From Sphingomonas sp. LM7 (lineage in GTDB: Bacteria > Pseudomonadota > Alphaproteobacteria > Sphingomonadales > Sphingomonadaceae), in assembly GCF_002002925.1 (NCBI RefSeq), contig NZ_CP019511.1, forward strand, positions 806,001 through 870,000: 64,000 bases of DNA, in the 5' to 3' direction. Below, piece after piece: positions 1-64,000 of the stretch. Position numbers and translations under genes: made by a program. Under the pieces are notes generated by a model. That model was given only the letters and a program-made list of their open reading frames with translations, did not search any database and had not been told where the DNA came from. Position 1 is the stretch's first letter. Every line of letters starts with the position of its first letter.

Positions 1-1
1 C

Positions 2-286
2 ATCCGTGATCGCGCGGTGCTTGGCCACGTCCTCGCCGAGGTGGCGGGGGAGGCAGTGGCCAACGCCAACGAGGACGCGACCGGCAAGGTTAAGCGCACC
101 ATCGTCCGCGATTGCCTCAACGGCACCAATGGCCGCGCCAAGGTCGAGGGCTGGGTACCCCGCTGGATGGCGTATCCGCCTTCCACGTACACCCAGCGCG
201 GCGGGGTGGGGTCCGTTGCGCGCGCTGCGACGGTGGCGGGCCTTGCCGCCGCTCCCGAGCCGCTGCCGCTGCGCCGCGCGGCGTAA
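2..286 (+). CDS. ParB-like partition protein, C-terminal fragment (cut by window edge)
   Basis: The reading frame is open from the first bases of the window and stops at 284-286, so only about 94 C-terminal residues are visible. The fragment has a helical stretch followed by a basic segment (KVKRTIVRDCLNGTNGR) and a Trp/Pro-rich segment (WVPRWMAYPPSTY). From memory this resembles the C-terminal part of ParB/RepB-like partition proteins carried by plasmids and integrative elements of alphaproteobacteria. The ParB nuclease-like and HTH domains would lie upstream, outside the window, so the assignment is tentative. The element backbone that follows fits a partition gene here. A hairpin just after the stop probably terminates it. 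Confidence 0.45.
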   Translation: MRDRAVLGHVLAEVAGEAVANANEDATGKVKRTIVRDCLNGTNGRAKVEGWVPRWMAYPPSTYTQRGGVGSVARAATVAGLAAAPEPLPLRRAA

Positions 287-292
287 TCCGTT

Positions 293-327
293 GGCTGGCG
301 GCTTCGGTCGCCAGCCTCTCTTTCGCT
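293..327 (+). terminator. Rho-independent terminator after the ParB-like gene
   Basis: A perfect 8-bp stem, GGCTGGCG (293-300) with CGCCAGCC (309-316), closes an 8-nt loop and is followed by a T-rich stretch (TCTCTTTCGCTT). It sits 7 bp after the stop of the ParB-like fragment and before the start of the next gene at 341. Confidence 0.6.
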
Positions 328-340
328 TGGGAGACAGGCC

Positions 341-580
341 ATGTCCGAACCCACCGATCCCCCCCGTGCCCGGCATATCCGGCGTGCGATCCGCAAGCTG
401 CCTCGCGCCGAGCGCGAGATATTTCTCGCACTGCGCTCCGACGATGCGCTGACCTATGCCGAGCTTGGCGTGCGGCTCGGGGTCAGCGCCGCGATGGTCG
501 AGCGCCTGTTCGCACGAGCGCTCGGCAACTTCATGTCCAACCTCGACCGTCGGCCCCGGCGCTGGTGGCGCTTCTGGTAG
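341..580 (+). CDS. 79-residue sigma-70 region 4-like HTH protein
   Basis: This small basic protein consists almost entirely of a helix-turn-helix resembling region 4 of sigma factors. 'LPRAEREIFLAL' is followed by 'LTYAELGVRLGVSAAMVERL', the usual pattern in which a second helix reads the -35 element. It has no region 2, so it cannot act as a complete sigma factor. The C-terminus is Arg/Trp-rich (RRPRRWWRFW). A GGGAGA purine stretch lies upstream of the ATG. Similar mini-proteins are common in mobile elements of sphingomonads, where they may modulate transcription of the element. It stands alone between two terminator-like hairpins. Confidence 0.6.
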   Translation: MSEPTDPPRARHIRRAIRKLPRAEREIFLALRSDDALTYAELGVRLGVSAAMVERLFARALGNFMSNLDRRPRRWWRFW

Positions 581-587
581 CCGGAGC

Positions 588-624
588 GCGAAGCCTCGCG
601 GACAAGTCCGTGAGGCTTCGCTTT
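588..624 (+). terminator. Rho-independent terminator after the sigma-like gene
   Basis: A perfect 10-bp inverted repeat, GCGAAGCCTC (588-597) with GAGGCTTCGC (612-621), is followed by TTT. It lies 8 bp after the stop codon of the sigma-like gene. Confidence 0.7.
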
Positions 625-653
625 GTCGATTGGCTCGGATAGGATCGCCGCAC

Positions 654-1583
654 ATGCGTACCGACCTCGATCATCTGCCCGAACAGCAACAGCGCGAACT
701 TGCGCGTGCCTGCGAGGTACTGCTCGAGGAATTCCACAAGGCAATTTCGCGCGCGACCCAGCCGCACAGGCGCAATGGCAAGGTCTACAAGATCATCTTG
801 TTTGGATCGTATGCGCGGGATGATTGGGTCGATGAGCCCGAGAACGGCTATCAGTCCGACTTCGATCTGCTGATCGTCGTCAGCCATGGCGACCTGACGG
901 ACATTGCCGATTATTGGTATGTCGCCGAGGACCGGATCGCGCGCGATCCGCTGATCGACCGGCCCGTGAACATCATCGTGCATTCGCTTGATGAGGTGAA
1001 TCAGGCGCTCACGCGCGGGGAGTATTTCTGGACCGACATCGCGCGCGATGGTGTCGCGCTTTACGAATTGCCCTGTCATGCTCTCGCTGCTCCCAAGCCT
1101 CTTACCGCAACCGATGCATATCGAATGGCGAAAGAATATTATGATCAGTGGTCACACTCGCTGGATGTTTGGATCGAGCGTGCCCAAATCGCTGCGACCA
1201 AATCAGAAGATCCGGAGTGGCGAAAGGCAGCCGCATTCGATCTCCACCAGTCAGCTGAGCGTGCGTACATCTGTTTCCTACTCGTCGAGACGCTCTACTT
1301 TCCGCGTTCGCACAACATCAAATTCTTGCGGTCGCTTTCCGAGGACAAAGACGATCGTCTTGTTGCTGCTTGGCCTCGTGAAACCAAGCAGGATCGTGCC
1401 CGGTTTGAGCGGCTGAAGCGCGCCTACGTCGAGGCGCGTTATTCCGCGAGCTACGCTATCACGGGTGATGACTTGAAGGCGTTGGTTGAGCCCATCCTGT
1501 CGCTGCGTGAGATCGTCTCGCGCCTCTGTGAAGAGCGGTTGCGGGATTTGATGCAGAGAGTCGTCGATGCCAGCCCGTCTTAG
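654..1583 (+). CDS. Nucleotidyltransferase (MNT)-HEPN domain fusion protein
   Basis: The 309-residue protein has two domains. Residues about 15-140 are a minimal nucleotidyltransferase with FGSYARDDW (G51, S52) and the metal-binding D69-F-D71 pair. Residues about 155-300 are an all-helical HEPN domain. In the MntA/HepT toxin-antitoxin family the MNT protein AMPylates a HEPN RNase near its active site. Here both are in one chain. From memory, homologues end the HEPN signature with R-Y-x-x-H-Y. This protein reads R262-Y-S-A-S-Y, so the catalytic His appears replaced by Ser266. The ATG at 654 was chosen because the domain begins just after it; the longer upstream frame overlaps the preceding terminator. 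Base composition falls in the 3' half. It may be an inert or repurposed TA module. Confidence 0.75.
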   Translation: MRTDLDHLPEQQQRELARACEVLLEEFHKAISRATQPHRRNGKVYKIILFGSYARDDWVDEPENGYQSDFDLLIVVSHGDLTDIADYWYVAEDRIARDPLIDRPVNIIVHSLDEVNQALTRGEYFWTDIARDGVALYELPCHALAAPKPLTATDAYRMAKEYYDQWSHSLDVWIERAQIAATKSEDPEWRKAAAFDLHQSAERAYICFLLVETLYFPRSHNIKFLRSLSEDKDDRLVAAWPRETKQDRARFERLKRAYVEARYSASYAITGDDLKALVEPILSLREIVSRLCEERLRDLMQRVVDASPS

Positions 1584-1801
1584 TGAGGCAAAATCTACGG
1601 GGTATTAGTCCCCTGAGTAGAGCGATTCACGATAAAGCCGGGCGATGAGAACGGCGTTGGAAGACGACGCGCCGATGTCTTTAGCCTAAAAGACTTGGAC
1701 ATACACATCGGCCACCCGGCCCTTATGCAGCACGATAGCACGCAGCTGCTTGACACCATATCGGCGAACCTGGCTCCAGCATGTCACACAGAGACATTGC
1801 T
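1584..1801. other. Non-coding stretch between the MNT-HEPN gene and the IS110 recombinase
   Basis: No convincing gene is present. The segment begins with the motif GCAAAATCTACG (1588-1599), which recurs upstream of the mucR gene. It contains a small GGGG/CCCC hairpin near 1598-1612. It presumably includes the right end of the IS110-family element, whose exact border cannot be placed because these elements usually lack terminal inverted repeats. Confidence 0.4.
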
Positions 1802-3060
1802 CTACGATTTTGCGCGGAGTCCAGATCCGCCGCTCCCGGGGGAGACAGGCATATCCGGGTAAGGCTCGAAGTCGCAGCCGCTTTTCCACATGCTGAGCAT
1901 CGCAACCGCAATTTTTCTCGCGACCGCCATGCGGGCGTTTCTATAGCCCTTGCGCTCGGCGAGCGCCTTACCCCAGTCGCAGATCGCGGATTGACCGGCT
2001 GCCCGTGACAACATCACTCCAGCGGACAAAAAGAGATGTCCGCGTGTCATCGCGTTTCCCTTTCGCGAAATGCACGAATGTCGAAGGGAAGTGCCAGACT
2101 GCTTCAGCCTAGGCACCATCCCAAGATATGCGCCGACGTTGACGGACCGGCTGAAACGATGCGGATCCTCGATAGCCGTGTAGAAAGAGACCGCACAAAC
2201 GGGCCCGACACCGGGAATCTGCAAGAATCGTTTCGTGGCCGGGTGGGTCTGCGCAAATTGGGCGATGCGCCTGTCGGCTCGCACAATATGTGTCGTTAGT
2301 TCTTCGCTAACGTCCAACATCGGTTGCAGCTGTTCCGCTGCTTGGCTGGTGAGTTCGGAGCCAATCGCGCTAAGTCGTCCTTCGACCGTCGACCGATATT
2401 GCTTTCCCCCAGTGATTTTCTTTACGTCACTTCCATGACTTCGGAGAAGTGAGCGAAGGCCGTTGCGGACTGCGACCCGTTGCTTAACAAGATGATGGCG
2501 CACGACGAGCTCGCTTCTGACGAGCTGACATTCAGTGCTCCGGACGAACACTCCCAATTGGCCTATTCGACCCAACCGAGCGATGTCGGCGAGTCCGCGG
2601 GCATCGTTGCCGTCAGTTTTGTTGTAGCGGATTGATAGAAAACGGTGGACCTTTCCAGCGTCTAGGATGAAGGCTGGGAAGCCCAGTTTCCGTAGTCGTC
2701 GCGCCAACCCTTGTTCGGCGCCGCTCTCCATTACGACAGATGCGATGCAGTCTAGCGGGAAGCGTGCGAGCACATCCGCAATCGCAACTGAGCTTGACGC
2801 GGTTTCGCACTCCAGTTCGGGGTATTCTCCTGCCCCGTACACGCAGATGCTGGTAGAGATTTCGCCAACGTCTAGGCCGACCCACCGAGGTAATGGTTCC
2901 ATGATACGGCTCCCAGCATTCAATTGGGAGACGGGCTCCAGCTTGGGATCTAGGTAGCGACGGCATCTTCGCTCCTAAAGAACGAGGTTTCGGAGTTCCG
3001 CCTCCCTGGCTCGAATCGAGCCTGCTAGCATTATACCATTCCCGGCAACGAAAGTGACCC
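1600..3060 (-). mobile_element. IS110-family insertion sequence (approximate limits)
   Basis: The element is inferred from the complete DEDD recombinase at 1802-2902 and its structured flanks. IS110 elements encode a RuvC-like DEDD recombinase, typically lack terminal inverted repeats, and carry a bridge RNA in a non-coding end. The ends given here are estimates. The segment upstream of the recombinase start contains two clear hairpins: 2910-2930 (CTCCCA/TGGGAG) and 3008-3022 (GGCTCGA/TCGAGCC around one base). The insertion separates the MNT-HEPN gene from the DUF736 gene. Confidence 0.45.
1802..2902 (-). CDS. IS110-family recombinase (transposase)
   Basis: The 366-residue DEDD recombinase has the expected two parts. 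The N-terminal RuvC-like domain begins with GLDVG, whose D11 is the first catalytic acid, and continues to TDGNDARGLAD around residue 100. The C-terminal Transposase_20 domain contains IPGVGPVCAVSF. The ATG at 2902 starts directly before the catalytic domain; an in-frame TTG lies seven codons upstream. Length and domain order are normal and no frameshift was seen, so the element may be active. Catalysis is strand exchange guided, in studied members, by an RNA encoded next to the gene. Confidence 0.9.
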   Translation of the reverse strand: MEPLPRWVGLDVGEISTSICVYGAGEYPELECETASSSVAIADVLARFPLDCIASVVMESGAEQGLARRLRKLGFPAFILDAGKVHRFLSIRYNKTDGNDARGLADIARLGRIGQLGVFVRSTECQLVRSELVVRHHLVKQRVAVRNGLRSLLRSHGSDVKKITGGKQYRSTVEGRLSAIGSELTSQAAEQLQPMLDVSEELTTHIVRADRRIAQFAQTHPATKRFLQIPGVGPVCAVSFYTAIEDPHRFSRSVNVGAYLGMVPRLKQSGTSLRHSCISRKGNAMTRGHLFLSAGVMLSRAAGQSAICDWGKALAERKGYRNARMAVARKIAVAMLSMWKSGCDFEPYPDMPVSPGSGGSGLRAKS

Positions 3061-3444
3061 GCCAAGTTCCAATGACGCCGGCCTCACTGACGTTTTCTGT
3101 CCGGGGACAATCAGTATGCTGCGAAGGCGCCGCGATCATCACCGGTGGACCATGGCTCGCCGTTGCGGCCGCTGGGCGGCATTACGCGGGCAGCAAATGG
3201 TGCGCCACCTTCAGGCAAAAACATCCCCGTCTTGGATGCCTCGACCTATGGCCGGTCGGGACCACGCGAAACCATTGCCTCCGCCATTCTTCCCCGCCGC
3301 TTTGCGCCTCCTCGCGAGACAAGAATAGCGTCCGCTTCAGGTCCTCCGCTCCGCTTCGGCCGTGCCGGTGCGCGCCGCCCCTCGGGCCGGCCAATTCCGG
3401 TCGCATCGACGGGAACGGTTCCCGCGAGAAAGTGGAGAAAGACC
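2903..3444. other. Non-coding segment: IS110 left end and DUF736 upstream region
   Basis: About 540 bp without a supported gene. The part next to the recombinase (to roughly 3060) carries the hairpins 2910-2930 and 3008-3022 and is the likely non-coding end of the insertion. The remainder is GC-rich, with no reading frame I can support, and leads into the DUF736 gene, whose purine-rich ribosome site (GTGGAGAAAG) lies just before 3445. Frames through this stretch give Arg/Pro/Ser-rich translations typical of non-coding GC-rich DNA. Confidence 0.45.
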
Positions 3445-3762
3445 ATGCCTGCCATCGGATATGTCACCCGCGACGACAACGGTTCTTTCAAGGGCCAGCT
3501 CAAGACGCTCAGCATTCGCGCCGACGTTTCGATCATCCCCAACGCCGGCAAAGGCGCCGAAACCCAGCCGGACTATCGCGTGCTTTCGGGCGATGTCGAG
3601 ATCGGCGCCGGCTGGAATCGCCGCGCCGAGAGCAGCGGTCGCGACTATGTGTCGCTCAGCCTTGCGGCGCCCGAGTTCGGGCCGCGCCGGCTCTACGCCA
3701 ATCTGGGGGCAGTGCCCGGTGAAACCGACCGCTTCGCGGTCATCTGGAATGCAGCCGATTGA
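3445..3762 (+). CDS. DUF736 family protein
   Basis: This 105-residue protein matches the DUF736 family by its opening (IGYVTRDDNGSFKGQLKTL), the central 'PDYRVLSG' segment and the final 'FAVIWN' strand. The family is small, beta-rich and cytosolic. It is of unknown function and is found almost only on plasmids and integrative elements of alphaproteobacteria near conjugation and partition genes. The ATG at 3445 gives the family's normal N-terminus and has GTGGAG upstream; the same frame runs open for 300 bp before it without protein-like sequence. Its position between the partition fragment and the Tra genes fits an element backbone gene. Confidence 0.85.
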   Translation: MPAIGYVTRDDNGSFKGQLKTLSIRADVSIIPNAGKGAETQPDYRVLSGDVEIGAGWNRRAESSGRDYVSLSLAAPEFGPRRLYANLGAVPGETDRFAVIWNAAD

Positions 3763-3805
3763 TGGCTGGAAGGCGCGCCGCCCCGCGGTGCGCCTTCCAT
3801 TTTAC

Positions 3806-4303
3806 TCAAGCAGGTTTCGCGCGCCCGCGGCGCGCCGGCGCCGGTGCCGGAGCTGCTGCAGCAGTTTTTGCCGCGCGCCCCTTGGCTCCAAGACCGATCT
3901 TGAGCGCCATTTCGCGCCGCTGCGCCGAATAGCTTTCCGCCACCATCGGGTAGTCGGCCTTGAGCTTGTAGCGCGCCCGATATTGTTCTGGAGAGAGGCC
4001 GTGCGTATTCAGATGCCGGCGCAGCGTACGGTAGGGCTTGCCGTCGATCATCGAGATGATGTGATCCTTGGACGCAAGCGACTTGCGCGCCGAAACTGCC
4101 GGCGTAAATTCTTCCTCGGCAACTTGCGTTTCGTCGCTCGCCGTTGCCGATGATCCGCCAGCAAGTTCGCTAAGCGTCGCGTGCATCGTGCGGAGAAAAG
4201 CCGGGACGTCCTCCGCCGATGTCCGGTTGTTCTGATTTCCCAGCCACGCGATCGTTAGTCCAGTCGCAAGCTCGACCGCATTCAATGAATTCTCTTCAGA
4301 CAT
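3806..4303 (-). CDS. MucR/Ros family transcriptional regulator (cysteine-less variant)
   Basis: The 165-residue protein has the MucR/Ros fold: an N-terminal helical oligomerisation region (LATGLTIAWLGNQN) and a DNA-binding core with 'TLRRHLNTHGLSPEQYRARY' and 'YPMVAESYSAQRREMALKIGLG'. MucR proteins are H-NS-like silencers of AT-rich promoters in alphaproteobacteria. The usual zinc-binding cysteines are missing: the segment reads DHIISMIDGK where homologues have a Cys. The C-terminus is an Ala/Pro/Lys/Arg-rich tail (AAAAPAPAPARRGRAKP) that may contact DNA. The ATG at 4303 has GAGGGG upstream and was preferred over the open extension to 4420. It probably regulates the transfer genes beside it. 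Confidence 0.85.
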   Translation of the reverse strand: MSEENSLNAVELATGLTIAWLGNQNNRTSAEDVPAFLRTMHATLSELAGGSSATASDETQVAEEEFTPAVSARKSLASKDHIISMIDGKPYRTLRRHLNTHGLSPEQYRARYKLKADYPMVAESYSAQRREMALKIGLGAKGRAAKTAAAAPAPAPARRGRAKPA

Positions 4304-4324
4304 TTCGACCCCTCGTCCGATGAC

Positions 4325-4336
4325 GCAAAATCTACC
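4325..4336 (+). promoter_or_regulatory. Repeated motif GCAAAATCTACC upstream of mucR
   Basis: GCAAAATCTACC here is nearly identical to GCAAAATCTACG at 1588-1599 and to the complement of 8891-8902. It is followed by ATCGGTAG, giving a CTACC/GGTAG dyad (4332-4347). It lies 22 bp upstream of the mucR start. A role as an element-specific operator is inferred only from its recurrence. Confidence 0.3.
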
Positions 4337-4385
4337 ACACATCGGTAGAGCGAACGTCATAAGCAAACTGTTGCGGGAGTCGAAT

Positions 4386-4664
4386 CTACAGATCTTCGGA
4401 ACCGACTTTTGCTTTCGCAAACGCGCGAATGCCGCGCCGCCGCCAGATCGCTGTCAGTCGCTCGCTGTCCTCACTGCGTATCTTCGCCGCCGCTTCACTG
4501 AGAATGCCAAACAGCACCGCGCGGTCATCATCGATCAGTTCGATGAGCCCGGCCTTGGCGACGAGACCGCCAAGCTCGATGAGCTGGCGTGTCCGCTCGC
4601 GTCGTTTCATCACCCAAGTTCGTCGGTCGTCACGGGCGATCCGCATCTCTCGCCGATGCCGCAT
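4386..4664 (-). CDS. traD: TraD-like small conjugal transfer protein
   Basis: A 92-residue basic protein with the TraD signature of Ti-type elements: Arg/Lys-rich start, then 'QLIELGGLVAKAGL', a second helix 'DRAVLFGILSEAAAKI' and an Arg-rich end. TraD is a small accessory protein normally encoded between TraC and the TraG coupling protein. The start is uncertain: ATG codons at 4664, 4646 and 4610 are all in frame. 4664 is chosen because the basic leader looks continuous; 4610 would give the more typical ~75 residues. The gene overlaps the 3' end of the upstream traC-like gene (to 4630), suggesting translational coupling. Confidence 0.6.
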   Translation of the reverse strand: MRHRREMRIARDDRRTWVMKRRERTRQLIELGGLVAKAGLIELIDDDRAVLFGILSEAAAKIRSEDSERLTAIWRRRGIRAFAKAKVGSEDL

Positions 4665-4950
4665 CACCTGGACTTTCTGTAGCGCCGCGGCTGTTGCCGC
4701 CAGCGCCGCTACGGCCATGCGATGTGCGTTGAAAGAAGGACGCGCCTCGCTTGCGCCACGCCTCCTTCGCACTGCTTTCCTTGGTATCGACCGCGGCGAG
4801 CAGCGCGCCGGCCAGCACTTCGAGCGTGAGGGTGTCCGCGCCTACGGCGACCACCAGGTCACCGAGCTGCTGGATCTTGCGTGCGCGCAACTGCTTGGCC
4901 TTCGCGTCGAGCTGCTTCAATTCCGAGTCATAGTCGCGCGGTCTTCGCAT
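4630..4950 (-). CDS. traC: TraC-like small conjugal transfer protein
   Basis: This 106-residue protein begins 'MRRPRDYDSELKQLDAKAK', a charged coiled-coil stretch, followed by 'LGDLVVAVGADTLTLEVLAGALLAA' and 'AWRKRGASFFQ'. The layout (coiled coil, short hydrophobic helix with acidic residues, basic end) is that of TraC proteins next to traA in Ti-type transfer regions. It is oriented away from traA (5121), so the 170 bp between them should hold divergent promoters and possibly the origin of transfer. The last ~30 residues look low-complexity and less conserved. Overlap with the following traD-like gene suggests one operon. Confidence 0.65.
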   Translation of the reverse strand: MRRPRDYDSELKQLDAKAKQLRARKIQQLGDLVVAVGADTLTLEVLAGALLAAVDTKESSAKEAWRKRGASFFQRTSHGRSGAGGNSRGATESPGDAASARDADRP

Positions 4951-5120
4951 TGTACTGCCCTTAGAAAGCTTTCCGGCATGCGCAGTTATGGGCGGATACG
5001 ATCAGTGTAAATGCCGTGAAACATCGTGGGACACACGTTTCCCGATAATGATGAAATCTCTTGAGGGCGCGCTTATACGTCGTGCCGACGTCGCTTGTGT
5101 AGTGTAAGTGGATTGCCGTC
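4951..5120. promoter_or_regulatory. Divergent traC/traA intergenic region, possible oriT
   Basis: 170 bp separate the divergent traC-like and traA genes. In Ti-type systems oriT lies between traC and traA, so this is the expected place for the nick site. It is clearly more AT-rich than its neighbours (around 4990-5060) and should contain the two promoters. I could not identify a nick sequence by eye. Confidence 0.35.
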
Positions 5121-8027
5121 ATGGCGATCTACCACTTCTCGGCGAAGATCATCTCACGCGCCAACGGGTCGTCGGCGCTGGCGTCTGCGGCCTATCGCTC
5201 TGCTTCGCGGTTGCACGACCAGCGGCTCGATCGCCATCACGACTTCTCGAACAAGGCGGGTGTCGTGCATTCGGAAGTGCTGCTGCCGGACGGCGCACCG
5301 GACCAGTTCCGCGATCGGGAAACGCTGTGGAATGCCGTCGAGGGGGTCGAGCTACGCAAGGACGCGCAGCTCTCGCGCGAAGTGGAGTTCGCGATCCCGC
5401 GCGAGCTGGACCAGACAGAGGGCATCCGGCTTGCGCGCGAGTTCGTCGAAGGGGAGTTCGTCGCGCGCGGGATGATCGCCGATCTCAATGTGCATTGGGA
5501 CATCGGCGCGAATGGCGAGCCCAAGCCGCATGCGCACGTGATGCTCACCACGCGTGATGTCGACGAGAACGGCTTCGGCAAGAAGAACCGCGACTGGAAT
5601 CGCACCGAGCTTCTGGAGAAATGGCGCGAGCGCTGGGCCGAGCACGTCAATGAACGGCTGGCCGAGCTGGATATCGATGCGCGCGTCGATCATCGTTCGC
5701 TGGAAGCGCAGGGCATCGACCTAGAGCCGCAGCACAAGATCGGCCCCGCTGCCGCTGGCATGGCGGCGAAGGGCCTCCAGCTTGAGCGCGTCGACGAGCA
5801 TCGCGAGATAGCGCGATCCAACGGCGAGAAGATTATCGCCGATCCGCGGATCGCGCTCGACGCGATCACCCGCAACCAGGCGACATTCACCACCCGCGAC
5901 CTGGCGATGTTCGCGCATCGGCATAGTGACGGGAAAGAGCAGTTTGACCATGTGATGGCCGCGGTGCGCGGCTCACCCGACCTGGTCGCACTCGGCAAGG
6001 ACGGGCGTCGTGAGGATCGCTTCACCAGCCGCGACATGATCGACACCGAGCAGCGGCTTGCCCGCAATACGCAGGCATTGATGGAGCGAGACCGACATCG
6101 CGTTCCTCATCGAGCGCGCGAGGATGCACTCGCCCATGCCGAGCAGCGCGGTCTGGTGCTCTCTGCCGAACAACGCGCGGCGTTCGAGCACGTCACCGAC
6201 GCGCAGGATCTCGGCATCGTTGTCGGCTACGCAGGCACCGGCAAGTCGGCGATGCTCGGCGTCGCCCGCGGGGCTTGGGAGCGCGCCGGTTATCAGGTGC
6301 AGGGTCTGGCGCTATCCGGCATTGCTGCCGAAAATCTGGAGAGTGGGTCCGGCATTGCGTCGCGCACGATCGCGAACCTGGAGCATCAATGGGCGCAGGA
6401 CCGCGAGTTGCTGACCCGTGACCATGTGCTGGTGATCGATGAAGCCGGCATGATCGGCTCGCGGCAGATGGAGCGCGTGGTTGCCGAAGCGCAGAAGCGC
6501 GGTGCGAAGGTCGTGCTGGTCGGCGATCCCGAGCAGCTGCAGGCGATCGAAGCCGGCGCAGCGTTCCGCTCGGTGGCCGAGCGACACGGCAGCGTCGAGA
6601 TCACCGACATTCGTCGCCAGCGCGAGGATTGGCAGCGTGATGCGACGCGCCAGCTCGCTACCGGCCGGACCGGTGATGCGCTGTCCGCCTACGAAGAGCG
6701 CGGACATATCCAGGCGGCCGAAACGCGGGAGCAGTCGCGCGCCGACCTGATCGAACGCTGGGATCGCGATCGTGCCGCTGCACCGGCCGCGTTGCGGATA
6801 ATCCTGACCCACACCAATGACGAGGTGCAGGCACTCAACCAAGCCGCGCGCCAGCGCCTGCGTATCGCTGGGCAACTGGGCGAAGATGTCGATGTGCATG
6901 CCGAGCGAGGCTCGCGCACGTTTGCAGCCGGCGACCGCATCATGTTCCTCAAGAACGAGCGCGGCATGGGGGTGAAGAACGGATCGCTCGGCATTGTCCA
7001 GAGCGTCACCAGTGCTCGCATGGCAGTGATGCTCGATGATGGACGTGCGATAGCGTTTGACCTGAAGCACTATGCCCAGCTTGATCATGGCTACGCGGCC
7101 ACGATTCACAAGGCGCAGGGCGTCACGGTCGATCGAGTGCACGTGCTGGCCACGCCGGGGCTCGATCGGCATGCGGCTTATGTCGCGCTTTCGCGCCACC
7201 GCGATCAGGTCGAACTCCATTATGGCCGCGATGACTTTGCCGACCAATCGAAGCTGGTGCGCACGCTGTCACGTGAGCGCAGCAAGGATTTGGCGTCCGA
7301 CTACACGCAGGACTTCGCGGAGAGGCGTCAGATCCGGCTGCCGCAGCCGCTTGTGGAGAGACGGCGGCCGACGCCCACTTGCGATCCGTTCGCCGGGCTT
7401 GATCTCCGGCCGGTCACTCCGCCGCCTGCGCGGAGCATGTTCGATGGGCTGGCACTCAGCCGGCAGTCGCCGGCGTGCAGCGTCGAGCCGACCGGTTTGA
7501 ACAATGCCGTGCAGCGGTTCGCGCGTGCGACCGCCGATATCATGCGGATGCGTAAGGATGGCTATAGCGAGTTGCCGCACCAGCGGATTGCCTATGACAA
7601 GGCGCGAGAGGCGCTCGACGCCGTGCGGCCGGACGCGACGCGCGATGTTCGCGCAGCGTTCGTGCGGGACATGGGCCTGATCGAAGAGGCAGGGCAGGGC
7701 CGCACCAGCGGCGCTATCCGCGCGATGACCTTGGAAGCTGAGCTGCGCGCCAGCCCGCAGCGCCGTGCGGATCGGTTCGTGGAAGACTGGCAGAGGCTTG
7801 CCAAGGCCCATCGCTCGCTTCGTCATGGCGGTGACCTGACTGGCGCTCGCGCGATCGGGCAACAGATGACCGCGCTTGGCAAGAGCATGGAGCGTGACGC
7901 GCAGGCCGAGTCGCTGATCCGGAAGCGGCTTCCCGAGCTTGGAATCCAGGCACGCGAAGGGGTTTCGATATCCCACAGCATCCAGGACTGGCTCGGCCTC
8001 TCGCGTGGTCGCGGGCTGGGGAGATAG
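5121..8027 (+). CDS. traA: Ti-type conjugative relaxase-helicase TraA
   Basis: The 968-residue protein is a MobA/MobL-type relaxase fused to a superfamily 1 helicase. The relaxase (about 1-230) starts AIYHFSAKIISR, has Tyr in AAYRSA as a candidate nucleophile, and the metal-binding His pair H137-A-H139 in PHAHVML. The helicase follows, with Walker A GYAGTGKS (369-376), Walker B 'LVIDEAGM', and the late motif 'GYAATIHKAQGVTVDRVHVL'. The C-terminal ~230 residues are helical and Arg-rich, as in other TraA proteins. It would nick and unwind the element for transfer. The ATG at 5121 gives the normal N-terminus. No mating-pair (Trb) genes are in view; they may be left of the window or absent. Confidence 0.9.
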   Translation: MAIYHFSAKIISRANGSSALASAAYRSASRLHDQRLDRHHDFSNKAGVVHSEVLLPDGAPDQFRDRETLWNAVEGVELRKDAQLSREVEFAIPRELDQTEGIRLAREFVEGEFVARGMIADLNVHWDIGANGEPKPHAHVMLTTRDVDENGFGKKNRDWNRTELLEKWRERWAEHVNERLAELDIDARVDHRSLEAQGIDLEPQHKIGPAAAGMAAKGLQLERVDEHREIARSNGEKIIADPRIALDAITRNQATFTTRDLAMFAHRHSDGKEQFDHVMAAVRGSPDLVALGKDGRREDRFTSRDMIDTEQRLARNTQALMERDRHRVPHRAREDALAHAEQRGLVLSAEQRAAFEHVTDAQDLGIVVGYAGTGKSAMLGVARGAWERAGYQVQGLALSGIAAENLESGSGIASRTIANLEHQWAQDRELLTRDHVLVIDEAGMIGSRQMERVVAEAQKRGAKVVLVGDPEQLQAIEAGAAFRSVAERHGSVEITDIRRQREDWQRDATRQLATGRTGDALSAYEERGHIQAAETREQSRADLIERWDRDRAAAPAALRIILTHTNDEVQALNQAARQRLRIAGQLGEDVDVHAERGSRTFAAGDRIMFLKNERGMGVKNGSLGIVQSVTSARMAVMLDDGRAIAFDLKHYAQLDHGYAATIHKAQGVTVDRVHVLATPGLDRHAAYVALSRHRDQVELHYGRDDFADQSKLVRTLSRERSKDLASDYTQDFAERRQIRLPQPLVERRRPTPTCDPFAGLDLRPVTPPPARSMFDGLALSRQSPACSVEPTGLNNAVQRFARATADIMRMRKDGYSELPHQRIAYDKAREALDAVRPDATRDVRAAFVRDMGLIEEAGQGRTSGAIRAMTLEAELRASPQRRADRFVEDWQRLAKAHRSLRHGGDLTGARAIGQQMTALGKSMERDAQAESLIRKRLPELGIQAREGVSISHSIQDWLGLSRGRGLGR

Positions 8028-8037
8028 AACCTGCAAC

Positions 8038-8655
8038 ATGACACAGGACAGCGCCCTCCACGCCGACACGAACCTCGCCGCTCACGCGTTCGGTGAACTA
8101 CGTGGCGAGATCAGCCTGCTTCGCCGGGCCGTGGAACGCCTCACCGACGAGCGGACATCGCAGCCCGATTATGCGCCAAGCCTGGAGGCGATCAGCAAGC
8201 GGCTGGAAGATGTTTGCGTCTGGGCAGAGCGCGTATCCGAGAGGCCGGCGTTGAAGCTGACGCCCTCAAGCCTGGCGAGCCAGATCACCGCGGCGGCCGA
8301 GAACAGTCGCGCGGACGATCAGCGTCTGATGAAGAGTGCAGCCGCCGGCATGGAGGCAGCCACCGGTCGTATCGATGCGATGATCGCGCGGTCTCGCTCC
8401 GTGGCCGAGCAAAATCGCGAGTTGCTCAGGAACCGCGTCGGGTTTGCGGTTGCTGGCATGGTGACGTTCGCCATTCTGCCGGGGGCTGTTGCGCGATCAT
8501 TGCCGGTTAGTTGGGCCGTGCCCGAGCGGATTGCAGCCCGCGTGCTGGGGACTGACATGTGGAGCGCCGGACAGAGCATGATGGCGAAGGCCGACCCGGA
8601 TAGATGGAGCGAGATTGTCGCCCGGGAGCAGGCGAAGGCGCCAACTCGAAAGTAG
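8038..8655 (+). CDS. DUF6118 family membrane-anchored protein
   Basis: The 205-residue protein follows traA after 10 bp and is probably co-transcribed. Residues 1-65 are charged and helical (GELRGEISLLRRAVERL). The middle (about 95-130) is a coiled-coil-like stretch, and one hydrophobic segment (VGFAVAGMVTFAILPGAVA) at about 137-155 should span the inner membrane. The C-terminus is short and contains Trp. I recognise it as the DUF6118 family, seen next to TraA in sphingomonad elements; its function is unknown. A role at the membrane during transfer is plausible from position only. Confidence 0.7.
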   Translation: MTQDSALHADTNLAAHAFGELRGEISLLRRAVERLTDERTSQPDYAPSLEAISKRLEDVCVWAERVSERPALKLTPSSLASQITAAAENSRADDQRLMKSAAAGMEAATGRIDAMIARSRSVAEQNRELLRNRVGFAVAGMVTFAILPGAVARSLPVSWAVPERIAARVLGTDMWSAGQSMMAKADPDRWSEIVAREQAKAPTRK

Positions 8656-9051
8656 AGACAGCTAAGCCAGTGGTCCTTCATCGGCCGTGATGCAATCTAC
8701 GCATGCTGGTTCATCTACCGCTTATGCGTCGATCCGCTCGTGGCGCATGCCGACGAAATTCGGCGGCGGATCGACCTCGTCGCTTAATCTACCGGGGCTC
8801 ACCGAAAGCACCGATCGACGGTGACCTCGTCACCGGACTTCACGTGTGCCCGTAGTGACCTCGATACATCGTTTGCGAGTGAGAAGTTTGGGTAGATTTG
8901 GCGGTAAAGAGGAGGTCTACAATATAGTTGTCCTATTTCGGACTAAATGACCGCCGCCAATTCCTCCGCGGTGCAGGCCGAGGAATATTGCCACGCTCGC
9001 CAATTGTGCGAAACCCTTCGGCTTCGAAGTTACCGAGGGGAGTGAAAGGGG
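8656..9051. other. Gap between transfer module and cargo cassette
   Basis: About 400 bp without a secure gene. The frame of the DUF6118 gene continues past its stop for 40 codons with protein-like sequence (WSFIGRDAIYACWFIYRL) to a TAA near 8785 but has no good start, so it may be a remnant. The motif ATCTAC(C) occurs at 8694-8700, 8713-8719 and 8786-8793, and inverted at 8891-8898. A 32-codon ORF (8947-9045) ends 6 bp before the next gene and may be a leader peptide. The promoter for the cassette should lie here; the AT-rich stretch around 8920-8945 is the best candidate. Confidence 0.4.
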
Positions 9052-10404
9052 ATGGCGCGAGCTGGCAGCGGGGGAACCCGCCGATCGGGTAAGGCCGGTA
9101 TTCAGGTCAGTGGCGAAGAAGGCGGTGCATGGGCCGAACTCAATGCGCGCCTCGCCGGAACGGATCCGCAGGACGGGCAGGCTCTGCGGGATGCAGTCGC
9201 CGCGCTCTATGAAACGGCAGCCGGCACCTTCGAGCCGCTGCTCCAGGACTTCGAGGCGTTCAGCGAAGCCGAGCTCGCGCAAGGCGGCGACGCCCGGGCG
9301 GCGCGGGTCGCTCGCGGCGACATCGCGGTCGCCGGCGGCGCGGATTCACTCGCCGCTCTGCTCGACGCGTCGCACCTGCTGCGGGCGCTCGAAGCCAATC
9401 TGGCCGAGTTCGGCCGCTATGTCGAAAGCGACCTGGGGGAGGATCTCGAGGCGGCGTGGCGGACCAGCGACGGGCGCCATTATGTCGTCCCCCGCGTGAC
9501 GCCACTCGCTGCCGCCGACGGCAAGCCGTTCCTACGCCGCGCGCTCCGCCATCACCGGGTAATTCCGACAACGATCGACGGGTTCGGGGTCAGGCTGCAC
9601 CGCTCGCCGCTCGCGGCCGGTACGTCGGCAGCGGCACAGGAGCGCGCGGAATCCGGCCGCCGCTACGGCGCCGCGCTGTTCCCGGGGCTGAAGGTCACGC
9701 TCGGCTTTCCGGGCGACGGCCTCTTCACCGTCGACGGGCTGGACGGGTTCGACGCCGCCTCGGTGATCGAGGCGCATCTTGACGAAGCGGGCAGGGAAAG
9801 CTGCTCGGCGATCGTCTGGGGCGAGCTGACTATGCCTGAGACGAGCACGGCCTGGCTTCGAGGACGTTTCGCCGAACGCGCGCTCGATGGCGGAATCGCG
9901 CTCCGCTATCTGGTCGCGGGCAGCTGGCATCGGCCGGTCGCGGGCAGGATGCGCAACGTTGCGCCCGTCCTGGACGGGCTGGGCGAGCCGCTGTTTGAGG
10001 TCTTCAAATGGGCCAAGTTCAAGATCGATGGGAAGCGCGAGGCGATCGAGCCCGGGGACGAGATCCACATCCTAATCGATGAGGACGAACTCGTCGTGTT
10101 CGCGATCTGCCGCGATTTCCTCCAGGAGACCAGGGAAGTGCCCTATCGCAACCTCAACGTCGATGTCGCCATCGTCCCCTCGATGACCTCCGGCGTGCCG
10201 GACCCCGACACGATGCAGGGCCATGCAGCGACCGCCCAAACGATGCGTGTCCGCTTCGGCACGCGCACACTCGTCGTCGCCCAGCCCGCCTTTGCGGCCG
10301 CCGGCCCTGTCGGCGAGGTGCTCGCGTTTCCGGCAAAGCCGCTCAAGCAAAACAGCGACACCGTCGAGACCGCTTTTCGTCTTTGCATATTGGAAACCCG
10401 CTGA
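9052..10404 (+). CDS. Nitrilase-superfamily (carbon-nitrogen hydrolase fold) protein, cassette gene 1
   Basis: The 450-residue protein has a ~200-residue N-terminal extension I do not recognise, then a carbon-nitrogen hydrolase fold from about residue 205. The three signature blocks are in order: AIVWGE (E258), then 'YLVAGSWH' and 'VLDGLGEPLFEVFKWAKF' with K319 or K322 as catalytic Lys, then 'LVVFAICRDF' with C353, followed by 'DVAIVPSMTSG'. Spacing (61-64 and 31-34 residues) matches nitrilases and amidases. These enzymes cleave nitrile or amide C-N bonds through a Cys thioimidate or acyl intermediate. The overall sequence is far from metabolic family members. It is the first gene of a cargo cassette with a wHTH protein, a giant repeat protein and a HEPN protein. 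Substrate unknown. Confidence 0.7.
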   Translation: MARAGSGGTRRSGKAGIQVSGEEGGAWAELNARLAGTDPQDGQALRDAVAALYETAAGTFEPLLQDFEAFSEAELAQGGDARAARVARGDIAVAGGADSLAALLDASHLLRALEANLAEFGRYVESDLGEDLEAAWRTSDGRHYVVPRVTPLAAADGKPFLRRALRHHRVIPTTIDGFGVRLHRSPLAAGTSAAAQERAESGRRYGAALFPGLKVTLGFPGDGLFTVDGLDGFDAASVIEAHLDEAGRESCSAIVWGELTMPETSTAWLRGRFAERALDGGIALRYLVAGSWHRPVAGRMRNVAPVLDGLGEPLFEVFKWAKFKIDGKREAIEPGDEIHILIDEDELVVFAICRDFLQETREVPYRNLNVDVAIVPSMTSGVPDPDTMQGHAATAQTMRVRFGTRTLVVAQPAFAAAGPVGEVLAFPAKPLKQNSDTVETAFRLCILETR

Positions 10405-10416
10405 GCGTACGCATAT

Positions 10417-10442
10417 TGTAGCGTGTAGTGTAATGTAGTGTA
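10417..10442 (+). promoter_or_regulatory. Direct-repeat operator candidate before the wHTH gene
   Basis: The 66-bp gap between cassette genes 1 and 2 contains TGTAGTGTA twice with exact 10-bp periodicity (10424-10432 and 10434-10442) and a degenerate copy TGTAGCGTG at 10417-10425. The central 9-mer GTGTAATGT (10428-10436) recurs, inverted, at 19102-19110 over the start of the convergent HEPN gene. Helical phasing and the adjacent wHTH gene suggest an autoregulatory operator. Confidence 0.4.
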
Positions 10443-10470
10443 TGGTCGCTGCGGGCGGCCGGGAGAATCA

Positions 10471-11325
10471 ATGATGGTGGCATTGACGCAGGCGCGGGGA
10501 CTCGATTTCGCCGCGGCCTCGCCCGAGGCGGCGCGGACGGCGATCCGCGAGGCGCTCGCCGATGAGCCCAAGGCAGCGCGTCGTGTCTATGCGGCGTTGG
10601 CGTACAAGGTGTGGTCACTGCTGGTGGAGCGTCGTTTCGACGCCGAGATCCGCGACTGGCACGCGCTGCTGCACCAGGTGAAAACGCATATCCGCAGCGA
10701 GGATATGGCGGCGGCCGAGCGGGTTACAGCGCTTGCCGACCTGCTGCGCGAGTCGATCAGCCTTTCCGAGACCAGCCCGGCGCGCGAGGTTGCCCGCCGT
10801 CCCAATGCCAGGCGGATTTTGGAAATGCTCGCCAAGGAGGACGGACTCGTGCCGCGCCGCAAGCTGCTCGATGCGCTCGGCCTGCGCTCGGCCAATCTCT
10901 CGAATGTCCTGACGCTGTTGCTCGCACACAATCTCGTCGAGCGGCGCGACAAGGGCAAGGAAGCCGAATTCCGCCTGACGCGCTTCGGGCGGCAGATGCT
11001 TGAGAGCGAGGAAAAGCCCACCGCCAAATCCGCCACCCAGGCGCTAGTCCAGGACGTCGATCTGCTGGCCAGGCTGCTCGGCACGGACATGCATACCCCC
11101 TCGCGGGAAAATGTCTGGTTCGAACACGGCGTCTATCTGGCGTCGCTGGCCTTGCCCAAGGGCTTGCACGGCCCGGTCTCCATTGGGGACCTCATGCAGG
11201 GCGCCTCGGTAACGCATGTGGCGGTGCCGCATTGGTTCGGGGGCGGAAGCCATGTGCCCGCGCCGACTCCGCTCGGCTATCGCCACGGCCGTCTTCCCGT
11301 CACTACGCTGTTGCCGGCCCGCTGA
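10471..11325 (+). CDS. Winged-helix DNA-binding protein, cassette gene 2
   Basis: The 284-residue protein has a helical N-terminal half (about 10-100) and a winged helix at about 110-180: 'NARRILEMLAKEDGLVPRRKLLDALGLRSANLSNVLTLLLAHNLVERRDKG' read as recognition helix plus wing, ending EAEFRLTRFGRQML, as in MarR/ArsR-like regulators. The last 100 residues are unassigned and end in a Gly/Pro-rich tail. GGGAG lies 5 bp before the ATG at 10471; a second ATG follows at 10474. Tandem TGTAGTGTA repeats directly upstream are a likely binding site. It probably controls the cassette, although a sensor role cannot be excluded. The stop is 17 bp from the next start. Confidence 0.6.
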   Translation: MMVALTQARGLDFAAASPEAARTAIREALADEPKAARRVYAALAYKVWSLLVERRFDAEIRDWHALLHQVKTHIRSEDMAAAERVTALADLLRESISLSETSPAREVARRPNARRILEMLAKEDGLVPRRKLLDALGLRSANLSNVLTLLLAHNLVERRDKGKEAEFRLTRFGRQMLESEEKPTAKSATQALVQDVDLLARLLGTDMHTPSRENVWFEHGVYLASLALPKGLHGPVSIGDLMQGASVTHVAVPHWFGGGSHVPAPTPLGYRHGRLPVTTLLPAR

Positions 11326-11342
11326 CGCAGCGATTGCACGCG

Positions 11343-14300
11343 ATGGACCCGGCCCTTTCCGCGCTCGGCCTCAAGGTCGCGGCGCCCGCGGTGCTCGCGG
11401 GCTACCGCGCGCTGCGCCATGAGCTTGCGCGCCGGCCTGGCGATCAGGGGCTCATCGGCCTCGACGACGTGCTCGATGAAGCAATCGCCGTGCTCGCTCG
11501 TGAGGCCGACGGCCTATGGAAGGCGGTGCAGGTCGCCGCAAAGGGCGCGCTGACCCGGCCCGCGCTCTTCGACGAGGCGGTGCCGCGCGCATGGATCGCG
11601 ACAGAAGATGCCCAGCTCAGCCTCAAGCTCGCTGCGCGCGCTGCCATTCGCGGTGAAGACGATGGCCCGCATGCCGCGCGCGCGGTCGCCCATTACCAGC
11701 TCTTCCTGGACGAGGATGACGAAACCGCGGCCGATGCCGCGACTGCCTATGCCGCGGCGCTCGAGTTCCTGCTGGCGAGCCTGCGCCGCGCGCTGACACC
11801 CGGCGACCGGGCGATCCTCCAAGCGGTTCACGGACTGCGCGAGGAGATCGAGCGCATCCGTCCCGAGGACACGAGCGACATCATCGACGCGTATGTCGAG
11901 GCGGCGATCCGGCGCCTCCGTGCGCAGCGCTTCTTCCGCTCCGCGGACAGCAGGGGCGACGCTGCGGCGTTGGTATCGGCGCTGATCGACGGCCGGCTGC
12001 AAGGCGCCGGCCCGAAGACCCGCGCTTCGGCGCTCGCTTGGTGTGCCCGTATCCTCTCCTTTGGCGAAAGCGAGGTAGCCCGTGCGGCGCTGGCCCGCGC
12101 GTCCGTGCTTGGCGATGCTGCAATGCCCGAGCTCAGGATCGCCCAGGCATTCATCGCCGCGATCGACGATTACCAGGCCGGATTGGCGCTCCTCGATGTC
12201 GATCAGGGACCGGCGGTCGCGACTGCGGCGTTCCAGATCCTGCGGCGCGGGCTCGGCACCGAGGGCGCGCTTGCCCGGGCACCTGAAGCGGGGCTCGACT
12301 TTGCGAACCTCGATAGCGACGGGCGCTATTCGCACATCACCGCGCTGGTCGAGACCGGCGATTGGGCAGGGGCGGTGGACGCGACGCGCATGCTGGCCGC
12401 CGACGATTTCGAGACGACCCCGGCGTTGCTGTGGGTGGCGGGCACAGCGCTGGTCGCGGCGCAGTTGCCCGACGATCTCAAGCGCAGCATCCTCCAGGAT
12501 ATTCCGGCGCATCCCGCCGCGTTTCCGCTGCGTGACGACCAGGTCGCGCGCGAACAGCGCCAGCTCGCCCGAAACTTCATGGATCGTGCCGCCCAAGTCT
12601 GTGCCGGGCTCGATCTCGCCCGCGAGGCCGCTGCAGCGGAACGCTACAGCCTGTGGCTGGGCCTGCGCGACCCCGGAACCCGCGAGGAAGCGCGCGCCGA
12701 GCTGCGCCGCCGGATCGACCGGCCCGGAAGCGAGCTTCTCTATTTGCCGCTGGCGCTCGGCTTCGAGACTGGGGTTGATCGCGTCCGTGCCGAGGCGGCG
12801 ATCCGCCGCCGGGTCGCGCGCGGCGCAACCGACGATCCCGAGCTCGCCGGCGCGGCGGTGGCGCTGCTCCTCGACTATGCTCATAGCGATCCCGGCGAAG
12901 CCGCCGCGTTCATTGACCGGCAGCGCACGCTACTCGTCGATTATCTCGATCCCGCGAGCTTCGTCCGGCTTGAGATTGGGGTCCTGACCAGCGCGGGTCG
13001 CCATGACGCAGCGCGCGCGCTGCTCGCCGGCCCCGGCACCGTCCTGTCCGAGGCTTTCCGGACCCTGCTCGCGAGCGCGGTAGAAGAAAGCGACGCCGAG
13101 CCTTCGCTCGAAGTGCTCGAAGCCGCCTATGGCGCCGATCCGCAGACCGCGACGCTAGCCCATCTGGTCGAGCGCTATCGCGAACTCGACTATTCGCCCC
13201 GCTTCCTCGAGTTGGCGCGGCGTCTGCTCGCCGAGCTGCCTACCCATCAGTCCGCGCTTGAATGCTTGGTTTTTCTCGGCGAGCAGGGGCGCTACGCCGA
13301 AGCGCTCGAGCTGGTCGAGTTGCTGGGCGACCTCATTACCCAGAACCCACTGCTCGCCCTTCAGGCGGGCTGGATCTATTTCTGGCTGGGTCGCTTCGGC
13401 GATGCCGAAGCGATGCTGCGGGTTGCCGAGGCCCCCCCCGGCACCGGCCAGGCGCGAATCTTGCGTTACCAGCTACTAGTCGCCAGCGGTCGCTGGGAGG
13501 CGATCGACGCGTTCCTTGAGGAGCAATGGCAGGCGCGCGCGCAGCGCTCGCCGCTCGAGCTGGCCCAATGCGCGACGCTCGCCGCGCAGACCCGCGCCAA
13601 GCGCGTCACCGACCTGGTGCGTGAGGCGGCGGCGCGCGCGCCCGACGATCCCCAGGTTCTCGTCGCCGCCTATAGTGCAGCGACCGCCGCCGGGCTCGAA
13701 GAGGCTATTCCCGAGGCGGGATCCTGGATCATGCGCGCGGCCGAGCTTTCGGATCCGGACGGGCCGATCCAGAAGCGGTCGCTCGCCGAACTGCTCGACG
13801 ATCAACCCGAATGGGAAGCGCGTGTAGCTGACGCGCGGCGCGGCCGGGCCGATGCGGAGATGCCGCTCGCCGGCGTCGCGATGCTGCTGCGCCAGCCCTG
13901 GCTTGAGCTGCAGCTCGCGCCCCTGCTCGAGAATCCGGAACAGCCTTTTCCTAAGCGCCGCCGCGCCGCCCCGCTGTTCAGCGGACGCCAGCGTATCGAT
14001 GCCGCCGAGACGTTCGAGGCGCGCGAGATCGCGCTCGACCGCCACGCGATCGTCACCTTGGCGGCGGCCGGCACGCTCGATGCCGTCGTCGCGGCGTTCG
14101 ACCGTCTCCACGTACCGCACGACCTGTTCAGCGACCTGTTCGAGCAGTGCCACCGCGTCGCCTTCCATCAGCCAAGCAAGATTGCCTTCGCGCACCGCCT
14201 GCTCGAACTACTGGCGCGCGGTCGGGTGAAGCCGTTCGAGCCCGGCACTGTCGCGGATGTCGGTCTCATCACCGAGATCGGCGAGAGCCGTGCGGCGTTG

Positions 14301-17300
14301 CTGAGCGAGGCGGTCGCGCAAGCGGACGGCCAGCATGTCGTCGTCCATCCTCATCCGATCACCCGAGTCGGCTCGTTGCTCTCCGAACCGGTGCCGCTCG
14401 ACCGCTATGCCGCGCATCTGTGCAGCTGCTTAGGCGTGCTCGATGCGCTTGAGCGTGCCGGACGGCTCAGCCGGTCCGAGCTCGACCGCGCGCGCGCCTA
14501 TCTCGAGCAGCATGACCGCCGCTGGCCGGACGAGCCCGTGATCGAGGCGGGTGCGACTCTGTATCTCAGCGACCTGGCGGTCGACTATTTCCGCTACACC
14601 GGATTGATCGACAAGATCGCGGCGGCCGGATTAACGGTGGTGGTCGCCAAGTCCGAGCTCGCCGAAGCCGAGGCTCTGCGCGGCGTCGATGCCTTGGCAC
14701 AGGCGGTCACCCGCGTGATCGATGGCCTGCGCGCTACCTTAGCGCCGGCACTTGCCGAAGGCCGGCTCTGCCTCGGCGCCGCGGCGCGGCACGAGGAGGG
14801 GGAGGGCGCCGCTTCCTATATCGCCGGCTTCGAGAGTCTGATCTTTCGCGCAGATACCCTGGTCAGTGACGATCGGTTCTTCAACCGCTACGCCCATTTC
14901 GAGCATCCGAGCGGCAAGCGGCGGATCCTGAGCTCGCTCGACTTGGTCGAGCTCTTGTCGCGCGGCGGCAGAATCGAACCGGCGAACCTCGAGACCATGC
15001 GTGCCTGGCTCCGCGGGGCGGGCGCGATCCTGGTCGGCACCCGCGGCGACGAGCTGCTCGGGCTACTCAGGCCGACAGTGCCCGATGCGGCGTTTCGCGA
15101 GACCGGCGATCTCCGCGCGATCCGCGAGAATCTGCGGCTCGCCCAGATGCGCGGCTGGTTCGATCCCAAGGTCGAGATCGGCTGGCTGGTCGCCTTCCAA
15201 GAAGCGCTCGGCGAGGCACTCGTCGGGCAGTGGCGCAACGATATCCCCGACCCGCTTGCCCGCGCTCGTTCGGACTGGCTGTTCGTCTGCATGCAGTCGC
15301 GCGACTGGGCCGATACCGATGTCGGCGCGCCGTTGGAGGGGTTGGCCTGCAACGGCATGGTCCTCGATCTTGCCAAGCTCGTCGGCAGCTATCGCCAAGT
15401 CGAGACCGATGCCCGACCGCGCTTCGCAGCGTGGCTTGAGCAGGACGTGCTCGCCCCGCTCTGGGATAGCGAACCGCGCCTGGAGGCGATCTTCCACCAG
15501 CACCTGCGCGAATTGCTGCTCTCAGTCGCCGCGGATCTGCACCGCGACGAGCCCCAGGTGAGCGAACGCCGGGCGCTGCTCCTGTCGCTCCACGCCTTGC
15601 CGGATTTTCTGCAGGTGGCGCTTCTTCAGGACGAAAATTTCCGCGCCAGGACGGGCCATGCGCTCGAGGCCACTGTCGAAATCGGCAAGGCGTCGTTCCT
15701 CCGCAGTGCCTTCTGGCGCGTCGCACAGGTCGTCTATGCGGAACCCGAGGCCGAACGGCGTATCGCCGATATCGCCGGCAACCGCTGGACGCTGCGCACC
15801 GAGCAAGGTGATGGAAGCTGGCCCCTGCTGCTCCGGCGCAAGAAAATGGGTTATCGAACGCGGGGCCTGGCGGGGCTGCATCCCGATGCCTCGGAGCGGG
15901 TAGCGATGCTCGACGCCCTGTTGGCGGATTATGGCCAGACGCCCGCCTCGCTCGGCGACTGGCATCGCCGGCTGCTCGAAGGGCCGCTCGACGCGGCCGG
16001 CATCGAAGCGCTCGACCTCGCCTTGCGCGGGTTGCCTGGCGCAGGCGCCGCCGCGATCGTCGACAGCCTGTCGGCGAACGAGGCCTCGATCTCGCTGCTC
16101 GTCCCGCCTTCGCGTGCCTATTGGAGCGCGCTGCTGGGAGACGGCCCGGCCGAGGACCTCGAAACCTATGTGACCGATGTATTGCCCGGCCAGCTTGCCC
16201 GGCTCCGCGCCGAACATCAGAATCCGGATAGATGGCTTCTTCTTCTCGCGGCGCATCCGCGAATCCTCGGCGAGGACCGGTTTGGGTCGCGCACCGCCGA
16301 GGAATGGCATGCGCTGGGACGCTGGGCGGTTGAGGCAGGGGACCCGATGGCCAAGGCGGGTTTCATCGAGCTCGCGTTGCCGCATGTCGGCAGGGATGCG
16401 GCGCTCGACGCACTGATCGTCACGCTCGCCGATCAGATCGAGGCACTCGACCCCGAGGACGCTTCGGGCGCGCTGCACCTGGTCTCGAGCCTGGCGATGT
16501 TCGTCGATGGCGAGCTGAGCCGATTGGGCGTGCTCGCCGATTGGCCGCCCTTTCGCCGGCGTCTGGCGTCACTTGCCCAGGCGGCGCTGATCGCCCGGAT
16601 TGTCGACGGCCAGATCGACACGCAGCATTTCGCAGCATTCTGCACCGCCCAGCGCGGCTGGCGATTCCTGGTCCAGAACCTTCTCGACCTACAGCGCGAG
16701 CCGCGCTGGCGCCCTGACTTCATCACCGCCGGGCAACTCAAACACGAACTGATCGGCCGGATCGTCAACGCTGCCGGCGCGATGCCCGAAACCGACATGT
16801 CGGAGAAGTTGCGATCCCGCTTCTTGGGCCAGGAAGACAGCCTGCGCGCGCGGATGGCATATCCGATGGTCTTCTGGCCTGGTCCGCTCGAAGGCGGCAG
16901 TCGCCTGCAGCCGCTGCCCGAGGCTCTTTGCGAGGATCTCGATCGCGCCTTCGCCGAAGAGACCCCGAACCTCGAGGCGCTGATGCTCCTGGCCAACCTG
17001 GCGGCGATGTTCGCGATCCCCGATGATCTGGTCGAGCGGGCGGTGGCTCGCATTCGCGCCGCGGGACCGCGGTTGCTGGCATTGATCCCGACCGAGCGCG
17101 TCTACGCCCAGCTGCTGGGCTTGGCGCATGTCGCCGCCTCGCATCGCGCCGAGCCACTCGCCGATGCGGTGCAGGTGCTCGCCCGGGTCTCGCGGCTGCA
17201 AGTCCGCTGGCCGGTCGCCGAGGAGATGCAGCTTGCGCTGTACGCGGCCGCCTCGCGCGAAGCACCCAGCGATTGGCGCCGCTATCTCGGCAATTGGATC

Positions 17301-17444
17301 GCCGAACTCGTGGTGCGCAATGAGGATCGCGACTATGGCACGCAGTTGCTGACATGGACCGAGGCCCTGTGCGAAATCGATCCGATCTTCAGGACCAAGG
17401 CAGGCAGCGCGGTTGCGTCGCTGCGACTTCTGCTCGATCGCTAG
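11343..17444 (+). CDS. Giant 2033-residue helical-repeat protein with PIN-like central region, cassette gene 3
   Basis: This is by far the largest gene of the window. Residues 1 to about 880 are alpha-helical repeats of TPR-like character (such as LECLVFLGEQGRYAEALELVE and LLALQAGWIYFWLGRFGDAEAML). A region at about 890-1190 breaks the repeats and has PIN-nuclease-like features: a strand-Asp start at D899 (LDRHAIVTLAAAG), a second at D1077 (LYLSDLAVDYF), E1105, and the paired acids D1176/D1177 in VSDDRFFNRY. D1077-E1105-D1176/1177 fits PIN spacing. The remaining 840 residues are helical, without a family I know. No NTPase Walker motif or transmembrane segment was seen. The start at 11343 follows the upstream stop by 17 bp; an in-frame codon at 11232 would overlap it. 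Function unknown; a scaffold-sensor carrying an RNase is the working idea. Confidence 0.6.
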   Translation: MDPALSALGLKVAAPAVLAGYRALRHELARRPGDQGLIGLDDVLDEAIAVLAREADGLWKAVQVAAKGALTRPALFDEAVPRAWIATEDAQLSLKLAARAAIRGEDDGPHAARAVAHYQLFLDEDDETAADAATAYAAALEFLLASLRRALTPGDRAILQAVHGLREEIERIRPEDTSDIIDAYVEAAIRRLRAQRFFRSADSRGDAAALVSALIDGRLQGAGPKTRASALAWCARILSFGESEVARAALARASVLGDAAMPELRIAQAFIAAIDDYQAGLALLDVDQGPAVATAAFQILRRGLGTEGALARAPEAGLDFANLDSDGRYSHITALVETGDWAGAVDATRMLAADDFETTPALLWVAGTALVAAQLPDDLKRSILQDIPAHPAAFPLRDDQVAREQRQLARNFMDRAAQVCAGLDLAREAAAAERYSLWLGLRDPGTREEARAELRRRIDRPGSELLYLPLALGFETGVDRVRAEAAIRRRVARGATDDPELAGAAVALLLDYAHSDPGEAAAFIDRQRTLLVDYLDPASFVRLEIGVLTSAGRHDAARALLAGPGTVLSEAFRTLLASAVEESDAEPSLEVLEAAYGADPQTATLAHLVERYRELDYSPRFLELARRLLAELPTHQSALECLVFLGEQGRYAEALELVELLGDLITQNPLLALQAGWIYFWLGRFGDAEAMLRVAEAPPGTGQARILRYQLLVASGRWEAIDAFLEEQWQARAQRSPLELAQCATLAAQTRAKRVTDLVREAAARAPDDPQVLVAAYSAATAAGLEEAIPEAGSWIMRAAELSDPDGPIQKRSLAELLDDQPEWEARVADARRGRADAEMPLAGVAMLLRQPWLELQLAPLLENPEQPFPKRRRAAPLFSGRQRIDAAETFEAREIALDRHAIVTLAAAGTLDAVVAAFDRLHVPHDLFSDLFEQCHRVAFHQPSKIAFAHRLLELLARGRVKPFEPGTVADVGLITEIGESRAALLSEAVAQADGQHVVVHPHPITRVGSLLSEPVPLDRYAAHLCSCLGVLDALERAGRLSRSELDRARAYLEQHDRRWPDEPVIEAGATLYLSDLAVDYFRYTGLIDKIAAAGLTVVVAKSELAEAEALRGVDALAQAVTRVIDGLRATLAPALAEGRLCLGAAARHEEGEGAASYIAGFESLIFRADTLVSDDRFFNRYAHFEHPSGKRRILSSLDLVELLSRGGRIEPANLETMRAWLRGAGAILVGTRGDELLGLLRPTVPDAAFRETGDLRAIRENLRLAQMRGWFDPKVEIGWLVAFQEALGEALVGQWRNDIPDPLARARSDWLFVCMQSRDWADTDVGAPLEGLACNGMVLDLAKLVGSYRQVETDARPRFAAWLEQDVLAPLWDSEPRLEAIFHQHLRELLLSVAADLHRDEPQVSERRALLLSLHALPDFLQVALLQDENFRARTGHALEATVEIGKASFLRSAFWRVAQVVYAEPEAERRIADIAGNRWTLRTEQGDGSWPLLLRRKKMGYRTRGLAGLHPDASERVAMLDALLADYGQTPASLGDWHRRLLEGPLDAAGIEALDLALRGLPGAGAAAIVDSLSANEASISLLVPPSRAYWSALLGDGPAEDLETYVTDVLPGQLARLRAEHQNPDRWLLLLAAHPRILGEDRFGSRTAEEWHALGRWAVEAGDPMAKAGFIELALPHVGRDAALDALIVTLADQIEALDPEDASGALHLVSSLAMFVDGELSRLGVLADWPPFRRRLASLAQAALIARIVDGQIDTQHFAAFCTAQRGWRFLVQNLLDLQREPRWRPDFITAGQLKHELIGRIVNAAGAMPETDMSEKLRSRFLGQEDSLRARMAYPMVFWPGPLEGGSRLQPLPEALCEDLDRAFAEETPNLEALMLLANLAAMFAIPDDLVERAVARIRAAGPRLLALIPTERVYAQLLGLAHVAASHRAEPLADAVQVLARVSRLQVRWPVAEEMQLALYAAASREAPSDWRRYLGNWIAELVVRNEDRDYGTQLLTWTEALCEIDPIFRTKAGSAVASLRLLLDR

Positions 17445-17467
17445 ATTTCCCAGCCGTTCGCCCCGCG

Positions 17468-19105
17468 TTAGAGCGGATCGCGCCGCTTGCGACGATCCTC
17501 CAGGCCAAACAGTGACATCGATCCGATAATGGTGTCCGGGTCCGCTCGCCCACGAGTCCGTTCCTCCACGCCGATCGCCAGCGTGAGTTGGATCAGCGCG
17601 GACCGCGCTATCTTCATCACGCGGAGCGCCTTGGCTTCGAGCAGGTCGCTGTCGATCGATAGACCCAGCCCCTCCGCGCTCGATTTCGGTCCCATCAATT
17701 GCCAGGCCCAGCCTTCGTGGACCTGCAGATATTTATGCTCGAGCGCGTTGCGGATGTCGTGCAGCTCGCGGGCATCCGCGCCCGTGGTTCGCTTGAGCTC
17801 GTCGTCGAACAGCTCCTTGGACAACCAGTAGAGCCCGCGCAGCGGCCAATTCTCATAAGCCTTGAAGCGGTCGAGCAGCCGCGGCTTGCCTTCGACCATC
17901 CAGACATTCTTGAAGTTGATCCGGTCGGCGATCTTCCCGAGCTTCCAATAATGATCGACCAGGAAGGCTACCTTGTCGAGCAGAGAATAAGCGATGCGGA
18001 ATGCCGTTCGAACCCGCTCCGCGGCGAGACCGTGGAGCGGATAATCGAGCGTGTCGAACAGCTGCACGCCGCGGTCCGAGAAGTGCACGCGGGTATCGTG
18101 CAGTCCCTCGTAGAGCATGAAGCGCGCCGACACATATTCCTGCTTCATTTGGTTGAAGAAGCCGATGACCGGCGGCGGCGTGACCACGCCGGGGCGTTCG
18201 TCGAAGCGTTCGCGGATCGGCGGCAGAACCAGGTCATCCGAAGCCGCCGCCGAATACGCGCCAAGATCGTTGAGCGGGCTGAGGAACAGACGGCGCTGGA
18301 GGCACCATAGCCGATAGGCGCGTTCCGCCTTGCTGCGCCCAAGCGGCGGCCCATCCAGGTCCTGGATCGCACGAATCCGCTCGAGGTCGCCGGCCCGCGT
18401 GCACGCCTCTGCGGCGTCGGCGATCTGCTGCAGCACCGCGTCCGGATAGACCGAATCATAGACCGCGCCGGGAGCGTTGGCAGCGGCGAGCCCGTCATGG
18501 GCGTGCAGGAGTAAGATCGCGCGCTGCCGAATGTCGTCCAGCAGTCCGCCATAATGTTTGAGGCCATAGCCGCGATTTGCCTGCGCCATCGCGAATCTAG
18601 GAATGATCCGGAGCGCCGCATCCCATCCTTCGATCGCATCGATGAAGCGCCCCATCGTGTCGAGCTGGCTCGCCCGGTTGGTCAGAATCTGGCAGCAGCG
18701 GATCAGGTCGAGTTCGACGAACCCTGGATGCACTGCGGCGCGCGACAGCGCGAGCACCTGCTGTTCGCGCTCGGGATGCTCCCACGCCCAAGAGCCGCGC
18801 TCTCCCGCCACTTCTTCCTTCAAGCTCCACGCATTGGCGCGGAAATATTCGATCAGCACGCCTTGCTTGGCGGTCAGTTCGCGCTTCGCCAGTTCGTCGA
18901 GCAGATAGAGGGCGCGGTCAGCGCCGCGGCCGAATCCAGCGTCGTGTGATAGGTCGATCAGCGTGCCGATATGCTCGAGCGCGGCCTCGGCACCTAGCTT
19001 CGTGATCGAACGTTCGCGCAGCTTCTCCAGTCCTTCCTGCCTTGCCAAGGATCGATCCCCCCCCCGATGATGCGCGGTGCAGTCACGTCTGATGATTACG
19101 GACAT
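17468..19105 (-). CDS. TPR plus HEPN protein, LA2681-like, cassette gene 4
   Basis: The protein (545 residues from the ATG at 19105) has an N-terminal helical/TPR half (ILTNRASQLDTMGRFIDAIE) and a C-terminal HEPN domain of the LA2681 type from about residue 360. The HEPN active-site motif RX4H is intact: R452-N-A-L-E-H457. HEPN proteins are usually RNases in toxin-antitoxin and antiviral systems. The gene converges on the giant gene with 23 bp between stops. The start is uncertain: a TTG at 19048 gives a cleaner N-terminus (LARQEGLEKLRER), and the 57 bp between contain a run of nine G on the coding strand. The much longer frame to 19264 is not protein-like. Confidence 0.7.
   Translation of the reverse strand: MSVIIRRDCTAHHRGGDRSLARQEGLEKLRERSITKLGAEAALEHIGTLIDLSHDAGFGRGADRALYLLDELAKRELTAKQGVLIEYFRANAWSLKEEVAGERGSWAWEHPEREQQVLALSRAAVHPGFVELDLIRCCQILTNRASQLDTMGRFIDAIEGWDAALRIIPRFAMAQANRGYGLKHYGGLLDDIRQRAILLLHAHDGLAAANAPGAVYDSVYPDAVLQQIADAAEACTRAGDLERIRAIQDLDGPPLGRSKAERAYRLWCLQRRLFLSPLNDLGAYSAAASDDLVLPPIRERFDERPGVVTPPPVIGFFNQMKQEYVSARFMLYEGLHDTRVHFSDRGVQLFDTLDYPLHGLAAERVRTAFRIAYSLLDKVAFLVDHYWKLGKIADRINFKNVWMVEGKPRLLDRFKAYENWPLRGLYWLSKELFDDELKRTTGADARELHDIRNALEHKYLQVHEGWAWQLMGPKSSAEGLGLSIDSDLLEAKALRVMKIARSALIQLTLAIGVEERTRGRADPDTIIGSMSLFGLEDRRKRRDPL
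19057..19065 (-). repeat. Homopolymer G9 tract (coding strand) at the HEPN gene start
   Basis: Nine consecutive C on the + strand (G on the coding strand) lie between the two candidate starts of the HEPN gene. If translation starts at 19105, any length change shifts the frame. If it starts at the TTG 19048, the tract is 8-17 nt upstream and acts as the ribosome binding site. Both would allow slipped-strand switching. Confidence 0.55.
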
Positions 19106-19110
19106 TACAC
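19102..19110 (-). promoter_or_regulatory. GTGTAATGT motif shared with the wHTH leader
   Basis: On the minus strand this reads GTGTAATGT, identical to 10428-10436 within the repeats upstream of the wHTH gene. It overlaps the ATG at 19105, or lies 54 bp upstream of the alternative TTG start. It may let the wHTH protein control the HEPN gene. Confidence 0.35.
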
Positions 19111-19280
19111 CAAGAGAGTCGGTGGTTCGAACGTCCGGTTTGGCTAGGATGGTGCCTGAAACCTGATAGTCAGCAGTCTGCCCACGTCCAGCCGTTGAAC
19201 CGGGCCTGCTGAGGCTGCGGAGTGTCCCATCACCAGAGTGTCTTGATGGCCGCCATTTGCGCATCTGTCTGGGGAAATGC

Positions 19281-19368
19281 CTTAGCGGCTCAGGAGGTTT
19301 ATAACCGATCCGTTACCGAAAACGGCTACTGAGCCTGGCATTTTACCGCTAAGCGATTGAAATCGCTT
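19281..19368. other. Structured segment abutting the tRNA-Glu 3' end; probable island boundary
   Basis: Directly 3' of the tRNA is a perfect 8-bp dyad, AAGCGATT (19351-19358) with AATCGCTT (19361-19368). Next to it are nested inverted repeats: CTTAGCGG (19281-19288) with CCGCTAAG (19346-19353), GGCTCAG with CTGAGCC, and a CCGTT/AACGG hairpin (19310-19324). tRNA 3' ends are classical integrase targets, and the gene content switches from accessory to core here. No integrase gene and no second copy of the tRNA end is in the window, so the attachment-site reading is inference. Confidence 0.4.
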
Positions 19369-19442
19369 GGTGACCCCTACGAGAATCGAACTCGTGTTTT
19401 CGCCGTGAGAGGGCGACGTCCTAACCGCTAGACGAAGGGGCC
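19368..19442 (-). tRNA. tRNA-Glu (anticodon CTC)
   Basis: The complement folds as a full cloverleaf: acceptor GGCCCCT pairs with AGGGGTC, the D arm is GTCT/GGAC, the anticodon stem TCGCC/GGCGA closes the loop CTCTCAC (anticodon CTC, reads GAG), and the T arm is ACGAG-TTCGATT-CTCGT. The 3' CCA is encoded (19368-19370). Its 3' end faces the accessory region. Confidence 0.95.
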
Positions 19443-19484
19443 GTGCAGCGGAAGGCGCGCACTTACGCAGCGCGTCCGGTGCCG

Positions 19485-20810
19485 TCAAGCGCGTATCGGC
19501 GCGAGACCTAGCCAACGTTGTGCGGCGGGCCAGCGGGGGAGCAGCAGACGGTCGCCGATTGCCGCCAGCGCGAGCGTCGCGCCGAACAACGGCATCGCGG
19601 CGGCGAGCAGCAGGATCGCGCCGATCAGCACCGGCCCATAGCGCGGACGCGAAAGCGGCGCCGGCGCACCGAGCAGGCCCTGGGGGCGCCTGCGCCACCA
19701 CATCACCGTACCCGAAACCGACAGCGTGGCGAGCAGCAGCGCGGTGAGCGTGCCGAGCAGCTGGTTGGCGAGGCCGAACAGCGCGCCCTCATGCGCGGCG
19801 ATGCCATAGCCCACTGCGCGGTCGAGCCAGTGACGATCGGCGAAGTCGCGGCGCGAGGTGAGGGCGCCGGTGGTACCGTCCACGGTAATCCGCGTGCGTT
19901 GCGGACGGTTGGCTGCGTCTGAAGTGATCGTCCAGTCCGTGCCCTGCGAGGGCGGGGCGAGCAGCACCGGCGCGGCGATCCCGAGCGGGTAGGCGGCTGC
20001 GACCACGCGATCGAGCGCGCCGCCCGGCGCCACGGTATGCGGCATCGCCATGCCGCCATGCTCGGCATGGTCGCCCAGCATCGGCCGCGCACCGGTGGGC
20101 CAGTCCTGGGGTCCGTCGAGCGTGCCGGTGGCGGTGCGGACCTCCTTGAAATAGCTGCCCCAGAATTTCGCCCAGGGGAGCCCGGTCGAGATCAGGAACA
20201 GTGCCAGCACAGCGACCCAGATACCCGCGACTGCGTGCAGATCGCGCCAGAACAGGCGTTTTCCGCGCCCCAGCCGGGGATAGAATACGCCGCCGAGCCC
20301 GCGGACACGCCGCGGCCACCAGAGATAGAGGCCGGTCAACAGCATCGTCACCGTCCAGCAGGCGGCGATCTCGACGAGGTAGCTGCCCGGATTGCCTGCG
20401 CGGAATTTGCCGTGGAGGTCGGAAATCACCCGCATCGGGCGTTCGCTTTCGGCTTCGATGCGCAGCACGCGCAGGCGATAGGGATCGACATAGACGCGGG
20501 TCTCGGCGCGATCCTTGCCAACGATCACCCGCGCGGCCTCGCCGGGCGCCTGGGGGAGCTGATATCTGTGCAGCGTCGCGCCGGGCACCGCGGCGAGTGC
20601 CGCCCTGACCTGGGTTTCGGCGCTTGCGCGCGGTCCGGTGGGCGTCAGGCTATTGTAGGGCCGCTCCAGCCACGCCTCGATCTGCGGCTTCCACAGATAG
20701 ATCGTCCCCGTCGCGGCGAGCCACAGGACGAAGGGCATGCAGAACAGCCCGGCATAGAAATGCCAGCGCCACACCGCATTGTACCAGCGCATGCCCGGAG
20801 CGGCCGCCAT
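19485..20810 (-). CDS. PepSY-associated transmembrane protein (iron-regulated membrane protein)
   Basis: The 441-residue inner-membrane protein has the PepSY_TM layout. A first helix after WHFYAGLFCMPFVLWLAATG is followed by a periplasmic PepSY-like segment, helices near 'VEIAACWTVTMLLTGLYLWWP' and 'LHAVAGIWVAVLALFLISTG', a long periplasmic part containing HAEHGGMAMPH, and two C-terminal helices. Such proteins accompany TonB receptors and are proposed to act in reduction or release of imported metal chelates. The ATG at 20810 overlaps the TGA of the upstream receptor gene by one base (TGATG), so translation is coupled. The His/Met-rich loop could bind metal. Confidence 0.85.
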   Translation of the reverse strand: MAAAPGMRWYNAVWRWHFYAGLFCMPFVLWLAATGTIYLWKPQIEAWLERPYNSLTPTGPRASAETQVRAALAAVPGATLHRYQLPQAPGEAARVIVGKDRAETRVYVDPYRLRVLRIEAESERPMRVISDLHGKFRAGNPGSYLVEIAACWTVTMLLTGLYLWWPRRVRGLGGVFYPRLGRGKRLFWRDLHAVAGIWVAVLALFLISTGLPWAKFWGSYFKEVRTATGTLDGPQDWPTGARPMLGDHAEHGGMAMPHTVAPGGALDRVVAAAYPLGIAAPVLLAPPSQGTDWTITSDAANRPQRTRITVDGTTGALTSRRDFADRHWLDRAVGYGIAAHEGALFGLANQLLGTLTALLLATLSVSGTVMWWRRRPQGLLGAPAPLSRPRYGPVLIGAILLLAAAMPLFGATLALAAIGDRLLLPRWPAAQRWLGLAPIRA

Positions 20811-22783
20811 CAGAAGCTCGCCCGTACGCCGGCGAACACGCTGCGCCGCTCGACCGGGTAGAAGATCGCACTCGCCGAGGTGTAGGCGATCACCGCGGAG
20901 ATATCCCCTGCCGCCTTGCGACCGCCGAGATTGCGCGCGTCGGCGAACAGCGTGAAGCGATCGTCGATCTGGGCCTCGGCGCTCAGTCCGACCAGCACAT
21001 AGCCGTCGGTCCGGAAGCTGTTGGCATAGTCGGTCCAGGCGCCTCGTGGCGTCCATTCGAGATTCGGCGAGACATGCAGTGTCTCGCCGCCCAGCCGCAG
21101 TTCGGCACGGTAGAAATGCTCTGGGACCACAGGCAGGCGATTGTTGCCGAACTGGGTGTCATCGACGAAGCGGAAGTTGTTCCACATATAGACCTGCCGC
21201 AACCGCGCCCATGCGGTAAGATCGAGGTCGAGCCCGAGCTCCACACCCTGATGCCGGGTGCGTCCGGCGTTGAAGGTAGATGCGGGGATCGTCGGCGGCG
21301 CGATATTATATTGGAGCAGTTCGCCGTCCAGATCAGCGCGGTAGACGCTGAGGTCGAAGCGCAGCGGGCCGATCCGGCCGCGTCCGCCGATCTCCGCGGT
21401 CCAGCCACGCTGGGCGTCGAGCGGCACGAAGCTGGAGATCTGGGCGAGCTCGATGAAGCCGGGCAGTTCGTGGCTGCGGCTGAGATTGGCGTATAGCTGT
21501 ACGGTGTATCCCGGCTCGAACAACAGCCCCAGCTTGGGCGAAAGCTGATCGAAGGTTGCGCGGCCGCTGGAGACGATCGGGAAGATTTGGTCCTGGCGGC
21601 GGAGGCCAGAGGTGTAGACTGCGCCGGCGATAAGCGTCAGCCGATCGAGCGGACGCACCCGCGCTTCGGCATAGGCGTCGATAGTTCGCGCCTGCTGGTC
21701 TGCCGCAAACGTCTTCGCGCCCTGCTCGCCATTGAGGTTGACGAAGCGGCGCGAGGCGACGTCGCCGAAACGCGCGGTTACACCCGCGGTTAAGCTGAAT
21801 GCGCCGAAATCCTGGTCGAGCCGCGCATAACTGCCCCAGTCGAACGATTTCTGGTCGACGAGCTGGTAGATAGGGTGATGGAGCTGCTTGGCGTTGAGGA
21901 ACAGGCCGACATCGAGCTTGCCGTCGCCGATCACGAAGCTGGTGCGGTTCTGGAGCCGCAGCGAGTCGATGTCGCGCGCCTGGTCGCCGGCGAAATTGCC
22001 GGTCTGTGGTGCCGATCGTACCACGGCGTAGGTAAGCGCGCCGGGCAGTTCTTGCCGGATAGACTGTGCGCTGGCGTAGAAACGCGTCTCGATGCCTTCG
22101 CCGAGCCGCAAGCCGACATTGCCGTTCACGCGCAGCGCCTTGCGGCGGGCATGGTCGCGGTCGCCGTCGGAACGGTCGCCGGCGATCGCCAGCCAGGCGT
22201 CGCCGCGTTCGTCGGCATAGCCCAAGCTGGCTAGGCCACGGATCGTGTTGAAGCTGCCGCCGTCGAGGCGCAGTTGCGCCCCGTTCGATGAGCGGCCGGT
22301 GGGCGTGACTCCGTTGATCGCGCCGCCCAGCGTCGAGGCGCCGAAGCGCAGCGCGTTGGCGCCACGGAACACTTCGATATGCTGGAGCAAGGCAGGGTCG
22401 AGCTCCTGGAAATCGCCGTTGTCGTCGGCGAGGTTGATGGGAATGCCGTCCTGGAGCAGCGTCAGGCCGCGCATGTGATAGCCACGGCTGATTCCCGATC
22501 CGCGGATCGACAGGCGCACTTCCTGCCCGAAGCGCGGCTGGGCGTAGACGCCGGGGGAAAAGGCGAGCGCGTCGCGCAGCGAGACCGCGAGCTTCGCGTC
22601 ATAGTCGCTGGCGGGGACGACATTGGCGCCGCCAGGCGTCTCGCCGACGCGCTGGATGGCTTCCTTGACCAGCCGCTCGGCAGTGACGACGATTTCGGTG
22701 TTGGCGGACGGGGTTTCCTGCGCGAGCGCGGGCACGGCGACGAGCAACGGTGCGCCGAACACGGCGCGAAGAACAAACGACAT
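20810..22783 (-). CDS. TonB-dependent receptor (FecA/siderophore type)
   Basis: The 657-residue outer-membrane receptor has a signal peptide ending in PALAQ, a TonB-box-like 'TEIVVTAERL' and a plug domain with 'LSIRGSG', 'MRGLTLLQDGIPI' and 'IEVFRGANALRFGASTLGGAIN'. It then forms a 22-strand barrel ending in an aromatic residue (GVRASF). The plug motif resembles FecA-type receptors for iron chelates. It is the middle gene of a three-gene unit with a DUF2946 protein (upstream, 51 bp gap) and the PepSY protein (downstream, overlapping), which points to uptake of a metal chelate. Iron regulation is likely but no Fur box was verified. Confidence 0.9.
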   Translation of the reverse strand: MSFVLRAVFGAPLLVAVPALAQETPSANTEIVVTAERLVKEAIQRVGETPGGANVVPASDYDAKLAVSLRDALAFSPGVYAQPRFGQEVRLSIRGSGISRGYHMRGLTLLQDGIPINLADDNGDFQELDPALLQHIEVFRGANALRFGASTLGGAINGVTPTGRSSNGAQLRLDGGSFNTIRGLASLGYADERGDAWLAIAGDRSDGDRDHARRKALRVNGNVGLRLGEGIETRFYASAQSIRQELPGALTYAVVRSAPQTGNFAGDQARDIDSLRLQNRTSFVIGDGKLDVGLFLNAKQLHHPIYQLVDQKSFDWGSYARLDQDFGAFSLTAGVTARFGDVASRRFVNLNGEQGAKTFAADQQARTIDAYAEARVRPLDRLTLIAGAVYTSGLRRQDQIFPIVSSGRATFDQLSPKLGLLFEPGYTVQLYANLSRSHELPGFIELAQISSFVPLDAQRGWTAEIGGRGRIGPLRFDLSVYRADLDGELLQYNIAPPTIPASTFNAGRTRHQGVELGLDLDLTAWARLRQVYMWNNFRFVDDTQFGNNRLPVVPEHFYRAELRLGGETLHVSPNLEWTPRGAWTDYANSFRTDGYVLVGLSAEAQIDDRFTLFADARNLGGRKAAGDISAVIAYTSASAIFYPVERRSVFAGVRASF

Positions 22784-22834
22784 TATAGGGATTCCTCGAC
22801 TGAACGAACAGCGCGCGCGAAGGCGCGGACGGCG

Positions 22835-23254
22835 TCAGGCGAGGCGGGGTGGGCCGGTCGAGAGCGGCGGCGGCGCAGCGAGCCCGCGGCCGGGAGCGGC
22901 TTCGAAGCGGACGTGGCGCACCGGTTCGGCGGCGGGCAGGAGCTGCGGGAGTATGACCGGCGCCGGAGGGGCGATAGGCTGCGCGGCCATCGCGAATGCG
23001 CAGGGCTGGTCGGAAGCCTTGTGCTCGGCGGGGGCGGGCTTGCCGACGGCGTCGGCGAGCAGTGCCTTGGCCTCGGCGAGCGCGCCGCCGCCGCTGAAGC
23101 CGCTATCGGCGCACCAGGACAGCGTGACATGCCCGGCGGAAACCTGCGGCATCCACCCGGCCGGAACCGCGATGCGCAGGAGCAGCGCGCAGCCGACCAG
23201 CAGCAGCGCGAGACGCTGCCAGCTGTTTCGCCCGAGATCCGTCCTTTCGGTCAC
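22835..23254 (-). CDS. DUF2946-like small exported protein
   Basis: The 139-residue protein has an N-terminal hydrophobic helix (LALLLVGCALLLRIAVPAGW), then 'LSWCADSGFSGGG' and a second Cys in 'DQPCAFAMAA', followed by a Pro/Ala-rich end. This spaced pair of Cys after a single helix is typical of DUF2946 proteins, which are commonly found upstream of TonB receptors and copper or iron genes. Function unknown, possibly periplasmic metal handling. A GTG at 23254 is used as start; the frame upstream is not protein-like. First gene of the receptor/PepSY unit. Confidence 0.65.
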   Translation of the reverse strand: MTERTDLGRNSWQRLALLLVGCALLLRIAVPAGWMPQVSAGHVTLSWCADSGFSGGGALAEAKALLADAVGKPAPAEHKASDQPCAFAMAAQPIAPPAPVILPQLLPAAEPVRHVRFEAAPGRGLAAPPPLSTGPPRLA

Positions 23255-23306
23255 GCGCCTTCGTCGCCCATGTAGCGGGCATCGGCAAGCGGACAATTTG
23301 TCCCAG

Positions 23307-23654
23307 TTAGCCGGCGATGGGCAGTCGCAGGCTGCCGTCAGGCTCGTAATGGACTTCGCTATAGGCGGTGACCACGTCCAGCGGCAGCGGCCCATAGATG
23401 TGCGGAAACAGCTGCCCGCCGCGCGAGGGCTCCCACTTGATCGCCTCCCCGAGCGCTTCGAGATCGACCGCGGCGAGCCACAGCCCGTCCTGGCCGGCGA
23501 AGTGCTTGTCGAGCGTTTCCTGCAGCTGCGCGGCGGTCGAGAGGTGGATGTACCCGTCGGCGAGGTCCACCGGCGCACCGACGAAGCTGCCGTCCTGCTC
23601 CAATGACTTCATCTGCTCGGCAGTGAGCACTTTATAGGCGATGGGATCGGGCAT
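23307..23654 (-). CDS. DUF952 family protein
   Basis: The 115-residue cytosolic protein shows the DUF952 pattern: 'AYKVLTAEQMKSLEQDGSFVGAPVDLADGYIHLS' early (catalytic-like His after GYI), then 'LWLAAVDLEAL' and 'LFPHIYGPLPLDVV'. The fold is related to ADP-ribosyltransferases, but the function of this short family is unknown. The ATG at 23654 has a strong GGAGG five bases upstream, which decides against the longer frame to 23681. It is transcribed in the same direction as gyrA but separated from it by palindromic repeats. Confidence 0.85.
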   Translation of the reverse strand: MPDPIAYKVLTAEQMKSLEQDGSFVGAPVDLADGYIHLSTAAQLQETLDKHFAGQDGLWLAAVDLEALGEAIKWEPSRGGQLFPHIYGPLPLDVVTAYSEVHYEPDGSLRLPIAG

Positions 23655-23700
23655 CCTGTCCTCCGTGAAACTGGGCTGCACTTGCCAAGCAATACCCCGT

Positions 23701-23798
23701 CACCCCGGACTTGTTCCGGGTGCCACCGTGCGGCAGCCGAGGCGTCCGCGATCAGCGCAAGCGCTTCCGACCGGTCGACCCCGGCACGAGGCCGGGGT
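23701..23798. repeat. Pair of GC-rich palindromes downstream of gyrA
   Basis: Two hairpins flank this gap: CACCCCGGA/TCCGGGTG (23701-23722) and ACCCCGGC/GCCGGGGT (23778-23798). Both are variants of the 'caccccggcctcgtgccggggtg' palindrome common between genes of alphaproteobacteria. They may also terminate gyrA transcription. Confidence 0.6.
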
Positions 23799-23809
23799 GA
23801 CGCGTGGTT

Positions 23810-26554
<2,745 letters not shown>

Positions 26555-26635
26555 AGGATGGTGCTTTCGGAGTTTGTTACGTTGCTATGGCTCTAGCGCG
26601 CCCGATACCACCTGCCAACCCCGCGCACCTGCGCC

Positions 26636-26653
26636 CGCGCGTACGTACGCGCG
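26636..26653. promoter_or_regulatory. 18-bp perfect palindrome of alternating pyrimidine-purine upstream of gyrA
   Basis: CGCGCGTACGTACGCGCG is self-complementary over 18 bp and strictly alternates pyrimidine and purine, so it can adopt Z-DNA or a cruciform under negative supercoiling. It sits 82 bp upstream of the gyrA start and 53 bp after the preceding gene. Confidence 0.5.
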
Positions 26654-26705
26654 AGGCCGGAGAGCTTTCGCGGCAGTATATCGATAGTTCGCCTGGGTGC
26701 TCGAC

Positions 26706-27311
26706 CTAGAGGCCGGTCACACCGCAGGCTGCCGCGACGGAAATCGGATTGCCGATGGAGACCGACGCGATCATTTCGTCGCTCAGCGCCTTCAGGAAGC
26801 TGGCATCGCTGCCCAGGTTGCGCTTCTTGAGCTCGTCGTCGGTGAGCTTGTCCGATAGCGGTGCCAGCCCTGCCTTGATCCTCGTGAGAACCGCGGTGTC
26901 GCCGCTTTCCTTGCTGATTTCCTCGGCTGCACCCTGCAGTACCGAAAGCGTGCCGAAGCACAGCATCGTCCGTTTGAACGGATCGGCGGGCAGACGCACC
27001 GGGCTGGTGCTGCGCGCGAGCGGGAAGCGCGCGTGGCAGAGGGGAGCGAGCTGCTTCGCGGCTTCGGGCGTGGGCACCGTGCCCTTGCTGGCTTCCTCGG
27101 AAAGCGCCTGCAGCCGGGCGAAGAAGGATTCGCTGGCGCCTTCGGCCTTCGCCGCCTGCATCGACAGATGGGTGAATTGCGAAGTCAGGCGCATCGGCGA
27201 ATCCACGTTCGCGCCTGCGATCGCGACGACCTGGGCGCACTTCATCGCGGCCTTGGCAGTGTCGGCTTCGAGCGTGGGCGTCTGAAGCATCAGCGCGAAC
27301 ATCGTCAACAT
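26706..27311 (-). CDS. Hypothetical exported or membrane-anchored protein
   Basis: I do not recognise this 201-residue protein. It begins with a short hydrophobic stretch (MLTMFALMLQTPTL), possibly a weak signal. The rest is mainly helical, with two Cys (MKCAQVV and LAPLCHARF) in the first half and a C-terminal 'AAACGVTGL'. Amphipathic helices with spaced Ala suggest a helical bundle. It lies upstream of gyrA in the same direction. The gap to the divergent TPR gene (27517) is about 200 bp and should contain both promoters. Confidence 0.6.
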   Translation of the reverse strand: MLTMFALMLQTPTLEADTAKAAMKCAQVVAIAGANVDSPMRLTSQFTHLSMQAAKAEGASESFFARLQALSEEASKGTVPTPEAAKQLAPLCHARFPLARSTSPVRLPADPFKRTMLCFGTLSVLQGAAEEISKESGDTAVLTRIKAGLAPLSDKLTDDELKKRNLGSDASFLKALSDEMIASVSIGNPISVAAACGVTGL

Positions 27312-27516
27312 GAAGAAAAATTCCCCCCGAATAATACCATCGACAGCTTAAGCGATTTTGCGCGACGAACGCCAGCGCTGGAACGATGAACCGCGTTCAA
27401 TCGTCGTTCAGGGCGCGCTTGGCATCCGGCTCATCGAACGCGTCCGCTTGAACGGCGCGCGGCGGGCATTTACAGGACCCCCAAATCGTCTGCCGTTCCC
27501 ACGAGGAGAGTAGTAA

Positions 27517-28776
27517 ATGACGTTCGTTTCGAAGCTCGCGATGGCCACTGTGCTGACGCTGGGCGCTTCCGCGCTGGGCAGCGCCCCCGCCTTCGCGCAG
27601 AAGGACAAGCAGGCCGCGGCGCCCGAGCTGAAGGTCAGCGAGGAGTTCCGCAAGCCGGCTGCCGCAGCCGATGTCGCGCTCAAGGCAAAGGACCTCGCGA
27701 CCGCCGACACCCAGATCAGCGCCGCCGAGGCCGTCGCCAAGAATGACGACGAGAAATATTACTCGGCCTATCTCCGCCTTCTGCTCGAGCTCGAGCGCAA
27801 GAACGAGACCGGCCAGATGAAGGCGCTCAGCATTCTCGCGAGCAGCCCCAAGACCCCGCCCGACCGCATCAAGGTCTATGGCGCGATCTACAATTACATG
27901 GTCGGCGCCGAGCTGATCAAGCAGCGCAAGGCCTCCGAGGCTATCGCGCCGCTGCTCAAGGCGCGCGAGCTCGGCTCGACCGAGAGCGACCTGCCCGTGC
28001 TGCTCGCCAATGCCTATTCGGCCACCGGCAAGCCGGCAGAGGCGATCGCCGAAGTGAGCCGCGCGATCGAAGCGACCAAGGCCGCCGGGCGCAAGCCGCC
28101 GGCCGACTGGTACAAGTTCGCGATCCCGAAGGTGAACGCCACCGGCGATCGTGTGGCGACGGCCGATTGGCTCAAGCGCTTCATCGCCGAATATCCCACC
28201 GCGCAGAACTGGCGCTGGGCGATCCAGATCACGCGCCTCGCCAGCCCGGCGGGCGCCGGCAAGACCGACAAGCTCAACCTGTACCGCCTGATGCGCGCCA
28301 CCAACGCGCTGGCAGATCGCGGCGACTATGCCGATTACGGCTTCGCCGCGCAGCAGGCCGGCCTGCCTTGGGAAGCCGTTTCGGTGATCGACGAAGGCCG
28401 CAAGTCGGGCAAGATCCCGGCGGGCGACGCCGATGTCGGACGGACCTACACCGCCTCGCAGGCGGCCGTTAAGTCGGAGGGCTCGCTGGAGACACTCGCC
28501 AAGCAGTCGGCTGCCGCCAAGGACGGCCGCACCGCGCAGCAGACCGGCGACGCGTTCCTCGCGTCGGGCAATTACGCCCGCGCCGTCGAGCTCTACGACG
28601 TGGCGCTCCAGAAGGGCAGCGTCGATGCCGATGAAGTGAACCTCAACCGCGGCGTCGCGCTGCGCGCGCTGGGCCGCAAGGATGAGGCGCGCACTGCGTT
28701 CCAGGCAGTCAAGGGCGCCTATGCCAACACGGCGCTGCTGTGGCAGGCGTCGGTGGATTTCCCGCCGCTCGCCTGA
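27517..28776 (+). CDS. Exported tetratricopeptide-repeat protein
   Basis: The 419-residue protein has a clear signal peptide (FVSKLAMATVLTLGASALGS, cleavage after APAFA). The mature part is helical repeats: 'AADVALKAKDLATADTQISAAEAVAK', 'LPVLLANAYSATGKPAEAIAEVSRAI', then a C-terminal TPR pair 'AGDAFLASGNYARAVELYDVAL' and 'VNLNRGVALRALGRKDEARTAFQ' (paraphrased from the sequence by segment). It probably acts as a periplasmic or envelope scaffold. A GAGGAGAG ribosome site precedes the ATG. A strong bidirectional terminator follows 23 bp after the stop. No specific partner is suggested by the neighbours. Confidence 0.8.
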   Translation: MTFVSKLAMATVLTLGASALGSAPAFAQKDKQAAAPELKVSEEFRKPAAAADVALKAKDLATADTQISAAEAVAKNDDEKYYSAYLRLLLELERKNETGQMKALSILASSPKTPPDRIKVYGAIYNYMVGAELIKQRKASEAIAPLLKARELGSTESDLPVLLANAYSATGKPAEAIAEVSRAIEATKAAGRKPPADWYKFAIPKVNATGDRVATADWLKRFIAEYPTAQNWRWAIQITRLASPAGAGKTDKLNLYRLMRATNALADRGDYADYGFAAQQAGLPWEAVSVIDEGRKSGKIPAGDADVGRTYTASQAAVKSEGSLETLAKQSAAAKDGRTAQQTGDAFLASGNYARAVELYDVALQKGSVDADEVNLNRGVALRALGRKDEARTAFQAVKGAYANTALLWQASVDFPPLA

Positions 28777-28798
28777 GCCGCGGGCGCAGAACGGAAAA

Positions 28799-28830
28799 AG
28801 AAAGGGGCGGCCGTCGTGCCGCCCCTTTTC
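28799..28830. terminator. Bidirectional Rho-independent terminator
   Basis: GGGGCGGC (28804-28811) pairs with GCCGCCCC (28818-28825), extended by AAA/TTT, with TTTT on the + side and a run of A/G (T/C on the minus strand) on the other. It ends both the TPR gene (+) and the Lrp-type gene (-), which converge here. Confidence 0.85.
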
Positions 28831-28842
28831 ATATTCCGGTTC

Positions 28843-29310
28843 TTACATTTCTGGGACGGGGACGCCCGGCAGTGCCTTCGAGGTGCGGATCGTCAGCGAC
28901 GTCTTCACATGCTCGACATTGGGCGCGGTGGTAAGCTGAGTCGTCAGGATCTGCTGGAAGCTCTGCAGGTCCGGGGCGACGATCTTTAGGATGAAGTCGA
29001 TCTCGCCATTGAGCATGTGGCATTCGCGGACTTCGGGAATGTCGGCCACCAGTTGCTCGAACGCGCGCAGGTCGCTCTCCGCCTGGCTCTTCAGGCTGAC
29101 CATCGCGAACACGGTAAGGTTATAGCCGAGCGCGGCGGGATCCAGCGCGGCATGATAGCCGCTGATCGCGCCTTGCTGCTCGAGCGCACGCACGCGGCGC
29201 AGGCAGGGCGGCGCAGTCAAGCCGACGCGCTCCGCCAGCTCGACATTGGTCATCCGGCCATTATCTTGGAGCAGCCCGAGGATCCGCACGTCGATTTCGT
29301 CGAATCGCAT
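28843..29310 (-). CDS. Lrp/AsnC family transcriptional regulator
   Basis: The 155-residue protein has an N-terminal winged HTH (IDVRILGLLQDNGRMTNVEL, recognition helix LTAPPCLRRVRALEQQG) and a C-terminal RAM/AsnC ligand-binding domain with 'FAMVSLKSQ' and 'VRECHMLNGEIDFILKIVAPD'. Such proteins form octamers that sense amino acids. The regulated genes are not evident; an exported TPR gene and a histidine kinase flank it. The ATG at 29310 gives the usual N-terminus 'MRFDEIDVRIL'; an in-frame ATG at 29343 would add 11 unlikely residues. Confidence 0.9.
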   Translation of the reverse strand: MRFDEIDVRILGLLQDNGRMTNVELAERVGLTAPPCLRRVRALEQQGAISGYHAALDPAALGYNLTVFAMVSLKSQAESDLRAFEQLVADIPEVRECHMLNGEIDFILKIVAPDLQSFQQILTTQLTTAPNVEHVKTSLTIRTSKALPGVPVPEM

Positions 29311-29491
29311 GAGGTCGTCACTTTCGTTGTGGATTCGTTGCATGATTGGGTTGCTAGACTATAAGATAATTTCAACGCAACGCAATTGTCCCACAATGCG
29401 ACGTGCCGAAATGGCATGTTTCGAGCGACGCCTTTGAACGTTAATAAATATTGAAGACGCGCTTCCGCGTCGTTGGGACAATGGCTGGCGC

Positions 29492-31180
29492 GTGCGCTTC
29501 GACGATACCCTGGAGACGGTTCTCGCCGCCGATCTGACCACGCCCTATGGCGTGCATTCGGCATGGCGGCAACTCGTCGACCTGATCGGCCGCCGCCGGG
29601 TTCCGCCTGCCACGCGCGCGATGGCGACGCTGCGTGCGATCCGGGGGGACGTGCCCCCGCCGGTCCGTGCCGCCAGCGCCCGCGCGCTCGAATTCGCCAA
29701 CCCGCCTGCGCCGCTGGTGCGGCTGTTTGCGCAGGACAACATCTCGATCGCGGTCCCGGTGCTGCGTAGCGCGCAGCTCACATCGTCGGAATGGATCCAG
29801 CTGCTTCCCGACCTTGCCCCCGCCGCGCGCAGCGTGCTGCGCAACCGCCGCGACCTAGGTCCGCCGGTGCAGCGTGCGCTCGAAAGCTTTGGCTCGGTCG
29901 ATTTCGTCCTGCCTGACGGCGTGGCCGAACGCGGCGAAGCGTTGACGGAAGTTGTGGATAGATCCGCCGGATCGATTGCGGAACCGTCCCCCGACGCGCA
30001 CAACCCCGACATGGACCATAGCGACAGGATCACTGCGGCGGCGCAGCCGGTCGCGCCGCCTGCCGAGGGCGATGGTCCGTTCGAGATCGCCGAAGTCGTC
30101 GCCCGGATCGATGCGTTCTGGCGACATCGCGAGGAGACCGGGCCAATCGTCCCGTCCGCGCCGCCGCCCGCGGAGGAATTCCGCTTCGAAACCGACGAGA
30201 AGGGCATGATCCGCTGGGTGGATGGCGTCAGCCGCGCGCCGGTGATCGGGCTTTCGCTGGACCTGAGCGGGGTGACCGACGGCTCGCAGGTCGATGGCGT
30301 CGCCGCCGGCGCGTTTCGCCGCCGCGCCGGCTTCTCGACTGCGCGGATGATGATAGAGGGCAATTCGGACGCCGCGGGCGACTGGCTGATCTCGGCGGTG
30401 CCGGTATTCGATCCGGCCAATGGCCGATTCACCGGCTATCGCGGCACGGCGCGGCGCCCACGCACCGACGAGCGCGCCGAGCCGATGCGTGCGCCGACCG
30501 GCTCGCCGGCCGAATCGCTGCGCCAGCTGGTCCACGAACTGCGCACGCCGACCAATGCGATCGCCGGTTTCGCCGAGATGATTGAGACGCAGATGCTCGG
30601 CCCGGTCTCCGACGTCTATCGCCAGCGCGCGAACGTAATCCGAAGCGAGGCGCGAGAATTGCTGGGCGCGATCGACGATCTCGACCTCGCCGCCCGGATC
30701 GAGAGCGACGCGCTCGCGCTGACGCCGGGGCAGGTGGCGCTGCGCCCGCTGCTCGTCACGATCAGCGACGATCTTGCGCAGTTGCTCGAGCTTCGCGGCT
30801 CGATGATCGCGCTGCCCGCCGAAGACATCACCGTCACCGGCGATCGCCGCGCAGTGGAACGGCTGCTTTCGCGGCTGATGGCGACTTTGGTCTCGGCCAG
30901 CGGCCTCGGCGAGCGGATCGGCGTCAACATGGTGACCGAGAGCGAGCGGCGCGTAGCCGTCTCGATCGACCGGCCCAAGGCGCTGGCGGACTATCCGGGC
31001 GATTCGGTGCTCGGCATCGATGATGAGCGTGAGGATTCTACGCTGCTCGGCACCGGCTTCGCGCTGCGGCTGTCGCGCAATCTCGCCCGCGAGCTGGGGG
31101 GCAGCCTGGTGATCGGGCCCGCGACCTTGACTTTGCGGCTTCCCGCCGCCGTAACCAGCCAGGTGGGACAGGCGATCTGA
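29492..31180 (+). CDS. Sensor histidine kinase-like protein with degenerate ATPase domain
   Basis: The 562-residue protein starts at GTG 29492. Residues 1-145 are helical repeats resembling the HEAT-like DUF2336 region. A PAS-like segment follows (about 230-320, ending 'GRFTGYRGTARRP'). The HisKA helix is canonical: LVHELRTPTNAIAGFAEM with phospho-acceptor H348. The ATPase part keeps a final 'LSRNLARELGGSL' (G2-like) but lacks a recognisable N-box and the DxGxG motif; the equivalent positions read 'RLLSRLMATL' and 'SIDRPKAL'. No transmembrane segment was seen, so it is cytosolic. It may serve as a phosphotransfer or scaffolding protein rather than an active kinase. The deacetylase gene follows 7 bp later. 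Confidence 0.75.
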   Translation: MRFDDTLETVLAADLTTPYGVHSAWRQLVDLIGRRRVPPATRAMATLRAIRGDVPPPVRAASARALEFANPPAPLVRLFAQDNISIAVPVLRSAQLTSSEWIQLLPDLAPAARSVLRNRRDLGPPVQRALESFGSVDFVLPDGVAERGEALTEVVDRSAGSIAEPSPDAHNPDMDHSDRITAAAQPVAPPAEGDGPFEIAEVVARIDAFWRHREETGPIVPSAPPPAEEFRFETDEKGMIRWVDGVSRAPVIGLSLDLSGVTDGSQVDGVAAGAFRRRAGFSTARMMIEGNSDAAGDWLISAVPVFDPANGRFTGYRGTARRPRTDERAEPMRAPTGSPAESLRQLVHELRTPTNAIAGFAEMIETQMLGPVSDVYRQRANVIRSEARELLGAIDDLDLAARIESDALALTPGQVALRPLLVTISDDLAQLLELRGSMIALPAEDITVTGDRRAVERLLSRLMATLVSASGLGERIGVNMVTESERRVAVSIDRPKALADYPGDSVLGIDDEREDSTLLGTGFALRLSRNLARELGGSLVIGPATLTLRLPAAVTSQVGQAI

Positions 31181-31187
31181 GCTGAGG

Positions 31188-32246
31188 GTGGGGGACCCGG
31201 TTACCGGCAGCGGCTATCGCCCGCCTGCGCCCGTGCCCGCCGCGCGCGTGCAATGGCCCGACAGCTTCCGCACGCGCTTCACGATCTTCGTCGATACCGA
31301 AGAGGAATTCGACTGGGGCGCTCCGTTCCGCCGCGACGCACGCGGCACCAGCCATATGGCGGCGATGCCCGACGCGCATGCCCGCTTCGCCGCGCACGGC
31401 GTCCCGCTCACCTGGCTGGTCGATCACCCGATCGCGACTTGCCCGCGCTCGATCGAGATATTGGGCAGCCTGATGGACGATGGCCGTTCCGCGATCGGCA
31501 CCCAGCTCCACCCCTGGGTCAACCCGCCATTCGATGAGGAGCTCTGCGTTCGCAACAGCTTCACCGGCAACCTGCCTGCCGGGCTGGAAGAGCGAAAGCT
31601 TGCCGTGCTGACCGATGCGATTGCTGCGGCGTTCGGCGCGCGACCGCTGGTCTATCGCGCCGGGCGGTACGGCATCGGTCCCAATACGCTCGGCACGTTG
31701 GCGCGGCTCGGCTATCGCGCCGATACTTCGATGCGATCGGGCTATGACTATTCCGGCGAAGGCGGTCCCGATTTCGCCGCCATCCCCAATCACGCCTTCC
31801 ACACCGGGCCCGCGGATTCGATCGTCGAGCTGCCGCTGACCACCATCTTCACCGGGGTGCTCCGCCGCGGAGGTGCCGGCCTTCACGCCCGGCTTGGACG
31901 GGTGCCACGCGGCCGCGGCGTGGCGTCCCGGCTCAAGCTGCTCTCGCGCGTCGCGCTCACGCCGGAGGACATGCCGCTCGAAGAAGCGCTCGAAGCGGTG
32001 CGCGTCGCGGTAGGAGAGGGGCTGCGGCTGCTCAATTTCAGTTTCCACTCGCCCTCGGTCGAGCCTGGCCACACGCCCTATGTCCGCGACGCGGCGGACC
32101 TGGCGGCGTTCTGGCGCTGGTGGGACGCGATGTTCGCGCTGCTGGTGCAGCTCGACGTGGCGCCGGCGTCGCTCGCCGAGATCCTCGACGCGGCTTGCAG
32201 CACGCCCCCAACCTCCGCTACTGCCCCGGGCGCTGGGGGCCTGTAG
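31188..32246 (+). CDS. Polysaccharide deacetylase-like protein
   Basis: The 352-residue protein opens its catalytic-type domain with FTIFVDTEEEFDWG, the NodB-homology first motif with paired Asp/Glu. It continues with 'GTQLHPWVNPPFDEE' (metal His) and 'YRAGRYGIGPNTLGTLARLGYRAD', where R-A-G-R is typical. The closing motif is 'LNFSFHSPSVEPGHTPYV' with His. This pattern is that of WalW-type deacetylase-like proteins. No signal peptide is visible. It follows the histidine kinase gene by 7 bp and probably shares its operon. The TAG stop (32244-32246) lies inside the tRNA-Ile gene, giving a 10-bp overlap between mRNA and tRNA. Confidence 0.8.
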   Translation: MGDPVTGSGYRPPAPVPAARVQWPDSFRTRFTIFVDTEEEFDWGAPFRRDARGTSHMAAMPDAHARFAAHGVPLTWLVDHPIATCPRSIEILGSLMDDGRSAIGTQLHPWVNPPFDEELCVRNSFTGNLPAGLEERKLAVLTDAIAAAFGARPLVYRAGRYGIGPNTLGTLARLGYRADTSMRSGYDYSGEGGPDFAAIPNHAFHTGPADSIVELPLTTIFTGVLRRGGAGLHARLGRVPRGRGVASRLKLLSRVALTPEDMPLEEALEAVRVAVGEGLRLLNFSFHSPSVEPGHTPYVRDAADLAAFWRWWDAMFALLVQLDVAPASLAEILDAACSTPPTSATAPGAGGL

Positions 32247-32312
32247 CTCAACGGTTAGAGCTGGCCGCTCATAACGGCTAGGTTGCGGGTTCGAGTCCTG
32301 CCGGGCCCACCA
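32237..32312 (+). tRNA. tRNA with CAT anticodon, most likely tRNA-Ile2 (lysidine)
   Basis: A full cloverleaf: acceptor GGGCCTG pairs with CGGGCCC, D arm with AGCTCAACGGTTAGAGCT, loop CTCATAA with anticodon CAT, T arm GCGGG-TTCGAGT-CCTGC, and encoded CCA at the end. The short D loop and GGTTGCGGG variable/T region resemble alphaproteobacterial tRNA-Ile2, whose C34 is modified to lysidine. Elongator tRNA-Met remains possible. Its first 10 bases overlap the 3' end of the upstream coding sequence. Confidence 0.85.
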
Positions 32313-32381
32313 GCGGCAATCCCCGGATAGTTTGCGACGCGCCTTGTGCGTCGGGCCGGGAGGCTCTAAGCGGCCCATCGT

Positions 32382-32460
<79 letters not shown>

Positions 32461-32483
32461 CCCATTGCGCGGAGCGTCGCTGC

Positions 32484-33032
32484 GTGAAACGCCGGATCGC
32501 CTATCGTCTGTACCTTCTCACCTTGCGTGGAGAATCGCAGACGTTCGTCAAGATCCGGCGCGTGCTGTTGAACGTAATGCTGGGGAAGCGGCATATCGGC
32601 CTCAACGTTTTCCCCGACGTGTTTCTCGAAGATGTTGATGGTCTTGAGCTTGGCGACAACGTCTCGATCAACCGGAGCTGCAACATCTCCTGCTCGGGCG
32701 GCATCACCATCGGCGATGACGTTTCGATCGCACATGGCGTTTCGATCCTGACGACCGAACATGGCTTCGACGATCCGGATGTGCCGATCAAGCGCCAGCC
32801 TGTGTCCCGCCATCCGGTCGTGATCGAGTCCGATGTCTGGATCGGTGCCAAGGCCACGGTCCTTGCGGGGGTCCGCATCGGGAAGGGGTCTATTGTCGCG
32901 GCGGGTGCAGTGGTCACGAAGGACGTTCCGGCAAACAGCATCGTCGGCGGCATTCCGGCGCGGGTGATGAAACAGGTTCGCCCGGGCTCTGGAAACCCTG
33001 GTGTCAGCCAGCCAGGTCAGCGGGCCGAATAA
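32484..33032 (+). CDS. Hexapeptide-repeat (LbH) acyltransferase
   Basis: The 182-residue protein forms a left-handed beta helix of hexapeptide repeats: '[20 protein letters not shown]', '[20 protein letters not shown]', then '[37 protein letters not shown]' and '[11 protein letters not shown]' by segment. The catalytic His of maltose/galactoside O-acetyltransferases is the one in TTEHGF. It probably O-acetylates a sugar in a surface polysaccharide. The GTG at 32484 gives a basic start (KRRIAYRLY); the frame upstream runs through tRNA-Pro and is not coding. It stands alone between tRNA-Pro and the convergent symporter gene. Confidence 0.85.
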
Positions 33033-33077
33033 GGGCTATTTTGCCCATTCGACGGATTTCCCAAAACTCTTGGCCAT

Positions 33078-34403
33078 TCAGTCTGGGTCGCTCTCCACCG
33101 GCGGCGCAGCCGGGAACTCGTCGGGCACGCCGTTGAGTGCGCGGGCGAGCTGGTCACGGTCGAGCGCGCCTTCCCAGCGGGCTACCACGATCGTCGCGAC
33201 TGCGTTGCCGATGAAGTTGGTCAGGCTGCGGCACTCGCTCATGAACCGGTCGACACCCAGGATCAGCGCCATGCCCGCGATCGGCACCTTGGGCACGATC
33301 GCCAGCGTCGCGGCCAGAGTGATGAAGCCCGATCCCGTCACGCCCGCCGCCCCCTTCGAGCTCAGCATCGCCACGCCCAGCAATGCAACCTGCTCGCCCA
33401 GCGTCAGCTGGACGCCTGTCGCCTGCGCGATGAACAGCGCCGCCAGCGTCATATAAATGTTGGTGCCGTCGAGGTTGAACGAATAGCCGGTGGGCACGAC
33501 GACGCCGACGACTTCCTTGTCGCACCCGGCGCGCTCCATCTTCTGGATGAGCGCAGGCAGGGCAGCTTCGGACGAGGAAGTGCCGAGCACCAGCAGCAAT
33601 TCGGCCTTGAGGTAACGGAGCAGCTTGAGGATCGAGAAGCCGTTGAGCGCCGCGACCGCCCCCAGGATCACCAGCACGAAGATCGCTGCTGTGAGGTAGA
33701 AAGTGCCGACCAGCGCGCCGAGGCTGAGCAGGCTGCCAAGCCCGTATTTGCCGATGGTAAACGCCATCGCCCCGAACGCGCCCACCGGTGCCGCCCACAT
33801 CACTATCGTCACCAGCCGGAAAACCACAAGCGCGATACGCTCGAGCATGTCGGTCACCGGGCGTGCAGGCTCGCCGACCAGCGTCAGCGACACGCCGAAC
33901 AGCACCGCTACGAACAGCACCTGCAGGATCGAGCCGCTGGTGAAGGCCGAGACCAAGGTGGTGGGGATCACCGAGAGCAGGAAGCCGGTAACCGTCGTCT
34001 CGTGTGCCTTCTCCTCGAAGCCGTGGACGGCCGCGGCGTTGAGCGTCGTCGGATCGATATTCATCCCGGCGCCCGGCTGGACCAGGTTCGCGACGATGAG
34101 GCCGACGATCAGCGCCAGCGTCGAGAAGAACAGGAAATAGGCGAATGCCTTGAGTACGACGCGGCCGAGTGCGGCGAGCTGGCGCGATCCGGCGATGCCG
34201 GTCACCACGGTGAGGAAGATCACCGGCGGGATGATCATCTTGACCAGGCTGATGAAGCCGTCGCCAAGGGGCTGCAGGCTCGCGCCGAATACCGGGAACA
34301 GTGCACCCACGGTCACGCCGGCGATGATGCCGATCAACACCCAGAAATAGAGCAGGCGCCAGAATGGCTGCTTGCGCCCATCGCTCGCCAGGACCGGCCC
34401 CAT
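33078..34403 (-). CDS. Dicarboxylate/amino acid:cation symporter (DAACS family)
   Basis: The 441-residue inner-membrane protein is a complete DctA/GltP-type transporter with eight helices and two re-entrant loops. Diagnostic motifs are '[23 protein letters not shown]' early, the Ser-rich loop [11 protein letters not shown], the sodium/substrate motif '[18 protein letters not shown]' and '[20 protein letters not shown]'. It imports C4-dicarboxylates or acidic amino acids with protons or sodium. The start at 34403 (ATG) is chosen because GGAGG sits 7 bases upstream of it; the ATG at 34409 is too close to that site. No regulator gene lies alongside. Confidence 0.9.
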
Positions 34404-34460
34404 TCTCATCCCTCCATCGTCGCGCCGTTTCTACGCCGGTCGCGATCGTCCCCCAAACGG

Positions 34461-34492
34461 AAAAGGGCGCCCCCTTTCGGGAGCGCCCTTTC
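34461..34492 (-). terminator. Rho-independent terminator of the small lipoprotein gene
   Basis: AAAGGGCGC (34462-34470) pairs with GCGCCCTTT (34483-34491). On the minus strand the stem is followed by TTTT. It lies 40 bp after the stop of the lipoprotein gene and just upstream of the symporter gene. Confidence 0.75.
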
Positions 34493-34531
34493 TAACCTTC
34501 AGCCCCCGGTCCCTTGGGACCGGAGAAGAGA

Positions 34532-34765
34532 TCAATGCGCGTTCGCCTCAGCGGCGTCGGCCTTGTTCTCTTCGACTGCAGCTGCGTTCTCGAGGACGTT
34601 CTCGACAACTGCGTTGCTGGTGTTGTCAGCAGCTTCTTCGTAGATCGCTGCGTTCGCCTCGTGGCTCTCAGCAACGTTCTCGGCAGTGGTGTTGGTGGTG
34701 CCACCGCTGCAAGCCGCGAGCGACATCAGGCCGGCGGTCGCAGCAACAATGAGGATCTTCTTCAT
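34532..34765 (-). CDS. Small lipoprotein, Ala/Glu/Asn-rich
   Basis: The 77-residue precursor has a type II signal with lipobox LAAC (Cys at about residue 19). The mature ~58 residues are very rich in Ala, Glu and Asn (NVAESHEANAAIYEEAADN), predicted as one long helix without further Cys. It resembles entericidin-like or envelope-stress lipoproteins in size only. The ATG at 34765 has GGAG eight bases upstream. A terminator follows and a 160-bp gap lies upstream, so it is a single-gene unit. Function unknown. Confidence 0.75.
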   Translation of the reverse strand: MKKILIVAATAGLMSLAACSGGTTNTTAENVAESHEANAAIYEEAADNTSNAVVENVLENAAAVEENKADAAEANAH

Positions 34766-34928
34766 GTGGGTTTGCTCCTGTGGAACATTAAACGTTTCGC
34801 ACCCGGCCCGAATGCCCGACGCGAAACGCTGGAATAGCGGTCGTTGCGCTTGCGTCAATCGCAAATGTGCCGCGTCGCAAAATTTCTGCCATTTTTTTGC
34901 CTGAATTCGGACATGCGAGCGCCGCGGG

Positions 34929-36296
34929 TCAGGGAGCAACCGGCCCGATCGCCTCAGGCGCGTTGGCAGTAACCGCCAGCATCGTCGTCCACGCCGCCAC
35001 ATTCTGGCGTAGCTGGACCGGATCGACCTTGTCGAGCGTGTCGTCCGGAGTGTGGTGGTAGTCGAAATAGCGCAATCCCGATTGCGCCAGATCAATCCCG
35101 GACGCGCCGGCGCGGATCACCGCCGCGACATCGGCGCCGCCGGTAGCCGGATCGCCGCCGCGGCCAACGCCGATCGGGGCGAGTGCCGCCGCCAGCCGAT
35201 CGACGACTGGCTTGCCGCTTGCAGGCAGGGTCGCGTCGAACTTCCAGATCCGGTCGGCGCCGAAATCCGATTCGGAGGCGAGGACGTGGCGCTCGCCCTT
35301 ATGTGCTTCGAAATACGCCTTGCCGCCGAATACGCCGGGCTCCTCGGCGCCGGCCCAGAGCACCCGGATCGTGCGGCGCGGCTGGCCGGCGTCCATGATC
35401 CGCTTCGCTGCGGCGGTGACGATGCCGCAACCCGATGCGTCGTCGATTGCGCCGGTGGCGAGGTCCCAGCTGTCGAGATGACAGGCGACCAGGATGATGC
35501 CCGCGCTCGGATCGCTGCCCGGCACTTCGGCGATGACATTGCCCGATACGCCTTCGCCCTTGAATTGCGGCGTGATCAGCAGCTTGAGCCGCACCGGCCC
35601 GCGCTTGAGCAGCCGCCCGAGCTGTTCGGCGTCGGGCAGCGCGAGTGCCGCGGCGGGGATCGGCTTGACGCCCGCGGCCCAGTTGGTGCCGCCGGTGTGC
35701 GGGTTGCGATGATAGTCGGTGCCGATCGAGCGGATCAGCGTCGCGACTGCGCCCTTGCTCGCGGCGACGCTTGGCCCGGTGCGCCGGGCAGCGCCGAACA
35801 CGCCATAGCTCGATCCGTCCTGAGTCACCGTCATCGCATGGTCGATGAACGCGATCTTGCCGTTTAGGCTGTCCGCAGGTGCCGCCTGGAGTTCGGCGAA
35901 GCTGGCGAAATATACGACCTCCGCTTCGATGCCCTTCGCCCCGGTCGATCCCGAATTGCCGAGCGCGGCCAGCGTGAGCTTTTGCGCCATCGGCCCAACG
36001 ACTTCGGCCTTTTCATCGCCGCGGACCCACACCGGCATCTTGAACGGCTCGTTGCGGACGTTGCGGAAGCCGAGTGCGGTCAGCTTGGCGATCGCCCATT
36101 TGCGTGCGCGCGCCTCGTCTTCGGTCGCGGCCAGCCGCGCGCCGATCTCGGTGGTCAGCCCTTCGGTGATCTCCCAGGCGAGGTCGTCCTGGAGCGCCGC
36201 GTCGCGCAGCGCCGCCACGTCGGGCGCGGTCTGGGCCAGCGAGGGGAGGGGCAGGGCGAGCGCGGCGGCCGCCGCGAGCAGGATGCGCTTGGTCAT
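34929..36296 (-). CDS. M28 family zinc aminopeptidase/carboxypeptidase, exported
   Basis: The 455-residue protein has a signal peptide (ILLAAAAALALPLPSLAQ). An inserted PA-like domain (about 120-220) precedes the M28 catalytic core. Zinc ligands are visible in CHLDSWD and GAIDDASG, the general-base Glu pair in WAGAEEPGVFGG, and the last His in FDYHHTPDDTLD. The layout is that of plasma glutamate carboxypeptidase-type M28 enzymes, which hydrolyse dipeptides outside the cytosol. It begins at ATG 36296 and is separated by 42 bp from the upstream MbtH-like gene in the same direction. Confidence 0.88.
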   Translation of the reverse strand: MTKRILLAAAAALALPLPSLAQTAPDVAALRDAALQDDLAWEITEGLTTEIGARLAATEDEARARKWAIAKLTALGFRNVRNEPFKMPVWVRGDEKAEVVGPMAQKLTLAALGNSGSTGAKGIEAEVVYFASFAELQAAPADSLNGKIAFIDHAMTVTQDGSSYGVFGAARRTGPSVAASKGAVATLIRSIGTDYHRNPHTGGTNWAAGVKPIPAAALALPDAEQLGRLLKRGPVRLKLLITPQFKGEGVSGNVIAEVPGSDPSAGIILVACHLDSWDLATGAIDDASGCGIVTAAAKRIMDAGQPRRTIRVLWAGAEEPGVFGGKAYFEAHKGERHVLASESDFGADRIWKFDATLPASGKPVVDRLAAALAPIGVGRGGDPATGGADVAAVIRAGASGIDLAQSGLRYFDYHHTPDDTLDKVDPVQLRQNVAAWTTMLAVTANAPEAIGPVAP

Positions 36297-36338
36297 GGGC
36301 GGAGGTGCTAGCCATACCCATATCGTTTGCCAATGCGT

Positions 36339-36578
36339 CTAGTCGCTTTGGGAGCGTCTCAGCGCCTCGGCTTCTTCCATCTTCTTGCGCAGGCTGAGCG
36401 GCCGCATGTCGGTCCATACTTCCTGGATCCACGCGAGCACCTCGGCCTTGCTGCCCGACTTGCCGGCGGCGCTCCAGCCGACCGGCAACTCGCGTTCCTC
36501 GGGCCAAATCGAATATTGTTCTTCGGAGTTCACCACCGCGAGGTAGATGGTGGTATCCTCTGGCTCGTCCCGGGACAT
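36339..36578 (-). CDS. MbtH-like protein, no NRPS in view
   Basis: The 79-residue protein carries the MbtH signature: '[18 protein letters not shown]' and 'GWSAAG' with the conserved Trp residues, then '[15 protein letters not shown]'. MbtH proteins bind and activate adenylation domains of nonribosomal peptide synthetases. No synthetase gene is present in this window, so it is either an orphan serving a distant cluster or acts elsewhere. The ATG at 36578 was chosen because the family starts just before this motif and GGAGCATGCC lies upstream. It is divergent from ettA (36749). Confidence 0.9.
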
Positions 36579-36748
36579 GGCATGCTCCTTCGCTACGGTT
36601 GGATAGCATCGTGCCGGGCGCCGGCCATCTTGTCGATCCGACCAGGCGTTTCGGTCGCTGACCAGCCGCCGCGTTGCCAAGCGGGCGGCTGATCGCTACA
36701 TGCGCGCCCAACTTTCCTGCACTTCAGATACCCATCGGAGACCCTATC

Positions 36749-38428
<1,680 letters not shown>

Positions 38429-38453
38429 TGCCGATCCGGGTGCCTGCGTTCTG

Positions 38454-38900
38454 ATGGCTCGCAAGGCACCCGGCTTCGGCAACACGCTGGGCCGCTGGCT
38501 CGTCGCCGAAGGGCTGGCGTCTGATGCGGAAGGCGCCGGATCACTCGCCGATAGTGTCCGGGTGCGCGCCCTGCTGATTGCGGCTGCGCGCGAACGGCGC
38601 GCCGTCAGCTACTCCGAGCTGTTAAGCGGGCTGGGCCACCGCTTCACCCGTCCCAAGATGCGCGCGGTATGCAAGACGCTCGACGCAATAGATGCGGCTG
38701 CGGCGATTGTGGAAGAGCCGGAACTGGCAGTTCTGGTCGTCCGCGAGACCGATCGGCTTCCGGGACAGGGCTGGTGGGTGGGTGCGCGCGATGCCCATGG
38801 CTACACCGGCGAATGGAGCGGGCCGGAAGCTGCTGCGCTGGTTGCGCGATTGCAGGCGCAGGCGTTCGATCATTGGCAGGCCAAGGAGTGGCGGGACTAG
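38454..38900 (+). CDS. Conserved hypothetical protein, 148 residues
   Basis: I cannot name this protein. It starts at ATG 38454, 25 bp after ettA and likely co-transcribed. The N-terminal part is helical ('LADSVRVRALLIAAARERRAVSYSELLSGLGHRF'), resembling small DNA-binding or helical-bundle domains. A beta-rich part follows with 'LAVLVVRETDRLPGQGWWVGARD' and ends in a helix containing 'FDHWQAKEWRD'. The 'AVSYSELLSGLGHRFTRPKMR' pattern is reminiscent of MGMT-like or winged-helix folds used in DNA repair, but no catalytic Pro-Cys-His-Arg motif is present. No membrane segment or signal peptide. Confidence 0.65.
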   Translation: MARKAPGFGNTLGRWLVAEGLASDAEGAGSLADSVRVRALLIAAARERRAVSYSELLSGLGHRFTRPKMRAVCKTLDAIDAAAAIVEEPELAVLVVRETDRLPGQGWWVGARDAHGYTGEWSGPEAAALVARLQAQAFDHWQAKEWRD

Positions 38901-38943
38901 TGCACAGCGGGAGACGCGCGCAATGCGCGCCTCCTGCCCCAGG

Positions 38944-39327
38944 TCAGGCCGTTCGTGTCCGCGCCGCATCCACGCTCCACGGCCCTGCGCCTGCCGCGGC
39001 CAGATAAAGGAAGATGAAGGCATAGAGCAGGATCGCCTCACCGCCATTGACCGAGGGGTAGAAGCCGTTCGGGGCGTGCACCATGAAATAACCGACCGCG
39101 GACATGCCCGAGGCGATGAACGCCACCGGTCGCGTGAACAGTCCGATCACCAGCAGCGCACCGCCGATCAGTTCGATCGCGCCAGCGGCCTGGAGCAGCG
39201 GCGTCAGCGGCATCGGAAACGGCGGCAAACTGAAGAATTTCGACGTGCCGTGGTGCAGGAAGGCGAGACCCGCGACGATGCGGAGCACGCTGAGCAACGG
39301 ACCGGACCAGCTTGCGGGAATGGGCAT
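38944..39327 (-). CDS. DoxX family membrane protein
   Basis: The 127-residue protein has four transmembrane helices and the DoxX opening 'LLSVLRIVAGLAFLHHGTSKFF', then 'LLQAAGAIELIGGALLVIGLFTRPVAFI' and a last helix 'AILLYAFIFLYLAAAG' by segment. DoxX proteins are small inner-membrane proteins linked to redox or thiol metabolism; the exact reaction is unclear. GGAGG lies before the ATG at 39327. It is in the same direction as the acylphosphatase gene 105 bp upstream but has its own spacing. Confidence 0.88.
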   Translation of the reverse strand: MPIPASWSGPLLSVLRIVAGLAFLHHGTSKFFSLPPFPMPLTPLLQAAGAIELIGGALLVIGLFTRPVAFIASGMSAVGYFMVHAPNGFYPSVNGGEAILLYAFIFLYLAAAGAGPWSVDAARTRTA

Positions 39328-39432
39328 GCGTTCCTCCTGTTCACGCGCGTGATCGCGCCGTTTCGAAGGTGGAACCTTTCATGCCCCGGCCGGGGAATCA
39401 ACTGGTGGTCGCGAAACCCTGTGTTTCCCGCA

Positions 39433-39711
39433 TCAGGCGGTGAAGCGTTTGGTGAAGCCCTTGGCCTGTTTTTCGCCCTCAGCGGAGAATGCCTCGACAT
39501 GCTCGACCCGCGCGAGCGGCGAGCCTTCATGGCATCCCTCGACCAGCTTCGCGACGGTCTCGTCTTCGCCTGAGACGAGTATCTCGACCCGGCCGTCCTT
39601 CACGTTGCGCACCCAGCCGGTCAGGCCGCTGCGCTGTGCCGTGCGCACCACCCAGTCGCGAAAGCCGACGCCTTGGACGCGGCCGGAAACCAATATGCGC
39701 TGTGTGACCAT
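39433..39711 (-). CDS. acyP: Acylphosphatase
   Basis: The 92-residue enzyme has the two family motifs: GRVQGVGFRDWV with the phosphate-binding Arg, and 'GLTGWVRNVKDGRVEILVSG' with the catalytic Asn. The alpha/beta sandwich is complete ('GFTKRFTA' end). It hydrolyses acyl phosphates such as carbamoyl phosphate in the cytosol. The ATG at 39711 is used; an in-frame GTG lies three codons upstream. It is preceded by about 110 bp of non-coding DNA before the GreB-type gene, in the same direction. Confidence 0.92.
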   Translation of the reverse strand: MVTQRILVSGRVQGVGFRDWVVRTAQRSGLTGWVRNVKDGRVEILVSGEDETVAKLVEGCHEGSPLARVEHVEAFSAEGEKQAKGFTKRFTA

Positions 39712-39820
39712 AATCCCCACGCTTACCCGGACCCGAACGCGGGCCCCCGTCGCCTGTCTAGCACGGCGCGTCTAAAGGCGAGCGGCACAGCGATTCGATT
39801 CGCCGTATCCGGGGCACGAT

Positions 39821-40297
39821 TCAGGGGTAGGTTACGGCAATTACTTCATATTCACGTTCGCCACCGGGCAAGGTGACGCGGCGAAGGTCGCCGATCGCCG
39901 CACCGCGCAGCGCGCGCGAAAGCGGGGCGTTCCAGCCGATCAGTCCCTTGCCGGCATCGGTCTCGTCATCGCCGACCAGCGTTAGCACGCGGTGATTGTC
40001 GTCCTCGTCGGCGATCGTCACGGTCGCGCCGAAGAACACCCGGCTGCGATCTTCTTGGGCCGATGGATCGACCACCTTGGCAGCCTTCATCCGCTTGGAG
40101 AGCCAGCCCAGCCGCCGGTCGATCTCGCGCAGCCGTTTGCGGCCGTAGATGTAATCGCCGTTCTCCGAACGGTCGCCATTGCCCGCTGCCCAGGCGATCG
40201 TCTCGACCAGCTTGGGCCGTTCGCCGCCGAACAGCGCGTCATATTCGGCCTTGAGGGCGGAATAGCCCGCGGGGGTGATGTAGTTGGGGCGGTCCAT
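39821..40297 (-). CDS. greB: GreA/GreB family transcription elongation factor (GreB-like)
   Basis: The 158-residue protein has the N-terminal coiled coil of Gre factors ('ITPAGYSALKAEYDAL', acidic tip 'GDRSENGDYIYGRKRLREID') and a C-terminal FKBP-like domain with 'VFFGATVTIADEDDNHRVLTLVG' and 'SPLSRAL'-like 'NAPLSRALRGAAIGD'. The tip acids (Asp/Glu in NGDRSENGDY) reach into the RNA polymerase secondary channel to promote transcript cleavage. The basic patch and 'YIYGRKRLREIDRR' resemble GreB more than GreA. It lies 31 bp after the transglycosylase gene and probably shares its transcript. Confidence 0.88.
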   Translation of the reverse strand: MDRPNYITPAGYSALKAEYDALFGGERPKLVETIAWAAGNGDRSENGDYIYGRKRLREIDRRLGWLSKRMKAAKVVDPSAQEDRSRVFFGATVTIADEDDNHRVLTLVGDDETDAGKGLIGWNAPLSRALRGAAIGDLRRVTLPGGEREYEVIAVTYP

Positions 40298-40328
40298 TGT
40301 GCTGGAGTACCGCCCCTCCGCACTGTCG

Positions 40329-42347
40329 TCACCCCGGCCGGTTCTTCCCCAGATACCAGCTCATGTTCGCCGGCCCGCGCGAGCGCGCGAATTGCGGATT
40401 CATCAGATCGTAGACCACCGCATTCTCCAGCACGCGCTGGACATAATTCTTGGTCTCGAAAATCGGGATCTGCTCGATCCATTTGAGCATGTCGCCGCCC
40501 GGCAGCCGCGGATCGCCATTTGCGCGGATCCACTTGTTCACATTGCCCGGCCCGGCATTGTACGCCGCCACCGCGAGCGGATAGCTGCCGTAGATGTTGA
40601 ATACGCGCTGGAAATAGCTCGAGCCCAGCTGAATATTATAGTCGGTGTCGGTGGTCAGCGATTCCCGGTTGTAGCTCAGCCCCAGCTTGCCCGCGGTCTC
40701 CGCGGCGGTGCCCGGCATCAACTGCATCAGCCCGCGCGCACCGGCATGACTCACCGCGGCGCGGTCGAACTGGCTCTCCTGCCGCGCGATCGCATGTATC
40801 ATCGTCCAGTAATCGCGCTGCCCCTCGGGCACCTTTACCGAGGGGAAGCCGGCCGCAGTATAGTCGGACAACCCGTTTTCGAGCGCGCTGCGCCCGACCA
40901 TGACGCCCAGATCGGGCCGGCCGATCGTCCGGCTGAGCTCGGCGGCGAGGACGTGATCGTTGTCCGTGGTCGCGTCGCGCGCGATCTGGCGGATGAACAA
41001 TCCTTGCGAAACGCGGTCGCCCATCGTGCCGAGCAGTTGCACCGCGCGCACCGTCTCGCGCCGGTAAAACGCATCGCGTGCCACCGGATCGGCTCTGCGC
41101 GTGTCCAGCGGCGGCGGCGCCTTCAGCGAAAGCCCGGTGCGTTCGGCGGCAAGCTGACCGTAATACAGGTCGGAGAAGCCCGCCGCCCGCGTCAGATAGG
41201 CTTGCGCCGCGGCCTGGTCGCCCGACGCTTCGGCGGCGCGTCCGGCCCAATACAGGCCTTTGGACTGCGTGGTCGGGGTCTTCGAACCCTTCGAATAGCG
41301 TTCGAACATCCCCGTCGCGTCGCGCGGACGGGCGAGGTTGTAATAGGCCGTCGTGCCGGCGAGCCAGGTCAGGCTGGTATAATCGTCGCGCTCGCCCAGC
41401 GGCAGTTCGGCGATGACCGTGCTCGGCGGGAAGGCATCGTCGACCTGGCTGGCGATCTGGTACGCGAGGCTGTGCTGCCCGTCGGCCGAGGCACCGCGCG
41501 CCGCCATCAGCAGCACTTCGTACCATGCCTCGCCGTCGCCGGGATAAGAGGTCAGCCGTGGCCGTTGCGCGAGATACGACCGCATCGCGGGGCTCTGGCC
41601 GGTGTCGCGCAGCCACCGCGCGCGATCGGCGATATAGCCCGGATCGCTGCGGCCGATGTCCATTACGTTCGCGCCCTTGAGCGCGGCGTCGATGGCCTTG
41701 GTGCGAAAGGCGATCCGCGCCTCGAAAATCGGGCGCTTGCTCGGCGAGACGAATGCCAGCTGGCGTTGCGCGACGCTGGTAGAACCCTTCCACAGCAGCA
41801 TGTCCACGCGCGCGTCGTGATCCGCTGGGGACAGTGCCGACAGGAAACTACCCAGCAGCTTGCTCTCGTCGGAGGTGCGCAGCGTGCCCGCGCGCCACGC
41901 TTTCCGCGCCTGCTCGTCGGCATCGCCGCGCCTGCCCGACGCGGCCAGCGCCTCGGCGTAGCGGAGATGCCCGGCGGGGGTCAGCGGTGCGAAGCGCTCG
42001 AAGAAGCGCACCACCAGCCCGGGCGCGAAGCTGCCGCTGTCGAGCGAGGTCTCCGCCGCCGCGCGCCGGCTCGTCTCGCCGGGCCAGCCGGGATGCGCGA
42101 GCATGAAATTGGCATAGTCGGAAAACGGCCAGTTGTCGGACTGTTGCAGCCGCTTCCACTCGGTCAGCGCGTAGGAGACCGGATCTCCTTGCGCATAAGC
42201 CGGCTGGACCGGCGAGACCGCATTCTGCAGCGCCCCCGTCACCGACCGAAGTTGATCCTGCGTGAGTTGCGTCGAAACCGCGACCCCCGACACGCCAGCG
42301 AGCAATACAGCGCTCTTGATAACCGAACCGAGCATGCTGGACATCAT
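40329..42347 (-). CDS. slt: Soluble lytic murein transglycosylase
   Basis: The 672-residue protein has an N-terminal signal-like helix (SAVLLAGVSGVAVSTQL), a long superhelical U/L-type domain of short helices (about 60-480), and a C-terminal SLT catalytic domain. The catalytic Glu is in AIARQESQFDRAAVSHAGAR, followed by 'GLMQLMPGTA' and 'SYFQRVFNIYGSYPLAVAAYNAGPG', all standard. It cleaves peptidoglycan to 1,6-anhydromuropeptides in the periplasm. The start (two ATGs at 42347 and 42344) is 59 bp from the divergent dapA start. The length resembles E. coli Slt70. Confidence 0.92.
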   Translation of the reverse strand: MMSSMLGSVIKSAVLLAGVSGVAVSTQLTQDQLRSVTGALQNAVSPVQPAYAQGDPVSYALTEWKRLQQSDNWPFSDYANFMLAHPGWPGETSRRAAAETSLDSGSFAPGLVVRFFERFAPLTPAGHLRYAEALAASGRRGDADEQARKAWRAGTLRTSDESKLLGSFLSALSPADHDARVDMLLWKGSTSVAQRQLAFVSPSKRPIFEARIAFRTKAIDAALKGANVMDIGRSDPGYIADRARWLRDTGQSPAMRSYLAQRPRLTSYPGDGEAWYEVLLMAARGASADGQHSLAYQIASQVDDAFPPSTVIAELPLGERDDYTSLTWLAGTTAYYNLARPRDATGMFERYSKGSKTPTTQSKGLYWAGRAAEASGDQAAAQAYLTRAAGFSDLYYGQLAAERTGLSLKAPPPLDTRRADPVARDAFYRRETVRAVQLLGTMGDRVSQGLFIRQIARDATTDNDHVLAAELSRTIGRPDLGVMVGRSALENGLSDYTAAGFPSVKVPEGQRDYWTMIHAIARQESQFDRAAVSHAGARGLMQLMPGTAAETAGKLGLSYNRESLTTDTDYNIQLGSSYFQRVFNIYGSYPLAVAAYNAGPGNVNKWIRANGDPRLPGGDMLKWIEQIPIFETKNYVQRVLENAVVYDLMNPQFARSRGPANMSWYLGKNRPG

Positions 42348-42406
42348 ACGGACTCGCCGACTATCTGCCAGTCCCGTTCTCGGGAATTGAGGAAGATTTT
42401 CACGCC

Positions 42407-43288
42407 ATGTTCTCCGGGTCGATCCCTGCGCTGGTAACGCCGTTCCTTAACGGCAGCTTTGCAGAGCAAGCGTATCGCGACCTTGTTGAATGGCAGATTG
42501 CCGAAGGCTCGGCGGCGCTGGTTCCTTGCGGCACCACCGGCGAGGCGGCGACGCTGACCAAGGACGAGCATTTCGAAGTCGTGCGGGTGTGCGCCGATCA
42601 GGCGAAGGGCAGGGTGCCCGTGCTCGCCGGTGCCGGGTCGAACGACACCCAGGTAGCGATCGGCAACGTCCACGCCGCCAAGGCTTCGGGCGCGGACGCG
42701 GTGCTGATGGTGCCGCCTTATTACAACCGCCCCAGCCAGGAAGGCATCTTCCGCCACTTCGAGGCAGTCGCGAACGCGACCGATCTGCCGATCGTCCTCT
42801 ATAACGTCCCCGGCCGCACCGTGACCGACATCCATTCCGCGACGATGGCGCGGATCGCCAAGGCGTTTCCGGACCGCTTCCTCGGCGTCAAGGACGCCAC
42901 CGGGCAACTTGGGCGGGTCTCCGAGCAGCGCGCCGGCTGCGGCGCCGATTTCATCCAGCTTTCGGGCAATGACGAGACAGCGCTCGCGTTCAACGCGATG
43001 GGCGGCACCGGTTGCATCTCGGTCAGCGCCAATGTCGCGCCGCGGCTGTGCGCCGAGTTCCAGGCCGCCTGGGCCGCCGGTGACAATGCTCGCGCGCTCG
43101 AGCTCCACGACCTGCTCTATCCGCTCCACCTCGCGATGTTTACCGATGCCTCGCCTGGCCCGGTGAAGTATGCTCTCGGCAAGGTTCGCCCGGGTTTCCC
43201 CGGCGAACTGCGCCTGCCGATGACCGAAGCCTCCGAGGCGAGCCGCACCGCGGTCGACGCCGCATTGGCGCATGCCGGGCTGATCTGA
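42407..43288 (+). CDS. dapA: 4-hydroxy-tetrahydrodipicolinate synthase
   Basis: The 293-residue TIM-barrel enzyme condenses pyruvate with aspartate semialdehyde in lysine and peptidoglycan precursor synthesis. Visible motifs: LVPCGTTGEAATLT (substrate Thr pair), the 'YYNRPSQEGIFRHF' segment, the catalytic Tyr in VLYNVPGRT, and the Schiff-base Lys in LGVKDATGQLGR. It ends normally. The start ATG lies 59 bp from the divergent lytic transglycosylase gene, which also acts on cell wall. No lysine riboswitch is visible in the short leader. Confidence 0.95.
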   Translation: MFSGSIPALVTPFLNGSFAEQAYRDLVEWQIAEGSAALVPCGTTGEAATLTKDEHFEVVRVCADQAKGRVPVLAGAGSNDTQVAIGNVHAAKASGADAVLMVPPYYNRPSQEGIFRHFEAVANATDLPIVLYNVPGRTVTDIHSATMARIAKAFPDRFLGVKDATGQLGRVSEQRAGCGADFIQLSGNDETALAFNAMGGTGCISVSANVAPRLCAEFQAAWAAGDNARALELHDLLYPLHLAMFTDASPGPVKYALGKVRPGFPGELRLPMTEASEASRTAVDAALAHAGLI

Positions 43289-43301
43289 TCGCGGGCTTTT
43301 C

Positions 43302-43364
43302 TGTCACGTAACATTGCTTGCAAATTCTGCATCTTGCTGTGCGTCAACAGCAATGTTTTGTCAC
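43302..43364. promoter_or_regulatory. Inverted repeat upstream of the TonB receptor gene
   Basis: AACATTGCT (43310-43318) and AGCAATGTT (43349-43357) are perfect inverted arms 30 bp apart, and TGTCAC flanks each arm as a direct repeat (43302-43307 and 43359-43364). The segment is more AT-rich than its surroundings and lies in the 212-bp gap before the receptor start at 43501. It may be an operator. Confidence 0.4.
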
Positions 43365-43500
43365 AATCCGATCACAATCGGGGCCTAGCCGCCCGCTCAG
43401 GGAACACAGCCCTTTTCGCGAACGCCAGCCCGTCATGCGCCCTGAGCGCCTGGCGACGGCTGCGTGCGTCGACGAAATCAAGAACAAGATTGGGGAATTG

Positions 43501-45813
43501 ATGAAAACCGTATTTGCCCGCCGCGCCCTTCGTTCGGGGGCGGCCGTCGTCGCGCTTCTCTATGCCGGCGCCGCTTTCGCGCAAGACACCGACGTCGCCA
43601 GCGACACCCAGGCCGAAGCCGGCGACATCGTCGTCACCGCGCAGCGCCGCGAGGAGCGGCTGGTCGACGTGCCGGTGTCGGTCGCGGTGCTCCAGGGCGA
43701 CTCGCTGCGCGATTTCCAGGCCGCAGGCGACGATACGCTCGCGCTCGCTGGCCGCGTCCCCGGCCTCTATGCCGAGACCACCACGGGCCGCATCTTCCCG
43801 CGCTATTACATCCGCGGCCTCGGCAATATCGACTTCTATCTCGGCGCCTCGCAGCCCGTGTCGATCATCCAGGACGACGTCGTGCTCGAGCATGTCGTGC
43901 TCAAGTCGAACCCGGTCTATGATCTCGACCGCGTTGAAGTGCTGCGCGGCCCGCAGGGCTCGCTGTTTGGCCGCAACACCACCGCCGGCATCGTCAAGTT
44001 CGACACGATCCGCCCGAGCGACACCTTCCAGGGCCGCGCCGCGATGTCGGTCGGCGAATATGGCAGCTCCAACATCGATGCCGGCTTCGGCGGCCCGATC
44101 GTCGACGACGTCCTGTCGTTCCGCGTTTCCGGCCTCTACCAGCACCGCGACGACTGGGTCGACAACACCTATACCGGCCCGAGCTTCGACGGCACCCGCG
44201 GCAGCTTCAACGCGATGGGCGGCTTCGACGATCGCAACCTACGCCTGCAGCTCCGCTTCACCCCCACCGACCGGCTGACATTCGACCTTTCCGGCCATGG
44301 CCGCTGGTACAAGGGCACCTCGACCCTCTTCCACCGCGGCGCACTGGTGAAGGGCTCGAACAGCGTTGAGAACGAGCCGCGTGATCGCGTTTCGTATGAC
44401 GAGGCGATGGACAATCCGCAGGCCTATGACACCTACGGGACGTCGCTGCGCGCCAGCTACGATCTGGGCGGCGCGGTGCTGACTTCGATCTCGGCATGGG
44501 AAACCACCAAGGGCTTCAGCCGCGGCGACACCGATGGCGGCGCTGCGCCGCTGTTCGCCGGTGCGCCCTTCTATGGCCAGTCGCAGGGCAATGTCCGCGA
44601 TCTCGACCAGTTTAGCCAGGAGCTGCGCCTCGCCAGCCCGGGCACCGGCCGGTTCAATTGGCAGTTCGGCGGCTATTATTTCGACTCGCGCGACATCACC
44701 GATTTCTACCAGCGCCGCGTCTTCCTCACTGCGCCGTTCGATCCCGCCAACGCCAACAGCAACAACCCCAATAACTGGGTGCGGCTGCACAACGTCAACA
44801 CGTCGTGGGCGGCGTTCGGGCAGCTGAGCTATGAAATCGTCCCGAACCTGACGCTCACCGGCGGTGCGCGCATCACCAACGACAGCAAGTCGACCCGCCT
44901 GCTCAAGACCGCCGACACCGGCACCGGCGCAGTGACCTATACCGGCCGCCGCTTCGTCGAGCTCGAGGACACCAAGGAGAGCTGGGACGTAAGCGCGCTC
45001 TACAAGCTCAGCGACGATGTCAGCGTCTATGCCCGCGTCGCCAGCGGCTTCCGCGGCCCGACGATCCAGGGCCGCTCGGCAGTGTTCAACTCGGACTTCA
45101 CCACTGCGGATTCGGAGACGATCCTGTCGTGGGAGGCTGGCGTGAAGGGCACCTTGCTCGACAATCGCGTCCGTTTCGGGCTGAGCGGGTTCTACTACAC
45201 CGTCGACGACATCCAGCTGAACGCCAATGACGTGAACGGCAACGGCGTGCTGCTCAACGCCGACAAGGCCAAGGCATATGGCGTCGAGGCCGAGCTCGAC
45301 CTGCACCCTGTCGAGAATTTCGCGCTCTCGCTCGGCGGCAGCTGGCTCCACACCGAGATCGACGATCAGGCTGCCCTGGCGCAGGTCTGTGTACTCGGCG
45401 GTATCGTCGTTTGCACCGTCAACGATCCCACCGTGGTGATCCCCGGCCGCGGCACCTTCGCCCGGATCGATGGCAATCGCCTGCCCAATGCGCCCGAGTA
45501 CAACCTCAACGTCGCCGCGCGCTACGACATTCCCGTTGCGGACGAAGGCAAGTTCTTCGTCTCGACCGACTGGAACCTCCAGGGCTTCACCAGCTTCGTG
45601 CTGTACGATACCAAGGAGTTCACTTCGAACGGCAATTTCGAAGGCGGTCTGAAGATCGGCTATGAAGGCAATGGTGGCGAGTGGGAAATTGCGGCGTTCG
45701 CCCGCAACATCACCAACCAGAAGAACCTCAAGGGCGTGATCGAGAACTATATGGCCGCAGTGTTCAACGACCCGCGCATTATCGGCGTCTCGTTCAGCAC
45801 CCGCATGCGCTGA
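43501..45813 (+). CDS. TonB-dependent receptor, sphingomonad type
   Basis: The 770-residue outer-membrane receptor has a signal peptide (AVVALLYAGAAFAQ), a TonB-box-like 'GDIVVTAQRREERLVDVPVS', a plug with 'YYIRGLGNIDF' and 'VEVLRGPQGSLFGRNTTAGIVKF', and a long barrel with the usual 'SVYARVASGFRGPTIQGR' and 'AYGVEAELDL' segments. It ends in 'VSFSTRMR', so the last residue is not the typical Phe. Substrate unknown; the plug type is common for plant-sugar or iron ligands in sphingomonads. The ATG at 43501 has GGGGA upstream. It stands alone between dapA and smpB. Confidence 0.9.
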   Translation: MKTVFARRALRSGAAVVALLYAGAAFAQDTDVASDTQAEAGDIVVTAQRREERLVDVPVSVAVLQGDSLRDFQAAGDDTLALAGRVPGLYAETTTGRIFPRYYIRGLGNIDFYLGASQPVSIIQDDVVLEHVVLKSNPVYDLDRVEVLRGPQGSLFGRNTTAGIVKFDTIRPSDTFQGRAAMSVGEYGSSNIDAGFGGPIVDDVLSFRVSGLYQHRDDWVDNTYTGPSFDGTRGSFNAMGGFDDRNLRLQLRFTPTDRLTFDLSGHGRWYKGTSTLFHRGALVKGSNSVENEPRDRVSYDEAMDNPQAYDTYGTSLRASYDLGGAVLTSISAWETTKGFSRGDTDGGAAPLFAGAPFYGQSQGNVRDLDQFSQELRLASPGTGRFNWQFGGYYFDSRDITDFYQRRVFLTAPFDPANANSNNPNNWVRLHNVNTSWAAFGQLSYEIVPNLTLTGGARITNDSKSTRLLKTADTGTGAVTYTGRRFVELEDTKESWDVSALYKLSDDVSVYARVASGFRGPTIQGRSAVFNSDFTTADSETILSWEAGVKGTLLDNRVRFGLSGFYYTVDDIQLNANDVNGNGVLLNADKAKAYGVEAELDLHPVENFALSLGGSWLHTEIDDQAALAQVCVLGGIVVCTVNDPTVVIPGRGTFARIDGNRLPNAPEYNLNVAARYDIPVADEGKFFVSTDWNLQGFTSFVLYDTKEFTSNGNFEGGLKIGYEGNGGEWEIAAFARNITNQKNLKGVIENYMAAVFNDPRIIGVSFSTRMR

Positions 45814-45828
45814 CCTCTCTAAGCTCCC

Positions 45829-45967
45829 TCCCTGCCTGCAGGGAGGGGTTGGAGGTAAGGGGGCGCGTCTGCGCGCCCAACGACTCTTCGAATGCCGGGT
45901 AACAAGGCGGCGGACGAGGCATCGAGCCTCGCCGCCGCCAACCACCCCTAACCCCTCCCTTGCAGGT
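45829..45967. repeat. Intergenic GC-rich palindromic repeat (copy A)
   Basis: The element is bounded by GGGAGGGGTT (45841-45850) and AACCCCTCCC (45950-45959), each next to a CCTGCAGG- or TGCAGG-type palindrome. An internal hairpin GGCGGCG...GAGGC/GCCTC...CCGCC lies at 45907-45939. The same plan and shared segments (gggcgcg...gcgcgccc-acga) recur at 57885-58006. Confidence 0.6.
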
Positions 45968-46065
45968 AGGGAATTGGTCCGGCCTTGCGCGCCAGGCCTT
46001 TATCTTTCGCGCGCCCGATCCACGGCTTCCCTTCCGCCCGCCGCGCCCCTACATGCCCACCTCCC

Positions 46066-46548
46066 ATGGCCCGTCCCCGTCCCGCTACCTTCGACAAAGT
46101 GAAGACCGTCGCCGAGAACCGGCGCGCGCGGTACGAGTATTTCATCGAGACGGTCTACGAGGCGGGGCTTGCTCTCACCGGCACCGAAGTGAAGTCGCTG
46201 CGCTTCGGCGAAGGCTCGATCGCCGAGGCCTATGCCGAGGTGAAGGAAAACGGGGTGTGGCTGGTCAATGCCAACATCCCCGAATTCAGCCACGGCAACC
46301 GCTATAATCACGAGCCCAAGCGGCCGCGTAAATTGCTCCTTCATGAGCGTGAAATAAACAAGCTTCACGGTGCCGTCGCGCGCGAAGGCATGACGCTCGT
46401 CCCGCTTTCCATCTATTTTAATGGAAGAGGGCGCGCAAAGGTCGAGCTGGCGCTCGCGAAGGGCAAGAAGACGCATGACAAGCGCGAGTCGATCAAGGAA
46501 CGGGATTGGAAGCGGGAGCAAGGCCGCATCCTCCGCGACCGTGGCTGA
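46066..46548 (+). CDS. smpB: SsrA-binding protein SmpB
   Basis: The 160-residue protein binds tmRNA and delivers it to stalled ribosomes for trans-translation. The OB-fold signatures are '[29 protein letters not shown]' and '[24 protein letters not shown]', with the C-terminal basic tail '[22 protein letters not shown]' by segment. That tail mimics the tRNA anticodon arm. The start at 46066 begins MARPRP and fits the family; the upstream frame is Pro/Arg-rich and not protein-like. The 3' end overlaps the next gene by 8 bp. Confidence 0.95.
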
Positions 46549-47116
46549 TCGCGGGCTGGGCGCCCGTTTCACTGCCTGGGTCGACCGTAACCTGCCGACC
46601 CGCGAGAGCTTCGAATCGAACCGCTGGCTGCGCCCGATCGCGCACCGCATCCTGCACTCCTCGCTGTGGCGGATGACGCGGCGTTCGGTGCCGCGCGGCG
46701 TGGCGCTCGGCATGTTCACCGGCATCCTGATCCCGATGGGACAGATCCCGGCGTCGGCCGTGCTCGCGCTGCCGCTACGTGCCAACGTCCCGGCGGCGGC
46801 GCTGACGACTTTCTTCACCAATCCGCTCACCACGCCGTTCCTGTTCATCCTGTACTACAAGGTCGGCGGCTGGGTGCTGCACCTCAGCGGCACCAGCCCG
46901 GCGGAGGCGAGGACTGCCGTTGCAGACACCGGCTGGCTGCAATGGTTCGCCGCGGATGTCGGGCTTCCCACGGCGGTCGGCATGGCAATCTGCGCCGTGA
47001 TCGGCGGAATCCTGGGCTATTTCGTCGCGGCGCTCGGCTGGCGGATGTGGATCACGCGAAAGTGGCGCAAGCGCTCAACCGAGCGTGCAGAACGGCAGAT
47101 TGACGTGGCGTTATAG
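46541..47116 (+). CDS. DUF2062 family membrane protein
   Basis: The 191-residue protein has the DUF2062 pattern: an N-terminal '[28 protein letters not shown]', then '[36 protein letters not shown]', '[16 protein letters not shown]' and a C-terminal helix '[20 protein letters not shown]' by segment. It should have about three membrane segments. Function unknown. The start is GTG at 46541 inside the end of smpB (8-bp overlap), so the two are translationally coupled. A hairpin with a T-rich tail follows the stop. Confidence 0.85.
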
Positions 47117-47142
47117 GCGCTTAAGACGGCGCCTTTCTCTTT
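47115..47142 (+). terminator. Terminator after the smpB/DUF2062 pair
   Basis: AGGCGC (47115-47120) pairs with GCGCCT (47129-47134), followed by TTCTCTTTT. It begins at the stop codon of the DUF2062 gene and ends 15 bp before the M13 peptidase start. Confidence 0.65.
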
Positions 47143-47156
47143 TCGAAGGGCCCTCC

Positions 47157-49250
47157 ATGCGTCTTCCGCTCCTCGCCACCACCTTCCTCGCAGCCCCTGC
47201 GCTGCTCGCCGGCTGCACCCGCGGCGATACCCCGCCGCCCGAAGCCGTCTCGGCGCAGACCGCCACTGTCTCGCAGGCGGCGGTCGGCCCCGTCGCCCCT
47301 GCCATCGCGCTGCGCCCGCAGCTGGGTAATTACGGCTTCGACGAGGCCGGCATGGACAAGTCGATTGCTCCGGGTGACGATTTCTACGGCTTCGCCAACG
47401 GCACTTGGGCGCGCACCACGCCGATCCCGGCCGACAAGGCGAACTTCGGCGCGTTCAATGTGATCGACGATCTGTCGAAGCAGCGCACCCAGGAAATCCT
47501 CGAAGCGGCGAAAGCCGATCCCAATTCGAAGATCGGCATCGCCTACGCTACCTATCTCGACACCGCGGCCGTTGACGCCAAGGGGCTCGCCCCGATCCAG
47601 CCCTGGCTCAACCAGATCAAGGGCGTGAAAGCCAAGTCGGGCCTTGCCGCGCTCTATGCCCAGGCCGACCGCAACGGCGTCCGCCATCTGTTCGGCAGCT
47701 ATGTCGGCCAGGACGACAAGAACCCCGAAGTCTACGCCCTCAGCCTCGGCCAGGGCGGCCTCGGAATGCCCGATCGCGACTATTATCTGTCGAAGGACGC
47801 CAAGCTGGCCGAAGCCAAGGCTGCCTATGAGAAGCACCTCGCCAACGTCCTGACGCTCGCCGGCGAGCCCAATGCTGCCGCCCGCGCCAAGGCGATCGTC
47901 GCGTTCGAGACGCGCATCGCGCAGGCGCACTGGACGCGAGTCGAGAGCCGCGACGCCAACAAGACCTACAACAAGATGACCGTGGCCGAGTTGGCGCGGA
48001 AGGCGCCGGGCTTCGACTTCAAGGGCTTCTTCACCGGTATCGGCGCCAATGTCGACAGCGTGATCGTCGCCCAGCCCAGCGCGGTCACCGGCATCGCCCG
48101 CCAGGTCCGCGGCACCCCGCTCGAAGTCCTCAAGGACCAGCTGCTCGTCCGCAGCCTCGATGGTTTCGCCGATGTGCTGCCTTCGTCGTTCGACAAGGAG
48201 CAGTTCGCATTCTTCGGCACCACGCTGTCGGGCACGCCCGAGCAGCAGGTCCGCTGGAAGCGCGCCGTCGAGTTCACCACCGGCGCGGTTTCGGACGAAG
48301 TCAGCCAGGCCTATGTCGCGAAGTATTTCCCGCCCGCGACCAAGGCTGCTGCCGACGAACTGGTCAAGAATGTCATCGCGGCGATGGATCGCCGCATCGA
48401 CCAGCTCGACTGGATGGCGCCCGAGACCAAGGTCAAGGCGCATGCCAAGCTTGCCGCCTTCACCCCCAAGATCGGCTATCCCGATCGCTGGCACGATTAT
48501 GCGAACCTGCAGATCACTGCGGGCGACGCCTTCGGCAACAATGTCCGCGCCAACAACTGGGCGCATGACGACGAGATATCGAAGCTCGGCAGCCCGATCC
48601 GCCGCTGGGAATGGGGCATGACTCCGATGGAAGTGAATGCCTATGCCAATTTCGGCATGGTCGAGATCGTCTTCCCGGCCGCGATTCTGCAACCGCCCTT
48701 CTTCGATCCCAATGCCGATCCCGCGGTCAACTACGGTGGCATCGGCGCAGTGATCGGCCATGAGCTCAGCCACCATTTCGATGACCAGGGCGCCAAATAT
48801 AATGCCGAGGGGCGGCTGACCGACTGGTGGACTCCCGCCGATGTCGCCGCGTTCAAGACGCGCACCGACGCGCTGGTGGCGCAATATGACCAATATGAGC
48901 CGCTGCCCGGGCTGAAGGTGAAGGGCGCGCTGACGCTCGGCGAGAATGTCGCCGATCTCGCCGGGCTCACCGTCGCATATGATGCCTATAAGCATTCGCT
49001 GGGCGGGCAGGGCGCGCCCGTGCTCGACGGCATGTCGGGCGACCAGCGCTTCTATCTCGGCTGGGCGCAGGTCTGGCGGCGCAATTATCGTGAGGCCAAT
49101 CTGCGCCAGCGCCTGCTGACGGACCCGCATTCACCGTCGCAGCAGCGCACCTGGGTCGTGCGCAATCTCGATCCCTGGTACTCGGCCTTCGCCCCGGCGC
49201 CGGCCAACAAGCTGTTCCTGACTCCCGAGCAGCGCGTCCGCATCTGGTGA
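47157..49250 (+). CDS. M13 family metallopeptidase lipoprotein (PepO/neprilysin-like)
   Basis: The 697-residue protein has a lipoprotein signal (LPLLATTFLAAPALLAGC). The N-terminal M13 domain starts 'ISAPGDDFYGFANGTWART'-like at about residue 70. The catalytic zinc motif is IGHELSHHFDDQG (HExxH), the third ligand Glu is in LGENVADLAGL, and 'NYGGIGAVIGHE' and 'FFLGWAQVWRR'-like segments complete the gluzincin. It ends RVRIW, close to the CRVW end of the family. It degrades small peptides at the cell envelope. The ATG at 47157 is preceded by the terminator of the upstream pair. Confidence 0.93.
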   Translation: MRLPLLATTFLAAPALLAGCTRGDTPPPEAVSAQTATVSQAAVGPVAPAIALRPQLGNYGFDEAGMDKSIAPGDDFYGFANGTWARTTPIPADKANFGAFNVIDDLSKQRTQEILEAAKADPNSKIGIAYATYLDTAAVDAKGLAPIQPWLNQIKGVKAKSGLAALYAQADRNGVRHLFGSYVGQDDKNPEVYALSLGQGGLGMPDRDYYLSKDAKLAEAKAAYEKHLANVLTLAGEPNAAARAKAIVAFETRIAQAHWTRVESRDANKTYNKMTVAELARKAPGFDFKGFFTGIGANVDSVIVAQPSAVTGIARQVRGTPLEVLKDQLLVRSLDGFADVLPSSFDKEQFAFFGTTLSGTPEQQVRWKRAVEFTTGAVSDEVSQAYVAKYFPPATKAAADELVKNVIAAMDRRIDQLDWMAPETKVKAHAKLAAFTPKIGYPDRWHDYANLQITAGDAFGNNVRANNWAHDDEISKLGSPIRRWEWGMTPMEVNAYANFGMVEIVFPAAILQPPFFDPNADPAVNYGGIGAVIGHELSHHFDDQGAKYNAEGRLTDWWTPADVAAFKTRTDALVAQYDQYEPLPGLKVKGALTLGENVADLAGLTVAYDAYKHSLGGQGAPVLDGMSGDQRFYLGWAQVWRRNYREANLRQRLLTDPHSPSQQRTWVVRNLDPWYSAFAPAPANKLFLTPEQRVRIW

Positions 49251-49256
49251 TTGTCT

Positions 49257-49375
49257 TTTCCCGCTCCCCTCGGGAGCGGGAAGGGGCCGCGCGCGAAGCG
49301 CGTGGGAAGGGTGAGGGCAGCTGTCGATCCTCACCCTTTGCCAGCTTCCGCTCATGCCAATGCGAGAGGGAACAG
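49257..49375. repeat. Intergenic GC-rich palindromic repeat (copy B)
   Basis: CCCGCTCCCCTCGGGAGCGGG (49260-49281 area) forms a hairpin directly after the peptidase gene. It is followed by CGCGCG/CGCG-type and AAGGGTGAGG...CCTCACCCTT arms around 49306-49341. The layout recalls the other palindromic gaps of this window but the sequence is a different variant. Confidence 0.5.
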
Positions 49376-49412
49376 GCTTGACCCGCCACGCGTCAGCGAA
49401 CATCGCTAGCCA

Positions 49413-51794
49413 ATGGCGACCTTGCCCAATCCCGCCCCGACGCGCCGGCTGATGCCGCTGCTCGCGGCGACGACTGCCGGGTTGATCGCGGGGGCACTGA
49501 TCCTGCTCGCGCTCAACGATCGTGCAGTGGCGGTGGGCTTCGTCGCGGCGGGCGTGCTTGCCGCGGGCGTACTGCTCGGCGCTCGGCGATTGCTCCATAG
49601 CGAGGAGACCGTCGAAACCGAGACCGATTGGTCCGTCGCCCAGGCACTCGCCGCGGCTTCCGATCATGCGCTCGCCGTCACAGATCGCGCCGGCCGGCTG
49701 GTCTGTGCCAATGCCCGCTACGAGACCCTGTTCGCCGGCTGGCCGACTCCGCCCAGCCTGCCGGTCAGCGACACTGCCATCGCCGATCTTGGCGTCGCCG
49801 CCCGTGCCGCATGGCGCGACGGCGAGGCGCGGGTAGAGAATATCCAGGTCTTCGGCGCCCCGGTTTCGGCACGCGTCGCGCGCGTCGGTGACGAGTCGCT
49901 GGTATGGCGCTTCGTCGGCGTCCAGGCGCTCGATCTCGCCGCCAAGGTCGAAGGGCTGATCCACGGCCATACCGGCGATCGCCTTGCCGGTGCCGGGATC
50001 ATGGCGGTGATGGTCACCCCGGAGGGCCGCGTACGATCGGCCAACCGGGTGTTCAAGATGCGCGCGATGGGATCGCCCGACGCGCCCGTCGAGGGGCGCG
50101 ATTTTACGCGCTTCCTGATCACCGACTCGGCCGGACTCGTCCATTTCGAGCGCGAGGGGCTCGATGGTACGCCGCTGCGCGTCCTGCAGATCCCGTTCCT
50201 CGATGGCGAGGAGGCGCCGATGCTCGTCGCGCTACTCGACGAGGAGAATCTCAACCTGCCGTCGCCGGCGATCGGCGCGAGCGCCTCGGCGCACGTGCGC
50301 TCGCTGATCGCGATGCTGCCCTCGGGACTGGCACTGGTCGATCGCGACGGGCGGTTCGTGAGCATGAACGATGCGTTCGTCCGCGCCGCGCGGATCAACG
50401 CCGCCGCCCCGCCGCTCTATCCGATCGATCTCGTCGTGCGCGAGGACAAGGCTGCGCTCGCCGATGCCGTCCGCCGCTTCGCCGGGGGCGCCGCGCAATC
50501 TGCCGAGATGACCGTGCGCTTCACCGACGCGCCCGAGGAGCCGGTCGCGCTCACTATCGCTGGCGCGCGCGGTCTGGGCGACGCCGCGGTGCTGATTAGC
50601 CTCAAGGATTCGGGCGAGGAGGGCAAGCTCAAGCGACAGATCGCCCAGGCCACCAAGATGCAGGCAGTCGGTCAGCTCGCCGGCGGCGTCGCACATGATT
50701 TCAACAACATCCTGACCGCAATCATCGGCCATTGCGACCTGATGCTGATGCGTCATTCGCCTGGCGACAGCGATTATGACGACATCCAGCAGATCCGCGC
50801 AAACTCGAACCGCGCCGCGTCGCTGACGCGCCAGTTGCTCGCCTTTTCGCGTCAGCAGACGCTGCGCCCGCAGGTGCTTCAACTCCCTGACGTCATCTCC
50901 GAGGTCTCGAACCTGCTCAAGCGCCTGCTCGGCGAGACGGTGAGCCTCGAGGTCAAGCATGGGCGCAATCTGGGACCGGTCCGCGCCGATCCGGGCCAGC
51001 TCGAGCAGGTGGTCGTCAACCTCGCGGTCAACGCCCGCGATGCAATGCTCACCGCCAACCCCAATGGCGGCGGCACGCTGACCATCGCGACCGCCTGCGT
51101 CGCCGCGGCCGAAGTGCGCCAGATGGACGACGATGTCCTTCCCGTCGGCGACTATACCGCGCTGCGCATCACCGATACCGGCACAGGAATTCCGCCCGAT
51201 ATCCTGGGCAAGATCTGGGAACCGTTCTTCACCACCAAGGAAGTGGGGAAGGGGACCGGGCTCGGCCTCTCGACTGTCTACGGCATCATCAAGCAATCGG
51301 GCGGGTTCATCTTCGCCGACAACAATCCCGGCGGCGGCGCCGAGTTCACCATCTATCTGCCGGTGCACAGCGCGCCCGAGGCCGTGGTCGCCAAGACGCC
51401 GGTCAAGCCCAAGCAGATCGACCTCTGGGGTTCGGGGACGATCCTGCTCGTGGAGGACGAGGACATGGTCCGCGCCGTCGCCGAGCGCGCGCTGACTCGC
51501 CAAGGCTACACCGTTGTCACCGCCGAGAATGGCGAAGTCGCACTCGAAACGCTCGAGACGATGGACAAGCCTGACCTGCTGATCAGCGACGTGGTCATGC
51601 CCTTGATGGACGGCCCGACGATGGCGCGCCAGATCCGCGCGCGCTATCCGGACCTGCCGATCCTGTTCATGTCCGGCTATGCCGAAGAGCAGCTGCGAAA
51701 TTCGATCGACATCGATAATGTCGCCTTCCTGCCCAAACCCTTTTCGGTTCAACAGCTTGCCGAAGCTACCCGCGACGTTCTCGCTGCGAAATAA
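49413..51794 (+). CDS. cckA: Hybrid sensor histidine kinase CckA
   Basis: The 793-residue protein is the alphaproteobacterial cell-cycle kinase-phosphatase. Two N-terminal membrane helices (about 14-60) are followed by two PAS-like regions (80-210 and 285-400). The HisKA motif is [14 protein letters not shown] with H428. The ATPase domain keeps the N-box ([11 protein letters not shown]), DTGTGIPP and [11 protein letters not shown]-terminal receiver begins ILLVEDED and has the phospho-acceptor D726 ([11 protein letters not shown]) and Lys in LPKPF. CckA phosphorylates CtrA and CpdR through ChpT. The next gene is a receiver protein 39 bp downstream. Confidence 0.95.
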
Positions 51795-51833
51795 CCTCTT
51801 GGCCTCGGCGGGATTTCCTGCAAAGCAGCGACC

Positions 51834-52190
51834 ATGCCAAACCTTCGCCGTGTCCTCATCGTCGAGGACGAACCCTTGATCGCGATGATGCTTGAGGATT
51901 TTCTCGATGCCCTCGACCGGGAGGTCGCCGGCACCGCCGATGATGTCGTCGGGGCGCTCGCGGTGATCGAGCAGGGCGGCGTCAATGCCGCGATCCTGGA
52001 TGTGAACCTGCGCGCCGGCGAGCAGAGCTGGCCGATTGCCGCTAGGCTCGCGGAACTCGGCATTCCCTTCATCCTCGCTACCGGCGGGGCAGGGGATTCG
52101 ATCGCCGAACCGTGGCGCGACCGCCCGATCTTGTCCAAGCCCTTCACGATGGACGCAGTCGAGAAGGCGTTGAACGGACTCGAATCCTAG
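51834..52190 (+). CDS. Single-domain response regulator (FAT GUY-like)
   Basis: The 118-residue protein is a lone receiver domain: acidic pocket VLIVEDEP, phospho-acceptor D56 (AAILDVNLRAGE), and Lys in ILSKPF. The segment 'IPFILATGGAGD' resembles the PFxFATGYG motif of FAT GUY receivers, which act in general stress and cell-cycle phosphorelays of alphaproteobacteria. It follows cckA by 39 bp, which suggests co-transcription, but a functional partnership with CckA is inferred only from position. Confidence 0.88.
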   Translation: MPNLRRVLIVEDEPLIAMMLEDFLDALDREVAGTADDVVGALAVIEQGGVNAAILDVNLRAGEQSWPIAARLAELGIPFILATGGAGDSIAEPWRDRPILSKPFTMDAVEKALNGLES

Positions 52191-52336
52191 CCCTGCAGCT
52201 GGCCCACCGCAGATATCGAGCCCGTCGTCCTGAAGTGTGATTTCGACGTTTCGCGAACGGGATGCGCCAAACGAAACAATTTGCCGGTCGTCGACGGGGC
52301 GTTCATATCTTTCGCCAAACAGACGAAAGAGAGGCC

Positions 52337-53887
52337 ATGTCGCCCAATTGCCGGTACTTGTCTTCGAGCGTTGCGCTCGCGACGTCGCTGATGCTCGCGG
52401 CATGCGGCGGCGGTGACTCCTCGGGCGGCGGCGTGGTCACCCCCACGCCGACTCCGGCGCCCACGGCAACCAACAATGCGCCGGTGTTCAATTCGGCGAC
52501 GACCGGGACGGTAGCGGAGAATACGACTGCGACCTTCTACACCGCGACCGGGACCGATGCTGACGGTAACACGATCACCTATTCGATAGGCGGGGGCACC
52601 GATTCACCGCTGTTCAGGATCGACGCCAGCGGCCATCTGGCCTTCCGCGCGGCACCGGATTTCGAAGCGCCGGGCGATGCCAATCGTGACAATGTCTATC
52701 AGGTTACATTAGTCGCATCGGACGGTGTCGCCACGACGTCACTCGCGCTCCAGGTCACGGTCACCAATGCTACTGCGGGCGCCTATCATGCGCGCCAGTT
52801 GGCAGCGACATTCACGCAACCGAACAACCTTGTCGTCAAGCCGGGCGATGCCACACGCGTGTTCGTAACCGAAAAGACCGGCGCCGTGCGGCTGCTCACC
52901 CTGGCGACGGGTGCGGCGGTGCCCACGCCTTTCCTCGATCTGAGCGCCGAAGTGACGACCAGCCTGGAAGCCGGGCTGCTCGGCTTCGCGGCCGATCCGG
53001 ATTATGTGGCCAACGGATATGTCTATGTGGCGCTGGTCACGCCGGCGAACAATCTCGAGGTGCGCCGCTATCGCGCGCTGCCGGGCACGCGCGAGATCGG
53101 CAATCCCGCCTCGGCCGACGTGATCCTGTCTGTGCCGACGCCGGACAATAATTTCACTGGCGGCTGGCTGGGATTCGGCACCGACGGCAATCTCTACGTG
53201 ACTACCGGCAACGGTCCCGAACCCGGAACGGACAAGACCAACCTTGCCGGCAAGGTGCTTCGCATCGACGTGCGCAGCGACGCCTATCCTGCGGATCCGC
53301 TCCGCGACTACGCCATTCCCGCCGGCAATCCCTTCGCGACGACGGGGGGAAGGCCCGAGATCTGGGCGACTGGGTTCCGCCATCCGCGCCGCGCGGCCTT
53401 CGATACCTTCACCAACAATCTCTACGTGGATGATCTGGGGGCCCCGGTCAGCGCATTCTACGAACCCGAAATCAACATGATCCGCCCGCAGGATGCCGGT
53501 AGCGACTTCTCGCCGTGGCGAGAGCGCCTAGGGAGTTCCGGGCCCCTGGGAGCAGGTCTGTTCTACCCGATCTTCCGGCTCGGCTATGGCCTGACCAGCC
53601 CCTCTCCGGCGAACGAGCTCACGCTGGTTGCCGGGCCGGTCTATCGCGGACCGATCGAGCCGCTTCAGGGGATGCTGGTCTATGGGTCGCGCGCTCTGAA
53701 GCTCCTTGCAGCGCGCAACGCGGCATTGTTCGATCAGAACGTCGTCGATCCCAACGTCTATCCGCAGATCAGCCTCCGCACCGAGCTGTCGCCTGCCGAA
53801 TGGGCTTTTGCGTTCGGCGAGGATGCCAACCGGAACCTCTACATTCTCCAGCCGGACGGAAAGATCTTCGTCGTCGAGCCCGGCTGA
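52337..53887 (+). CDS. Exported PQQ-type sugar dehydrogenase with cadherin-like domain (lipoprotein)
   Basis: The 516-residue protein has a lipobox (LMLAACGGG), then a Thr/Pro linker (TPTPTPAPTATNN). A cadherin-like/Ig-like domain follows (about 50-145: 'NTTATFYTATGTDADGNTITYSI' region). From about 150 the glucose/sorbosone dehydrogenase beta-propeller runs to the end: 'LLGFAADPDYVANGYVYV', 'GNLYVTTGNG', 'GRPEIWATGFRHPRRAAFD', 'NLYILQPDGKIFVVEPG'. The family oxidises sugars with PQQ at the cell surface. The ATG at 52337 has GAGAGG upstream. It converges on the MOSC gene with a 2-bp gap. Confidence 0.85.
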   Translation: MSPNCRYLSSSVALATSLMLAACGGGDSSGGGVVTPTPTPAPTATNNAPVFNSATTGTVAENTTATFYTATGTDADGNTITYSIGGGTDSPLFRIDASGHLAFRAAPDFEAPGDANRDNVYQVTLVASDGVATTSLALQVTVTNATAGAYHARQLAATFTQPNNLVVKPGDATRVFVTEKTGAVRLLTLATGAAVPTPFLDLSAEVTTSLEAGLLGFAADPDYVANGYVYVALVTPANNLEVRRYRALPGTREIGNPASADVILSVPTPDNNFTGGWLGFGTDGNLYVTTGNGPEPGTDKTNLAGKVLRIDVRSDAYPADPLRDYAIPAGNPFATTGGRPEIWATGFRHPRRAAFDTFTNNLYVDDLGAPVSAFYEPEINMIRPQDAGSDFSPWRERLGSSGPLGAGLFYPIFRLGYGLTSPSPANELTLVAGPVYRGPIEPLQGMLVYGSRALKLLAARNAALFDQNVVDPNVYPQISLRTELSPAEWAFAFGEDANRNLYILQPDGKIFVVEPG

Positions 53888-53889
53888 GA

Positions 53890-54606
53890 TCAGTCGATCA
53901 GGCGAGCGACGTCCCCGATCCGGATCAGGCCGGGCCGGGCCGGGCCGGCATAGATGCCGTATCGATTGCCAAAGCGCTGCGCGACGGTGCGCAGGATGCT
54001 GGCGTCCTTGGCGCCGGTATCCGGATCGATCGTCACGAACACGCAGCGCGGGATAGGATCGGCGCACTGGACCAGCGCGCCGTCGGCGTCGTTGCCGAAT
54101 GCCAGCCGGCGTCCGATCCAGTCCGCCGCCTCGAGTTCGCTCTCGATGACGATGTTGATGCGGAACCGCCGCACATCCAACGCGCTACCGTGCGTTGCTT
54201 CGACTAGGGCGTGCCCGCCGGTCGTCTGGATCGAGATGGGCATCGCATCATAGATGCCGCGCGCGACCTGGAGCAGCCCCACCGGTTCGCCGGCGGCCGC
54301 CTCGAGATGTCCCTGAAGCAGCGGATCGTGGAGCGACACGAGGGCGCCATCCGGCGTCTCGACCATCACCGCCGACGTCTTGGGGCCCCCGGGATCGGCA
54401 AAGCCGGCGCGGTGCAGCACCATCGCCGGCACCTGCCGTGCGGTAAGCCACGGAACCCGCGTGCCATTAGCCTTGCGGACAAAGGCATATTGCCGGTCGC
54501 CCTCGATGCCCTGCCAGTCGACTTCGGCGATCGCCAGCTGTTCGCCCGCCATCGACTTGACGGGAAAGCGGTTGAGCGCCGCGACATGGCCGACGATGCG
54601 GGTCAT
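53890..54606 (-). CDS. MOSC domain protein (YcbX/MARC-like)
   Basis: The 238-residue protein has an N-terminal beta-barrel ('ALNRFPVKSMAGEQLAIAEVDWQGIEGDRQYAFV') and a C-terminal MOSC domain with 'FRINIVIES', 'GAL VQCADPIPRCVFVTIDP' containing the molybdenum-ligand Cys, and 'VGDVARLID'. Such proteins bind a molybdenum cofactor and reduce N-hydroxylated compounds. The ATG at 54606 gives the family N-terminus. It converges with the sugar dehydrogenase gene and is divergent from the hydratase gene at 54683. Confidence 0.85.
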   Translation of the reverse strand: MTRIVGHVAALNRFPVKSMAGEQLAIAEVDWQGIEGDRQYAFVRKANGTRVPWLTARQVPAMVLHRAGFADPGGPKTSAVMVETPDGALVSLHDPLLQGHLEAAAGEPVGLLQVARGIYDAMPISIQTTGGHALVEATHGSALDVRRFRINIVIESELEAADWIGRRLAFGNDADGALVQCADPIPRCVFVTIDPDTGAKDASILRTVAQRFGNRYGIYAGPARPGLIRIGDVARLID

Positions 54607-54682
54607 CGGCGCGCGCTATCGGGCATCGCGCTGCCCTGCAAGCCGGCGTGACAGCGGCGGCCCGATCGGGCAGAGCGCTGCC

Positions 54683-55411
54683 ATGATCCACGTCACCCGC
54701 GACGGCCCGGTCGCGACCATCGCGCTGGCCCGCCCCGAAGCGAAGAACGCACTGCCGATCGCCGCGTGGCAGGCGCTCGCCGCTGCCGCACGCGATATCG
54801 GCGATGCCCGTGCCGTGATCCTCAAGTCGGACGTGCCCGGCATCTTCTCCGCCGGTGCCGACGTTCGCGAATTCGAGACTCTCGCTACAGATCCGGCGCT
54901 CCGCTCCGTCTTTCGCACGGCAATGCGCGACGCCATCGAGGCGATCGCCGCGCTTCCCATGCCGGTGATCGCCGCGATCGACGGCGGCTGTTTCGGCGCC
55001 GCGGTCGCGCTGATCCTCGCCGCCGACATCCGCATCGCCGGCGCCCATGCCGAGTTCGCCACTACCCCGGCGCGGCTCGGCCTGGGCTATCCGCAGCAGG
55101 ATATCGCACGGCTCGCGGCGCAGGTAGGCAAGGGCATGGCATCGCTGATGCTGTTCACCGGCGACCGGCTGATGCCAGACGAAGCCAAGCGCATTGGCCT
55201 CGTCGAACTCCAGGCGAAGAATGCAGGCGAGACCGCAGCGGCCTTGGCTGCGGCGATTGCCGGCAATGCACCTCAGGCAGTCCGCCTGCTCAAGCGCACG
55301 CTCCTCGGCGGCGAAGGGCTGGACCAGGCATTCGACGATGCGTTCGGCGAAACCGAGTTCGCCGAAGGGCTGGCGTCGTTCCGCGAACGCCGCAGACCGG
55401 TATACAGATGA
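54683..55411 (+). CDS. Enoyl-CoA hydratase/isomerase family protein
   Basis: The 242-residue crotonase-fold enzyme begins 'MIHVTRDGPVATIALARPEAKNAL'. The first oxyanion segment is GIFSAGADVREFE and the second is IDGGCFGAAVALILAADIRIA. It also shows 'TTPARLGLGYPQQDIARL', where a catalytic Glu is often found; here the region has Leu-Gly-Tyr instead, so the specific reaction (hydratase or isomerase) is uncertain. It acts in beta-oxidation-like CoA chemistry. The stop overlaps the next start (ATGA), so the pair is coupled. Confidence 0.85.
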   Translation: MIHVTRDGPVATIALARPEAKNALPIAAWQALAAAARDIGDARAVILKSDVPGIFSAGADVREFETLATDPALRSVFRTAMRDAIEAIAALPMPVIAAIDGGCFGAAVALILAADIRIAGAHAEFATTPARLGLGYPQQDIARLAAQVGKGMASLMLFTGDRLMPDEAKRIGLVELQAKNAGETAAALAAAIAGNAPQAVRLLKRTLLGGEGLDQAFDDAFGETEFAEGLASFRERRRPVYR

Positions 55412-56142
55412 GCGCGCCTGCAGAAATCATCGAGGGAAGTCAGCAGGATATCCTGCTGCTCTGCGATCACGCCTCAAATGCCGTACCGGCGGATATCGAC
55501 CTTGGTACTGCGCCCGAACTGCTCGATCTCCATATCGCCGTCGATATCGGCACTGACCCGCTCACGCGTAGTCTCGCCGCACGGCTCGATGTGCCGGCGA
55601 TCCTAGCCACGGTCTCGCGTCTCGTCATCGATCTCCACCGCGAGCCCGACCATATCGGCCTGATCCCGCGCCGCAGCGATGGCCATCTGATCCCTGGCAA
55701 CGATCCCGTGGACCGTGCCGCGCGCATCGCCCGCTTCCACGCCCCCTATCACCGGCTGCTCGCCCGGCGCATTCGTGCCCAACGGCCGGGGCTCATTCTC
55801 TCGATCCACAGCTTCACGCCTTGCCTCGACCATGGCGGCACGCAGCGCCCGTGGGAGGTCGGCATCCTGTACAATCGCGACGCCCGCGCCGCGCATGCCG
55901 CAATCGAGTTCCTCCGGAGCAGGGGCTTCGTCACGGGCGATAACGAGCCCTATTCGGGCCGCCTGCTCAACGCCACGCTCAACCGCCATGCCGAGGCCAA
56001 TGGCATCCCCTCGGTCGCGATCGAAGTCCGCAACGACCTGCTCGCGGATGCATCCGGCATCGAGCGATGGAGCCAGGCTTTAGCCGGGCTGGCAAATTCT
56101 TTGCGCAATAGTCTTGCGCGAAATGCGTCCTCCGCGACATAG
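55408..56142 (+). CDS. N-formylglutamate amidohydrolase family protein
   Basis: The 244-residue protein has the FGase motifs: [15 protein letters not shown], '[28 protein letters not shown]' (metal-binding residues), '[11 protein letters not shown]' and '[10 protein letters not shown]', then 'NEPYSGRLL' and '[10 protein letters not shown]'. These zinc enzymes hydrolyse N-formylglutamate from histidine breakdown or related formylated or acylated amino acids. It starts at ATG 55408 within the stop of the hydratase gene (ATGA) and ends 11 bp before ilvD, so the three genes form one unit. Confidence 0.88.
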
Positions 56143-56153
56143 GCTTGCGCATC

Positions 56154-57875
56154 ATGACAAACCGATTCGACAAATCCCGCCTTCCGAGCCGCCACGTTTC
56201 CGTTGGACCCGAGCGCGCGCCACATCGCAGCTATTATTACGCGATGGGCATTCCCGAGGAGGACATCGCCAAGCCCTTCGTCGCGATTGCCAGCGCTGGC
56301 AATGACAGCGCGCCGTGCAACACCACGCTCGATTTCCAGGCCGATGCCGCGCGCGAAGGCGTGATTGCCAATGGCGGCATGCCGCGCCGCTTCAACACGA
56401 TCACGGTGACAGACGGCATCGCGATGGGCCATCAGGGCATGAAGTCCTCGCTGGTCAGCCGCGAAGTCATCGCCGACTCGGTCGAATTGAGTGTTCGCGG
56501 CCATTGCTACGACGCGCTCGTCGCCTTTGCCGGCTGCGACAAGTCGCTCCCCGGCATGATGATGGCGATGCTCCGCCTCAACGTGCCTTCGATCTTCGTC
56601 TATGGCGGCTCGATCCTCCCCGGCCGCTTCCATGACAAGGACGTCACCGTCGTCGATGTGTTTGAAGCGGTCGGCAAGTTCGCCGCCGGCAGCTGCCCGC
56701 TCCATGAGCTGACCGCGCTCGAAAAGGTCGCGTGCCCCGGTCACGGCGCGTGCGGCGGCCAGTTCACTGCCAATACCATGGCCTGCGTCGGGGAGGCGAT
56801 CGGCCTGTCGCTGCCCAATTCGAACATGGTGCCCGCACCCTATCAGTCGCGCGAGCAGATCGCCGTCGCGGCGGGGCATCAGGTGATGAACCTGATCGAG
56901 CGGAACCTGCGCCCCCGCGACATCTGCACCCGCGAGGCCTTCATCAACGCCGCCCGCGTCGTCGCGGCGACCGGCGGCTCGACCAACGCCGCGCTGCACT
57001 TGCCGGCGATGGCGAGCGAAGCGGGGATCGAATTCGATCTTCATGACGTAGCCGAAGCTTTCAAATCAACACCTTACATCGCTGATCTGAAACCCGGCGG
57101 TAAGTATGTCGCCAAGGACATGCACGAGGCCGGCGGCGTCTACATGCTGATGAAGACGATGCTTGCAGGTGGTTTCCTCGACGGCAATTGCATCACCGTC
57201 ACTGGCAAGACGCTGGGCGAGAATATCGATCAGGTCACCTGGAACCCCGACCAGAAGGTCATCTATGACGTCAAGACGCCGCTCTCGCCCACAGGCGGCG
57301 TGGTCGGCCTGCGCGGCACCCTCGCTCCCGAAGGTGCGATCGTAAAGGTCGCCGGAATGCACCGGCTCCAGTTCACCGGCCCGGCGCGTGTGTTCGACTG
57401 CGAGGAGGAATGCTTCCAGGCAGTCGAGAATCGCGAGATCAACGAAGGCGAAGTCATCGTCATCCGCTATGAGGGGCCCAAGGGCGGTCCGGGCATGCGC
57501 GAGATGCTGTCGACCACCGCCGCGCTCTATGGCCTCGGCATGGGCGAGAAGGTTGCGCTGATCACCGACGGGCGCTTTTCCGGTGCCACCCGCGGCTTCT
57601 GCATCGGCCATGTCGGCCCGGAGGCAGCCGATGGCGGCCCGATTGCCCTGGTCGAGGATGGCGACATCATTCGCATCGATGCCGAGAGCGGCACGATCGA
57701 TCTCGACGTTCCTGAGGATGTTCTGGCAGAGCGCCACGCGAAATGGCAGCCGCGCGTCAACGATTACCAGGCCGGCGCGCTCTGGCGCTATTCCCGTACG
57801 GTGGGCCCCGCCTATAAGGGCGCTGTAACGCACCCGGGAGCCAGCGCCGAACGCCATGTCTACGCGGATATCTGA
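56154..57875 (+). CDS. ilvD: Dihydroxy-acid dehydratase
   Basis: The 573-residue enzyme makes the 2-keto acid precursors of Val, Leu and Ile. The iron-sulfur cysteines lie in [22 protein letters not shown] and [14 protein letters not shown]. Further signatures are [12 protein letters not shown] and '[14 protein letters not shown]'. The late catalytic segment is [20 protein letters not shown] with Ser. The length fits the 560-575-residue class rather than the 610-residue E. coli form. The ATG at 56154 follows the amidohydrolase stop by 11 bp. A palindromic repeat follows. Confidence 0.96.
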
Positions 57876-57884
57876 TACTAGATT

Positions 57885-58006
57885 CCCCTCCCTGAAAGGG
57901 AGGGGCTAGGGGTGGGTGCGCGGCCCGCAGGGGCGCGCCCGACGAGCTGTGTCGATAGGCTCGCTGTGCTCGCACCCGCCCGCATCCCCTCCCTTGCGGG
58001 GAGGGG
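57885..58006. repeat. Intergenic GC-rich palindromic repeat (copy C)
   Basis: CCCCTCCCT/AGGGAGGGG (57885-57905) and CCCCTCCC/GGGGAGGGG (57986-58006) are two hairpins that bound a ~100-bp core with GGGCGCGCCCGACGA, shared with the copy at 45829-45967. The last arm (GGGGAGGGG) ends 7 bases before the ATG at 58014 and can serve as its ribosome binding site. Confidence 0.65.
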
Positions 58007-58013
58007 CGTGCTG

Positions 58014-58397
58014 ATGGCGCTGCTCTTCCCCCTCTCGCTCGCGGCGTGCGGGTCACAACCGGCGGAGAATGCCGCTCCGCCTGAAGCGGAAGCCAGCCAG
58101 ACGGCTGTTTCCGAGCCCGAGGCGCCCAAGATCGAATGCGCCGCCCCCGGAGTCGCCGACTTCGCCCCGGTCTGCACCCTCGACCGCACCGAAACCCCCA
58201 ATGGCGTCATCCTGACCCTTCGCCACCCCGACGGCGGCTTCCATCGCCTGCAGATCACCCGCGACGGCCGCGGGGTTATCGCCGCCGACGGCGCCGAATC
58301 GGCGAAAGTGACGCCACTCGGGTCTGATCGCATCGAAGTCGAACTCGGCGGAGCGCGCTATCGGCTTCCGGCCACGGTTCGCGGGCAGGCGAAATGA
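58014..58397 (+). CDS. Small lipoprotein
   Basis: The 127-residue protein starts with LLFPLSLAACGS, a lipobox with Cys at about residue 11, followed by an acidic Ala/Glu/Pro linker (ENAAPPEAEASQTAVSEPEA). The globular part contains two more Cys (ECAAPGVADFAPVCTL, possibly a disulfide) and a beta-rich end 'GFHRLQITRDGRGVIAADGAE'. An in-frame GTG at 58008 is an alternative start. The stop overlaps the next start (ATGA). Function unknown; coupling to the NAD(P)HX repair gene is the only context. Confidence 0.7.
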   Translation: MALLFPLSLAACGSQPAENAAPPEAEASQTAVSEPEAPKIECAAPGVADFAPVCTLDRTETPNGVILTLRHPDGGFHRLQITRDGRGVIAADGAESAKVTPLGSDRIEVELGGARYRLPATVRGQAK

Positions 58398-59800
58398 TCC
58401 CCTCGGGCGCGCCGATCCTCACCGCCGTCGAAATGCGCCACGCCGAAGAGGCCGTGTTCGCCGGCGGCGTTGCGCAGGACGAATTGATGGAGCGGGCAGG
58501 GGCCGCAGTCGCCCGCGAGACCGCGCGGTTCGCGATGGGCCGCCCGATCCTGATCCTCGCCGGTCCGGGGAACAATGGCGGTGACGCCTATGTCGCAGCG
58601 CGGCTGCTCCAGGCTTGGGGTCATGACGTCAACCTCGTCGCCACCGGTGCGCCCGCGCCAGGCGCCGCCGAGCGCATGCACGTACGCTGGCAAGGCCCCA
58701 CAAGCTCGCTCTACGCAGCCCGCTCGCGTCCGGTCGTCATCGACGGGCTGTTCGGCACAGGCCTGACTCGGCCGCTCGAACGCGGGCTTGCTGCGGTCTT
58801 CGCCGATCTCTGCAAGCAGGCCGAATTCACACTGTCGATCGATCTGCCCTCCGGGATCGACACCGACACCGGCGCCGATCTCGGCGCACCCCGCGGAATT
58901 GACGTTACGCTCGCGCTCGGCGCACTCAAGCCTGCCCATGTCCTGGACGCCGGGCTCGAACGCTGCGGTCGGGTGTTGCTTGCCGATATCGGGATCCCCG
59001 TCGAGGGCAGCAGGCGCACCGTCGCGCGGCCCCGGCTCCGCGCTCCCGATACCAACAGCCACAAATACACCCGAGGCCTGGTCGCGGTGGTCGAGGGCGC
59101 GATGCCCGGCGCCGCGCGCCTTGCCGCGCGTGCCGCCATGGCGGGTGGTGCGGGCTATGTCGTGCTCGCGGGCGATCGCCCCTGGGGTGCCGGTCCCGAT
59201 GCGCTGGTCCGGCGCGAGGTGCGCAGTGCCGAGGACCTCACCGAATTTCTCGACTGGGACCGCATCGACGCCGTGGTGCTCGGCCCGGGTCTCGGCCGCG
59301 ATCGCCGGGCAGAGGCCTATCTCCGCGCCGCCTTCGCTGCCGACAAGCCACTGATCCTCGACGGCGACGCGCTGAGCCTGCTTGGCAGCGGCGCCGCGCG
59401 CTGGCTGGAAACCCGCGCCGCGTCGACCTGGGTCACCCCGCATTCGGGCGAGTTCGACCGAATGTTCGCAGGCGGAGGCGCCAGCAAGATTGATCGCACA
59501 CTCGCCGCCGCTGCCGAGACCGGCGCGACGATCCTCCACAAGGGCGCCGATACCGTGGTCGCCAATGCGAAAGGCCAGGTCCGCGTCCTCGCCGGCGCCT
59601 CGCCCTGGCTCTCGACCGCCGGCACCGGCGACGTCCTCGCCGGGCTGCTCGCTGCGCAAGTGGCGCAGGGCGGGAAGGGGCTTGCCCCCGCCGAAGCTGC
59701 GGTCTGGCTTCACGCCCGCGCCGCGCGGCTTGCCGGACCCGCGCTGATCGCCGATGCGCTTGTCGGGCATATCCCCGGGGCGATTTCAGAATGTCTGTGA
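58394..59800 (+). CDS. nnr: Bifunctional NAD(P)HX epimerase/dehydratase
   Basis: The 468-residue protein repairs hydrated NADH and NADPH. The N-terminal epimerase (YjeF_N, about 1-205) has AGPGNNGGDAYVAARLL and the catalytic Asp in SIDLPSGIDTDTG. The C-terminal ADP-dependent dehydratase (about 225-468) shows 'GLVAVVEGAMPGAARLAARAAMAGG' region, GPGLGRD, 'WVTPHSGEFDRM' and the ATP/ADP motif STAGTGDVLAGLL with the catalytic Asp. Both halves look complete. It starts inside the stop of the lipoprotein gene and overlaps the methyltransferase gene by 10 bp. Confidence 0.92.
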   Translation: MIPSGAPILTAVEMRHAEEAVFAGGVAQDELMERAGAAVARETARFAMGRPILILAGPGNNGGDAYVAARLLQAWGHDVNLVATGAPAPGAAERMHVRWQGPTSSLYAARSRPVVIDGLFGTGLTRPLERGLAAVFADLCKQAEFTLSIDLPSGIDTDTGADLGAPRGIDVTLALGALKPAHVLDAGLERCGRVLLADIGIPVEGSRRTVARPRLRAPDTNSHKYTRGLVAVVEGAMPGAARLAARAAMAGGAGYVVLAGDRPWGAGPDALVRREVRSAEDLTEFLDWDRIDAVVLGPGLGRDRRAEAYLRAAFAADKPLILDGDALSLLGSGAARWLETRAASTWVTPHSGEFDRMFAGGGASKIDRTLAAAAETGATILHKGADTVVANAKGQVRVLAGASPWLSTAGTGDVLAGLLAAQVAQGGKGLAPAEAAVWLHARAARLAGPALIADALVGHIPGAISECL

Positions 59801-60987
59801 ACGATGATGAAGTGCTGCGCGTTGCCGCGCGCGGCGATGGCGTCACTTCCGATGGCCGCCATGTCGCCTTCGCGGCACCCGGCGATCGGGTAACGCCTGA
59901 CGGCGCCGTCCTCCCCGGCCCGCATCACCAGACACCGCCCTGCAAGCATTACCCGGAATGCGGCGGCTGCCAGCTCCAGCATCTCGACGATATCAGCTGG
60001 TCGCAGTTCATCGCAGATCGCGTCACCGGCGCGCTCGCCGCGCAAGGGCTTGAGGCCGATGTCCGCGCGCCGCTGCTGTCGCCGCCCAACACCCGCCGCC
60101 GCGCCACGCTCCATGCCGAGCGCCGCGGCCGTCAGGTACGCCTCGGCTTCACCCGGCAGGGCAGCCACGACCTGATCGATATCGAGGAATGCTGGGTCCT
60201 CGCTCCCGAGCTTTTCGCGCTGGTCGCCCCCTTGCGCGGCATGCTCGCCGCGCTGATCCCCGGCACTCGCCGGATCAACGTCCATCTCGTCCAGACCGAC
60301 CAAGGGCCCGACGTCCTGATCGACGGCCTCGAAGCCGAAGGACTTGCCGCTGCCGAGGCGCTCAGCGCCTTCTCGCATCGCCACCATCTCGCACGCTTGT
60401 CGATCGACGAAGGCTTCGGCCCCACTGCGCGCTACGAGCCCGAGCCGGTCACCGTCACGCTGGGCGGCATCTCCGTGCCCTTCCCCCCGGGCAACTTTCT
60501 CCAGGCTACCCCCGAGGGCGAGGCCGCGCTCGTCGCGGCGGCGCAGGAGATCGCCGGCGGCGCAAAGGCGGTGGCCGACCTGTTCGCTGGTCTGGGCACC
60601 TTTACCTTCGCCTTCCCGAAGGCGAAGGTCTATGCCGCTGAAGCCGCACGCGATCCGATCATGGCGCTAAAGGCTGCGGCAAGCCTTGCGGGCCGCATGG
60701 TGTTCGCCGAGCATCGCGACCTTTTCCGGCGCCCGGTTACCGCCGCCGATCTCTCTCGCTTTGACGCGGTCGTCCTCGATCCACCCCGCGCCGGCGCACG
60801 CGAACAGGTCGCCGAGATTGCGGCGTCCAACGCGCCAATCATCGCCTATGTTTCGTGTAATCCCAGCACGTTCGCACGCGATGCCGAGATTTTGTCCAAA
60901 GCCGGCTATAGCCTCGATTGGGTCCAGCCCGTCGGGCAATTCCGCTGGTCGACGCATGTTGAACTCGCCGCGAAGTTCAGCCGCTAG
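59791..60987 (+). CDS. Class I SAM-dependent RNA methyltransferase, TrmA/RlmD family
   Basis: The 398-residue protein methylates uridine C5 in rRNA or tRNA. It has an iron-sulfur cluster Cys set in [14 protein letters not shown], preceded by a short TRAM-like start. The SAM domain has '[11 protein letters not shown]' and [10 protein letters not shown]. The catalytic Cys is in [11 protein letters not shown], followed by the base-region '[16 protein letters not shown]'. Which base it targets (RlmC, RlmD or TrmA type) cannot be decided here. The start ATG at 59791 overlaps the upstream gene, and the stop overlaps the convergent truA by 11 bp. Confidence 0.9.
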
Positions 60988-61723
60988 GATAGTTCGCCCG
61001 CACGAAGAACAGCCCGTCAGGTGGCGCGTTCAGGCCTAGCCGCGAACGGTCGCGTGCCTCCAGCGCGGCACCTACGTCCTCGGCCGCCCATTTGCCCTGA
61101 CCCACCAGCCCCAGGCATCCGACCATCGATCGCACCTGATGATGCAGGAATGACCGCGCCGACGCGTGTACCAGTAGCCGGTTGCCTGCGCGCGACACGT
61201 CGAGCCGGTCGAGCGTCTTGACCGGGCTCTCCGACTGGCAATGCGCCGAGCGGAAGGTAGTGAAGTCATGCCGTCCCACCAGCAATTGCGCGGCTTCGTG
61301 CATTGCGCGTGCATCGAGCTCGGCCGGGATCCGCCATGCCAGCCCCTTTTCCCAGGTCAGCGGTGCGCGGCGCGTGACGATACGATACTCATAGTGCCGG
61401 CCCAGGCACGAAAAGCGCGCATGCCAGTCGTCCGGCACTTCGACGCAATCGAGAATCGCTACCGGATTGGGCCGCAGCCGCGCATTGAGCGCCTCCATCA
61501 GCCGGAACGGCGCGATCTCCCGCGCGATGTCGAGATGCGCGCGCATACCGAGGCCATGCACCCCGGCATCGGTACGCCCCGCGGCATGGACCACTGCCTT
61601 CTCGCCGGTCACTGCGAAAGCGGCGTCCTCGATCGCTTGCTGGACGCTCGGGCCGTGGTCCTGCCGCTGCCAGCCCATGAAAGGCCGGCCGTCGAATTCC
61701 ACGGTGAGCGCGAACCGCGTCAA
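60977..61723 (-). CDS. truA: tRNA pseudouridine(38-40) synthase TruA
   Basis: The 248-residue enzyme makes pseudouridine in the anticodon stem-loop of tRNAs. The catalytic Asp is in [14 protein letters not shown]; further motifs are '[12 protein letters not shown]', 'HYEYRIV' and '[14 protein letters not shown]'. It starts at TTG 61723, overlapping the fmt stop by four bases (TTGA), so translation is coupled to fmt. Its stop overlaps the convergent methyltransferase gene. TTG is a weak start and probably keeps expression low relative to fmt. Confidence 0.94.
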
Positions 61724-62622
61724 AGCCGCGTGCCCGCCGGGATCGCGAAGCCCCGCAACAGATCCTGTGACGTCATGACACCACGTCCCGCCCGCTGGAC
61801 GAGCAGCGGCCGGATCGCCCCTGCGCCACAGGCGATCGTCATGCGGTCGTCGAGTACGGTTCCGGCTTCTCCGCTCTCGGCCGCCACTTCCGCCGAATGC
61901 ACTCGCACGCGCTCGCCGCCTAGTTCGAAGAACGCCCCCGGCGCCGGATTGAACGCGCGCACCTGCCGCTCGACCTCAGCCGCGGTTCTCAAGAAATCGA
62001 GCCGAGCCTCGGCCTTGTCGATCTTTGCGGCATAGGTGACGCCATCCTCGGGCTGTGCCGCCGCCGGATAGCAGCCGATATCCCGCAGCACCTCGACCAT
62101 CAGCCGCGCCCCCATCTCGCTGAGCTCGCCACTGAGTTCGCCCGCGGTCTTTCCCCCTATCGGCGTCCGCCCCTCGAGCCGCACCGGGCCAGTATCGAGC
62201 CCCGCCTCCATCTGCATGATCCCCACCCCGGTCTCGGCATCGCCGGCGAGGATCGCCCGCTGGATCGGCGCCGCACCCCGCCAGCGCGGCAGCAGCGAGC
62301 CGTGGACGTTGAGGCAACCCAGCCGCGGCGCCGCAAGCACCGCAACCGGCAGGATCAGCCCGTAGGCCGCGACCACCGCTACGTCGGCCCCCAGCGCCGC
62401 GAAAGCGACAACCGCGTCGGGCTCCTTGCGGAAGGAAAGCGGCGTTCGGACCTCGATCCCCAGCGCCTCGGCGCGTGCCTGGACGGGCGATGGCGCTACC
62501 TTGCCCCGATTCCCGCGCCGGGGCGGCTGGCTATATGCCGCCACGACGTCATGACTCGCCGCGACCAACGCGTCGAGCACGGGGACGGCGAATTCGGGGG
62601 TGCCCATGAAGATGATCCGCAT
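61720..62622 (-). CDS. fmt: Methionyl-tRNA formyltransferase
   Basis: The 300-residue enzyme formylates initiator Met-tRNA. Motifs: [17 protein letters not shown], the formyl-binding '[20 protein letters not shown]', '[16 protein letters not shown]', and the C-terminal OB-like domain with '[14 protein letters not shown]'. The ATG at 62622 is standard. It is encoded on the minus strand divergent from recR (55 bp). def, which removes the formyl group, lies about 700 bp to the right on the other strand, a common grouping. Confidence 0.96.
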
Positions 62623-62676
62623 AGTGTCCCTCTCGCCGCTTGGCAGGGCGCTAGGCAAGCCCCTATGTCTTCCTGC

Positions 62677-63273
62677 ATGGCATCCCCTGAAATCGAGGCA
62701 CTGACTCAGGCGCTCTCCCGCCTTCCCGGGCTCGGCCCGCGTTCGGCGCGCCGCGCGGTGCTCCACTTGCTCAAGAAGCGCGAGACTGCGCTCGATCCGC
62801 TGCTCGCGGCGCTCACTGCAGTCAGCCGCCGGCTCAGCACCTGCGGCATCTGCGGCAATGTCGACACCAGCGACCCCTGCGCGATCTGCGCCGATCCGCG
62901 CCGCGATGCCCGCGCGCTCTGCGTGGTTGAGGAAGTCGCCGACCTCTGGGCACTCGATCGTTCGCGCCTCTTTCCCGGCAAGTTCCACGTCCTCGGCGGT
63001 CGCCTGTCGGCGCTCGAAGGCATCCGCCCCGAGGATCTGCGCGTCGACGGGCTCGTCCGCCGCGTCGCCGCCGGCGGGATCGACGAAGTCGTCCTCGCGA
63101 TGAATGCCACGCTCGACGGCCAGACCACCGCGCATTACCTCGCCGAGCGGCTCGAGAGCTACCCGATCCGCATCACCCAGCTCGCCCACGGCCTGCCCGT
63201 CGGCGGCGAGCTCGACTATCTCGACGAAGGCACGCTCGCCCAGGCGCTTCGCGCGCGCCGTCCGGTCGCGTAG
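62677..63273 (+). CDS. recR: Recombination mediator RecR
   Basis: The 198-residue protein loads RecA on gapped DNA with RecF and RecO. It has the N-terminal HhH motif ([20 protein letters not shown]), the zinc-finger Cys4 in [16 protein letters not shown], and a Toprim domain with '[12 protein letters not shown]', '[20 protein letters not shown]' and '[22 protein letters not shown]' by segment. The start MASPEIEA at 62677 is typical; an in-frame ATG at 62665 would add four residues. It precedes def by 45 bp. Confidence 0.95.
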
Positions 63274-63318
63274 TTTCCGAGACTTGCGGCGGCGCGAACG
63301 GCGAATTAAATCAGCCTT

Positions 63319-63846
63319 ATGGCTCTCTTACCGATCGTCGAAGTACCGGACCCGCGCTTGCGCCTCATTTCCACGCCGGTGGAGACGGTGGACGATGAGG
63401 TGCGCGATCTTATCGCCGACATGTTCGACACAATGTACGATGCCCCCGGCATCGGCCTGGCCGCGATCCAGGTCGGCGTGCCCAAGCGCATCGTCGTCAT
63501 GGACCTGCAGGAGGAAGAGGACGAGGAGGGCAAGCCGATCCGCGCCCCGCGCGTCTTCATCAACCCCGAAATTCTCGATCCCGCCGAGGAGCAGTCGGTC
63601 TACACCGAAGGCTGCCTGTCGATTCCCGAGCAGTTCGCCGATGTCGAGCGCCCCGCGCGCTGCCGCGTGACCTGGCTCGACGAGCAGGGCGTCGCGCATG
63701 ACGAGCTCTTCGAGGGCCTGCTCGCCACCTGCATCCAGCACGAGATGGACCATCTCGAAGGGATCGTCTTCATCGACCATCTCTCTCGCCTCAAGCGCGA
63801 CATGATCCTCAAGAAGCTGACCAAGGCGCGTAAGGCCGCCGCGTAA
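63319..63846 (+). CDS. def: Peptide deformylase
   Basis: The 175-residue metalloenzyme removes the formyl group from nascent N-termini. The three motifs are complete: GIGLAAIQVG, EGCLSIPE with the metal Cys, and QHEMDHLEG with the metal His pair and catalytic Glu. The C-terminus is basic (KKLTKARKAAA). Length and motifs indicate a type 1 enzyme. It follows recR by 45 bp and is likely co-transcribed. Confidence 0.96.
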   Translation: MALLPIVEVPDPRLRLISTPVETVDDEVRDLIADMFDTMYDAPGIGLAAIQVGVPKRIVVMDLQEEEDEEGKPIRAPRVFINPEILDPAEEQSVYTEGCLSIPEQFADVERPARCRVTWLDEQGVAHDELFEGLLATCIQHEMDHLEGIVFIDHLSRLKRDMILKKLTKARKAAA

Positions 63847-63970
63847 GCGCTTCACCGGAGCACGGTGGAAGCTTCCTCTGCCGTCACGCACCACAGCGCC
63901 GCACGCCGACTATAGGGTTGCTCCAAGGCGCGCCGCCGAGTAAGTTCGCCTTCTGTTCCGGGAGGCAAGG

Positions 63971-64000
63971 TTGGACACGCTCGCACTTATCCTGATCGTC
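63971..64000 (+). CDS. Start of a gene, probably rmuC (cut by window edge)
   Basis: Only ten codons are visible: TTG start then DTLALILIV, the beginning of a hydrophobic N-terminal helix. A good ribosome site (GGGAGG) lies 6 bases upstream. An N-terminal membrane anchor of this kind after def would fit RmuC, the DNA recombination protein, but ten residues cannot establish it. Confidence 0.35.
   Translation, partial: MDTLALILIV

Follow-up and report, generated by a model that had tools for sequence, protein, structure and literature searches.

Introduction

Which of four neighbouring genes on a mobile island of Sphingomonas sp. LM7 belong together, and do they make up a defence system that has not been described? 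The genes, here called A to D (Table 1), lie in the 64,000-nucleotide stretch of DNA that was analysed as a whole and is referred to as the window. A first-pass annotation had regarded them as cargo of a mobile element, had joined all four into one system and had known no named system of this composition. The genes, coordinates and spacing that it gave are all correct (gaps of 66, 17 and 23 bp).

Two lines of earlier work bear on this question. A conflict family combining TPR repeats, a GreA/B-C domain and a PIN domain has been published (Kaur et al. 2021, eLife, PMC8195603). In the available parts of that paper most of its members are described as standing alone, with little conservation of their neighbours and with exchangeable, fused N-terminal effectors or EAD10, and they are predicted to act at hijacked RNA polymerase. 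The immune nitrilases that we found in the literature occur as domains associated with a reverse transcriptase, as far as the accessible excerpts of the sources go (PMC9122126, PMC13275509), and in the latter excerpt the nitrilase domain of DRT1 is linked to abortive infection.

Table 1. Features of the A-B-C-D region, with positions counted along the window
Feature	Position	Strand	Description
Gene A	9052-10404	+	predicted nitrilase-superfamily protein, 450 aa; N-terminal helical extension; triad E258-K319-C353
A-B gap	10405..10470	+	TGTAGTGTA at 10424 and 10434, 10 bp apart; GTGTAGTGTA common to 4 A-B-C loci
Gene B	10471-11325	+	winged-helix protein; 66 bp gap after A
Gene C	11343-17444	+	giant repeat/double-PIN/permuted GreAB-C protein (predicted), 2033 aa; 17 bp gap after B
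C: HTH_upst_double_PIN, residues 814-882	13782..13988	+	E 2.1e-13
C: PIN-like region, about residues 897-1238	14031..15056	+	acids D899, D1176/D1177, E1237
C: Permuted_GreAB-C, residues 1446-1491	15678..15815	+	E 3.3e-7, above cut-off
Gene D	17468-19105	-	LA2681-type HEPN; convergent with C, 23 bp apart; independent neighbour
tRNA-Glu	19368-19442	-	
Attachment site (3' 44 bp of tRNA-Glu)	19368..19411	.	exact repeat at G000 C1:786575-786618

Results

A 38.8-kb island carries the four genes at its tRNA-Glu end. An exact copy of the 3' 44 bp of tRNA-Glu lies 38,793 bp leftward, outside the window, where it adjoins a tyrosine integrase (L055:1264-2553), and a MobA/MobL-type relaxase-helicase is carried by the same island. 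Integrase, relaxase and the 44-bp repeat thus bear out the view of mobile-element cargo. The reading frame of gene D is open upstream to an ATG at 19264.

Judged by an invariant E-K-C triad, Pfam matches in relatives and the predicted fold, gene A is a probable nitrilase. E258, K319 and C353 are unchanged in 19 of 19 sequences (alignment A11, window included). The window protein itself has no Pfam match above cut-off and CN_hydrolase is absent from it; four of seven scanned relatives match this domain above and two below cut-off, with none in L105. An AlphaFold2 model (mean pLDDT 77.4, pTM 0.82) gave 186 Foldseek matches at E <= 0.001, the best 50 of which are all nitrilase-superfamily chains (E 1.4e-9 to 2.2e-7). 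Mouse nitrilase-2 is the top match among those listed (E 1.4e-9), and the TM-scores of these best 50 are modest, 0.33-0.40 by query and 0.39-0.64 by target. When sequence profiles were compared with the PDB, 22 of 23 chains matched by profile A11 at E up to 10 were of the nitrilase type (best 0.0065); profile A2 gave three weak matches (E 0.29-0.45). The nitrilase fold with an intact triad, as the first-pass annotation had it, agrees with both the alignment and the predicted structure. A relative of A at locus L094 matches the PADLOC model CARF_nitrilase (PDLC01989; model residues 220-354, E 1.3e-7), and no CARF match was obtained for the window protein in Pfam or PADLOC scans. Domain scans of A, B, C and D returned no reverse transcriptase match. 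A phage or viral origin of A and C was dropped, as neither matched in phages or, by pattern scan, in viral contigs, a result that is neutral for a role in defence.

Gene B consists of a helical N-terminal region, a winged helix at about residues 110-178 and a variable tail. Its MarR/ArsR-type matches stay below cut-off; the assignment as a winged-helix protein stands. Profiles of B from the two main branches proved to be homologous by hhalign (98.2%, E 3e-14). The gap between A and B contains two copies of TGTAGTGTA and the 10-bp GTGTAGTGTA, which is exact in the A-B gaps of all four loci at which A, B and C occur together. By comparison, the shared bases number at most 6 in 1000 dinucleotide shuffles (6 being reached in 3 of 1000), and 4 and 5 in two control stretches; the L105 stretch used in this gap comparison extends about 10 bases into B. 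A third exact copy of TGTAGTGTA, at 5098, immediately precedes the relaxase gene, and with one mismatch allowed there are 4 copies in 64 kb against 0.91 expected, a number reached by 1 of 100 shuffles. Two copies of TGTAGTGTA next to the shared GTGTAGTGTA would suit an operator for B, and the gap is a likely, putative operator/promoter of B and C.

Gene C appears to belong to the published TPR-GreAB-C-PIN conflict family as a double-PIN form, in which the PIN part is predicted. Besides the domains in Table 1, PIN-TPR-GreABC matches residues 898-928 below cut-off (E 6.5e-5) and exceeds the cut-off among the relatives in L008 only. TPR_19 is likewise below cut-off; TPRs are above it in the relative L031. 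All 8 sequences of alignment A4 keep D899 and D1177, and these acids, together with HTH_upst_double_PIN, speak for the PIN-like giant repeat protein with paired acids that had been proposed. The Pfam scan revealed no recognised N-terminal domain or fused effector in the window protein. The N-terminal parts of relatives include PNPase (L031) and a DUF676 esterase (L007), which agrees with the published account of the family, and on an Agrobacterium and a Methylophaga plasmid (L007, L008) the relatives are split into two genes. L030 adjoins Hma genes and L031 a type I restriction gene. PF24407 is rare, with 4 of 398 phylum genomes including the window. As C belongs to the published family, the giant is not new. 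Nor does it need A and B, since none of the six C relatives opened outside the four A-B-C loci has an adjoining A-B pair.

A, B and C form one unit, as seen from their conserved order and the 10-bp sequence that their A-B gaps share exactly. Gene order is kept at all four A-B-C loci (window, L017, L018 and L105), and the proteins of the three others are 38-58% identical to those of the window. The window has 17 bp between B and C, L017 has 10 and L018 has 81; in L017 an integrase flanks the set on one side and McrBC on the other. In a tree of A (33 rows) the A proteins of these loci fall on one side of a branch with 100/100 support.

Relatives of A are sparse. A single-protein search of 289 genomes of the class yielded one weak relative beyond the window's own, and profile A6 was required to find more; a pattern-and-profile scan of genome contigs led to 12 loci. 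Profile A6 matched 7 of 397 genomes of the family, 4 strongly and 3 weakly, and 26 of 398 genomes of the phylum, 14 of them strongly. Weak matches, defined by E above 1e-8 (3 of the 7 and 12 of the 26), were not counted as true A, and those scanned, L071, L072 and L087, were ordinary CN hydrolases.

Across 34 counted A loci, A-B is a near-constant core, and the third component is exchanged between bacteria. A B-like gene follows A on the same strand in 33 of them, window included; L099, the sole locus lacking an intact B, was omitted from the tree, and in L095 a distance of 278 bp separates A and B. The third component is C at 4 loci, a small protein at 15, a KGGVGR-motif protein (K-type) at 12 and an extended B alone at 2 (533-548 aa, without a third gene), with neither at 1. 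The small proteins measure about 150-180 aa, fall into two or more kinds that tblastn does not relate to each other and have no Pfam match above cut-off in four of four scanned. The KGGVGR proteins are MinD/ParA-like; among eight scanned, six carry TPRs, one an Mrr_cat-NACHT-pentapeptide arrangement (L103) and one WD40 (L101), and three of three scanned match the PADLOC candidate PDC-M28B. These counts comprise 33 tabulated rows plus L098 and include the near-copies L010/L019 and L011/L025. Left out were L014 (a fragment of A, no B found), the weak L016, L027 (a frameshift breaks A; B and the third gene are present), L107, taken by sequence as the same plasmid as L012, and the plasmid matches H3 and H5-H10 (7 of 15). 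At the 12 K-type loci B was profile-tested in eight, found by tblastn in L097 and assigned by eye in L098, L100 and L102; the small protein was assigned by tblastn except in L106, where this was done by eye.

Defence genes adjoin some of these loci. On a Bradyrhizobium plasmid (L013), a set of A, B and small protein adjoins PDC-M01/Septu-like and IetA genes. A PADLOC scan of ten hand-picked neighbour proteins produced eight clear matches, one borderline and one without a match, a sample that gives no background rate. Counting against defence, several K-type loci (e.g. L093-L096) adjoin ordinary housekeeping genes, and A, C and D of the window have no PADLOC match.

Discussion

With slightly better than even confidence, we regard A-B-C as one mobile and modular system against invaders, most likely phages, that would act by abortive infection and from which D is separate. 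The winged helix of B would bind the element in the A-B gap and hold B and C low. The repeats of C together with its GreAB-C domain may sense an RNA polymerase that has been disturbed or hijacked, or some other phage feature, and its PIN centre would cut RNA. Activated C would then release or assemble A, whose nitrilase site might hydrolyse an essential amide-containing metabolite or protein group, whereupon growth stops. The nitrilase is cast as the toxic arm; our main precedent is that of DRT1, which is tied to abortive infection in the available excerpt of its report (PMC13275509). Profile comparisons found no domain common to C and any of A, B or the small third protein; as a shared adaptor domain is thus missing, the link between A and C is one that we infer. 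In other bacteria, the alternative sensors serving the same A-B core could be scaffold proteins of the KGGVGR-ATPase, NACHT or WD40 type.

More tentatively, and at somewhat less than even confidence, we suggest that the pair of nitrilase and helical winged-helix protein is the constant core of an undescribed modular immune system, sparse and broadly spread among prokaryotes. Its partners would be swapped (the TPR/double-PIN/GreAB-C giant, KGGVGR-ATPase scaffolds with TPR, WD40 or Mrr-NACHT-pentapeptide parts, the small protein or an extension of B), with the nitrilase as the shared killing enzyme, directed at a metabolite or a protein and gated by different sensors.

The part that seems to be new is the A-B pair and not the giant C. 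The claim that no named system exists has to be withdrawn for C, which falls into the TPR-GreAB-C-PIN family, and is upheld for the pair: neither the open-licence literature nor PADLOC scans contained a system with a nitrilase-wHTH core, a scope outside which most subscription papers and bioRxiv lie, so that an earlier description is possible. C shares with the family of PMC8195603, as portrayed in the available parts, HTH_upst_double_PIN, the permuted GreAB-C domain and PIN-like acids, and has relatives with PNPase and DUF676; it differs by the nitrilase-wHTH pair upstream of it in four A-B-C loci and, in the window, by having no recognised fused effector. DRT1 resembles A in its nitrilase fold and catalytic residues and has a known defence setting according to the excerpt of PMC13275509, whereas A is a separate protein and no reverse transcriptase match occurs in A-D. 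A nitrilase domain is also found in the tested anti-phage system RT-nitrilase + 1TM (excerpt of PMC9122126), but there it is fused to the reverse transcriptase. CARF-nitrilase (PDLC01989) is matched by the A protein of L094 and not by that of the window, which has no PADLOC match and no CARF; by the name of this PADLOC model, a CARF-linked immune nitrilase is on record. PDC-M28, a PADLOC candidate, has a B component that matches the KGGVGR partner, while the window has C in its place. If our reading is true, a free nitrilase with its own regulator and several scaffolds would represent a general means of coupling a single enzyme to various immune sensors, the substrate question of defence nitrilases would become testable outside DRT1, and the TPR-GreAB-C-PIN family, described as mostly standalone, would gain a conserved operon partner.

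Other explanations have to be weighed against this. A and B might be a sensing and control module: a small amide signal would be produced or removed by A and read by B, which would then switch on the third gene, and this gene, C as an RNase for example, would be the effector. Constancy of A-B beside a varying third gene is what a fixed control core with swapped effectors would look like, and the element shared by the A-B gaps of the A-B-C loci, a sub-threshold PAS_8 match in the extended B of L091 and possible nuclease parts in third genes (Mrr_cat, PIN-like) point the same way. We nevertheless think it rather unlikely: six of eight scanned K proteins offer only TPRs and weak ParA/MinD-type matches and no known toxin domain, the small third protein is without a Pfam match above cut-off in all four scanned, and the nitrilase of DRT1 is tied to abortive infection in the excerpt of PMC13275509. 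The tight B-C spacing, the patchy distribution within the family, locations on plasmids and islands, and partners with NACHT, Mrr or WD40 make it improbable that A-B is an ordinary regulator-plus-amidase unit of metabolism or stress preceding large genes, with C a separate gene acquired once in the lineage. This would fit the single branch of the tree that holds the A proteins of A-B-C loci, the existence of C without A-B elsewhere and the several loci among housekeeping genes.

The original model, one system of all four genes, appears very improbable to us, even though D is convergent with C at a distance of 23 bp on the same island. D is absent from the other three A-B-C loci (fetched stretches of 19-21 kb), A, B and C are absent around six of six opened D loci, and the plasmid records with A (15), C (3) and D (21) are all different. 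D was rejected as a system member on this context, and is a separate, independent defence-type gene beside A-B-C. Of the proposed system, A-B-C survives by its recurrence in three other genomes and D does not; co-occurrence beyond this lineage, on which the first-pass annotation had let its model depend, is lacking for the four genes and is found for A-B-C. The description of D as a HEPN protein with an intact RX4H was accurate. It contains HEPN_LA2681 (Pfam E 5.9e-71) with the motif at residue 452 and, with this domain and motif, looks like an ordinary member of the LA2681-type HEPN proteins as presented in the available part of PMC3710099. Its neighbours in four annotated plasmid regions vary, with a NACHT gene in the vicinity, a helicase gene or no gene of note, and relatives of D are carried by two viral contigs.

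The PIN-like region of gene C, the giant double-PIN protein, looks as if a single PIN domain had been interrupted by the insertion of a second PIN-like unit. This appearance stems from sequence comparison with its PNPase-fused relative in locus L031, which lacks much of the stretch separating the conserved acids D899 and D1177 in the protein from the window.

The gene accompanying the A-B pair (nitrilase-superfamily and winged-helix proteins) differs among loci. In Bradyrhizobium, the pair is followed by a conserved protein of approx. 150 amino acids belonging to no known family, and in Sphingobium a different small protein takes this place. In loci L103 and L101, the partner carries a KGGVGR motif followed by Mrr_cat, NACHT and pentapeptide repeats (L103) or by numerous WD40 repeats (L101). 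These KGGVGR partners are large immune-type scaffolds and deserve separate study.

A third exact copy of TGTAGTGTA, the 9-bp putative operator of B present twice in the A-B gap, is located approx. 15 bp upstream of the relaxase gene, hinting that this transfer gene might also be a target of B or a similar protein. The mobile island that holds these genes also encodes a toxin-antitoxin-like fusion of a nucleotidyltransferase and a HEPN domain, an IS110-type transposase and a ROS/MucR regulator.

Coordinates of island features, of a relative of C and of A-B partner genes
Feature	Position	Location
Nucleotidyltransferase-HEPN protein	456-1583	window
IS110-type transposase	1802-2923	window
ROS/MucR regulator	3806-4420	window
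TGTAGTGTA, third copy	5098-5106	window
Relaxase gene	5121-8027	window
TPR histidine kinase hybrid	within L055:3057-12211 (C1:788556-797710)	left island part
S8 peptidase, repeated NIRTFSGD motifs	same interval	left island part
Two EAL proteins	same interval	left island part
PNPase-fused relative of C	L031:6748-12906	
KGGVGR-Mrr_cat-NACHT-pentapeptide partner	L103:10754-14041	
KGGVGR-WD40 partner	L101:2113-7434	
Small third protein	L011:11980-12441	
Small third protein	L010:11713-12195
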